From a bacterium (GTDB taxonomy: Bacteria; Patescibacteriota; Saccharimonadia; Saccharimonadales; UBA4665), in the NCBI GenBank assembly GCA_027448765.1, contig DAIDMV010000008.1, forward strand, positions 1 to 37,836: a stretch of DNA of 37,836 nucleotides, given 5' to 3'. Below are positions 1 through 37,836 of this stretch, piece by piece (positions within the stretch are counted from its first letter, which is position 1; each line of letters opens with the position of its first letter). Under the pieces are notes generated by a model, which made no database searches, was not told where the DNA came from, and saw only the letters and a program-made list of their open reading frames with translations. Made by a program: the position numbers and the translations under genes.

Positions 1-27
1 TCATTAGGTCCATCTAAAATATACATA

Positions 28-909
28 TTATTTTTCTATTTCTATTTTTTGACAATTAGGACAAAAATGTGTGCCCCGTCCAGCAATTTTTTGTTTAACG
101 ATTAAGTTAGAGCACCTTGGACAGGGTTGATTCTCTTTTCTGAAAACATTAGCAAATTTTAGATAGCTACCTTTATTCCCTTTTGCATCAACATAATTTC
201 TATCAGTTGATCCACCCAGAGAAATACTTTTATTTAAAACACTTTGAATAGATCGGTGCAGGACAACAATATTTTTTTCAGTAAGCCGATTAACAGTTGT
301 TAAAGGATTAATTTTTGACATCCAAAGACTCTCATCTACATAAATATTGCCAAGACCCGATAAGACAGTTTGATTTAATAAAACTGCTTTTATTTTAGAA
401 TTAGGATGTTTTAATAATCGTTGGTATAAAACATCACTAGAAAATAATAAATCTAGTGGTTCTGGACCATGATATTTGAAAAAATCTTTATCGGTCAATA
501 AAGCAGTTGGTATAATTTTAATCCAACCAAACTTTCTCTGATCATTAAAAAAAAGTTTAGCTTTGTTATTAAAAATAAAAATAACTCTGGTTGATTTATC
601 CGGTAATTGGTGAATTAAAGAATCCGTTGGGTGTCCAGCACCAAATCTATAATTATGATTAACGTAAACCAATTGACCAGTCATTTTTAAATGAAACACC
701 AAAGAATAATCACTATCTAAATTAATCATCAATAATTTAGCTCGACGTTTTACATCCAGCACTTTATGATTAAATAAAAATAGTTCTTTAGTATTTTCAT
801 CAATTAAAAAAGATTTATGATTTTTAATTACAACTTCTTTTACAGATAGTCCGGTAACTAAATCTTTTAATCCTCTTTTGATTGTTTCCACCTCTGGTAA
901 TTCAGGCAT
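28..909 (-). CDS. mutM: Formamidopyrimidine-DNA glycosylase (Fpg/MutM)
   Basis: Base-excision repair glycosylase/AP lyase that removes oxidised purines such as 8-oxoguanine. The protein (293 aa) begins MPELPEVETIKRGL; after Met removal the Pro is the Schiff-base nucleophile and the next Glu is the catalytic acid, both universal in the family. A basic RRAKLL segment near residue 57 fits the conserved beta-turn lysine. The C-terminus carries the zinc finger, with CPRC and later CPNC, and the GRGTHFCP segment that matches the family signature. It is slightly longer than the usual ~270 aa. The ATG at 909 follows a TATAAT box by six bases, so the transcript is probably leaderless. The gene is divergent from the small gene at 940. 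Function is very likely; the extra length is unexplained. Confidence 0.96.
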   Translation of the reverse strand: MPELPEVETIKRGLKDLVTGLSVKEVVIKNHKSFLIDENTKELFLFNHKVLDVKRRAKLLMINLDSDYSLVFHLKMTGQLVYVNHNYRFGAGHPTDSLIHQLPDKSTRVIFIFNNKAKLFFNDQRKFGWIKIIPTALLTDKDFFKYHGPEPLDLLFSSDVLYQRLLKHPNSKIKAVLLNQTVLSGLGNIYVDESLWMSKINPLTTVNRLTEKNIVVLHRSIQSVLNKSISLGGSTDRNYVDAKGNKGSYLKFANVFRKENQPCPRCSNLIVKQKIAGRGTHFCPNCQKIEIEK

Positions 910-939
910 ATTAATATTATAATCTAAGTATAAAAATTT
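910..939. promoter_or_regulatory. Divergent promoter region, mutM / DciA-like gene
   Basis: This 30-base spacer serves two divergent genes. On the minus strand TATAAT (921-916) lies six bases before the mutM ATG. On the plus strand TATAAT (918-923) and TATAAA (929-934) lie upstream of the ATG at 940. There is no Shine-Dalgarno sequence on either side. No clear -35 boxes are visible in the spacer itself. Confidence 0.55.
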
Positions 940-1179
940 ATGGACTCAATTAAAGAAATTTTAAAAAAAAGGAATTTAAAACAACCTTCTTTAATGAACG
1001 AAATCAAAGAATATATTAAAAATCAGTATAATGAAAATTGTTCAGTTAAAATAACAGAAAAAAGCATCATAATTTATGTTCACTCTTCTTCCTTAGCTAA
1101 TACGATTAGAATCAATCAAATTAAAATATCTCAAGAACTAGATATTATAAACCAAAAAATTATAGTCCAAATTAAATAA
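940..1179 (+). CDS. Small DciA-like (DUF721-type) protein
   Basis: A 79-aa basic protein. The C-terminal two thirds (NCSVKITEKSIIIYVHSSS, then LANTIRINQIKISQEL and a final IIVQIK strand) have the order seen in the C-terminal domain of DciA/DUF721 proteins: a strand-turn-strand unit, a short segment 'sSxxAnxi', a helix, and a last strand. DciA is the ancestral loader of the replicative helicase in many bacteria. The protein is shorter than typical DciA because the N-terminal extension is nearly absent. Its stop is four bases from the stop of the convergent gene at 1184. The assignment is from pattern only; it could be an unrelated small RNA- or DNA-binding protein. Confidence 0.5.
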   Translation: MDSIKEILKKRNLKQPSLMNEIKEYIKNQYNENCSVKITEKSIIIYVHSSSLANTIRINQIKISQELDIINQKIIVQIK

Positions 1180-1183
1180 AAAA

Positions 1184-1762
1184 TTAAAGATTTAAATTAT
1201 TAACATCTTGATTGTAATTAGGTATTTGGTTTTCAAATAAATTTAAAACCTCACTCAAATTACCACCAAAAGTATACGGCTGATTTAAACAATTAGTCTG
1301 CCAAGTATTAACTATAGTCTGACTACCATTAATAAGTTTAAAAATATAACTATCGCCACCAGGACAGACACCAATTGGTCCACTTAAACCATTAGAGTTG
1401 TTACTCTTGACTTCAAAATTATTAAGAGCTAAAGATTTTAAAAAGGCATTAAATGAGTTTGAATTATTCGAAAAAACTTGTTTTTGAACAGTAGAATTAT
1501 TAAAACCATCTATAATATATATTTTAGTATACAAAGAACTAACCTTAATAATAACTTGGTTAAAATTTTGATTAGCTACTATTGGTCCATCGATTGTCAA
1601 ACTAGCTACAGCATTAGTATTGGAATAATTAGCAAATTTATTTACCTGTTGACCCAAACTAGTAGTTTTACCACCAAATAAACCCTTATTACTAAAAATT
1701 AAAAAACTAGCAAAAATAATTAGTACTATAGCAACAAAAAAACCTAATAAATGTTTCCACAT
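1184..1762 (-). CDS. Membrane-anchored protein of unknown function
   Basis: 192 aa. Residues about 5-27 (LLGFFVAIVLIIFASFLIF) form one N-terminal membrane anchor; the rest is a Ser/Asn-rich domain that should face outward. Within it, SLTIDGPIVANQNFNQVIIK followed by later strands reads like a small beta-rich fold, and two cysteines (GVCPGGDSYIF and WQTNCLNQ) could form a disulphide. I recognise no catalytic motif or named family. It has its own well-formed promoter (TTGCCA, 17-base spacer, TATACT) with the ATG eight bases after the -10 box. The gene is a real coding region on compositional and promoter grounds; function unknown. Confidence 0.75.
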   Translation of the reverse strand: MWKHLLGFFVAIVLIIFASFLIFSNKGLFGGKTTSLGQQVNKFANYSNTNAVASLTIDGPIVANQNFNQVIIKVSSLYTKIYIIDGFNNSTVQKQVFSNNSNSFNAFLKSLALNNFEVKSNNSNGLSGPIGVCPGGDSYIFKLINGSQTIVNTWQTNCLNQPYTFGGNLSEVLNLFENQIPNYNQDVNNLNL

Positions 1763-1770
1763 AATACATA

Positions 1771-1799
1771 AGTATACAACTTTTTTTTATTTTTGGCAA
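1771..1799 (-). promoter_or_regulatory. Promoter of the 1762 gene
   Basis: On the minus strand TTGCCA (1799-1794) is separated by exactly 17 bases from TATACT (1776-1771). The ATG at 1762 lies eight bases past the -10 box, which puts the expected transcription start at or next to the start codon, with no Shine-Dalgarno sequence. This is one of the clearest examples in the window of the leaderless layout. Confidence 0.65.
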
Positions 1800-1807
1800 T
1801 ATTATTA

Positions 1808-4471
1808 CTATAGATCGCCCCACCGATAGCCAGTTTTTATATCCACAGTTAACCTAACCTTTAATTTATAGACGTTTTCCATTATATCTCGAACAGATTT
1901 AGTCAAACTATCAACGACACTTTCTTGACATTCTAAAAGGATAGAATCATGAATTTGAAGCAATAACTTTGAATCTAGTTGATGTTTATTTAAAAACTCA
2001 TCTAGACTAATCATAGATAATTTCATTAAATCCGCCTCAGTACCTTGAATCGGCATATTAATTGCTGCTCTTTCAGCAGAGTGTCTAATTAAAAAATTTT
2101 TAGAATTTATTTCCGGCAAAGGTCTTCGTCTACCAAATAAAGTTTCTACATAACCGTCATTCCTTGTTTTTTTAATTATTTGATCCATATAATCAAATAA
2201 AGGTTTTCTTAACTGTTTATATTGATTAATAAAATCAGTTGATTCGTTTCTGTTCATTCCAGTAGCAACCGATAAACCATGTGGACTCATTCCATATAAA
2301 ATTCCAAAATTAATTGCCTTGGCAGCTCTGCGCATATTCGGTGTAACGTTATCAATCGAACAATTATATATCCTAGCGGCTGTTTCTGTGTGAACATCGA
2401 TGTCTTGCTTATTAAATAATTCAATTAAATCAACGTCATTAGCTAAATCAGCCGCAATTCTTAGTTCAAATTGTGAATAATCAGCTGATAACAATATATA
2501 ACCTGGTCTAGCAATAAACGCTTTACGAATATCATTACCTAACTTACTTCTAATTGGAATATTTTGTAAATTTGGCTCTGAACTCGACAATCTACCAGTT
2601 TGAGTTGAGGTTAAATTAAATGTTGTGTGAAGATTATTTGATTTGTCGACTAAACCAGGTAAAACATCCAAATAAGTATTCTTTAATTTAATAATTTCAC
2701 GAAACTTAATAATATGAGTGATAATTGGATGCAAACTGATAATCTTTTCTAATTGAGATGAATTTGTCGAATAAAAACTTTTACCTTTCTTAATGCCCTG
2801 ACTTGAAATATTTAATTGATTAAATAAAATATCAGACAATTGTTTTGGACTTTCAATGTTAAATTCTTGGTTCGCATAACCAAAAATTGTTTGTTGCAAA
2901 TCAGATTTCATGTCATCTATTTGACGACTCATTGCATGAAAATAATCTAAATCAATCCTAATACCATTAAGCTCCATTTTTGCCAGAATATTTAATAGCG
3001 GCAAATCAAAATCTATTAATATCTTAAATAATTCTTTATTTTGCTTTATTTGCTTTGTCTGTATTTCATAAACTTCAATTAAATATGAAGCGATTTCTTG
3101 AGATTTTAAAACTAATCCTTCTTCACTAAGATCACTATAATCTATAATTAAACTCTTAAAATATTCATTAATGATGCCGTCAATATTCTGATTTTTTATT
3201 AATGGATTCAATAAAAAGGCTGCCAATCGATAATCATGTTTGATATTTATTGGATTTATTTTTTTATTAAGAAAAAATTTAATTAATCTTTTTGAATCAA
3301 AACTAATTATTGGTTGATTAATGATTTTATTTTTTAAAACATAGTCTATAAAATCATTTTGATTGATCTTACTAAAATTAATCAAAAAACTCTTTGCTTT
3401 ATCAGCTATAATAACAGCTCGTAAATTTAAGCCTTGATGATCTTTAAAAAAAGGTATTATAAAAATCTCCTGGTGGCTTAACTTTAAATTATCAAGATGA
3501 TCCAAATTAACATGGTCAGTTTTTTTAATTTTTAAATTATCACTAGTTTTATTAACTATCTCAATAGAATCATCATTCCATTGAAAAATTTTTTTGGCTA
3601 ATCTTATGACGCTGTTAAAATTATATTCTTGCAAAACACTCAATAATTCGTTTTGATTGACATTATGAATGTTCATCTTCGACTTGTTGAATTCAACCGG
3701 TGCGTCAAGCATGATTTGAACTAACTGACGACTCAAAAAAGCCATTTCTTTATCTTTAATTAATTTTTCGGCAATTTTTTTATCAACTAAGGACAAATTT
3801 AAATAGATATTATCTAGACTATCAAAATTTTGTAATAATTTTTGAGCTGTTTTCTCACCAACACCTTTAACGCCTGGTATATTATCTGAAGCATCACCCC
3901 GTAAAGACTTATAGTCTACAAATTGATCAACTCTAATATTATATTTTTTATAAAACGAATCTGCTGTAAATTGCTCTATTTTACTTAAACCACTTTTTAA
4001 AACATATAAATTAATGTTATCGTCAATTAATTGCAATAAATCTAAATCAGAAGTAACCAAATAAGTTTCTACACCCTTTTTTTTAGCCTGAATAGCTAAA
4101 CTTCCCATAATATCGTCAGCCTCATAATCATCTAATTCAATCAATGGCCACGACAAGGCTTCAACAAGTTTAAACAAATACGGTAACTGATCATAAAATT
4201 CTGGTGGAGCTGGATGACGATTAGCTTTATACAGGTTGTACATCTGTTTTCTTTTTCGGATATTTGTTTTTGATTTATCCCAGGCTACTGCAATATAGTC
4301 AGGTTTCAAATTATCTACTATCTGTAAAGCCAATAAAGTAAACCCATAAACTCCCCCAAGACCAATACCCTGATTATTAGTTAGGTTTGGCATAGCATAA
4401 AAACCACGATAGAATAAGCCCTTACCGTCAATAATAACAAGTTTTTTTTCGAAATTATTTTCATTACTCAT
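1808..4471 (-). CDS. polA: DNA polymerase I
   Basis: 887 aa, full length for the family. Residues ~10-300 are the 5'-3' exonuclease (flap) domain, with AVAWDKS, YEADDIMGSLA, TSDLDLLQL and the helix-hairpin-helix GVKGVGEKTA. The C-terminal polymerase domain has motif A (LLSADYSQFELRIAA), motif B (RRAAKAINFGILYGMS) and motif C (QIHDSILLE, with Asp near 842), so DNA synthesis should be intact. The middle domain does not show the DxE proofreading motif: the aligned strand reads EIFIIPFFKDHQ. Loss of 3'-5' exonuclease activity is common in Pol I of several lineages. Role: Okazaki fragment processing and repair synthesis. The ATG at 4471 lies seven bases after TATAAT, again leaderless. Divergent from the ATPase-like gene at 4555. 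Confidence 0.97.
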   Translation of the reverse strand: MSNENNFEKKLVIIDGKGLFYRGFYAMPNLTNNQGIGLGGVYGFTLLALQIVDNLKPDYIAVAWDKSKTNIRKRKQMYNLYKANRHPAPPEFYDQLPYLFKLVEALSWPLIELDDYEADDIMGSLAIQAKKKGVETYLVTSDLDLLQLIDDNINLYVLKSGLSKIEQFTADSFYKKYNIRVDQFVDYKSLRGDASDNIPGVKGVGEKTAQKLLQNFDSLDNIYLNLSLVDKKIAEKLIKDKEMAFLSRQLVQIMLDAPVEFNKSKMNIHNVNQNELLSVLQEYNFNSVIRLAKKIFQWNDDSIEIVNKTSDNLKIKKTDHVNLDHLDNLKLSHQEIFIIPFFKDHQGLNLRAVIIADKAKSFLINFSKINQNDFIDYVLKNKIINQPIISFDSKRLIKFFLNKKINPINIKHDYRLAAFLLNPLIKNQNIDGIINEYFKSLIIDYSDLSEEGLVLKSQEIASYLIEVYEIQTKQIKQNKELFKILIDFDLPLLNILAKMELNGIRIDLDYFHAMSRQIDDMKSDLQQTIFGYANQEFNIESPKQLSDILFNQLNISSQGIKKGKSFYSTNSSQLEKIISLHPIITHIIKFREIIKLKNTYLDVLPGLVDKSNNLHTTFNLTSTQTGRLSSSEPNLQNIPIRSKLGNDIRKAFIARPGYILLSADYSQFELRIAADLANDVDLIELFNKQDIDVHTETAARIYNCSIDNVTPNMRRAAKAINFGILYGMSPHGLSVATGMNRNESTDFINQYKQLRKPLFDYMDQIIKKTRNDGYVETLFGRRRPLPEINSKNFLIRHSAERAAINMPIQGTEADLMKLSMISLDEFLNKHQLDSKLLLQIHDSILLECQESVVDSLTKSVRDIMENVYKLKVRLTVDIKTGYRWGDL

Positions 4472-4554
4472 TAATATGATTATAAACTTATAATCAATAA
4501 ATAGGTTAACAAATTACTAACCAAAATAAACATAAAAAGTTATAATAATAACCA
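4472..4554. promoter_or_regulatory. Divergent promoter region, polA / ATPase-like gene
   Basis: Both directions show a perfect TATAAT close to the start codon: minus strand TATAAT seven bases before the polA ATG, plus strand TATAAT (4541-4546) eight bases before the ATG at 4555. The -35 boxes are weak. Neither gene has a Shine-Dalgarno sequence. Confidence 0.5.
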
Positions 4555-6600
4555 ATGGTGGAACGTTTAAAAATATCCGAGTACTACGAACTCAGCATAG
4601 ATGAGATATTTAAAAAATTAAAATCGAGTGAGAGTGGCATTAATCATCAAGAGGCGGTTAAAAGAATTGCAAAGTATGGCAACAATCATTTTAAACTTCC
4701 CAGAGATAAGATATTAAAAAAAATAAGCGATAATCTGTTATTAAATCTAAATTTATTAAATTTGATACTTGGTTTAATCTTGTCGGTAATCGGAAAAAAT
4801 AAATTATTTATAATAGTTTTTTTAATCTTTATAATACTAGAAATTATACTAAACTTATTCAGAACACTAAAAAATAATAGTCTCTATAAAACAATGTTAC
4901 CTCGTAAAATAACCATCATTAGGCCTGAACAAAAAATTTATACATCATCTACCAATCTAGTGCCTGGTGACGTAATTGAAATTCATAAAAACGAAATTGT
5001 TCCCGCTGATGTTCGAATTATTAATAATCATTTAAATATTAACGAACATAATTTATTTTATAATTATGAAAACCCGAACTTTTTATTTATGGGTGAAGTT
5101 AATTACGGTCAGACAATTAAAGCCATAGTTGTTGAAACAGGATACAAAACTGAACTTGGACAATTATTACTAAAAAATAACTTAATCAATTATCGTGATT
5201 TTATTTTTAATAAAATAATAAAAAAATACTACCTAATTAAGATTGTTTTGCTTATAAGCATTACAATCTTAATTTTTTTAATAAATCTGAATCTTCAAAT
5301 ACCCATCAATCAAATTGTTAATATTTTATTAATATTAACAATGGGCTCTGTTTTCTTAACAGAACTGGATAATATAAATAATAAAAAACTTAAACTAAAT
5401 TTAAAAAATAGTTTTCAAATAGCTTATACGAATTTAATCAACATTGACCAAGATACCTTATTTAACCATAAAGATAATTTTGAAAAAATTAATAAATTTT
5501 TAAATCAAGGTATTAAGCTAATAATTTCATCTGAAGATAATCAACAGAAATTATTAAAATATCTGACCCAAAATAAAATACCACACAAGCTGATACCAAA
5601 AAATAATTTTGAAAACTTAAAAGACCAAGAAATTATCAAACTAATCAGCACCAATAATGTTATTTTAATAACTGGCTTTAATCACAATAATAATTTAAGA
5701 TTATCGGAAATTTTAAAACACTATAACATAAATAATTTATATATAACAAAACATTTAAGCGATCTAGCAGCAATCAAAAACTCTTCCGCCGGTATAATAA
5801 TTAATCACGAATTACATCTTAAACATCAAAGAAACTTAGATAATTTGATTATTTCAAAACTGCAATTCTCTTTTGAAACTATTATAAAAAACGCTAGACT
5901 GAAAATTATCAATTTAGAAAATATTATTATTTTCAATTTGATGTTATTTTTTTCAATTACTTTTATAACATTTTTAGGATTCATTAACTATTATTTCTAT
6001 AATATACCGTATATAATTAACCCCGTACAAGTATTAATTATACTGATACCAATTCAATATTTATTAATTCATAACTTTAATCAATCAAATAACAATAAAA
6101 CTATTTTACATAAGAATAATTTTTTCAATCAAATTTTTAGTATAGAAAATTTAAAAAAAATTATTCTTACCCCGTTACTTTTTAGTTTAATGTCTTATTT
6201 AATCTTTATTTTAATTTTTAAATTCAGTCAAATTTCACCATATCATATCGACTTGAGTAATCCAATTTATCTTCAAGCAACAACTTCAGTATTTATATTT
6301 TTTAATCTTACTCTTTATATCAATATGTATTTTAATATCAAAAACAATAAATCTAACTATTTTTTTAATCGGAGACTAGTTTTAATTATTTTAATCAACC
6401 TACTTATCCTCCTACTGAGCCTATATACTAATATTTTACGACATTACATTTGGTCACTTAACTTGATACAATTATCAACTATTGTGGTAATTAGTCTTAT
6501 TTATTTCGTTTTAAAATTACTCGGTCAGCACATTAAAAAACATAACAGAAAATCAATTCTCACACTGCACGAGGAAATAATTCATCTAATAAATCAGTGA
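4555..6600 (+). CDS. P-type-ATPase-like membrane protein lacking catalytic motifs
   Basis: 681 aa. The N-terminus (residues ~7-55) matches the cation-ATPase N-terminal domain: ELSIDEIFKKL, then GINHQEAVKRIAKYGNNHF. Residues 136-154 (VPGDVIEIHKNEIVPADVR) and 175-203 (NFLFMGEVNYGQ, then ETGYKTELGQ) match the actuator region. Membrane segments lie at ~60-105, 225-270 and six more at ~455-655, like a P2-type pump. The catalytic part is reduced: the phosphorylation motif DKTGT is replaced by NIDQDTLFN (295-304), the nucleotide-binding domain is almost entirely missing, the P-domain TGD reads SSED (325-328), the GDGxND loop reads ITGFNHNNN (372-380), and the M4 PEGL is absent. A continuous frame of this length argues for maintained function, but not as an ATP-driven pump. 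The sequence is extremely AT-rich (14 G/C of 60 in 5641-5700 by hand count). Its 3' end overlaps the kinase gene by 41 bases, convergently. A fast-evolving pseudogene is the alternative. Confidence 0.85.
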   Translation: MVERLKISEYYELSIDEIFKKLKSSESGINHQEAVKRIAKYGNNHFKLPRDKILKKISDNLLLNLNLLNLILGLILSVIGKNKLFIIVFLIFIILEIILNLFRTLKNNSLYKTMLPRKITIIRPEQKIYTSSTNLVPGDVIEIHKNEIVPADVRIINNHLNINEHNLFYNYENPNFLFMGEVNYGQTIKAIVVETGYKTELGQLLLKNNLINYRDFIFNKIIKKYYLIKIVLLISITILIFLINLNLQIPINQIVNILLILTMGSVFLTELDNINNKKLKLNLKNSFQIAYTNLINIDQDTLFNHKDNFEKINKFLNQGIKLIISSEDNQQKLLKYLTQNKIPHKLIPKNNFENLKDQEIIKLISTNNVILITGFNHNNNLRLSEILKHYNINNLYITKHLSDLAAIKNSSAGIIINHELHLKHQRNLDNLIISKLQFSFETIIKNARLKIINLENIIIFNLMLFFSITFITFLGFINYYFYNIPYIINPVQVLIILIPIQYLLIHNFNQSNNNKTILHKNNFFNQIFSIENLKKIILTPLLFSLMSYLIFILIFKFSQISPYHIDLSNPIYLQATTSVFIFFNLTLYINMYFNIKNNKSNYFFNRRLVLIILINLLILLLSLYTNILRHYIWSLNLIQLSTIVVISLIYFVLKLLGQHIKKHNRKSILTLHEEIIHLINQ

Positions 6601-7153
6601 TTATCTGTTGTAATTGTTTTTTTGTACCCTCATTATAAATAGTTCGATCTGCTATTTTCTTAACTTCTAACATATTTAAAGTTTGACTATCATTATGAAT
6701 AATCATTTCAGCTTCTTCTTCCCTGATAAAATTTTCAAAACTTATTTGATCTGTATCAGGATGACCTCTCAAAGATAAACCTTGCTGAATTCTTTCATAT
6801 CTCATTTTTGGATCAGCATCTATCCAAATCATAAAACCATGATTGTTTTTTATACTAATGGCTTCTTGAAAATTTCGAATAGAACCAACTACTAATCCAT
6901 CATTACTAATTTTTTTTTGAGATTTATATTCTTCTAAAGCTTTTTTAATTAAAACATCCTGACCAAATTGTCGTCTCCAAGAACTACTAATATCACTTAA
7001 GTTTTGTCTAGTCTGATTAACCTTCCGTTTTTCAGCTTCTTGCCTTATGATCAAAGATAACGAAATATAAAAAAAATTAAAATCATGAACTAATAAATCA
7101 GCTACTGTATCCTTACCGGAACCGTTGGTACCAGATAGTCCAATTAATTTCAT
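6560..7153 (-). CDS. P-loop nucleotide kinase-like protein
   Basis: 197 aa. Begins MKLIGLSGTNGSGKDTVADL, a Walker A loop of the GxxGSGKDT type found in dephospho-CoA kinase, (d)NMP kinases and AAA_18 kinases. A later strand GLVVGSIRNFQEA fits the 'dxxRn..E' element of that group, and WIDADPKMRYERIQQ followed by RGHPDTDQISFENFIREE fits the LID region. The end (NEGTKKQLQQIITDLLDELF) is a typical C-terminal helix. Substrate cannot be told from the sequence; a dephospho-CoA kinase or nucleoside monophosphate kinase role are both possible. It sits six bases downstream of rpoD on the same strand, so it is probably the last gene of the dnaG-rpoD operon. Confidence 0.8.
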   Translation of the reverse strand: MKLIGLSGTNGSGKDTVADLLVHDFNFFYISLSLIIRQEAEKRKVNQTRQNLSDISSSWRRQFGQDVLIKKALEEYKSQKKISNDGLVVGSIRNFQEAISIKNNHGFMIWIDADPKMRYERIQQGLSLRGHPDTDQISFENFIREEEAEMIIHNDSQTLNMLEVKKIADRTIYNEGTKKQLQQIITDLLDELFPRAV

Positions 7154-7159
7154 ATTTTT

Positions 7160-8284
7160 TTAACCAATGTAATCGTGTAATTTTTTTGCGTCTCTGTGTT
7201 TGCGTAATTTACCAAGAGCTTTGGCTTCAATTTGTCTTATTCTTTCTCTGGTCACACTAAATTCTTGACCAACCTCTTCTAAGGTGTGGCTTTTACCATC
7301 TTCAAGACCAAACCTTAATTTTATAATCTTTTGTTCCCGATCAGTCAAAGAAGACAACATATCTTTTACTTGTTCTTTTAATAATTGACTGGTCGCTGAT
7401 TCTTCAGGTGTAATCGTATCTTCGTCTTCAATAAAATCTGATAAAACTGAATCTTCGTCTTCATCTCTAATTGAAGCGTCTAATGATGTTATGTCTTGTT
7501 TGATTTTCATAATATGTTCAACTTTATCAATATCAATTTCCATAGCATCAGCAATCTCTTGATTGGTCGGCTCTCGGTTTAATTCTTGCGTTAATCGCCT
7601 TTGGGTTCTTAATAATTTATTAATAGTTTCAAACATGTGTACAGGAATTCTAATAGTTCTTGCTTGGTCGGCTATCGCTCTCGTGATTGCTTGTCGAATC
7701 CACCAAGTTGCATATGTTGAAAACTTAAAACCTTTATCTGGGTCAAATTTTTCAACAGCTCTTAATAAACCAGTGTTACCTTCTTGGATTAAATCTAATA
7801 AATCTAAACCACGACCAACATATCTTTTAGCAATACTGACCACTAAACGCATATTAGCTTCAGCCATCTTATCTTTTGCTTCTCTATCACCTTCAACTAC
7901 TCTTTTAGCTAAAGCTAACTCTTCATCACTTTTTAGAAGTGGTATCTTACCGATTTCTCTCAAGTATAGTCGTACTGAGTCGTCTGCGATATCATCCTCT
8001 ATAAAAAAGGTTTCATTGCTTAAATCCTCTGTTATCTCTTCTTCTGACCATTCTTCGGACAAATCTGGCGTAATCGATAATGGCTCATCTGGTAGTATGT
8101 CAATATTATTTGAGGCTAGTTCGGTATATAAATTATCTAGTTTTTCAACATTATCTGAATTATCAGGATACAAATCATAGATTTCTTTTTGAGTAATCTG
8201 ACCTTTGTTCTTGGCTTTTTCTACTAGATTTTCTTTTTTTGATGATAAGTCGTCATCTTGATTTTTAAGGTCTTTTTTTGTCAT
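7160..8284 (-). CDS. rpoD: Primary sigma factor (RpoD/SigA)
   Basis: 374 aa. After an acidic, charged N-terminus (~1-95) comes region 1.2 ([16 protein letters not shown]), region 2 ([20 protein letters not shown], then [20 protein letters not shown]), region 3 and region 4 with the helix-turn-helix [20 protein letters not shown]. Region 2.4 and 4.2 residues that read TATAAT and TTGACA boxes are conserved, in agreement with the promoters seen in this window. It lies three bases after dnaG and has a Shine-Dalgarno sequence (AAGGAG) within the end of dnaG, as expected for an internal operon gene. This is the classical primase-sigma part of the macromolecular synthesis operon; rpsU is not present here. 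Confidence 0.97.
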
Positions 8285-8287
8285 AAA

Positions 8288-10051
8288 CTACTCCTTAAAT
8301 TTATTTAATAATTGATTAAGTTTGTCGATTTTTTTTAAAATTTTTATTGAATCTTCTTCATTTAATTGATTATTCAAAACGTCTTTTTTAAAAATTTCCT
8401 TTTGATATTTAACATAATTATCTATCAGCCTGATCTTTAAAAAATTAGCTTCATAGTGTAAATCTTCTAAGCTAATTGAACGATATTTTTCATCATATAA
8501 TAATGATAATATTTTAACATAATCAACAATATTTTTCCATTCTGAATCATTAGACTTATTAATAATAGTTTCATAATCAAGATCTGAATGTTTTTTTAAT
8601 AATTCAAATAACGTTTTTGATTCCTGATTTAAAAAATATTCCTCGTTTAAACCTTTTAATAAATCTCTTAGCGATAATCTAGCTAAGACAATTGATAAAA
8701 AATTAGTCTGAAGACGATTAGCTTCATCCAAAAATGGATTTAATTTTTCTTGATGTTTTTGAAGGTTAGGTTTTGCTAAAAAAACTTTATCTAAATTATA
8801 ATTATATGATTTTTTTGTAATAGAATCTTTCGAAACCTGCAATAAATCACTTAAAAGATTAAAATAATGATCTTTTTCTATTTCGTCATTAAGATTTTGT
8901 ATAATAGGCAAAATATTACTAGAAAAATTCTTTTTTCCGATTGATGTATTAACATCATAAATCTTTCGATAATAATCTATCAACCAATCGATCGCATAAA
9001 TCTTATCATTAACGGCATTAACCCACATATTGGGATCAATTTTTATTAATTCATCAGGGTCTTTACCTTGAGGTAGATTAATCACATTAACATCTAAATT
9101 AATTTTTGAAGCCAAATTAATAGCTCTCTTGGTCGCATCTACACCGGCACGATCACTATCAAAACATAATCTAATATCAGATACAAAGCGAGAAATTATT
9201 TTTAAGTGATAACTCGTTAAGGCGGTACCTGCAGTCGCAATCACATTTTCTACTCCAGCCTGATAAGAAGCAATAACGTCTAAATTACCCTCTACCATGA
9301 CGGCAAATTTATTTTTTCGTAAACTATTTTTAGCCTGAGATAATCCAAAAACATGGCGACTTTTATCATATAAAATAGTTTGGGGAGTATTAATGTACTT
9401 TGGCGAGTTTTTAGTATTATCATTTAATAGTCGTGCAGTATAACCTATTACCTTACCCATTTCGTCTTGCAAAGGAATCATTAAGCGATCACGAAACATA
9501 TCTTCATCATAACGACTCAATAATCCAGACGATTTAATATCTTTTAAATCAAATTTTCTTTTTAATAAAAAATTTTTGAGACTGTCTCGACTAGAATCAG
9601 CATAACCCAGTCTCCATTCAGCGACAGTCTTTTTATCAAATTTTCTTTTTAAAAAAACATACTCTAGAGCAATTTGATTATTCTTTAAATTTAATTGAAA
9701 AAATTTAGTACTTATTTCTAGGATTTCAAATAATTTCTCTTTATTTTGACCACGATGATTTTGAGTTCTAAACTGATCTGGATCTAGTCCGGCTTTACGA
9801 GCCAAAAGATTTAAAGTCTCTTTAAAACTAAGGCCCTCCATCTCCATTACAAAACTAAACATATTACCCCCACGACCAGAACTAAAATCATGCCAAATTT
9901 GTTTCTCTGGGCTAACAATGAAACTTGGTGTTTTTTCATTATTAAAAGGACTAAGGCCTCTCCAATTACTGCCAGACCGTTTTAATTGTACGTATTCAGA
10001 AATTACATCCTCTATATTAAGTCTATTTTTAATTTCTTCAACTAAATCCAT
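8288..10051 (-). CDS. dnaG: DNA primase DnaG without zinc ligands
   Basis: 587 aa. Makes RNA primers at the replication fork. The N-terminal domain is clearly the CHC2 zinc-binding fold (GLSPFNNEKTPSF, then VSPEKQIWHDFSSGRGGN), yet each of the four metal ligands is replaced: Cys to Ser34, His to Asn37, Cys to Asp55 and Cys to Ser58. The TOPRIM catalytic core is intact, with EGNLD (Glu254, Asp258) and DSDRAG (Asp298, Asp300). The C-terminal ~200 residues should bind the helicase DnaB; I see no strong motif there. The ATG at 10051 is six bases past TATACT. First gene of the operon with rpoD. The zinc loss looks specific, because the surrounding fold residues are well preserved. Confidence 0.96.
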   Translation of the reverse strand: MDLVEEIKNRLNIEDVISEYVQLKRSGSNWRGLSPFNNEKTPSFIVSPEKQIWHDFSSGRGGNMFSFVMEMEGLSFKETLNLLARKAGLDPDQFRTQNHRGQNKEKLFEILEISTKFFQLNLKNNQIALEYVFLKRKFDKKTVAEWRLGYADSSRDSLKNFLLKRKFDLKDIKSSGLLSRYDEDMFRDRLMIPLQDEMGKVIGYTARLLNDNTKNSPKYINTPQTILYDKSRHVFGLSQAKNSLRKNKFAVMVEGNLDVIASYQAGVENVIATAGTALTSYHLKIISRFVSDIRLCFDSDRAGVDATKRAINLASKINLDVNVINLPQGKDPDELIKIDPNMWVNAVNDKIYAIDWLIDYYRKIYDVNTSIGKKNFSSNILPIIQNLNDEIEKDHYFNLLSDLLQVSKDSITKKSYNYNLDKVFLAKPNLQKHQEKLNPFLDEANRLQTNFLSIVLARLSLRDLLKGLNEEYFLNQESKTLFELLKKHSDLDYETIINKSNDSEWKNIVDYVKILSLLYDEKYRSISLEDLHYEANFLKIRLIDNYVKYQKEIFKKDVLNNQLNEEDSIKILKKIDKLNQLLNKFKE

Positions 10052-10089
10052 ATTTTTAGTATATAATTATATTGTTAAAATATATAAAT
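10052..10089. promoter_or_regulatory. Divergent promoter region, dnaG / small membrane protein
   Basis: Minus strand: TATACT six bases before the dnaG ATG. Plus strand: TAAAAT (10076-10081) eight bases before the ATG at 10090. Both imply leaderless transcripts; no Shine-Dalgarno sequence is present. A TTG at 10072 is in frame with the plus-strand gene, but using it would place the -10 box inside the coding region, so the ATG is preferred. Confidence 0.5.
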
Positions 10090-10482
10090 ATGCCTTCCAA
10101 AAACTATCGTGCAGGTGTCTGCAATATCAACAAAACTGAAGCTAAAAAAAGGTTAATGACAGCGTTAGTAGCTTTAATTATTACTTTAATTGGTTTAGTC
10201 TATTTTCTTTTTTTTATCAACAATGTTTATCTTAGACTAATATTAATTGGTCCGATTTTTATTGCTGTTTTAGGTGTTATACAGTCACGACAAAAATTTT
10301 GTGTTTTTTATGGATTAACAAGACAAGAAAATAGCGATGAAAACAGCCAAAAACCTCATCAAATTTCTCATATTAAAAATTATGTTTTAGATCAAAAATA
10401 TTCTATAAAATTAATTTTATTGAGTTTATTTATAGCAATTATTATTAGCTGGTTAATAACTTTAATACCAGAACTCAAATAA
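10090..10482 (+). CDS. Small integral membrane protein of unknown function
   Basis: 130 aa from the ATG at 10090. A short cytoplasmic start, YRAGVCNINKTEAKKRL, is followed by two closely spaced membrane helices (~25-65), a polar loop with a second cysteine (QKFCVFYGLTRQ) and a C-terminal helix (~108-128). The N-terminal 'CNIN..E...R' element followed by paired helices reminds me of a family of small membrane proteins in Gram-positive and CPR genomes, but I cannot name it. No catalytic motif is visible. Its stop meets the stop of the convergent MmcQ-like gene with no spacer. Function unknown. Confidence 0.7.
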   Translation: MPSKNYRAGVCNINKTEAKKRLMTALVALIITLIGLVYFLFFINNVYLRLILIGPIFIAVLGVIQSRQKFCVFYGLTRQENSDENSQKPHQISHIKNYVLDQKYSIKLILLSLFIAIIISWLITLIPELK

Positions 10483-10815
10483 TTAAACTAGGCTAATTTC
10501 GTAGGCATGACGAAAAAGGTCTAAAACTTCGTTGATAGTTAACTGACCTGTTAAAATAATCGTAATCCATTTACCAGGATATAAATTAGCCGGACTAACA
10601 ACTTCTTCATAACGACTTTTTAACAAATTAGCCAGTTTTTTATCACAAATAACAGATAGCCTATAAGGTTCTCTGTTGAAATTTAAAACCGCAAATAATT
10701 GGTCATTACAATAAAATAATTTTTCTTGGTCTAATTTATTTTCTTTTATTACAATTCCAACTAATTTTGCCAAATAATTGTTTAAATTTTTTAAAAAATC
10801 TTCACTGTTCATCAA
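10483..10815 (-). CDS. MmcQ/YjbR family protein
   Basis: 110 aa. The order of elements fits MmcQ/YjbR (CyaY-like fold): a strand KLFYCNDQLFAVLNF, then YRLSVICDKKLANLLKSRYE, then VSPANLYPGKWITIIL, and a last helix ending in HAYEISLV. In the family these correspond to the 'fkv..K.fa', 'l.lK', 'pgyhl.k..W' and 'l..SY.lv' elements. MmcQ-type proteins are proposed DNA-binding proteins without a settled role. The start overlaps the end of orn by 14 bases on the same strand, so the two are cotranscribed and probably translationally coupled. Confidence 0.72.
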   Translation of the reverse strand: MMNSEDFLKNLNNYLAKLVGIVIKENKLDQEKLFYCNDQLFAVLNFNREPYRLSVICDKKLANLLKSRYEEVVSPANLYPGKWITIILTGQLTINEVLDLFRHAYEISLV

Positions 10816-11365
10816 GTTTAAAAAATTGTAAATAATATTTTAACTCATCAATAGATTCTTTAATATCTAATAATGATCGGTGGTTATTATCTTTATTAAA
10901 CTCTAAATTATATTTAAAGTTCATTAAAATTTTAAAAGAACTAACGTCTAACATTCGATAATGTAGTCTACTATCCAGTCTAGGCATATATTTAGCTATA
11001 AATTTTCGATCAGAATGGATGCTATTACCCGCCAAAAAAACATCAGTCGTTAAATTGCAACACTGATTAATTTGATCTAACATGCGATCTTCAACTACTT
11101 CGATTTTATAACCTTTATCAATGTTATCTAAAAACTGGTTTTGATTATCAAGATGTTCTTGCCACCATAAATTTCGTTTAAATAATTTTTCTAAATTTTG
11201 TTTATCATGGAAAATCCTATAACTCGATTTAGATAAAACGTTAAAATCAAAATCCGTTAAAAAAGATGATTCTTCTAGTATGACATCATATTCTGGATCT
11301 AAGCCTGTCATTTCTAAATCAACCCACAATAACAATGCTGGTTGATTATTTTTTAATTGTTTCAT
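10802..11365 (-). CDS. orn: Oligoribonuclease (DEDDh 3'-5' exoribonuclease)
   Basis: 187 aa, the usual size. Degrades 2-5 nt RNA fragments (nanoRNA) at the end of mRNA decay. DEDDh residues are in place: Asp16 and Glu18 in WVDLEMTGLDP, the ILEESSFLTDFD strand, Asp in GNSIHSDRKFI, and the final His-Asp in NNHRSLLDIKESIDELKYYL. The match to the Orn signature is close, including the ending. Orn is best known from gamma- and beta-proteobacteria, actinobacteria and eukaryotes, so its presence is informative for lineage placement. Followed by the MmcQ-like gene with a 14-base overlap. No distinct promoter was identified in the 16-base gap to the flavin reductase gene, which may share its transcript. 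Confidence 0.95.
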   Translation of the reverse strand: MKQLKNNQPALLLWVDLEMTGLDPEYDVILEESSFLTDFDFNVLSKSSYRIFHDKQNLEKLFKRNLWWQEHLDNQNQFLDNIDKGYKIEVVEDRMLDQINQCCNLTTDVFLAGNSIHSDRKFIAKYMPRLDSRLHYRMLDVSSFKILMNFKYNLEFNKDNNHRSLLDIKESIDELKYYLQFFKLDEQ

Positions 11366-11381
11366 GCAATTATTATAGTAT

Positions 11382-11960
11382 CTATCGAGCTGATTCTAAA
11401 GCATTTGAGTACCATTCAAGTTCACTCAGTAAATTACTGAGCTGAGTTGATGGTCCATATGGATTGTTTTGCAACTCTTCCGACAAATTACCATCATCAT
11501 CAACTGCATTTGTCATCCCAACATTAAACAATTGAACTGATTTTGAAATAACTGCCGACTGACATTCAGATAAAATTTCTTTTAAATCCGTTGCAGCTCT
11601 AGCGCCACCAACACTACCATGAGATACTACAGCAGTTGGCTTATGATACAACTCGTCAGTTAAATAATCTAATGCATTTTTCAAAACAGCAGCAACTGAA
11701 TGATTATATTCTGGAGTGATAAAAATATAGGCATCAAACTTTTTAATAGCATCAAGCCAAGCCTGAACTTCCTTAACTGGTTTTCGTTCTGGATTATATC
11801 TTGGAGAAATAGCTTCATTAAAAAACGGCATTTCGAAATCCTTTAAATCAATAATTTCAGATTTGATATTATTAGTTTTAGCAGCTTTATCAACCCATTT
11901 AGCAACTTTATCTGATTGACGACCTTCTCGGGTAGAACCAATTACAACAGCAAGTTTCAT
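11382..11960 (-). CDS. NADPH-dependent FMN reductase family protein
   Basis: 192 aa flavodoxin-like oxidoreductase. It starts MKLAVVIGSTREGRQSDKVA, the phosphate-binding loop of the family. Further matches are the FEMPFFNEAISP segment, the flavin-contacting ITPEYNHSVAAVLKNALDYL, and the glycine loop HGSVGGARAATDL. Members reduce FMN, quinones or azo compounds with NAD(P)H. A Shine-Dalgarno sequence (AAAGGAGA) lies about nine bases before the ATG, unlike most first genes here. It is divergent from an HxlR-type regulator gene; this pairing is common for quinone- or electrophile-inducible reductases (for example YodB and its targets in Bacillus), which suggests redox control. The substrate is not known. 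Confidence 0.9.
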   Translation of the reverse strand: MKLAVVIGSTREGRQSDKVAKWVDKAAKTNNIKSEIIDLKDFEMPFFNEAISPRYNPERKPVKEVQAWLDAIKKFDAYIFITPEYNHSVAAVLKNALDYLTDELYHKPTAVVSHGSVGGARAATDLKEILSECQSAVISKSVQLFNVGMTNAVDDDGNLSEELQNNPYGPSTQLSNLLSELEWYSNALESAR

Positions 11961-12011
11961 TTAACTTTCTCCTTTTATTTTATATTGCATTTTAATCATA
12001 ATTGATTTACT

Positions 12012-12027
12012 ATACTTTGTAAAGTAT
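12012..12027. promoter_or_regulatory. Palindromic operator, probably for the HxlR regulator
   Basis: ATACTTTGTAAAGTAT is a perfect inverted repeat with 7-base arms and a 2-base centre. A second, overlapping inverted repeat (TTTAC ... GTAAA, 12006-12023) shares it. The site covers a -10-like TATACT (12011-12016) and ends three bases before the ATG of the regulator gene, so a bound dimer would block its own transcription and probably that of the divergent reductase. A/T-rich 'ACTTT..AAAGT'-like palindromes are usual for HxlR proteins (family knowledge); binding here is inference. Confidence 0.65.
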
Positions 12028-12030
12028 TTT

Positions 12031-12339
12031 ATGAAAAAAGTAGATTTTAATAAAGGTTGTATCTCTAAATCGATCGAAATTTTAGCCAACAAATGGTCGG
12101 CATTAATTATCAAAGATTTATTTTCTGGTCCAAAAAAATTTTGTGAATTAGAAAAAAATATTGAAAATATTAATCCAAGAACTCTAACAAAGAAATTAGT
12201 TATTTTAGAAAATGAAGAAATTATTGAAAAAAAATGTCAAAACAATACTTCACCACGAAAAACTTATTGTCTAACATTAAAAGGTCAGGCACTTAAACCA
12301 ATTATTGAACAAATGATTCTTTGGGATAAAAATTCATAA
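12031..12339 (+). CDS. HxlR family winged-helix transcriptional regulator
   Basis: 102 aa, standard size. The family layout is complete: an N-terminal cysteine (Cys10 in NKGCISKSIEILANKWS), helix KWSALIIKDLFSGPKKFCEL, recognition helix INPRTLTKKLVILENEEII, and the wing SPRKTYCLTLKGQAL. In HxlR members such as YodB, QorR and HypR the N-terminal cysteine senses quinones or disulphide stress, so Cys10 is the candidate sensor. It faces the divergent FMN reductase gene across a 70-base region with a palindrome that overlaps the -10 box. Likely an autorepressor and repressor of the reductase (inference from context). No Shine-Dalgarno sequence is visible. Confidence 0.92.
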   Translation: MKKVDFNKGCISKSIEILANKWSALIIKDLFSGPKKFCELEKNIENINPRTLTKKLVILENEEIIEKKCQNNTSPRKTYCLTLKGQALKPIIEQMILWDKNS

Positions 12340-12494
12340 CACAAAGACTATACTTAAAGCGCGGTAGTTTTTTTGAAATACTTTCATCTATTTCAGTTAA
12401 AATAACTAGTAATTAAAATCATAATGAAATTTTATGTTTCAAAAATTAAGCTACAAGATTTCACTATCACCTTATCCGCGTACCTTTTAAAAAA

Positions 12495-12659
12495 TTAACT
12501 AAGTTTACTTTTATCTGGATCATGTTTCAATTGACCTCGAACATATAAGTCCCAAGCATTAGCTGCAGCTGCTTCTGATGCTTTTCTTTCAGCAGATACA
12601 TCAGCAGTTGTTCTAGGATATACTTTCTGTAAATCAGGATTTAATATTTTTTCGTTCAT
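12495..12659 (-). CDS. Small hypothetical protein (54 aa)
   Basis: Frame of 54 codons starting MNEKILNPDLQKVYPRTTAD and ending HDPDKSKLS, with an alanine-rich central helix (SAERKASEAAAANAWDLYV). It is supported by a Shine-Dalgarno sequence (AAGGAA, about six bases before the ATG) and by an upstream promoter TTGACT-17-TAGTAT at 12725-12697. The protein is charged and has no membrane segment or cysteine. I do not recognise a family. The neighbouring stretch 12340-12494 shows nothing convincing. It lies just outside the tRNA-Arg-bracketed island. Confidence 0.6.
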   Translation of the reverse strand: MNEKILNPDLQKVYPRTTADVSAERKASEAAAANAWDLYVRGQLKHDPDKSKLS

Positions 12660-12696
12660 GCAATTTTCCTTTTTTTATTTTTTTTAACACATTAAT

Positions 12697-12725
12697 ATAC
12701 TAACATAAGCTTGTTATTAAGTCAA
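12697..12725 (-). promoter_or_regulatory. Promoter of the 54-aa gene
   Basis: On the minus strand TTGACT (12725-12720) is followed after 17 bases by TAGTAT (12702-12697). The start codon is 37 bases further on, so this transcript would have a real leader, consistent with the Shine-Dalgarno sequence present. Confidence 0.55.
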
Positions 12726-12736
12726 TATAGACGTAT

Positions 12737-12757
12737 AGATATATTATATTTATATCT
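12737..12757. repeat. Perfect AT-rich inverted repeat at the island edge
   Basis: AGATATA, a 7-base spacer TTATATT, then TATATCT. The repeat abuts and partly overlaps the decayed tRNA-Arg fragment. In such AT-rich sequence a 7-base hairpin can arise by chance; its position at the island boundary is the reason to record it. Confidence 0.35.
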
Positions 12758-12803
12758 GAACTAGCTACGAGTACACATAAGTCATCTTGTGATGATAGTG
12801 TTT
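12751..12803 (-). pseudogene. Decayed copy of the tRNA-Arg promoter and 5' half
   Basis: Read on the minus strand, this stretch aligns with 16793-16740, which holds the promoter and first ~24 bases of the intact tRNA-Arg gene. Shared blocks at the same spacing are ACAAGATGAC (upstream of the tRNA) and CGTAGCT (tRNA positions 7-12), with mostly transition differences between them. Over 12763-12790 against 16753-16780, 23 of 28 bases agree by hand count. The -10 box TATAAT has become TATCAT, and the acceptor strand and D-arm are damaged, so it is not a functional gene. No 3' half follows. It lies in the same orientation as the intact tRNA, about 3990 bases away. Confidence 0.7.
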
Positions 12804-12847
12804 AACAAAAATAATAAACGTAATCTTTCTATAAGAATTCAAAATTT

Positions 12848-14101
12848 TTAACAGGAAACACCTGACAATCCAGAAATTGAAAGACCAGAACTTTTATTGC
12901 ACGTTGTCGATAATATGGTTGTATGGTTTACTTTTAAGCCATTTATGCCTGCCGATCCTTTCGAGCTAGGTGCTAAATATAACTTATCAAGCTTGCTATT
13001 ATTAATAGTTATATTGCTTCCATCAACAATGTCTAAAGAAAATCCTTTAGCGGCAGTCATTCTCTCGTTATTAATAGTTATATTGTCAGACGGATGATTA
13101 GGACTTGATATTCTTCCACCCGGACCAGAAGTAGTAAAATTATTGATTGTAATATTTTGGCCATCAGTAATGTACCATCCAAAATGAGGCAACTTATTTA
13201 TACTAGGCGTATAGTTAACGTTTGTAATGGTCATATTCTTGTCCAAATAAATTCCTATACCCCAGCCTGTATCTGTAATATTTGATACTTTATCGTTTAC
13301 CTGGCAAGATAAATCAAGATCATCATTTCCACCTGCACCTCCACCAATTAAAGTAAGATTATTAACTGTATTATCACCACGAAAAACCTTACCAACATAG
13401 TTAGATTTTAATGGATTAGGATTACAAACTGTTGCTAACTGTACGTTATAGACGTTGTCGATAGCTGGGTTGATAGACGTTCCGGCTCCTCCATTGCCAT
13501 TGTTAGCCCCTAAAAATGTAGCGTTTTGAATTGTGGTATGATTGGCATTATCTACAAGTCCAGTGCCAGCATTATAAGTACGAGAATCAACTGTTAAACC
13601 ACTAAAAAACCCATAATTAGCCTTTTTTGTAAACACAAATATATTTCTGCCACGCTTAAGTTCGGGATATTGACCCGGTTTACCGTTAACTGTCTTAGCA
13701 TTACCTATTTCTTCAATTATCTTAGTACTGTTCTGTCCTGCACCTTCAATACTAATATTGGGATAATTAATTATTAAATCAGGTGTTGCAACTCCATTGA
13801 TTTTTAAGTTATTTGTATTGTCTAGGATGTAAATTCCTTTAGGAAAATATACAATTTGTCTAACACCAGTTTTAAGTTCGGTTGCTCCAGCAGCATTAAT
13901 AGCATTTTGAATAGCTATGCTTGAATCTTTTTTTCCACTTGGATCTGCTCCATATAAAACCACATTGAAAGATTTTGCTAATTTAACTTTTGCCGACGAA
14001 TGATAATTTTTAATATACCACCCTAAGCCAATTAAAATACCTAAAACAATAACTATTAATAGAAACTCAATTAGGGTAAAACCATTTTTTTTATTTTTCA
14101 T
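12848..14101 (-). CDS. Prepilin-anchored pectate-lyase-like beta-helix protein
   Basis: 417 aa. The start MKNKKNGFTLIEFLLIVIVL is a classical type IV prepilin/pseudopilin signal: basic leader, Gly7-Phe8 cleavage site, Glu12 (position 5 of the mature protein) and a hydrophobic helix to ~30. It is followed by NVVLYGADPSGKKDSSIAIQ, the opening of pectate-lyase-3/tailspike-type right-handed beta-helices (normally 'v.dyGA..DG.tDdt.Ai..Ai'), and then by many short rungs such as NITINN and GSNITINNS. Two cysteines near the C-terminus (TTCNKSSG and GVSC) could close the helix. The product would be displayed on the surface and could bind or cleave polysaccharide; catalytic residues cannot be assigned. 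It lies in the tRNA-Arg-bracketed island. No Shine-Dalgarno sequence is seen. Confidence 0.85.
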   Translation of the reverse strand: MKNKKNGFTLIEFLLIVIVLGILIGLGWYIKNYHSSAKVKLAKSFNVVLYGADPSGKKDSSIAIQNAINAAGATELKTGVRQIVYFPKGIYILDNTNNLKINGVATPDLIINYPNISIEGAGQNSTKIIEEIGNAKTVNGKPGQYPELKRGRNIFVFTKKANYGFFSGLTVDSRTYNAGTGLVDNANHTTIQNATFLGANNGNGGAGTSINPAIDNVYNVQLATVCNPNPLKSNYVGKVFRGDNTVNNLTLIGGGAGGNDDLDLSCQVNDKVSNITDTGWGIGIYLDKNMTITNVNYTPSINKLPHFGWYITDGQNITINNFTTSGPGGRISSPNHPSDNITINNERMTAAKGFSLDIVDGSNITINNSKLDKLYLAPSSKGSAGINGLKVNHTTILSTTCNKSSGLSISGLSGVSC

Positions 14102-14459
14102 AATTCAATTCGTAATGTATTACCTTTAGCATTATTCAAATAATACATCGTTTCATTAAATAATACACTAGGTTACTAAAAAGGCATTAAAACAGTTTAA
14201 CGGTAGAAAGAGTAAATTTTTAGCTTAAAAAGTGATAAAAATATCTATAGTTTTACAGTAACTTTAAAGAAGTTATTTGTTAAAGATTAGCTACATTCAC
14301 CTCAAAGAAAAGCACAAAAAAATCCACGATTTTAACGATTAGTCAAAATCATATGCAATGCAATCAATAGTAGCTCCCCGGTAGGTTATGTTCAGAAAAA
14401 ATTATTACCAGGTAGTTGTTGAAACGGGTTAAGAAATCGACATAGCCAATCTCTATTTT
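14102..14459. promoter_or_regulatory. Upstream region of the beta-helix gene, with small repeats
   Basis: No coding frame is supported in these 358 bases. Close to the beta-helix start there is a 10-base direct repeat AAATAATACA (14138-14147 and 14158-14167), spaced exactly 20 bases, or about two helical turns, and an inverted repeat GTAATGTATTAC (14112-14123). These might be protein-binding sites. The rest (about 14200-14459) appears to be featureless spacer downstream of the broken protease gene. Confidence 0.35.
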
Positions 14460-15056
14460 TTAGCCAATTACCCGATTCTCTTGAGCCCAGTCTTTCCATT
14501 GCATAGGAGGCTTGTCTGGTGGGCTATAATTAGCGGATTTGCCGACTTCTGATTTTGCAATGATAGTTGCCGCTATGTAATCCGCATTGGCTTCATGGTC
14601 ACTCTCAACATATCTTTCATAGCCTTCTTCTGGTTTATAGACTGTATTATCAATCTCACCAAATACTTCTTTAAACTTTGGGTCAGCCTGTATTACATGT
14701 CCCATTTCATGAGCAAAAACAAAAAGTTTAAAAAAGTTGGGAGGAGCAGACACTGCACTAGAAGGTAGACCAAAGCGCTTTATTATGCGAGATTTTAATC
14801 CTGTCGTAACAACATCGTGATTCAGCGCCAAAACTACCATAGGCTTACCGTCCGCATTAACGCCACCAACGAATCTATCGAAATCATTTACGAACCGTAT
14901 CTCTACTGACTATAGTAATTCAAATTGACTGTACTCGTCTAATGCAGTCAAAAAAATACTACCCATATAAGGCACAATTTTTGTTTCTAAAATATTTGCC
15001 ACAAGATTTCTTTCTTGTTGAGTATAGCTCTTAGTACCTGTTTCGGGATTGTGCAT
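14460..15056 (-). pseudogene. Zinc metalloprotease-like gene broken by an in-frame TAG
   Basis: One reading frame of 198 sense or stop positions runs from the ATG at 15056 (MHNPETGTKSYTQQERN...) to the stop at 14460, but codon 49 (14912-14910) is TAG. The frame on both sides reads as ordinary protein, and the 23 residues after the stop (SVEIRFVNDFDRFVGG...) lead straight into the downstream part that begins MVVLALNHD. That downstream part carries the zincin motif FAHEMGHVIQ (HExxH) and a possible third-ligand or helix segment SDHEANADYIAA. The ATG at 15056 has a Shine-Dalgarno sequence (GGAG, seven bases upstream). Expected product: a small zinc peptidase of about 22 kDa. Either a nonsense mutation, reading through TAG, re-start at 14840, or a sequencing error. 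GC is higher than in core genes, as in the next gene. Confidence 0.7.
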
Positions 15057-15164
15057 AATAATTCTCCATAATTATAATACTTAAAGGATTTCAAACAGAA
15101 TGAAGCTATAATTTAGAAAAATTCTAAAAGCAGCGACTATACAAATGGTACACCTTTCAGTTTC

Positions 15165-15235
15165 GGCTTGGAACCGCCTCAAGAGTGAATTGCTGCGGTG
15201 GCACGAGACATTTGAAGTATCACCTCTGCCAAGCC
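15165..15235. repeat. Nested inverted repeat in the spacer between the two protease genes
   Basis: The 240-base spacer 15057-15296 has no supported gene. Within it GGCTTGG (15165-15171) pairs perfectly with CCAAGCC (15229-15235), and inside that ACCGC (15173-15177) pairs with GCGGT (15195-15199). The stretch is GC-richer than its surroundings. It could be a structured RNA, the end of a former mobile element, or chance. An A-run (plus strand) follows it, so it is not a normal terminator for the flanking minus-strand genes. Confidence 0.3.
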
Positions 15236-15296
15236 TAAAAAAATAACTACCGGGCCGGATTAGAACTATAATAACTTAACCATTCACAGGGAGTAA

Positions 15297-16514
15297 CTAT
15301 CTAGCCAACTGATTGGATATAGCAACATCGTGCTGATAAAAAGCAACAAGGGCTTGTTCTAACTGTGATTGATTGCATACATCGCCATGATAAGCATTGA
15401 AAAGTACGGCAAAGTGATTATTCTTGCCAGCCTTGAACTGCTCATGGAGTGCAAGCATAGCAAATACAGGTGCTCTGTAGGGAACATCCTCTTTAATTCG
15501 CAAGCCACCGTCTGCGAGCTGCTCAATACCAGGGCTTCCGACTGATAACTGTGCAAGGTACTCTGTCATACCTTCGTTTGCCTCTAGACCTTGGCCATTT
15601 ATTCGTAATCCACAGCGATGATTCTCTTGCGTTTGGGCAGAGCCAGAATGATGAAGCTCATGCGCTACAACATGATAAGCGTCAGAACCACTGCGTAATC
15701 TCGCCGAGCGAACACTACCGTCAAATTGCACTTCTACACGTAGTGAGCCAGTAAGGTAATCGCCAGCAGCGCCGGTATTATCTGAAGTCACTAGTCCCTC
15801 TAGATGGTCAAAGCTTCCAAAGGTGGCTCGCTGTAATTGTCCTGCTGCACGTTCTAGCATATCAACTCTTAAGCCAGTAGTTGCACCAATACTTTGTGTT
15901 GTTGCGTAGACACGCCCTTTTGCTCGTTCTAGTGTCTCACCATAGTGCTGTTTTAGATATTTCTCACCCTCAAGAGAGCGACCTGCTAGATATACTGCCA
16001 ACACTGAGGTTAGCTCACGGTCCGGATTTTCAGTAATTGCAGCCAGTAGGCGGTCTTTACCTACTCTGTCGTCAGATTGAGCTATATCATATATTGAAGC
16101 TCCTGTACGGCTACGCAGGAGTTCATTAAACTGTGTCGCCCATGGTAGACTAGCATCCAGAAAGCCAGTGGCATTTACAAAAAAATTATGACCTATAGGC
16201 TGGTCTTGTTGACCCGATACCACCCTATCATGTAAGTTTTGTACGGGCATAGAAAGTATTTCAGGATGGGTGGTGGCCATACCGCTAACAGTACCAGCTT
16301 GATACGCTTCAAGAATTGCCGCCCGCTGTGCCGTAAACATGCGACCTACATCACGTAGCGGTGTAACGCCGTTGTCAAAATCTAGTGCAAGTCGGGTAAC
16401 ATCTTGTTGAGCCGATAGTTCGTAGGCAAGATCAGCCGTGTCAGTAGGCGATATTTCATATTGGCCACGAACATGCATTTGGTCGATTATCGATGTGGAT
16501 TGAGTTGATTTCAT
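15297..16514 (-). CDS. HExxH zinc metallopeptidase-like protein, GC-rich
   Basis: 405 aa from the ATG at 16514. The motif VAHELHHSGS (His285, Glu286, His289) and, downstream, ANEGMTEYLAQ (Glu near 314, Glu318) have the spacing of gluzincins (HExxH plus a Glu in a following helix). No signal peptide or membrane helix is visible. The upstream 280 residues are helical and lack a recognised domain. The frame is open for 12 more codons (to 16550), but those would cover a good promoter (TTGTGT-17-TAGAAT) whose -10 box ends seven bases before the ATG at 16514, so this start is preferred and the transcript is probably leaderless. By hand count 27 of 60 bases are G/C in 15541-15600, far above the core genes, which points to recent transfer. 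Target unknown. Confidence 0.8.
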   Translation of the reverse strand: MKSTQSTSIIDQMHVRGQYEISPTDTADLAYELSAQQDVTRLALDFDNGVTPLRDVGRMFTAQRAAILEAYQAGTVSGMATTHPEILSMPVQNLHDRVVSGQQDQPIGHNFFVNATGFLDASLPWATQFNELLRSRTGASIYDIAQSDDRVGKDRLLAAITENPDRELTSVLAVYLAGRSLEGEKYLKQHYGETLERAKGRVYATTQSIGATTGLRVDMLERAAGQLQRATFGSFDHLEGLVTSDNTGAAGDYLTGSLRVEVQFDGSVRSARLRSGSDAYHVVAHELHHSGSAQTQENHRCGLRINGQGLEANEGMTEYLAQLSVGSPGIEQLADGGLRIKEDVPYRAPVFAMLALHEQFKAGKNNHFAVLFNAYHGDVCNQSQLEQALVAFYQHDVAISNQLAR

Positions 16515-16521
16515 CGATAGT

Positions 16522-16550
16522 ATTCTAACATAAAAACGCCTTAAACACAA
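16522..16550 (-). promoter_or_regulatory. Promoter of the GC-rich protease gene
   Basis: On the minus strand TTGTGT (16550-16545), a 17-base spacer, then TAGAAT (16527-16522). The ATG at 16514 follows after seven bases, so transcription should start at or very near the start codon. The site decides against the longer upstream start at 16550. Confidence 0.55.
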
Positions 16551-16687
16551 GCAATACCATTGTAGAATGTTTGTGTCTGACCTAAGCGGATTGGAACAGT
16601 ATTATGAGAGGTCAAAGAAGCGTGTTAGGATTTTGCTTTGTAATTATTGAACACACTTACATCTGTAGATAAGATTTGGACTATTTG

Positions 16688-16764
16688 TGGTACACCCGAT
16701 AGGATTCGAACCTACGACCTTTGGCTCCGCAAGCCAACGCTCTATCCAGCTGAGCTACGGGTGC
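16688..16764 (-). tRNA. tRNA-Arg (anticodon GCG)
   Basis: A full cloverleaf can be drawn on the minus strand: acceptor GCACCCG with CGGGTGT, D-arm GCTCAGCTGGATAGAGC, anticodon stem TTGGC/GCCAA with loop TTGCGGA, and T-arm GTAGGTTCGAATCCTAT. The anticodon is GCG, which reads CGC and CGU. The discriminator is A and the 3' CCA is encoded. A TATAAT box (16787-16782) lies 17 bases upstream of the mature 5' end. The 5' half and promoter have a decayed copy at 12751-12803. Confidence 0.95.
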
Positions 16765-16793
16765 ATACACGTCATCTTGTTATTATAATATTT
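16740..16793 (-). repeat. Intact copy of the island-bracketing repeat (tRNA-Arg 5' half and promoter)
   Basis: This stretch comprises the tRNA-Arg promoter, its short leader and the first ~25 tRNA bases. It is repeated, with decay, at 12751-12803 in the same orientation. The two copies enclose the beta-helix gene and both protease genes. No integrase or transposase gene lies between them. Confidence 0.65.
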
Positions 16794-17462
16794 TTACTTA
16801 AAATTATTAACTTTATTAAATTTATAACTAAAGTTAACAATTAAATAATAAAAAGAAGCAATTAAAATAAAGAACGGCAAAACAACCGTTAAAATTGTAG
16901 CATAGTTAGTTGGATTAGAAAGATGATTGAACACATCCAACAACAGAGCACCGGGATTAATGAATATATCCCAGCTATTCCAACGTAAATCTCGACCAAC
17001 ATAAATACCAAATGAACTTATTAAAAAAATTAAAGCTATAATTAACCTAGACCATGCTTTTGAAAATCTATTTTTAATTTCAAATTCAACGATACGAACA
17101 CTAAAGAAGCCAAGCATTAGAGCCGTTATAATAATTTCTGAAAAAAAAGTAATATTAAATAATAAATTATTACCGGTAAAATTATTTAAGTGAATGTAAT
17201 CACTCAGCATATAAAAACTGTTTGGTATAAATAATACCCACAAAAGACTAACAAACATGGCTTCATAAGATGACCACGTTTTTTTGGCTAATATTTTTTT
17301 TAAATAAAAAGATAATAATAAGGGTATCCACGCTAAAAATAAATTCCATAATAAGTAATAATACTGACTACTGTGGTAATAAATCACATTAAATAAAAAA
17401 AATACCAACGCCAAAAGGCTTAAATAAATAAAGATTCCGGTAATTTTAAAATATTGTTTCAT
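16794..17462 (-). CDS. DUF1361-type membrane protein
   Basis: 222 aa with six or so membrane helices. The segments LFLAWIPLLLSFYLKK, LLWVLFIPNSFYMLSDYIHL, and SFGIYVGRDLRWNSWDIFIN match the conserved order of the DUF1361 family, including the 'PN..Y...D..hl' and 'G.yiGR..RwNSWD' elements. The family has no proven function. The start at 17462 follows TATAAT (about 13 bases upstream), without a Shine-Dalgarno sequence. The gene ends 30 bases from the tRNA-Arg mature 5' end, so its 3' end borders the tRNA promoter. Confidence 0.88.
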   Translation of the reverse strand: MKQYFKITGIFIYLSLLALVFFLFNVIYYHSSQYYYLLWNLFLAWIPLLLSFYLKKILAKKTWSSYEAMFVSLLWVLFIPNSFYMLSDYIHLNNFTGNNLLFNITFFSEIIITALMLGFFSVRIVEFEIKNRFSKAWSRLIIALIFLISSFGIYVGRDLRWNSWDIFINPGALLLDVFNHLSNPTNYATILTVVLPFFILIASFYYLIVNFSYKFNKVNNFK

Positions 17463-17635
17463 TAATCTTATGCTAATTATATCAAGTTTCTTCTTTAGTA
17501 ATCTGAGATTTAGTTTTTGTAATATCTAAAACAATCGATCAACACCATTAATCTACAAAAACATGGTTATTAATTACGCTAAAATAAATCAATTTTCATT
17601 AATCTAAGCAATCATTAATGCTACAATTTAAACAC

Positions 17636-17726
17636 GGAGAGGTCGCATAGTTGGTCTAGTGCGCTGCACTCGAAATGCAGTATAGATTTTTTTCTATCGA
17701 GGGTTCGAATCCCTCCCTCTCCGCCA
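17636..17726 (+). tRNA. tRNA-Ser (anticodon CGA)
   Basis: Acceptor GGAGAGG with CCTCTCC, anticodon stem CTGCA/TGCAG with loop CTCGAAA (anticodon CGA, reads UCG), a long variable arm typical of serine tRNAs, T-arm with GGTTCGAATCC, discriminator G and encoded CCA. Length 91 bases. Confidence 0.96.
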
Positions 17727-17864
17727 GAAAAATTGTAAATTTTTCAAGATTTAAGATCGATATAGTAAAATAGCTAAAGCTTCTGTTGTCCCACTTCATT
17801 ATATGATTTATTTTTTAATATAAACTTATGCTAATCGTATAAAAACAACAAACCAGCACAAAAA

Positions 17865-17980
17865 CTATTTAAATATATCTTTAAAATAATGTGAAATAAA
17901 TTCTAGCTTTTTAATTTCGACTTTTTTCACTTTAAAACCATCAAATATAATTCCAGTTATTTTATATCATTCTTACTCAT
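17865..17980 (-). pseudogene. Possible frameshifted small gene
   Basis: From the ATG at 17980 the frame reads MSKNDIK and stops. If one A were added to the run ATAAAATAA, the frame would continue through ITGIIFDGFKVKKVEIKKLE to a stop at 17865, giving a charged 38-residue protein. The ATG lies three bases after the end of the 354-aa gene. A frameshift, slippage in the A-run, a sequencing error or coincidence are all possible. Otherwise I see nothing in 17727-17983. Confidence 0.2.
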
Positions 17981-17983
17981 GAG

Positions 17984-19048
17984 CTAAAAATTGATAGTTC
18001 GACTACTTTCGTTTATTTGACTATTACTTTCGGGCTTTAATTCATTATGATTGGTTTTATGATGTTTTCTTTTAATTATTCTTAAAATTAACAGTATTAA
18101 TATTAAGACCAGTCCTAAAACCAAATAAGCAATTATAAATATATAGTCTGTTTTATTAAGATTTTTAAAAATATGCTTTAAAACATTACCTAAAGATGCA
18201 CCATAGCCTTTTTGGCCAAAAAGCTTATTGGTCAGAATGTTTTTTTCGATTAAATTATTTATTAATAAAGAACCTGCCAATAATAAATCACTAATTACAA
18301 TAACCTTGAAAATAACTTTTAGATATTTGAGCTTTAATCCTAGTAAAATAAAGCCGATCAATAGCATTAAAATAATTATTACTATCAGAAAAATTCTTAA
18401 ATTTAAAAGATCGCGGTAATATCTAGGTATATAACTCAACTGACTATATCGAATTGGCTGACTATTATTTTTTTGCTTAAACAAAACTGCTATAAACTGA
18501 TTAAAATTTTGTGAGGTAATACTATTAAATTTAAAATCTCCCACTTGATTGAATTGAGCTGGCGAAAAATTACCTATCGATGAAGATAGACCACTACACT
18601 GCCCCGAACCAACTAAATTAACACATTCGTTAATGAATTGAGCTGACTCATAGTTTAAATTAGACACAAAGGTTAAGCGCAATTGTCTTAAATTGATTTG
18701 AAAATTTGGCTTAGTCGTTCGGCCATCTAACCAATTAAAATAACCCCCAACAATCTTATTGACCTGATGATCAAAATAAGTCTTCGGTAAACTTTTATTT
18801 ATTGCTTGATTAAGGTAGTTTTTCACTAAATTTTTATCTGGCAGTGAGTTAAACTGAGCTGAACTGTCGACTTGATGACTCAAACTAGTTACTACAGACT
18901 GGTATAAACCACTGGTATTAATCCACTTTTCTAATTGATTTGGAGTATTAAAATTAGTCGCAAAAAACCAAGAAAAAGGTAGTAACAAAAATGAAATAAT
19001 TAAAATAAGGGTTATAAAATAAATCAGAATTTTTTTTATGAAGATCAT
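17984..19048 (-). CDS. Multi-domain membrane protein of unknown function
   Basis: 354 aa. One N-terminal membrane helix (~5-30), then an external domain to ~215 that contains a possible disulphide pair (INECVNLVGSGQCSG), then about three membrane helices (~218-240, 245-268, 303-326) and a charged cytoplasmic tail. The external part includes repeated Asn/Gln-rich segments without a recognisable motif. TATGAT lies six bases before the ATG at 19048, so the transcript is probably leaderless. Divergent from the HIT gene. I do not recognise a family; an envelope-related role is only suggested by topology. Confidence 0.75.
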   Translation of the reverse strand: MIFIKKILIYFITLILIISFLLLPFSWFFATNFNTPNQLEKWINTSGLYQSVVTSLSHQVDSSAQFNSLPDKNLVKNYLNQAINKSLPKTYFDHQVNKIVGGYFNWLDGRTTKPNFQINLRQLRLTFVSNLNYESAQFINECVNLVGSGQCSGLSSSIGNFSPAQFNQVGDFKFNSITSQNFNQFIAVLFKQKNNSQPIRYSQLSYIPRYYRDLLNLRIFLIVIIILMLLIGFILLGLKLKYLKVIFKVIVISDLLLAGSLLINNLIEKNILTNKLFGQKGYGASLGNVLKHIFKNLNKTDYIFIIAYLVLGLVLILILLILRIIKRKHHKTNHNELKPESNSQINESSRTINF

Positions 19049-19095
19049 ATTTCTATCATAACCTGATTTGTTTTTTTGATATAATAAATCCCTAG

Positions 19096-19494
19096 ATGAA
19101 TGATTTGTTTACAAAAATAATTAACGGTGAGATTCCAGCTTTTAAAATTTATCAGGATGAATTAGTGACTGCTTTTTTAGATCTTCACCCCATTAATAAA
19201 GGTCATACTTTAGTGGTTCCCAATCAAAAAGTCTTAAAATTACAAGAATTAGATGAATTAACCTACCTTCATTTAATGAAAGTCGTTCGAATAATATCAT
19301 TAAAAATTGAGACTGTTTTCCAACCACCAAGAGTTGCTATTGTAGTTGAGGGCTTTGAAATACCTCATGCCCATGTACATATTTTCCCAGCGTTCAAACC
19401 AGCTGACCTACATAAAGCAGCTGACCAGAAATTATCATTAAATCCTGATGAAATGACCGATATTCAACAAAATCTAACAATTAATAGCCTTTAA
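19096..19494 (+). CDS. HIT family nucleotide-binding hydrolase
   Basis: 132 aa. Begins MNDLFTKIINGEIPAFKIYQ, followed by AFLDLHPINKGHTLVVP, the typical first half of HIT proteins. The histidine triad is HAHVHIFPAF (HxHxHxx), in which the middle His is the nucleophile for phosphoramidate or dinucleotide polyphosphate hydrolysis. Likely a HinT/Hit-like adenosine phosphoramidase; physiological substrate unknown. A TATAAT box (19080-19085) lies ten bases before the ATG. Confidence 0.94.
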   Translation: MNDLFTKIINGEIPAFKIYQDELVTAFLDLHPINKGHTLVVPNQKVLKLQELDELTYLHLMKVVRIISLKIETVFQPPRVAIVVEGFEIPHAHVHIFPAFKPADLHKAADQKLSLNPDEMTDIQQNLTINSL

Positions 19495-19517
19495 TTACTA
19501 AAATCACTCTTTTTTAC

Positions 19518-19546
19518 TTCAAAAATTAACTAATAATTGATATGAT
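19518..19546 (+). promoter_or_regulatory. Promoter of the XRE-HAD gene
   Basis: TTCAAA (19518-19523), 17 bases, TATGAT (19541-19546), then six bases to the ATG at 19553. Leaderless layout. Confidence 0.5.
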
Positions 19547-19552
19547 AAGGCT

Positions 19553-20401
19553 ATGCATGGTGGTGATCTTAACATCAACGAATTAACGTTGGGTAAAAAA
19601 CTTCAATTAGCGCGGCAAAAAAAAGGCTTAACACAACAAGAACTCTGTTCTCAAGCTAATTTAAGTTATTCAACTCTTACAAAGATAGAAAGAGGTGCTA
19701 TTAAAGCGCCATCAATTTTTACTATAAAAGCCATCGCCGATGTTCTAGGAATAGAGTTAGACAGCTTATTTATCACCGTTGAGCACAAACAATTCAAAAC
19801 AAGCGCAAGTGGTATTAATTTTGTTTATTTTGACGTAAATGGCTGTTTAGTCAAATTTTATGAACATGCTTTTATGCTACTAGCTAATGATTTTATGGTC
19901 TCACCAGACATTATTGAGACTTTTTTCTGGCGCTACAATGATTTATGTTGTAACGGTACAATCACACTAGATGAGTTTAACCAAAAACTGGCTGATCTAC
20001 TTCATCAAGACTCAATCGATTGGAGTGATTATTATCTAAAAGCCGTAGCAAAAGTTGATAGTATGCAACAAACACTGCTTAAGATTGCAGATAATTATCA
20101 TGTTGGCTTATTGACAAACAGTATGCCCGGTTTATTAGATAAAATGCTGGCAAATAACATCATACCAAATATTAACTACGATGTTATTATCGACTCATCA
20201 AAAGTTAAACTAATCAAACCAGAAGCTAAAATTTTTCAATTAGCTTCCGAAAAAGCTAATTTTAATCATCAGCAAATTTTATTAATTGATGACACAAAGC
20301 CAAATCTAGTAGCCGCCCAACAATCCGGCTGGAAAGTTGAATGGTTTGACTACACCGATCCGATCGCATCAATCGAATTAATCGATAAAACCCTGTTTTA
20401 A
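19553..20401 (+). CDS. XRE helix-turn-helix fused to a HAD-like domain
   Basis: 282 aa. Residues ~12-75 are a Cro/C1-type DNA-binding domain (LGKKLQLARQKKGLTQQELC, then LSYSTLTKIERGAIKAPS). Residues ~88-282 are a haloacid-dehalogenase fold: motif I FDVNGCLV with nucleophile Asp94 but Asn96 in place of the general acid Asp; motif II LLTNSM; motif III Lys222 in KLIKPEAKIF; motif IV LLIDDTKPN (Asp246, Asp247). A helical cap lies between motifs I and II. Loss of the second motif-I Asp suggests reduced or no phosphatase activity, so the HAD part may act as a ligand sensor for the DNA-binding part (inference). Its stop overlaps that of valS (20398-20401), convergent. Confidence 0.88.
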   Translation: MHGGDLNINELTLGKKLQLARQKKGLTQQELCSQANLSYSTLTKIERGAIKAPSIFTIKAIADVLGIELDSLFITVEHKQFKTSASGINFVYFDVNGCLVKFYEHAFMLLANDFMVSPDIIETFFWRYNDLCCNGTITLDEFNQKLADLLHQDSIDWSDYYLKAVAKVDSMQQTLLKIADNYHVGLLTNSMPGLLDKMLANNIIPNINYDVIIDSSKVKLIKPEAKIFQLASEKANFNHQQILLIDDTKPNLVAAQQSGWKVEWFDYTDPIASIELIDKTLF

Positions 20402-23043
20402 TTTCTAGAGAACCGCGTAATTTCTTGTTTTAAATCTTCCCTTTTACTTAATAATTCTTGGAGCTGTGATTTAGTTTGATCAACCAGTTGTCTGGGAGCT
20501 TTACTAATATAATTAGCATTATCTAAACGGCTTTGTAATTTTTCTATATCTTGTTGATATTGATCGAATTGATTTTTAAGACTAACTAAGTGTTTTTTTA
20601 TTGAAGCTGGATCAATGTCCAACCAACAATCAAATTTAGTATTAATTAAACGCCAACCTTCCCCATCGTCAACTTCAACGCAATCTTTTAATTTAGCTAG
20701 CCGTTTAATAATTGGATTAAGCTCGTTAATTATGGCGGATTTTTTGTAATACATGGTTACACCCTGTGAATCGGTTTTCTGTAACACTTCCCTAGCCTCA
20801 ATAATTAAACTTCTAACCTGGTTAAACTGTTTGGCATCAGCTAAATAATCTTGATTAATCTTAATAGGTTCAAAAACCTGTTGAGCTAATAAACCCTGAT
20901 TTTCAAATAATACTTGCCAAATTGATTCTGAAACAAATGGCATAAACGGATGAATGAGCTTTAAAATAATTCTTAAAGAATCTTTTAAAAGAGCTTGATT
21001 TAAATTTAATTTGGCTGTTTCAATATACCAGTCAGCATAATCATTCCAAACAAATTTATAAATCAAATCATAGGCCTCAGCAAACCTATAATGATCTAAG
21101 TAATCTAAAACCGTGGTTTGAACCTGATTTAATCGAACTACCAACCATCGATCAACCAGATTTTTAGTTTTAAATTGATGGTCGGGTTGAATAGTATCAT
21201 CAGATACATTTTCAATAAATCGACTAATATTCCATAATTTATTACAAAAATTGCGACTTGACCTAACTCTTTCTTCAGAATAAATTAAATCATTACCTGG
21301 ACTAACTCCCATGATAATACCCATTCTTAAGGCGTCCGCTCCGTATTGCTTGACAACATCCAGTGGATCAACCAAAGATTCGGGTCGAGATTTTGACATT
21401 TTTTTACCGTCAGATGATCGAACTAAACCATGCAAATAAACAGATTTAAAAGGTACTTGACCAGTCATGAAAGTAGTAGCTAAAATCATACGAGCTACCC
21501 AGAAAAAAATTATGTCCCAACCGGTTACTAAAATACTAGTCGGATGATAAGTTATAAAATCTTGACTTTTATTTAATAAATCTTGAAAATCAAGTTGGTA
21601 GTTTTCCGCTAGCGCTGGATCAATTAAAGTCGAAAAAGTCCACAGGGCTGAACTAAACCAAGTATCGAGAGTATCAGGATCTTGTTGCCATTCATTATAG
21701 CCTTCCCTATCATCAATTGGTGGTTGTAAACCAACATAAATTTCTTGTTTTTGATCCATATCGGTTCGATACCAAACAGGAATTCGATGCCCCCACCAAA
21801 TCTGTCTAGAAATACACCAATCCCTCAAGTTATCAACCCAGTTAAAATAAGTTTTTTCGAAACGCTTTGGTATAATATCAATCTCATGGTCTCTGACAAC
21901 GGTTTGTAAAACTTCTTTAAACGATAAAAGTTGATGATGCCAATCAATCACTTTTTTATTTACATCAACAAACCACTGTAATCGAATCTGGGGTTCGATT
22001 ACAGCATCACTCCTAGAATTAACAGCAACTTGGTGCTTATAATTTTTATCTTCTCTGATAATCAACTTTTTACTTCTTAGTTTTTCGATAATTTTTGGTC
22101 TAGCCTGGGCAATCGTCTGACCAGCAAATTCAGCGGCAATTGGTAATAACTTACCGTGGAAATCAATCACCTGCTCATAAGTTAAATCATGTCTTTTGGC
22201 TATCTCATAATCAATTAAACTGTGCCACGGTGTTATAGTCATGACACCACTGCCAAAATTTAGATCAACTGCTTCATCTTTAATAATGGTTAATCTAGTT
22301 TGACCATTGATCCAATCAACTTCTATTACCTGACCTTCTCGATAATCTTTATAACGTTGATCTTTGGGATTGATCACAATGTATTTATCGCCAAATTTAG
22401 TCTCAGGTCGAACAGTTGCAATTTCAAAAGGACCTAATTGTAAATAATAAAGGGTGGCTTGCTCTTCCCTGTAAGTAACTTCGTCATCAGAGACAGTTGT
22501 TTCTAAAACTGGATCCCAGTTAACGATTCGATCTCCCCTATAAATCAATTCTTTTTGATACATCGCTAAAAAAGTTTCATTAACAACTCTCACCGAAGTA
22601 TCCTCAAGTGTATAGCGTAGGCGAGTCCAATCTGGTCCAGCCCCAATCGATCTCATTTGATTTAACATGTTACCTCGGCTGTTAGCAACAAATTCTTGAG
22701 TACGCTCTAAAAAAGCTTGTCGGCCGATATCATGCTTACTCAAACCTTCCGTAGATAGCTGTTTTTCAATTAAGGCGTTAACAGCTAAAGCAGCATGATC
22801 AGTGCCTGGTAGCCACAATACATCTTTATTATTTAAACGGTTATAACGAGCTAAAATATCCTGGATAGTTAAAAATAAAACATGGTGAACACCTAGAGTA
22901 CCAGTTTCATTTGGTGGCGGCATAATCATTGAAAATCGTTCTTTTTTAATTTCTGGCTTAGCTTTAAAAACTAAATTTTTTTCCCAAAGAGCGTAAATCA
23001 AAGGTTCAAATTGGTTGGCGTTATAATTTTTATCTAATTTCAT
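20398..23043 (-). CDS. valS: Valyl-tRNA synthetase
   Basis: 881 aa, usual size. Charges tRNA-Val. The N-terminal ATP-binding region aligns well with other ValRS (MPPPNETGTL, WLPGTDHAALAV), and KMSKS is intact (SDGKKMSKSRPESLVDP). The editing domain segment GSGVMTITPWHSLIDYEIAK keeps the Asp before Tyr that is conserved in editing class I enzymes. The C-terminus forms the coiled coil that binds tRNA. The unusual point is the HIGH signature: where ValRS has 'SLHMGHA' this protein has TLGVHHV, that is GVHH, with the first His and the Gly both changed. The ATG at 23043 is seven bases after TAAAAT. It is followed upstream by tsaD, same strand, 30 bases away. Confidence 0.96.
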   Translation of the reverse strand: MKLDKNYNANQFEPLIYALWEKNLVFKAKPEIKKERFSMIMPPPNETGTLGVHHVLFLTIQDILARYNRLNNKDVLWLPGTDHAALAVNALIEKQLSTEGLSKHDIGRQAFLERTQEFVANSRGNMLNQMRSIGAGPDWTRLRYTLEDTSVRVVNETFLAMYQKELIYRGDRIVNWDPVLETTVSDDEVTYREEQATLYYLQLGPFEIATVRPETKFGDKYIVINPKDQRYKDYREGQVIEVDWINGQTRLTIIKDEAVDLNFGSGVMTITPWHSLIDYEIAKRHDLTYEQVIDFHGKLLPIAAEFAGQTIAQARPKIIEKLRSKKLIIREDKNYKHQVAVNSRSDAVIEPQIRLQWFVDVNKKVIDWHHQLLSFKEVLQTVVRDHEIDIIPKRFEKTYFNWVDNLRDWCISRQIWWGHRIPVWYRTDMDQKQEIYVGLQPPIDDREGYNEWQQDPDTLDTWFSSALWTFSTLIDPALAENYQLDFQDLLNKSQDFITYHPTSILVTGWDIIFFWVARMILATTFMTGQVPFKSVYLHGLVRSSDGKKMSKSRPESLVDPLDVVKQYGADALRMGIIMGVSPGNDLIYSEERVRSSRNFCNKLWNISRFIENVSDDTIQPDHQFKTKNLVDRWLVVRLNQVQTTVLDYLDHYRFAEAYDLIYKFVWNDYADWYIETAKLNLNQALLKDSLRIILKLIHPFMPFVSESIWQVLFENQGLLAQQVFEPIKINQDYLADAKQFNQVRSLIIEAREVLQKTDSQGVTMYYKKSAIINELNPIIKRLAKLKDCVEVDDGEGWRLINTKFDCWLDIDPASIKKHLVSLKNQFDQYQQDIEKLQSRLDNANYISKAPRQLVDQTKSQLQELLSKREDLKQEITRFSRN

Positions 23044-23073
23044 TTTCTTAATTTTACAATATTAAAACTCAGT

Positions 23074-24138
23074 TTACATCTTTAAGTTCGGTAATACATC
23101 TATTTGATAAGGATCAACTGGCTGTAAATTATTTTTTATTTGATAAAAACCTCTGGCCGCAATCATGGCTCCATTATCAGTACAAAGTTTTATATCTGGG
23201 TAAAATAACTGCTTAGCTGGAATTATTTCCAATAGTTGTCGACGTAATTCTTGATTGGCCGCCACTCCACCAGCCAGTAAAATTGATTTTGGTTGGAAAT
23301 CGTTATAGGCCATTTTTACTTTGTTGACAACCGTTTTAACAACAACATACTGAAAACTAGCAGCAATATTAGCCTTTTGAGTCTTATTTAAGTACTTTTT
23401 AAGCTCAAAAGAAGGGAAGTTGTAATCTTTTCCAATTTCTTTTTGAGCTAGTCTTAAAACGGCTGTTTTAGGGCCAGAAAACGAAAAATCATATTTATTA
23501 TCTAACCGAGCTTCTGGTAACTGATAAAAATAAGGGTCACCCTCTTCTGCTAAACGAGCAATTTGTGGGCCGCCAGGGTAGGGTAAACCAATAATTTTAG
23601 CTACTTTATCAAAAACTTCTCCGATAGCATCATCAAGAGTTTTGCCTAAGAGCTGGTAATTTAAATCATCGTAAAATATTGCCAGTTGACTGTGACCTCC
23701 TGAAACTATAATGGCCAATAAAGGAAATTCTGTCTGATTTGAATTAAAAATATAACTACTTAATGGGCTAGTTTTAATCATGTTGGCATAAACATGGCCA
23801 ATAACATGATTAACCGAATAAAGTGGTTTATCTTTAATAATAGCCAGAGTAGCCGCTGTTATAACACCAACCAGCAAACTACCCCCAAGACCTGCTCCTT
23901 GAGTTACGGCTATTGCATCAACATCTGACCAATTAAACTTAGCCTCTTCTAGAGCTGCTTCAATAACCGTTTCAATCACCTCTAGGTGACTTCTGGCAGC
24001 AATTTCAGGTACAACACCACCAAATTGAGCATGTAAATTCATACTACTAAAAACTTGGTTACTTAATAAATCCGTACCATCTTTAACAATTGAAGCGGCA
24101 GTTTCATCACAACTAGTTTCGATACCTAATACATTCAT
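23074..24138 (-). CDS. tsaD: tRNA threonylcarbamoyladenosine transferase TsaD
   Basis: 354 aa. Transfers the threonylcarbamoyl group to A37 of ANN-reading tRNAs. Signatures: LGIETSCDETAASIV at the start, VVPEIAARSHLE, the metal-binding pair in NHVIGHVYAN (HxxxH), IVSGGHSQLAI, DDAIGEVFDKVAK and LAGGVAANQELR, ending with FYPDIKLCTDNGAMIA. All catalytic elements are present. TATACT lies eight bases before the ATG, without a Shine-Dalgarno sequence. Probably has its own promoter and may be cotranscribed with valS downstream. Divergent from the murE-like gene. Confidence 0.97.
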   Translation of the reverse strand: MNVLGIETSCDETAASIVKDGTDLLSNQVFSSMNLHAQFGGVVPEIAARSHLEVIETVIEAALEEAKFNWSDVDAIAVTQGAGLGGSLLVGVITAATLAIIKDKPLYSVNHVIGHVYANMIKTSPLSSYIFNSNQTEFPLLAIIVSGGHSQLAIFYDDLNYQLLGKTLDDAIGEVFDKVAKIIGLPYPGGPQIARLAEEGDPYFYQLPEARLDNKYDFSFSGPKTAVLRLAQKEIGKDYNFPSFELKKYLNKTQKANIAASFQYVVVKTVVNKVKMAYNDFQPKSILLAGGVAANQELRRQLLEIIPAKQLFYPDIKLCTDNGAMIAARGFYQIKNNLQPVDPYQIDVLPNLKM

Positions 24139-24254
24139 TGCTAATTAGTATACTGAAAAATCATTATTTAATCTTTTTCTTTCCACTTAATCACTTAGAG
24201 AGTGGTGTTTAAACTATCTATTTTTTAATTAGTTCTAGTATACTTAACATTATC

Positions 24255-25565
24255 ATGAATATACGAACCCTAATTAAAAAAATCATTCCCGCAAAAATTT
24301 TTTGGCAAATTGAGCCAACCGGACATTTAGTTGAAGCTTTTTTAACAAACTTAATCTATGGTTTTCCATTAAGAAACTTAAAAGTAATAGGTGTTACTGG
24401 AACTAACGGAAAAACAACTACAACCCTACTAATTCATCAAATGCTTAATGAAGCTGGATTTAAAGTTGGCTTTATGAGCACGATAGGTTATGGCTATAAA
24501 GACGAATTTATCAATCAAGAACATCATATGACCAGTGTCTCAACTAAAGAAATGATCCAAAGAATTAATAAAATGAAAAAGCAGGGTATAGAATGGTTGG
24601 TTCTGGAAACAACCTCACACGCTTTAGCTCAGCATCGAGTTTACGGTGTTCCATATTCAATAGCTGTTTTTACCAATTTAACTCATGAACATTTAGCCTA
24701 TCATCACACCTTCGAAAGATATCGACAAGCTAAAGTTAAACTATTCTCTCAAACCAACTCCAATAAAAGAGGTCTTCAGGTTGGTATTACCAATCAAGAT
24801 GACCCTAATAGCCCTTATTTCACAAGAAAAATCAAACATAACTTAAGTTATGGTATTGAATCAGGTGATCTTAAGGCCACAAAAATTAATTTAGGCCAAA
24901 ATTCAGTTCAATTCGAAACACAATATAAAAACCAAATCTATAAAATAAAATGTAACATCCCTGGTTCGTTTAATGTCTATAATTCTCTGGCTGCAACGGC
25001 AGTTGGTATTGTTTTAAAGCTTCAACCCCAACAAATAGAGCAGGGGATTGATCGGTTAAAATTTGTTGAAGGGCGAATGAATAGAATTGACCAGAATCAA
25101 AAATTTACCGTCATAGTTGATTATGCTCACTCACCAGACAGTTTTGAAAAATTATTTAAAGATATCAAACCAACCGTTAAGGGTAAGTTAATTGTTCTAT
25201 TTGGCTCTCTGGGTGGAGGAGATAAAAAGAAAAGACCTCTTCAAGGACAATTGGCGGGTCAATTTGCTGATTATATTTATCTGTGCGAAGAAGATGATCG
25301 TTCTGAAAATCCAGAACAAATTATGAACGACATTGTTGAAGGTGTTAGAAAAACCGGCAAAAAACTTAACCAAGATTATTTCCTAATCCATGACCGTCCC
25401 ACAGCAATCAAAACAGCTCTACAAAAAGCATCGTCAAATGATGATGTAGTACTGCTACTAGGCAAGGGACATGAAAAAACTATTGAACACGCTGACGGCG
25501 AACACCCTTGGAATGAAACCGAAGTCACCATTCAAGCTCTTAACGAACTAGGCTATAAAAAATAA
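24255..25565 (+). CDS. murE: MurE-like UDP-MurNAc-peptide ligase
   Basis: 436 aa, shorter than MurE (~490). The Mur ligase core is complete: ATP loop VIGVTGTNGKTTTTLLIHQM, the MTSVSTKEM segment, LETTSHALAQHRV, FTNLTHEHLAYH, and DYAHSPDSFEKL in the C-terminal domain. The N-terminal UDP-binding domain is replaced by about 45 residues (IKKIIPAKIFWQIEPTGHL, then FLTNLIYGFPLRNLK), a form I associate with CPR genomes. The site that sets the third amino acid reads EDDRSENP, where diaminopimelate enzymes have DNPR: the Arg is kept but Asn-Pro is lost. Added residue therefore uncertain (diaminopimelate, lysine or ornithine). TATACT lies ten bases upstream. Stop is one base from the convergent arginase gene. 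Confidence 0.85.
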   Translation: MNIRTLIKKIIPAKIFWQIEPTGHLVEAFLTNLIYGFPLRNLKVIGVTGTNGKTTTTLLIHQMLNEAGFKVGFMSTIGYGYKDEFINQEHHMTSVSTKEMIQRINKMKKQGIEWLVLETTSHALAQHRVYGVPYSIAVFTNLTHEHLAYHHTFERYRQAKVKLFSQTNSNKRGLQVGITNQDDPNSPYFTRKIKHNLSYGIESGDLKATKINLGQNSVQFETQYKNQIYKIKCNIPGSFNVYNSLAATAVGIVLKLQPQQIEQGIDRLKFVEGRMNRIDQNQKFTVIVDYAHSPDSFEKLFKDIKPTVKGKLIVLFGSLGGGDKKKRPLQGQLAGQFADYIYLCEEDDRSENPEQIMNDIVEGVRKTGKKLNQDYFLIHDRPTAIKTALQKASSNDDVVLLLGKGHEKTIEHADGEHPWNETEVTIQALNELGYKK

Positions 25566-25566
25566 T

Positions 25567-26505
25567 CTAATCTTTAATTGTATTTCTAGACATATAGCCG
25601 GTATACCAACTATAATCACGTCCAAAGAACTTGGCTATTAATTCTATGCCTAGTTCAGCGGTTTTATTATCAATGTCTTGAAGTGGATTATATTCAACCA
25701 CATCAACCCCAGCCACCTGACAACGTTGCCCAATATATTGGGCAATAACCGCCATTTCTCGATAAGTTAACCCCTTAGCATTTGGCATACCAGCACCTGG
25801 GGCATAAATCTGATCAATACAATCTAAATCTAAGCTAATCCAAATATGTCCAACCCGACTAATCAAATCATCAATTTTTTTAAAAAGTGGGGCTAAACCT
25901 TGACTTAATAAATCAAACAACATAAAAGTATCGAGCTTGGCTTTTTTTATTAAGTCTAATTCAGCTTGATCCCAATCACTACCACCAATATGTAAAAAAT
26001 TGGTTGTTTGTAATTTTTTTCCTGGACGAAATACATTAATTAAAGATTGGTCACCAAAACCTAATAAAGAAGCAACATGCATACCGTGAATGTTACCACT
26101 TAAACTAGTTTGACTTGTATTCATATCACCATGAGCATCAAAATAAATTAACCCTAGATCTTGTTTAAAACTCACCGAGGCACCAGCTACCAATCCTAAA
26201 GTCATTGAATGATCTCCACCGATAGCAATCATTCTGTTGCCTTTATTAATCGCTGCGTTAGTTTTTTGAGCAACCTCTTCGTTGACCCTAATTACTTCGT
26301 CAACATATTTTAATCGACTATCGCCCACTTTTAATTCGTGTCTAGGATTAACGAAGACGTTACCCAGATCTTGAATTTTTAAACCAGTAGACTCGAGTTT
26401 CTCAACAATCCCTTGATATCTAAAGGCCTGAGGCCCAATGTCTACACCAAGGTTTTCGGCACCCAAATCAATTGGGATACCCAATAAACTAATATTCATA
26501 TTCAT
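25567..26505 (-). CDS. rocF: Arginase family hydrolase, probably arginase
   Basis: 312 aa. Converts arginine to ornithine and urea with two Mn ions. Metal ligands are visible in IGGDHSMTLGLV, YFDAHGDMN and SLDLDCIDQIYAPG. The segment SLSGNIHGMHVASLLGFGD matches the substrate-recognition loop of true arginases ('SGNIHGMP') rather than agmatinases, and the start LLGIPIDLGAENLGVDIGP matches the arginase opening. TAAAAT lies six bases before the ATG. It is divergent from groES, with which it shares a 120-base promoter region that includes two CIRCE sites, so indirect heat-shock influence is possible. Role: ornithine or nitrogen supply, or arginine competition with a host (inference). Confidence 0.9.
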   Translation of the reverse strand: MNMNISLLGIPIDLGAENLGVDIGPQAFRYQGIVEKLESTGLKIQDLGNVFVNPRHELKVGDSRLKYVDEVIRVNEEVAQKTNAAINKGNRMIAIGGDHSMTLGLVAGASVSFKQDLGLIYFDAHGDMNTSQTSLSGNIHGMHVASLLGFGDQSLINVFRPGKKLQTTNFLHIGGSDWDQAELDLIKKAKLDTFMLFDLLSQGLAPLFKKIDDLISRVGHIWISLDLDCIDQIYAPGAGMPNAKGLTYREMAVIAQYIGQRCQVAGVDVVEYNPLQDIDNKTAELGIELIAKFFGRDYSWYTGYMSRNTIKD

Positions 26506-26531
26506 CTAGATATTTTAACACGACTAAAGTC

Positions 26532-26561
26532 TTGACAAAACTTTTAGCACTTGTGTATTAT
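26532..26561 (+). promoter_or_regulatory. groESL promoter
   Basis: A perfect TTGACA (26532-26537), 18-base spacer, TATTAT (26556-26561). The first CIRCE operator overlaps the spacer and -10 box, the second lies directly downstream. This is the strongest -35 box seen in the window. Confidence 0.75.
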
Positions 26562-26570
26562 GAGTGCTAG
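26544..26570. promoter_or_regulatory. CIRCE operator 1 (HrcA site)
   Basis: TTAGCACTT, nine bases, GAGTGCTAG. The consensus is TTAGCACTC-N9-GAGTGCTAA; the arms differ only at the outer or inner end base. HrcA would block the promoter here. Confidence 0.9.
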
Positions 26571-26574
26571 GACA

Positions 26575-26601
26575 TTAGCACTCTCTATGTTACAGTGCTA
26601 A
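26575..26601. promoter_or_regulatory. CIRCE operator 2 (HrcA site)
   Basis: TTAGCACTC, nine bases, CAGTGCTAA: one mismatch to the consensus. It begins four bases after CIRCE 1 and lies in the transcribed leader. Confidence 0.9.
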
Positions 26602-26625
26602 TGATTAATAAAAATAGGAGGAATC

Positions 26626-26892
26626 ATGACAACACCATTACAACCATTGGCCGACAATATTGTAGCTCAAATCGAGGAAGCACAGAACAAAACTGCTAGT
26701 GGATTATATTTACCAGAACAAGCTACTGAAAAGCCCAAAACAGCAAAAGTTCTTAATGTTGGTAAAGAAGTTAAAAATATAAAACCAAACGATCGAATTG
26801 TTTATAAAAGTTACAGTGCCACTGAAATTAAAATCGACAACCAAGACTACGTCATCGTAAAAGAAGAAGACGTCTTGGCAACAGTCAAATAA
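26626..26892 (+). CDS. groES: Co-chaperonin GroES
   Basis: 88 aa, slightly short for GroES (~95). Caps the GroEL folding chamber. The opening LQPLADNIVAQIEEAQNKTA, the mobile loop TASGLYLPEQATEKPKTAKV and the end DYVIVKEEDVLATV match the family. A strong Shine-Dalgarno sequence (AGGAGGA) precedes the ATG. It is the first gene of the groES-groEL operon under TTGACA-18-TATTAT and two CIRCE operators, so it should be induced on heat or protein stress when HrcA is released. No hrcA gene is present in the window. Confidence 0.97.
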   Translation: MTTPLQPLADNIVAQIEEAQNKTASGLYLPEQATEKPKTAKVLNVGKEVKNIKPNDRIVYKSYSATEIKIDNQDYVIVKEEDVLATVK

Positions 26893-26917
26893 TTAAAGTT
26901 ATTAAAAGGAGATAAAC

Positions 26918-28561
26918 ATGGCTAAAAAAATTTTTTATGATGAAGAGGCTCGACGAAAAGTCTTAGCTGGAGCCGAAATACTATATAACGCCGTTAAGAC
27001 TACTATGGGACCAAAGGGTCGTAATGTAGTTATTTCTAAATCTTACGGTAGTCCGACTATTACTCATGATGGTGTTACGGTCGCCAAAGGGGTTGAATTA
27101 CCCGATGTAGATGATGAAACTTTGGGTTATAAAGTTGGAGCTGAACTAATTAAACAAGCTGCCTCAAAAATGAATGATGTAGCCGGTGATGGAACTACTA
27201 CCGTAACTGTTTTAACCTATCATTTATTAAATGAAGCTAATAAATTAATTGCAGCTGGCCACAATCCAATGTTATTACGAAAAGGTTTAGAAAACGCTGC
27301 TAACGATGTTATTAAAGAATTATCTAATATGACTGAAGATATCCATAGTAAAAAATCTAGGGTAGCAGAAGTAGCTACTATTTCAGCTGGCGATGAAGAA
27401 ATTGGTAATTTGATTGCCGATGTAATCGAAAAAGTAGGCAAGGATGGTGTAGTAACGGTTGAAGAAGGCCAGGGCCTATTATTAGAATCAGAAGTTGTTG
27501 AAGGTTTTACTTTCGATAGAGGTTTTGTCAGTCCTTATATGATTACTGATACAGCTAGAATGGAAGCTGTTTATGACAAACCAGCTGTTGTAATTACTGA
27601 TAAAAAAATATCTAACATCCAAGAATTCTTACCTCTACTGGAAAAATTAGCGGCTGCGGGTAAAAAAGATTTAGTCTTAATAGCTGAAGAAGTTGAAGGT
27701 GAAGCTCTTGGTACTTTAATTTTAAACCGATTAAAGGGTGTCTTCAATACTGTAGCTATTAAAGCACCAGCTTTTGGGGATCGACGAAAAGATATTCTTA
27801 ACGACATAGCCATTTTAACTGGTGCAGAAGTTATTTCCGAAGACAAAAGCATGTCTTTTGATAACGTTGATTTAGACGTTGTTGGAAGTGCTCGAAAAGT
27901 TATTGTCGACAAAGATAACACAACAATTGTTGAAGGTGGTGGTAATTCAATTGAAGTCGACGCTAGAGTTAAACAAATTAACGCACAAATAGATCAATCT
28001 ACGAGCGAATATGATCGTGAAAACCTCGAAAAAAGACGGGCTTCACTAAGTGGTAAAGTAGCTGTTATTAAGGTTGGTGGAGCTACAGAAACTGAGATAG
28101 AAGAGAAAAAATTTCGAGTTGATGATGCTGTCGCTGCCGTTAAAGCTGCTCTTGAAGAAGGAATTGTTGCTGGTGGTGGTGTCACTTTAATTAACTTAGC
28201 CAACAAAATCGAAGTCAAGGGTAATGATTCTGTTTCGGCTGGATCACAAATCCTTAAAAACGCTCTCGAACAACCTTTCAGAATATTGTTACAAAACGCT
28301 GGCCTCAATCCAGACGAATGGTTGCCTCAAATTAAAACCGCTAAAGCAGGTTTTGGTATTGATGTTAACAATCCAATCAAATTAGTTGATCTAAAATCTG
28401 TTGGGGTAATTGATCCGACCAGAGTAACTAAAGAAGCCCTACAAAATGCTATTTCTATTGCTGCTACTACTGCAACAATGGGTGCTTTAGTAGTAGATAT
28501 TCCAAAAGAAGAAGCTACTAGTCCATCACCAGATATGGGTGGCATGGGTGGCATGATGTAA
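26918..28561 (+). CDS. groEL: Chaperonin GroEL
   Basis: 547 aa, full length. Forms the double-ring ATP-driven folding chamber. Signatures: VKTTMGPKGRNVVI, DGVTVAK, the ATP-site GDGTTTVTVLTY, AAVEEGIV-type segment read here as AALEEGIVAGGGVTLI, and the flexible tail DMGGMGGMM. A Shine-Dalgarno sequence (AAAGGAG) lies seven to eight bases before the ATG. It is 25 bases after groES, in one operon, and is followed by two hairpins of which the second looks like a terminator. Nothing unusual is seen. Confidence 0.98.
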   Translation: MAKKIFYDEEARRKVLAGAEILYNAVKTTMGPKGRNVVISKSYGSPTITHDGVTVAKGVELPDVDDETLGYKVGAELIKQAASKMNDVAGDGTTTVTVLTYHLLNEANKLIAAGHNPMLLRKGLENAANDVIKELSNMTEDIHSKKSRVAEVATISAGDEEIGNLIADVIEKVGKDGVVTVEEGQGLLLESEVVEGFTFDRGFVSPYMITDTARMEAVYDKPAVVITDKKISNIQEFLPLLEKLAAAGKKDLVLIAEEVEGEALGTLILNRLKGVFNTVAIKAPAFGDRRKDILNDIAILTGAEVISEDKSMSFDNVDLDVVGSARKVIVDKDNTTIVEGGGNSIEVDARVKQINAQIDQSTSEYDRENLEKRRASLSGKVAVIKVGGATETEIEEKKFRVDDAVAAVKAALEEGIVAGGGVTLINLANKIEVKGNDSVSAGSQILKNALEQPFRILLQNAGLNPDEWLPQIKTAKAGFGIDVNNPIKLVDLKSVGVIDPTRVTKEALQNAISIAATTATMGALVVDIPKEEATSPSPDMGGMGGMM

Positions 28562-28585
28562 AAGAACTTCAGTAATTAAGTTCTT
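28562..28585 (+). other. Hairpin just after groEL
   Basis: AAGAACTT, eight-base loop, AAGTTCTT; it begins one base after the stop codon. It may protect the 3' end of the transcript or assist the terminator that follows. Confidence 0.45.
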
Positions 28586-28590
28586 AATTA

Positions 28591-28625
28591 TAAACACTAC
28601 TCTCTTATGGGTAGTGTTTATTTAT
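28591..28625 (+). terminator. groESL terminator
   Basis: TAAACACTAC (28591-28600) pairs perfectly with GTAGTGTTTA (28611-28620) around a 10-base loop and is followed by TTTAT. The stem has modest GC and the T-tract is short, so termination may be partial. Confidence 0.7.
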
Positions 28626-28632
28626 AATAATC

Positions 28633-28661
28633 TTGCATAACTTTAAACTTCATGCTATAAT
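28633..28661 (+). promoter_or_regulatory. Promoter of the 28668-31568 gene run
   Basis: TTGCAT (28633-28638), exactly 17 bases, TATAAT (28656-28661), and six bases to the ATG at 28668. A clear example of the leaderless layout. Confidence 0.7.
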
Positions 28662-28667
28662 AACGCC

Positions 28668-30344
28668 ATGGAAAATTTTAATACACTTTTAACTCCCCAT
28701 CAACAACTAGAAACAAGTACTGTCACAAAGGAACCTTGCAATTATAATCAGGTCCCGAGAACTTTTCGTTCCCAGGATCATTTAACTGCCAAAGAAACAT
28801 CTGATAAATACATTGAAGAGTCTGTTTTAGATTATCAAAAGGTTCATGAACTTCGTCAAGAACTGGCTCAACGTCAAACACTTCAAGATTCTTTAGATCC
28901 AAATCAGAAAAAATTTGTCATCGATGAAGATAAAATAATTGAAGAATACTTAAAACCATTTAATGATAAATTCTCTTCTAATGAAGAATTAACTGGTAAG
29001 GTTCAACAAGCACTCAAAAGTCGTTTATCGATAGACGATGAAACTTATAAAGATAAATATAGCCCCGTCAGCATATTTAAAAAACCGGAAGCTGTTAGTC
29101 AGAACCAATCAGTCACCGATAATGCAACCCCAGAACAAACTGTCAATTCTGAGCCAGACACTTCTTCTGAAGATAGTGAAATGGATCCAGATGAAGCTCT
29201 TGCAAAGGTCATAGCGAAAAGGAAAGAACGCGAAAACAATAATCCCGACAATGACGAAAACAATCCGAACACTGACGAAGACGAAGACGAACAAAAAACA
29301 CAAGAATTAGCCGTTTGGATGCCTGAATTTTCACCTGAAGCTCAAACAGAACTAAACGAAGCTAGAACTAAATTTGCTAAGGCAACCGCCAAGATGAGAT
29401 TTAAAAATTTCATGCTTGGAAGAGGTTCAAAAACAAGTGATCAAGCTCGGCTTGAATATGAAGCTATTCAAGACAAAATTATCGAAGAAGCAAAATTAAA
29501 CGACGATCAAAAAATTAAATTTTTAGCTGAAGATAGAGAAAAATTTTATGAAGAGCTTGTTCAAGAAAAAGAAGCTTTACAACCCAAAAATAAAACTCTC
29601 AGAAAATTATATAATTGGCTAGGAACTCCTAATCCTGAAAAAAACAAAAATTCAGAAAAACTTAAAAGAGTGGCCGCTGTAGGTGCTTTGGCTTTAGTTG
29701 CTAGTGGTGCAATTTCTTTGGCATTACCCGCTATTTTTGGTGGTGTTGTAGCTGGAGGTATTAGTCTGGCAGCAACAAGAGGTGGTACTGAAGCTTTATT
29801 GAGTCGTAAGCTAAATGCCCAAAAAGATGCTATTTCCCAAAATCCAATTAATAACAGCACCTCTGGCGATTTGAACAAGACTAGATTCACAGAAGATATT
29901 CATCAAGAAAGCAAAGAAATAGCAAAAAGCAATCGTAAAAAAACAGCCATTAGTTTCTTGGGTGGTTTATTGGTCGGTTCAATATTTGCTTTCGGAGTAG
30001 ATCATATTGCCCACGCTTTAACAGATAATTCTCATGTTGTCACCGGTGCCGGTGGCAATCATGCTAAGAATGTGGCGAATGTGGCTGGAAAAACTCGTGA
30101 TGCACTATCTTCTTCTCACGACATTCCAACAATCAACACAAATGGCTCTCAATACCCTTGGGATTATTTTGCCAAAACTTTTGGAGCCGAAAAAGCCACA
30201 CCAATGATAGAACAATTAGCTCAAAAACTTCGAGATAGCGGTTGGCAAGTCAATAGTTTTGAACACGGTATCAACAGTCTTGTCAGTCCAAACGGAAAAG
30301 TCTATAATACCACTCAAGGTATCGTATCTGCCTTATTGCAATAA
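28668..30344 (+). CDS. Large acidic protein with membrane segments, function unknown
   Basis: 558 aa. Residues ~1-125 are charged and helical; ~125-220 are low-complexity and very acidic (stretches such as NTDEDEDEQK); ~220-320 are helical again. A hydrophobic segment at ~335-367 (AAVGALALVASGAISLALPA and on) and another at ~423-445 (FLGGLLVGSIFAFGVDHI) are the likely membrane parts. The C-terminal ~80 residues form a small domain: YPWDYFAKTFGAEKATPMIE, then DSGWQVNSFEHGINSLVSPN and TTQGIVSALL. This architecture reminds me of large Saccharibacteria envelope proteins, but I cannot name a family. Promoter TTGCAT-17-TATAAT directly upstream. It heads a four-gene run on the plus strand. Confidence 0.8.
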   Translation: MENFNTLLTPHQQLETSTVTKEPCNYNQVPRTFRSQDHLTAKETSDKYIEESVLDYQKVHELRQELAQRQTLQDSLDPNQKKFVIDEDKIIEEYLKPFNDKFSSNEELTGKVQQALKSRLSIDDETYKDKYSPVSIFKKPEAVSQNQSVTDNATPEQTVNSEPDTSSEDSEMDPDEALAKVIAKRKERENNNPDNDENNPNTDEDEDEQKTQELAVWMPEFSPEAQTELNEARTKFAKATAKMRFKNFMLGRGSKTSDQARLEYEAIQDKIIEEAKLNDDQKIKFLAEDREKFYEELVQEKEALQPKNKTLRKLYNWLGTPNPEKNKNSEKLKRVAAVGALALVASGAISLALPAIFGGVVAGGISLAATRGGTEALLSRKLNAQKDAISQNPINNSTSGDLNKTRFTEDIHQESKEIAKSNRKKTAISFLGGLLVGSIFAFGVDHIAHALTDNSHVVTGAGGNHAKNVANVAGKTRDALSSSHDIPTINTNGSQYPWDYFAKTFGAEKATPMIEQLAQKLRDSGWQVNSFEHGINSLVSPNGKVYNTTQGIVSALLQ

Positions 30345-30372
30345 TTTAAAAATTAATATTAAGAAAGAGTTT

Positions 30373-30654
30373 ATGGACAAAACAATCCTCAATCGTCTAG
30401 GCGTCAACGAAGACGATCAAAAAAAAATAAATGTTTTAAGAATTTTTAATCGCCTGTTTCTTCTCAAATTAGGACTAGCTATTGACGAAGATTTAACCGA
30501 ACTACAAAGAAAAGAATTTAACTCACTTAATATTGATAACATTCAGACTATTACGGATTGGTATTTAGCCAACGTACCCAGCGGACAAGCAACCTACGAT
30601 CTTGTTTTTAACCACACTATTGATGAAGTTAAAAATCAAATATTGAAAAGATAA
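30373..30654 (+). CDS. Small acidic helical protein
   Basis: 93 aa from the ATG at 30373, 28 bases after the preceding gene; the frame is open further upstream but that part overlaps the previous gene and reads unlike protein. Sequence: MDKTILNRLGVNEDDQKKIN, then FNRLFLLKLGLAIDEDLTEL and DWYLANVPSGQATYDLVF. Entirely soluble and helical. It has some resemblance to small CPR proteins of the DUF5663 type, but this is a weak impression from memory. Weak ribosome site (AAAGAG). Second gene of the run. Confidence 0.65.
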   Translation: MDKTILNRLGVNEDDQKKINVLRIFNRLFLLKLGLAIDEDLTELQRKEFNSLNIDNIQTITDWYLANVPSGQATYDLVFNHTIDEVKNQILKR

Positions 30655-30670
30655 CTGCCTTTTATTAATT

Positions 30671-31291
30671 ATGAAATTACACCGCGTACAAGAACAATCA
30701 GATTGGCACAACATACCAGATAATGATCTAAATTTTTTTCAAAAAGTTGCTAAAAAAACTCATGGTGTTTTAACTCCGGGTAATATTATTACGACTATAG
30801 GTCTAGGATTAGTGATTAGTGGTTGTAATGACTTAGATCAAAATCCCAATAAAACCTTAATTAAAGTTTCAGCTGGTCGAGTGGCTGATTATCTTGACGG
30901 TATCGTTGCCGATAAAACTCAAACCAAAAGTAAGATCGGTGAAGCTGCTGATGTAATGGCTGATAAAATTGCTACTCTAGCACTCTTAAAAAGTATTAAC
31001 GATCACAAACTTTTATCAAGTTCCTTCTTAAAATTTCTTGTCGTGCAAAATTCAGCTAACAGCTCTCTTGGACTTTATTCAAAATTATCTCATCAAGAAC
31101 TTCATTCGTCTAAAAATGGCAAGATTGCTACCGCTCTTCAAACTCCTGTTTTTGTGGCCTCAATCGCTAGTTTTGCCCTAGAAAAATCACATCCAGCTTA
31201 TCAAAAAGAAGTCAAAAAGATCCAAAATCTATTAACTATACCAACTATTGTAATGTCTGCTTTGGCGACTTATGATTATTTAAATGGATAA
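30671..31291 (+). CDS. CDP-alcohol phosphatidyltransferase-like protein
   Basis: 206 aa. The signature of the family is D-x2-D-G-x2-A-R-x8-G-x3-D-x3-D. Here the segment DYLDGIVADKTQ, then IGEAADVMADK, keeps all four Asp residues and both Gly, but the Arg after Ala is Asp (AD instead of AR). Preceding LTPGNIITTIGLGLVISG fits the first membrane helix (family 'lTP.niiT..g'). Hydrophobicity in the C-terminal half is lower than usual for an enzyme with six helices, so it may be degenerate or use another headgroup. Normal role: phospholipid headgroup transfer from CDP-diacylglycerol. It overlaps the next gene by eight bases. Confidence 0.75.
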   Translation: MKLHRVQEQSDWHNIPDNDLNFFQKVAKKTHGVLTPGNIITTIGLGLVISGCNDLDQNPNKTLIKVSAGRVADYLDGIVADKTQTKSKIGEAADVMADKIATLALLKSINDHKLLSSSFLKFLVVQNSANSSLGLYSKLSHQELHSSKNGKIATALQTPVFVASIASFALEKSHPAYQKEVKKIQNLLTIPTIVMSALATYDYLNG

Positions 31292-31568
31292 AGTTAAAAA
31301 GTTAATTAAAAACCACCGTATTATTTTAATTATTTTAATTACATTTATTGTTTCTGTTAGTTTGACACATTTTATTGACCAAATTTATTATACTATCACT
31401 ATCAACTCGATCAGCTCAAAAGAACAAAAATTTCAGACAGCCTACGCTCAAGTTGATCATGATTTTAAATTTGTCATAAACATTGACCAGAATCTAGTTA
31501 ATTGTTACAAACTTCAAAGTTTAAATGATCTGGCTATTTGTCAACAACACAATAAGGTTTTACCCTAA
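31284..31568 (+). CDS. Small single-pass membrane protein
   Basis: 94 aa. A basic start (MDKVKKLIKNHR), one membrane helix (IILIILITFIVSVSLTHFI, ~13-31) and a 60-residue outer part with two cysteines (NCYKLQ and AICQQHN) that could pair. It begins eight bases inside the phosphatidyltransferase-like gene, so it is translationally coupled to it. Its stop overlaps the stop of the convergent gene at 31565. No family recognised. Confidence 0.65.
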   Translation: MDKVKKLIKNHRIILIILITFIVSVSLTHFIDQIYYTITINSISSKEQKFQTAYAQVDHDFKFVINIDQNLVNCYKLQSLNDLAICQQHNKVLP

Positions 31569-32128
31569 AGTTCAAACCAATCTAAAACATAATCAATCAT
31601 ATTAAAAGATTCAGCACCAACTGGAAGAAATTGAGAAATAAAATCAACTACTTGATCCATGTAATCATCTTTAATAAAAACTGATACACTGGGTGCAAAT
31701 CTCTGAAAGGGGATTAAAACTATAGCATAATGATGCTCATATTCCTTAATATAATAAGCTTGGTAATTAGAAAAATTAAACTGATGTTTACCAATTGCAA
31801 TATGTCTTCTGTCTATGTAAAACTGAACCATTTTGGGTTTTCTAAAACTATAACCAACTAGAGCCAAAACACCTAAAACAAAGAATAAGATCGTAACATA
31901 ATCATGACTTAATAAAAAAATTGTCAGTCCAATAATAAAAGTTGCTAAAAATATCCTTGAAAGCCACTTTAAATTCTTTTGTTTCACAGGAAACTCATAA
32001 TCTTGCCAAGAAATAACTGTTTTTTCAGTTTTTTGACCGGTTTGATCAAATTGAGATGAATAATTTGATAAATTTTGTTCAGGATCACCCAATCCTTTGT
32101 ATAAACCACCAATATTATTATTTTGCAT
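31565..32128 (-). CDS. Two-helix membrane protein with PH-like domain
   Basis: 187 aa. After a polar N-terminus comes ISWQDYEFPVKQKNLKWLSR, two adjacent membrane helices (~58-95), and then a soluble domain of about 90 residues: VQFYIDRRHIAIGKHQFNF, YYIKEYEHHYAIVLIPF, and a closing helix MDQVVDFISQFLP. The 'W.A.E(Y)' start, helix pair and following strand-rich domain are the layout of bacterial PH-like (YdbS/YdbT-type) membrane proteins often found in CPR genomes. Function unknown. Divergent from the GT-C-like gene at 32169. Confidence 0.7.
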   Translation of the reverse strand: MQNNNIGGLYKGLGDPEQNLSNYSSQFDQTGQKTEKTVISWQDYEFPVKQKNLKWLSRIFLATFIIGLTIFLLSHDYVTILFFVLGVLALVGYSFRKPKMVQFYIDRRHIAIGKHQFNFSNYQAYYIKEYEHHYAIVLIPFQRFAPSVSVFIKDDYMDQVVDFISQFLPVGAESFNMIDYVLDWFEL

Positions 32129-32168
32129 ACTTTTTTATCAACTTATCCTATAATAAAATCTATTATAA

Positions 32169-33404
32169 ATGAAGTTGCAAAAAATAGATACTGCCAACAA
32201 ACGTCAAAAATCTCCAAAGCAGGTGATTGTTTTTATTTTGTCATTTATTTTATTAATTGTCGTCATAAACACATTTTTTGTTAGAAATAGTCAGCAATTT
32301 GCAAATTTAGCCCATTCTTTTTTAAATTTAAAACTATACTTTCTTCATCCAATTGGTAATCAAACCCAAAACCCTGTTTATTATAAAGGTAAAGAGTTCT
32401 TTGATGACGGTCCTTTGCCAGCTATTATCTTAATGCCCTTTGAAGCACTGTTTAAATTATTTCATTTATTTTTTTATCAAGGTTATTTACAGTGGATATT
32501 AATAATATTAACCCTCAATATTATTTACAAAATTGCTCATTTAATTGGCTTTAAAAAGCACGATGCTTTATTGTTAGCTTTCACTTTTATTCTAGGCAGT
32601 GTCTATATTGGTGTCGCCATCAACTCTTCCAGTTGGTATTTTGCTCAAGTTATTACAACTTATTTAGTGTTTTTAATTATTTATGAATATTTAACCGTAA
32701 AAAGGTGGTGGCTACTAGGTATTTTGTCGGCCTTTGTTCTATTAAGTCGAGTTTCAGCCTTTGCAATTGTATTTCTATTAATTTTAGACATCCTGTTTAA
32801 TCGCTCGTCTATCAAAGCTAAACTCACCAATATGATTAAACTAGGTTTTCCGGTTTTATTAGCCGGTATTTTAATTGGTTTATATAACTACTTACGATTT
32901 GGTGATCCTTTAAATGGAGGCTATCTTTATCAAGCTATTGATCAAACCGCTAGATATTCTAGATCTAAAGGTTTATTTAGCGTTAAACACATTCCTTTTA
33001 ATTTTTATCACCTTGTTTTTGGTACGCCTATTATTAACACGCCTAACAGCAATAACTGGATAGCCAATTTTCCTTATTTTGAAAATAATCCACTGGGATT
33101 AAGTATTTTTATTACCTCGCCTTATTTAATATTTTTATTTTATCAAAGTCGAAAAATATTTTATCAAAAAGATATCATTTTTCTATTAATCTCAGCCTTA
33201 GTTGGGTTAATAATAGTTTTAACTTATTTTGGTGTTGGAACATATCAATTTGGTTACAGATACTCTTTAGATTTTTTACCAGAAATTTTTACAGTTTTCA
33301 TGTTAATTTATTATAAAACTAAACAATCATTAAGTTTTGGGATGAAATTCTTGTTTTTACTAACCATAGCTTTTAATTTTTATTTAATCTTAAGTTTTAT
33401 TTAA
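32169..33404 (+). CDS. Multi-pass membrane protein, GT-C glycosyltransferase-like
   Basis: 411 aa with about ten membrane helices. The first external loop contains YYKGKEFFDDGPLPAIILMP, comparable with the acidic 'DGP(L)P..L.lP' loop of dolichyl-phosphate-mannose-type and PMT_2-like glycosyltransferases, where the Asp residues are catalytic. Later loops include YNYLRFGDPLNGGYLYQAID and YFGVGTYQFGYRYSLDFLPE, which are also typical ('G.R..l...P'). It may transfer a sugar from a polyprenyl carrier to a surface glycan or protein. No dedicated promoter is obvious apart from TATAAT about 14 bases before the ATG. The 110 bases downstream to the tRNA genes show nothing. Confidence 0.72.
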   Translation: MKLQKIDTANKRQKSPKQVIVFILSFILLIVVINTFFVRNSQQFANLAHSFLNLKLYFLHPIGNQTQNPVYYKGKEFFDDGPLPAIILMPFEALFKLFHLFFYQGYLQWILIILTLNIIYKIAHLIGFKKHDALLLAFTFILGSVYIGVAINSSSWYFAQVITTYLVFLIIYEYLTVKRWWLLGILSAFVLLSRVSAFAIVFLLILDILFNRSSIKAKLTNMIKLGFPVLLAGILIGLYNYLRFGDPLNGGYLYQAIDQTARYSRSKGLFSVKHIPFNFYHLVFGTPIINTPNSNNWIANFPYFENNPLGLSIFITSPYLIFLFYQSRKIFYQKDIIFLLISALVGLIIVLTYFGVGTYQFGYRYSLDFLPEIFTVFMLIYYKTKQSLSFGMKFLFLLTIAFNFYLILSFI

Positions 33405-33515
33405 AAATAAAATTAATTCTCTATAAAAAATTACCAATACAAAGTCTTTGATAGTTTTATTGTTCATAAGAACGTAGCAATATTGAAATTAAAAACAAAT
33501 TCTAAAATCAGGAAA

Positions 33516-33608
33516 TGGCGGAGAGAGAGGGATTCGAACCCTCGCGGGGAATCTCTTCCCCCTATCGCGTTAGCAATGCGACCCCTTCAGCCTCTTGGGT
33601 ACCTCTCC
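33516..33608 (-). tRNA. tRNA-Ser (anticodon GCU)
   Basis: Minus strand: acceptor GGAGAGG with CTCTCTCC-type partner strand, anticodon loop TTGCTAA (GCU, reads AGC/AGU), long variable arm (GGGGGAAGAGATTCCCC), T-arm GGTTCGAATCC, encoded CCA. The anticodon stem has one A-C mismatch next to the loop (position 31-39), which does not prevent recognition. It lies six bases downstream of the other tRNA-Ser in the same orientation. Confidence 0.93.
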
Positions 33609-33614
33609 ATAACT

Positions 33615-33704
33615 TGGCGGAAGGGGAGGGATTCGAACCCTCGGTAACATTGCTGCTACACTGGTTTTCAAGACCAGCTCCATCGACCGCTCGGACACCC
33701 TTCC
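33615..33704 (-). tRNA. tRNA-Ser (anticodon UGA)
   Basis: Minus strand: acceptor GGAAGGG with CCCTTCC, anticodon stem CTGGT/ACCAG with loop CTTGAAA (UGA, reads UCA and other UCN), long variable arm, T-arm GGTTCGAATCC, discriminator G and encoded CCA. First gene of a two-tRNA unit. Confidence 0.95.
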
Positions 33705-33716
33705 TAACAGAGTTAA

Positions 33717-33725
33717 ATTATACCA
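33717..33725 (-). promoter_or_regulatory. Extended -10 promoter of the tRNA-Ser pair
   Basis: On the minus strand TGGTATAAT, an extended -10 element (TGnTATAAT), lies 12 bases upstream of the mature 5' end of tRNA-Ser(UGA). A TTTGTT that could act as -35 is 16 bases further upstream. Confidence 0.55.
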
Positions 33726-33799
33726 AGAAAATTTAAATAACAAAAACGAATCAGTCGGTTATGTTGTATTTATTATGTTGTAAATATAGCTTAAGTATC

Positions 33800-33829
33800 T
33801 TGCTAACAGTTATTTATTCAATATATAAT
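33800..33829 (+). promoter_or_regulatory. hsp20 promoter
   Basis: TTGCTA (33800-33805), 18 bases, TATAAT (33824-33829). The ATG is 51 bases further on, so this gene has a leader, and it has a Shine-Dalgarno sequence. No CIRCE site is present, so its stress control, if any, differs from groESL. Confidence 0.55.
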
Positions 33830-33880
33830 ACTAGTTAAGACAAAAACAAAAAAATATTATTTAATTTTTTTGGAGGGGAT

Positions 33881-34366
33881 ATGGCAAGAAAAAATCGCAA
33901 TGACGATTTAATGCTTGAAGAGGACGAATTAACAGCAGCATTTTTAGGTGACGATGGTCCTGACGATTTAGTCGTCGAAGAAGAAACACAATTACAACAA
34001 AATCAACCAACTCAAGACGAATGGGATGATGAAGATGTTGTTCCTGGTCAATTAGCTGTTGACGTTTACGAAACAAGAGAGAAATTAATTGTTAAAGCTC
34101 GAACAGCTGGTGTTAATCGCAATGAGTTAGATGTTAGTATTGCTGATAATCAGTTAACAATTCGTGGTACTCTTAGCGCCGGCGTTGAAGAGGGTGTTGA
34201 AAATTATTTTCTTCAAGAATGTTACTGGGGTGAATTCTCTAGAACAATCGCTTTACCAGTACCTGTTAAAGAAGATGAGGTTGAAGCTAACCTTAAAGAT
34301 GGTGTTTTAACTATTAGCTTTACTAAAGTTAAACAAGACACTATTAAGAAAATAGAAGTTTTATAA
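33881..34366 (+). CDS. hsp20: Small heat-shock protein, Hsp20/alpha-crystallin family
   Basis: 161 aa. An acidic, disordered N-terminal third (LMLEEDELTAAFLGDDGPDD) precedes the alpha-crystallin domain: LAVDVYETREKLIVKARTAG, then LDVSIADNQLTIRG, CYWGEFSRTIALPVPVKEDE, and VEANLKDGVLTISFTK, which is the classical 'A.l.dGvL.i..pK' ending. ATP-independent holdase that keeps unfolding proteins soluble. A strong Shine-Dalgarno sequence (GGAGGGG) sits before the ATG, consistent with high expression. A bidirectional terminator follows. Confidence 0.95.
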   Translation: MARKNRNDDLMLEEDELTAAFLGDDGPDDLVVEEETQLQQNQPTQDEWDDEDVVPGQLAVDVYETREKLIVKARTAGVNRNELDVSIADNQLTIRGTLSAGVEEGVENYFLQECYWGEFSRTIALPVPVKEDEVEANLKDGVLTISFTKVKQDTIKKIEVL

Positions 34367-34390
34367 AACCAAAACTAAAATTTAAGATAT

Positions 34391-34419
34391 AAAAAAACTC
34401 CCAAATTGGGAGTTTTTTT
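34391..34419. terminator. Bidirectional intrinsic terminator
   Basis: A 12-base perfect stem with seven A on the left and seven T on the right around ACTCCC/GGGAGT, and a five-base loop (AAATT). It can stop transcripts from both sides, hsp20 from the left and the pilin operon from the right (which ends at 34438). Confidence 0.92.
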
Positions 34420-34437
34420 AATGTTGAATAAAATACT

Positions 34438-34866
34438 TTAAGCAGCACTAATGACGTAATGAACGATGATCTGAGCTACCACAACAATTACTAGCCCGAC
34501 AATTGCATAAACTAAGGTATTTTTAGCACCACTAACTTTTTCACCAGCTCCACCTGAAGTAATATAACGAAAACCAGAATAAATAATCATGATGACGGCA
34601 ATTATACCAACTATAATGGTAAAGATATTAACTACCTTGGTAGCTAAACTTTGTATGCTAGGTGAAAGACCATTTGATGAGGAAGCTCCACAACTACCTG
34701 ATGTACTTCCAGTAGCATTATTAACTCCCTGACACAAACTATTAGTAATTGAGTTACTTGAAGAAGCCGCAAAAGCTGAAGTTGCTAAAGCAGGCACAAA
34801 AGTTGGACTAATCATAGTCAGAGTCATTACTGCCAAAATGCTAATTTTTTTAATTTTTGATAACAT
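34438..34866 (-). CDS. VirB2/TrbC-like pilin 1 of 6
   Basis: 142 aa. Signal peptide or first helix (ISILAVMTLTMISPTFVPAL, with a probable cut after an Ala-x-Ala), a Ser/Asn-rich stretch with two cysteines (SLCQGVNN and GSCGASS), then two membrane helices joined by the conserved hairpin IIYSGFRYITSGGAGEKVSG. This is the layout of type IV secretion pilins VirB2/TrbC. It is the last gene of the cluster and is set apart by 65 bases, with its own Shine-Dalgarno sequence (AAAGG) and a possible separate promoter. It may assemble into a conjugation- or attachment-type pilus; no secretion ATPase is in the window. Confidence 0.82.
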   Translation of the reverse strand: MLSKIKKISILAVMTLTMISPTFVPALATSAFAASSSNSITNSLCQGVNNATGSTSGSCGASSSNGLSPSIQSLATKVVNIFTIIVGIIAVIMIIYSGFRYITSGGAGEKVSGAKNTLVYAIVGLVIVVVAQIIVHYVISAA

Positions 34867-34931
34867 AGAAACCTTTCTTTATATTTATTAATTTTATACT
34901 ACACTTTGGGTAAAAAAATCAAATTTTAATC

Positions 34932-35324
34932 TTATTTTCCTGCTGTGTTGATAACAAAATGAACAATTACTTGAGCGATAACAATAATTATTAAACCAAC
35001 TATAGCTCCGATCAAAGTATTTTTAGCGGAATTAACTTTATTGCTATCACCACCAGAAGTTATATACCTATAACCAGAATAAATGATTAAAACCAAAATT
35101 ATAACACCAGCTACATAAGTTAAAATATTAACCACATTAGCAACAGCTGAATTTGACGAACCAACTATTCTATTACCCTTACAGCTATTGCCAAGCTCAT
35201 TAGCCCCTTGAAGAGCATAGTTACTAGAGCTATTCGACGTACTACAACTAATCAAATTAATAGAACTAAAGCTTAAAAAATTTATTGCAGCAAAACTAAC
35301 AAATATTAAAATTATTTTCTTCAT
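34932..35324 (-). CDS. VirB2/TrbC-like pilin 2 of 6
   Basis: 130 aa. N-terminal helix (IILIFVSFAAINFLSFSSI), Cys-Ser region (SCSTSNSSS and LGNSCKGNR), then a helix pair around IIYSGYRYITSGGDSNKVNS. This is the closest relative of pilin 1; the two share YxYITSGG, K-V, AKNTL and GL in register, and both end in a QxIVHxVI segment. The ATG overlaps the stop of pilin 3 at 35324, which indicates translational coupling. Confidence 0.82.
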   Translation of the reverse strand: MKKIILIFVSFAAINFLSFSSINLISCSTSNSSSNYALQGANELGNSCKGNRIVGSSNSAVANVVNILTYVAGVIILVLIIYSGYRYITSGGDSNKVNSAKNTLIGAIVGLIIIVIAQVIVHFVINTAGK

Positions 35325-35716
35325 TATTTTATATTACTTATAACTACATTAATAATAATCTTAGCTACAACAATTACAGCCAAACCGATTAAAGAAAAAA
35401 TTATTCCGTTTTTAGCGGAATTAACTTTATTGCTATCACCAGCCGCCCAAGCGTATCTAATAGCAGAAATTATAATCATAATTACAGCCAAAACACCAGC
35501 GGCTTCAATTAGAATATTAACAATATCGGCTATTCTTAAACTTACTGGGTTACTTGAAGTATTAGTGGTCTTAGTGCTACAGATTGCTGAAGACGAACCG
35601 CCTTGTGTACAATCTTGACTAAGATTAAAACCATTACCACTAGCCATAGAAATACCAGGCAAGGTAATTAAAGCTAAACATAAAACTGCCATACTGTATA
35701 AAATTATTTTCTTCAT
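35324..35716 (-). CDS. VirB2/TrbC-like pilin 3 of 6
   Basis: 130 aa. Signal peptide (LYSMAVLCLALITLPGISMA), short polar region with two cysteines (SQDCTQGG and AICSTKT), helix pair around IIISAIRYAWAAGDSNKVNS, then AKNGIIFSLIGLAVIVVAK. The hairpin GDSNKVNSAKN is identical to that of pilin 2, but the preceding YxxxS(G) segment is AIRYAWAA. Three bases separate it from pilin 4. Same role as its neighbours, with a probably different position in the fibre (inference). Confidence 0.8.
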   Translation of the reverse strand: MKKIILYSMAVLCLALITLPGISMASGNGFNLSQDCTQGGSSSAICSTKTTNTSSNPVSLRIADIVNILIEAAGVLAVIMIIISAIRYAWAAGDSNKVNSAKNGIIFSLIGLAVIVVAKIIINVVISNIK

Positions 35717-35719
35717 TAT

Positions 35720-36025
35720 TTAAGTTTTATTAATTACAAAAGCTACCATTGCTTCCGCTAGAATAGCCACAGCTAACCCTATTAACGAATACAAAATACC
35801 GTTTTTTGCTTTATTAACTTTTTGCGGATCACCATTAGAAACAATATAACTAATTCCAGAAATTACTATAGAAAGGGCAGCCAGAGAACCTAAAACAGCA
35901 AACACTATCTGAAGAATAGTGTTTAGCTCAGAACCAGTAGCTAAACCACCTTTTTGTGCTCCGGGTAAACTACTAAAGTTAGCTCCGGCTAAATATAAAA
36001 CTTTTCTAAAAATTATATCTTTCAT
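35720..36025 (-). CDS. VirB2/TrbC-like pilin 4 of 6
   Basis: 101 aa, the shortest. It has no standard signal peptide: the start MKDIIFRKVLYLAGANFSSL is only weakly hydrophobic. The two-helix core is normal, with the hairpin VISGISYIVSNGDPQKVNKA and AKNGILYSLIGLAVAILAE. No cysteines. Three bases downstream of pilin 5. Absence of a processed leader could mean direct membrane insertion, or a start misplaced in this crowded operon. Confidence 0.78.
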   Translation of the reverse strand: MKDIIFRKVLYLAGANFSSLPGAQKGGLATGSELNTILQIVFAVLGSLAALSIVISGISYIVSNGDPQKVNKAKNGILYSLIGLAVAILAEAMVAFVINKT

Positions 36026-36028
36026 TTT

Positions 36029-36529
36029 TTAACCTAAACTATGCCCAATATATGTTACAAAAACTATAGCTGAAATAGCAATAACTAGACCAATTAAAGC
36101 GAATAAAATACTTTGACGTGCCTTATTGGCTTTTTCTGGATTTCCTTGACTGGTCACATATTCAAATCCAGCATAAATTATATAAACAACTGCCACAACC
36201 CCGGAAACTCTTAAAAGATCATCAATAATCGCCATAACCACCAAAACAATAGAATTACCCTGAGCGCCACAATGAGTGTTGTTAGAACTATTGGGAAAAA
36301 CATTAAAACAAACATTGCAGTTATTATTTGCAGTTTGATAGGTATTTAAGAATTCATACCATGGTTCTAGTCCAAAAAATGAAGATTTGCAACTAGAAGC
36401 AGCCGCATCTAATCTAACGCCACTTTGATAAACTGAAACAGTCGTATTTTGAGAAACTAAAGTTTGAGAAACAAAGAAAAGTATAAATATACTCACCATT
36501 AAAAGTCGGAAAAAACCAAGTTGTTTCAT
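36029..36529 (-). CDS. VirB2/TrbC-like pilin 5 of 6
   Basis: 166 aa. Signal peptide (LMVSIFILFFVSQTLVSQN), then an outer domain with four cysteines (SSCKSSFFGLEPWYEFL, NNCNVCFN and THCGAQ) that could form two disulphides, then a helix pair around IIYAGFEYVTSQGNPEKANK. The FFGLEPWYEFL element with its neighbouring Cys is one I associate with Saccharibacteria pilin-like proteins, though only from memory. The ATG overlaps the stop of pilin 6 by four bases (ATGA). Confidence 0.8.
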   Translation of the reverse strand: MKQLGFFRLLMVSIFILFFVSQTLVSQNTTVSVYQSGVRLDAAASSCKSSFFGLEPWYEFLNTYQTANNNCNVCFNVFPNSSNNTHCGAQGNSIVLVVMAIIDDLLRVSGVVAVVYIIYAGFEYVTSQGNPEKANKARQSILFALIGLVIAISAIVFVTYIGHSLG

Positions 36530-37035
36530 TTGTTTAATAATCCTCCTGGAATTATAAACTGCAAAAATGAATAAAGAAAAATATAGGCTAAAAGCGCTAA
36601 TAAGGTATTGATTATTCTACCTTTAGCCTTAGCAGTTTTTTGCGGATCTCCTCCCGAAGAAGAATACATAATCCCAGCAACAATAATTGAAGCCATGGCT
36701 ACCAAAACAACTAGACCTGATAAAAGATTGATAGCCGGATTAATGTATGAAGTAAATAAGTGACAGCCTTTTCCTGATTCAGTACAAGAAGACGGTGGTT
36801 TTGTAGAAGATGGTGAGTTTGCAGGTGTTGTTAAACAATCTTGAGTATTTGAAGTATAACAACTAGCACAATTTCCGTTATTTAAACCACATGTTGAAGT
36901 AGGAGAAGTATTTGAACTTAACAAAACATAACTATTATTAAAGCTTCGGCTAAAACTAAAAATCAAGATTAAAGCTATGAAGATAAAGACACTAAAATGT
37001 GAAATTTTTTTTATGAAGCTTTTTTGTTCTAACAT
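36526..37035 (-). CDS. VirB2/TrbC-like pilin 6 of 6 (first in operon)
   Basis: 169 aa, most divergent of the set. One N-terminal helix (FSVFIFIALILIFSFS), an outer Ser/Thr/Pro-rich region with about six cysteines (TCGLNNGNCASCY, QDCLTT, SSCTESGKGCHLF), and a helix pair around IIVAGIMYSSSGGDPQKTAK. The second helix lacks the conserved Gly-Leu (reads LLALLAYIFLYSF). The leading gene of the operon; it starts 71 bases from the divergent secreted protein gene. The extra cysteines and position suggest a special, perhaps tip or base, subunit (inference). Confidence 0.76.
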   Translation of the reverse strand: MLEQKSFIKKISHFSVFIFIALILIFSFSRSFNNSYVLLSSNTSPTSTCGLNNGNCASCYTSNTQDCLTTPANSPSSTKPPSSCTESGKGCHLFTSYINPAINLLSGLVVLVAMASIIVAGIMYSSSGGDPQKTAKAKGRIINTLLALLAYIFLYSFLQFIIPGGLLNK

Positions 37036-37059
37036 TTTTTAAAAAATAAATTAATTATT

Positions 37060-37088
37060 AAGACAAATATAACACATTATGCTATGAT
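37060..37088 (+). promoter_or_regulatory. Promoter of the secreted protein gene
   Basis: AAGACA (37060-37065), 17 bases, TATGAT (37083-37088), then 18 bases to the ATG at 37107. The first pilin gene (ATG at 37035) reads out of the same 71-base spacer in the opposite direction, so the two are probably controlled together. Confidence 0.45.
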
Positions 37089-37106
37089 TATCTAAAAAGA
37101 ATAAAA

Positions 37107-37836
37107 ATGAAAAAAGTTACTGCAACCATATTTTTTATATTAGTATTATTAATTAGTGCCAGTCCCATAATGTCATTGAGCGCTTTAGCTGCTTCTCAAT
37201 TCACTGGTACTATAACTTTTATCAATCATAACGAATTAACCGTAAATGTGCCCAGTAATTCTACTATAAGTAGTTATATAGCGAACGGCACGTATACTTC
37301 TAAACATAATAGTACACTTAATTATTATTCATCAAATAATTCGGGTAGCTGTTATGGCCAAACACATATTGCTGGTCAATTTTCTTTAAATAGTTGGTAT
37401 ATATATTACTACGAAGTCGGTTCAACCAACACGAGTTCAAAGAATTATGGAACTAGCAATTGTGTTCAACATAAACTTTCAATAAGTAATTTTCAAAAAA
37501 GTCAAAACTTTAATATTTTCTTTAAATTTGTTAATGGTGGTCAAATATCCGCTACCAACAATACACATGTTTTCAATATAACTTCTAATAAAAATGGTCA
37601 AGCTACTTTTAGCTATAATGATAGTGGATGTACCTCAACTTTTACCACTAATTCTTACACCAATACTTCTCCTTCTAATACCAGTCTTTTGGATGGTCGG
37701 GCCGCACCAACCAATAACCCAGCAGCCAACAACATAGCAATTACATCAGGCCAATTGACTATTTCAACACCAACTAAAGGTAAGAGTGGTACTGGGTCTC
37801 AGACATCTCTGCGCAATGGTGGAGGACCAGCATCCA
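37107..37836 (+). CDS. Secreted Asn/Ser/Thr-rich protein (3' end outside window)
   Basis: At least 243 aa, open to the end of the window. It begins MKKVTATIFFILVLLISASP, with a likely signal-peptidase site after LSALAA. The mature part is very rich in Asn, Ser, Thr, Tyr and Gly, with several cysteines (GSCYGQTHI, SNCVQHK and SGCTSTF), and looks like a beta-rich surface protein. No domain is recognisable. It is divergent from the six-pilin operon, so it may be a pilus-associated adhesin or tip protein (inference from position). The frame has no stop over 730 bases despite the AT-rich composition, which supports it as real. Confidence 0.75.
   Translation, partial: MKKVTATIFFILVLLISASPIMSLSALAASQFTGTITFINHNELTVNVPSNSTISSYIANGTYTSKHNSTLNYYSSNNSGSCYGQTHIAGQFSLNSWYIYYYEVGSTNTSSKNYGTSNCVQHKLSISNFQKSQNFNIFFKFVNGGQISATNNTHVFNITSNKNGQATFSYNDSGCTSTFTTNSYTNTSPSNTSLLDGRAAPTNNPAANNIAITSGQLTISTPTKGKSGTGSQTSLRNGGGPAS

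Follow-up and report, generated by a model that had tools for sequence, protein, structure and literature searches.

What may a P-type ATPase be retained for once its catalytic machinery is gone? P-type ATPases are usually viewed as pumps, whose support helices merely brace the transport core. The question is raised by the window, i.e., the whole stretch of DNA analysed here (37,836 nucleotides of contig DAIDMV010000008.1), and the genome carrying it is referred to as G000. An uninterrupted frame of 681 codons, read in the original prediction as a P-type ATPase fold deprived of its ATPase machinery, occupies exactly positions 4555-6600 of the forward strand, with an ATG start and no internal stop. 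Its product is hereafter called the window protein.

The polA-rpoD locus and its occupants

The features of the locus are the following:

1808..4471, - strand: polA, the divergent neighbour marking the slot, the same in intact and dead relatives
4555..6600, + strand: pseudo-P-type ATPase gene (681 aa, ATG start, stop at 6598-6600)
4582..4779, + strand: Cation_ATPase_N segment, residues 10-75 (PF00690, 33.2 bits versus a Pfam cut-off of 20.4)
4894..5337, + strand: actuator (A) domain, residues 114-261, extending into TM3 (PF00122, 55 bits versus a cut-off of 28.1)
5401..5874, + strand: degenerate P domain, residues ~283-440 (AF2 alpha/beta fold, alignment to intact pumps)
5446..5448, + strand: lost phosphorylation site, Asp298 in INIDQD (alignment; no DKTGT)
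5462..5510, + strand: approximate junction of the N-domain deletion (gap of ~225 residues versus intact orthologues)
5872..6540, + strand: C-terminal TM5-TM10, six helices (AF2 helices; C-terminal profile, 241 bits)
6223..6285, + strand: extracytoplasmic loop 7/8 and start of TM8, ISPYHIDLSNPIYLQATT (Ser and Ala common to 9/9 compared dead forms having the region)
6535..6597, + strand: basic amphipathic C-terminal tail, KKHNRKSILTLHEEIIHLINQ (comparable tails in the majority of intact and of shortened forms)
6560..7153, - strand: nucleotide-kinase-like gene, labelled dNK, with a 41-bp 3' overlap with the pseudo-pump gene (synteny)
7160..8284, - strand: rpoD, conserved neighbour (synteny)
8288..10051, - strand: dnaG, conserved neighbour (synteny)

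The gene order of the slot is mutM, polA, the ATPase gene, the nucleotide-kinase-like gene, rpoD and dnaG, and intact and dead occupants share the same polA-rpoD position and the same orientation. The genomes are small and gene-dense, with a content suggestive of Patescibacteria (Saccharimonadales-like). In the same family (93 genomes searched), the slot is usually either empty or occupied by an intact pump (900-970 aa); such a gene is absent from it in many members of the family, and two members of the window genus (G005 and G006) have no ATPase between polA and the kinase-like gene. Intact pumps were checked only when complete enough (21 belonging to the same family and two to other ones of the order), and 23/23 of these occupants (~930 aa) carry TGES, DKTGT, TGD, and GDGxND. 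Another member of the genus, G004, possesses a 684-aa orthologue of the window protein sharing 75% identity, the identical N-domain deletion, no stops, and the same 41-bp 3' overlap with the downstream kinase-like gene. A scan of named genomes retrieved two sister genomes and two weak matches in unrelated bacteria. A second sigma-factor-like gene, an RpoD homologue, adjoins polA in the slot of several relatives (L032, L038, L041, L042, L087, L096, and others).

Most of the searched genomes are fragmented drafts, and the shortened gene might be thought an assembly or reading artefact; the probability of this is practically negligible, as the same deleted form occurs in two genomes at 75% identity, the neighbouring genes are intact, and several shortened forms lie in assemblies of 4-8 contigs that are 94-97% complete (G112 and G016). 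The diverged G004 orthologue refutes this explanation.

Loss of the catalytic motifs

By descent, the window protein is a P-type ATPase: it belongs to the A domain and Cation_ATPase_N families (55 and 33 bits, in agreement with the actuator and N-terminal cation-ATPase segments proposed originally), it has the P2 fold, and its position between polA and rpoD is orthologous to that of the intact pumps. No Pfam match to a hydrolase or N-domain family was obtained for it, and the NCBIfam P-type pump models cover only its first ~270 residues, with scores far under the cut-offs.

The motif check did not retrieve TGES, DKTGT, TGD, GDGxND, PEGL, or KGAPE from the window protein. The absence of the first four, compared to their presence in 23/23 intact orthologues, bears out the claim that the ATPase machinery has been lost. 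PEGL, which had also been listed as missing, is indeed absent, but it is a weak criterion, since IPNGL, IPQGL, or a similar sequence stands at that site in the majority of the intact orthologues. In the A domain, the TGES loop is deleted or replaced (motif check and alignment); the sites of TGD and GDGxND read SSED and KHLSD, respectively, with the Mg-site Asp of the latter changed to Lys. The alignment with intact orthologues reads ...LINIDQ-DTLFNHKDNFEKINKFL, followed by a gap of ~225 residues and then by NQGIKLIISSEDNQ...LYITKHLSDLAAIK; the whole N domain is thus deleted between residues ~303 and ~318. The phosphorylation-site region is INIDQD in the window protein and IHINED in G004, and, because Asn stands in the orthologue at the place of Asp298, this residue is not a conserved nucleophile. 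Having no nucleophile, Mg site, dephosphorylation loop, or ATP-binding domain, the protein would therefore have no P-type pump cycle; judged by its sequence, it should not be an active pump by any of the features considered (DKTGT, TGES, TGD/GDGxND, and the N domain).

The transport path has changed as well. TM5 N, TM5 E, and TM6 D, which lie in the cation path and never vary among the 23 intact orthologues, have become F, I, and L in the window protein; in both the latter and G004, all three are replaced, mostly by hydrophobic residues, and the predicted TM6 and TM8 of the window protein contain no acidic residue.

Predicted structure

The AF2 model of the window protein (mean pLDDT 82.8, pTM 0.79) was obtained from an alignment of 51 related sequences that included intact pumps, and the fold prediction is thus not independent of homology; a model built from just four sequences (pLDDT 44) was discarded. 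The C-terminal helices are predicted at residues 440-482, 490-510, 530-557, 570-595, 606-624, and 637-662, so that all six membrane helices originally described fall between 440 and 662. The prediction had also held nearly the entire nucleotide-binding domain to be missing, which is right (~225 residues); as a refinement, the P domain is still present, in a degenerate form, at residues ~283-440, where pLDDT is mostly 80-96 and Asp298 closes the first strand at the point where DKTGT would stand. The assignment of Asp298 is based on the alignment with intact pumps given above and on this strand position; another, multiple alignment misplaces the window protein near DKTGT/TM4, putting TM4 residues at DKTGT. 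As a whole, the model contains neither an N domain nor a usable Asp-Lys-Thr, as expected for a protein without ATPase machinery.

Foldseek matched the model to H,K-ATPase, Na,K-ATPase, SPCA1, LMCA1, and MgtA with a probability of 1.00, an E value of 1e-20 for the Na,K/H,K-ATPases, and TM-scores, normalised to the query, of 0.55-0.69, the ten-helix membrane domain and the A and P domains being arranged in the P2 fold.

These data bear on two possible functions. A passive ion channel or leak derived from the membrane domain of the pump, one of the roles originally suggested, would fit the retention of a ten-helix membrane domain that AF2 folds confidently; moreover, the toxin-bound Na,K-ATPase is known to behave as a channel, and the Foldseek matches include PDB 9vj0. 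The suggestion is weakened by the replacement, in the window protein and G004, of the invariant TM5 N/E and TM6 D, mostly by hydrophobic residues, by the lack of acidic residues in the predicted TM6 and TM8, and by some shortened forms having too few helices for a cation path; we regard it as quite improbable. The folded P-domain remnant might instead belong to a transporter that is still active and draws on an energy source not yet recognised, or to one in which a separate polypeptide provides the missing domain in trans. This is very improbable, given the Asp/Asn exchange between orthologues, the Lys at the Mg-site Asp, the loss of the TGES loop, and the lack of the TM5/TM6 binding residues. 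Because TM5 N/E and TM6 D are hydrophobic in the window protein, neither a conventional cation channel nor an otherwise-driven transporter is favoured.

Selection acting on the window gene

The comparison of G000 and G004 gave a pS of 0.61, a pN of 0.13, a pN/pS of 0.21, and a dN/dS of 0.11 (counting method); the dN/dS is low throughout the protein (0.09-0.16 by region), the values of the neighbouring genes ranging from 0.03 to 0.31. The codon ML estimate was an omega of 0.03, with a delta lnL of 172 versus omega = 1. Synonymous sites are near saturation in this pair, which makes the exact dN/dS soft and leaves its direction firm. In a neutral simulation run to equal nucleotide divergence, a mean of 27 stops (minimum 14) accumulated, against zero observed. 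The window gene is not a pseudogene, because the G004 orthologue has no stops, dN/dS is far below 1, and about 27 stops would be expected under neutrality; the check on sister genomes therefore contradicts a pseudogene reading. For another pair of the genus, G001/G002, both dead, pN/pS is about 0.2; since synonymous change is saturated there, pN/pS alone is quoted, and the very large codon-ML t for such pairs is meaningless.

Strong purifying selection has thus acted on a sequence that had already lost its catalytic residues, which is what characterizes a pseudoenzyme, and the proposal of a retained pseudoenzyme stands after both the structural and the dN/dS checks. The window protein is almost certainly catalytically dead and under selection.

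Repeated loss of the motor across the family

In total, 13 dead slot occupants were found: five have full length but lack the motifs, and deletions have shortened the other eight, the smallest being of 232 aa. Within the window genus, an intermediate stage is represented by G001 and G002, which encode proteins of ~890 aa that keep the N domain; their nucleophile Asp is changed to Thr (TKTDKIT), TGES is lost, and GDGxND reads GDNIND. The window protein and that of G004 stand one step further. The other full-length, motif-dead proteins are those of G013 (DTAGILT, GSGVYT), G116 (DEAGFVT), and G034 (DTTDA; cut by the contig end). Shortened forms are harbored by G112 (548 aa), G104 (539 aa), G064 (340 aa), G014 (283 aa), G067 (245 aa, the weakest), and G016 (232 aa). 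According to an order-wide sample (393 genomes, E 1e-16), shortened forms are confined to this family.

In the polA+rpoD+dnaG tree, the dead occupants form ten separate groups among 24 intact tips, the count treating motor loss as irreversible. The clades joining a dead group to intact pumps have a support of 0.97-1.0 for six groups (it is 1.0 for both G112/G007 and G013/G074, each pair belonging to a single genus) and of 0.30-0.70 for the remaining four (G034, G016, G014, and the window genus). This topology implies that the motor was probably lost independently about ten times in the family. The locus therefore offers a natural series of about ten motor knockouts, with sister species that still bear the motor.

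Conservation of the C-terminal membrane module

Every shortened form retains the C-terminal membrane end, and none the N-terminal end alone; as a check on a bias of the C-terminal search profile, 40 further slots were fetched, and none contained an N-terminal-only remnant. For the dead lineages with a close intact relative, the identity of each region was expressed as a z value with respect to intact-intact pairs at equal polA divergence. In three of them, TM7-10 shows the conservation of a working pump (z of +1.0 in G013, +0.3 in G112, and +0.3 in G014). The other regions, where present, gave values of -4.0 and -5.1 (A domain), -2.0 and -3.5 (TM1-2), -1.5 to -3.5 (TM3-4), +0.1, -1.5, and -3.2 (TM5-6), and about -7 (P domain, in G013). 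Similarly, the pN/pS of TM7-10 is 0.30-0.39 in the three dead lineages versus 0.27 in intact pairs, that of the A domain about 0.5 versus 0.20-0.23. TM7-10 has thus been selectively retained in three lineages that lost the motor independently, and this suggests that the support domain has a second function.

The G013 protein (L061:6137-8980(+)) is an exception, in that its N domain (z +0.6) and TM5-6 are normally constrained while the A and P domains have collapsed; this dead orthologue may perhaps sense nucleotides without catalysis.

Erosion in the window genus is weakest in TM7-10, yet this region lies under the expectation (z of -1.5 to -1.8, against about -7 for the A domain), and in G116, G064, G016, and G067 it evolves fast (mean z about -2.5). 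All nine compared dead forms share the loop 7/8 Ser, an Ala and a Leu in TM8, and a Tyr in TM9; furthermore, the basic tail (rich in R/K, ...LxLH) is kept by most dead forms, even by those of 283 and 232 aa.

One could object that the gene is a decaying relic on its way out of streamlined genomes, with deletions that are in frame by chance and short frames that are transient. The lack of the gene in the slot of many relatives, including G005 and G006 of the same genus, and the fast evolution of G064, G016, G067, and G116 would agree with this idea. Against it, G000 and G004, both dead, show a dN/dS of 0.11 or below and zero stops over a long synonymous divergence, the equally dead G001/G002 have the low pN/pS given above, and TM7-10 is conserved in three independent dead lineages in which most else has collapsed. 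We therefore consider a relic unlikely.

A parallel pseudo-pump and other features of the window

A second motif-dead P-type ATPase, P1B-like and of ~615 aa, was observed in the same genus, with DKTGT changed to SKNGVLT, NKNGVIT, or TKNNVLN; it was not found in G000. Its loci are the following:

L140:2191-4035, - strand: P1B-like dead ATPase
L141:2950-4797, + strand: P1B-like dead ATPase
L142:3903-5753, + strand: P1B-like dead ATPase
L143:3122-4972, - strand: P1B-like dead ATPase
L144:3877-5721, - strand: P1B-like dead ATPase

The P1B-like homologues are intact in the six other genomes checked (DKTGT, TPCPL, GDGVND), and purifying selection acts on the dead form as well (codon ML for G003/G004, omega ~0.03).

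Elsewhere in the window, positions 34438-37035 encode five small proteins in a row, which resemble VirB2-type pilins; all five have hydrophobic segments and an N-terminus like that of a signal sequence, and several of them contain a YSGFRYITSGG...KVxxAKNT-type sequence. The window also harbors four tRNA genes (16691-16764, 17636-17726, and 33516-33704), for Arg (gcg) and three times for Ser (cga, gct, tga), two of the tRNA-Ser genes being in tandem.

A possible role for the retained protein

We can depict the following scenario. The window protein descends from an intact P2-type cation ATPase whose gene lay between polA and rpoD. In a first stage, the phosphorylation Asp and the catalytic loops would have been lost, most simply in the common ancestor of four genomes of the genus; in a second one, the whole N domain would have been lost on the line leading to the window protein and G004. 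Without autophosphorylation, the window protein would therefore be unable to run the E1-E2 cycle. The most likely task of TM7-10, together with the outward-facing loop 7/8 and the basic tail on the cytoplasmic side, would be to keep a partner within or at the membrane, and the ancestral, bifunctional pump may already have performed it alongside pumping.

The best explanation is, in our opinion, that the pseudo-pump is retained for a pump-independent docking or scaffold job of its C-terminal membrane module, with about an even chance of being correct; we infer both this role and its presence in the ancestor. It is favoured because selection keeps the outward loop, the four support helices, and the cytoplasmic tail, and in P2 ATPases accessory subunits bind there: in characterised members such as the Na,K-ATPase, loop 7/8 and TM7-10 are the place of accessory-subunit binding. 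Counting against a role specific to TM7-10, the selection seen between G000 and G004 spans the whole protein. The scaffold is also the one of the three functions originally suggested that fits best, although it is inferred. Whatever the retained job, it is dispensable in some lineages, because many genomes of the family have no gene in the slot.

Alternatively, the protein could be a subunit that regulates or helps to assemble some other membrane transporter, e.g., an active P-type pump encoded elsewhere in the genome, as had also been suggested. In fact, on another contig (L050:4685-7012(-)) G000 possesses an intact 775-aa pump resembling plasma-membrane H+-ATPases, and the binding of accessory subunits to loop 7/8 and TM7-10 of the Na,K-ATPase is established knowledge. 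The suggestion is weakened by the distribution of the two proteins: G001, G002, and G004 have the pseudo-pump and no intact P-type ATPase was detected in their assemblies (68-96% complete), whereas G005 and G006 have the H+-ATPase-like pump but no pseudo-pump. Co-retention with the H+-ATPase-like pump thus fails across the genus, and the data do not speak for a second P-type pump as an obligate partner, with the caveat of incomplete assemblies; the partner may also be a transporter of another type. A subunit role of this kind is unlikely.

The docking reading can be extended, with slightly less than even confidence, to the family. TM7-10, loop 7/8, and the basic tail would then represent a separable unit with a pump-independent job, which about ten motor losses within one family have set free and which, in the extreme, is encoded as a stand-alone membrane protein of 232-340 aa; in parallel, a P1B-type pump of the window genus would have turned into a pseudo-pump under selection. 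A second function is testable by comparing intact, motor-dead, and module-only versions of one protein. In addition, the annotation 'cation-translocating ATPase', when based on the A domain, can mislead in reduced genomes.

Comparison with known systems

By profile, the intact orthologues are nearest, among solved relatives, to the P2A Ca2+-ATPases (Listeria LMCA1, lmo0841, and human SPCA1; E 1e-170 to 1e-180), and Ca2+ is a putative substrate of these orthologues. The window protein shares their domain order and ten-helix fold but lacks the N domain, the phosphorylation site, TGES, and the binding-site residues. Its own best profile and fold matches are the P2C ATPases (Na,K- and H,K-ATPase alpha), in which loop 7/8 is an established partner-binding surface, and which, unlike the window protein, possess the catalytic machinery; no accessory subunit was found for the window protein. 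In animals, P2C ATPases have pump-independent roles. MgtA (P3B) is a good fold match, and one HMM match spans the profile of the dead protein from 13 to 667 (9zlk); unlike the window protein, MgtA is an active pump. The P6 ATPases (CtpE family) are the recently recognised and latest-added prokaryotic branch of P-type ATPases, and the passages of the review considered here describe no P-type family without catalytic motifs (PMC10654040).

CtpE is a Ca2+ uptake pump. Our search of the open-access full-text literature, which leaves subscription papers outside, found no report of a P-type ATPase pseudoenzyme. A general parallel is offered by pseudoenzymes such as the pseudokinases, in which, as in the window protein, the fold is kept, the catalytic residues are lost, and the sequence is under purifying selection.
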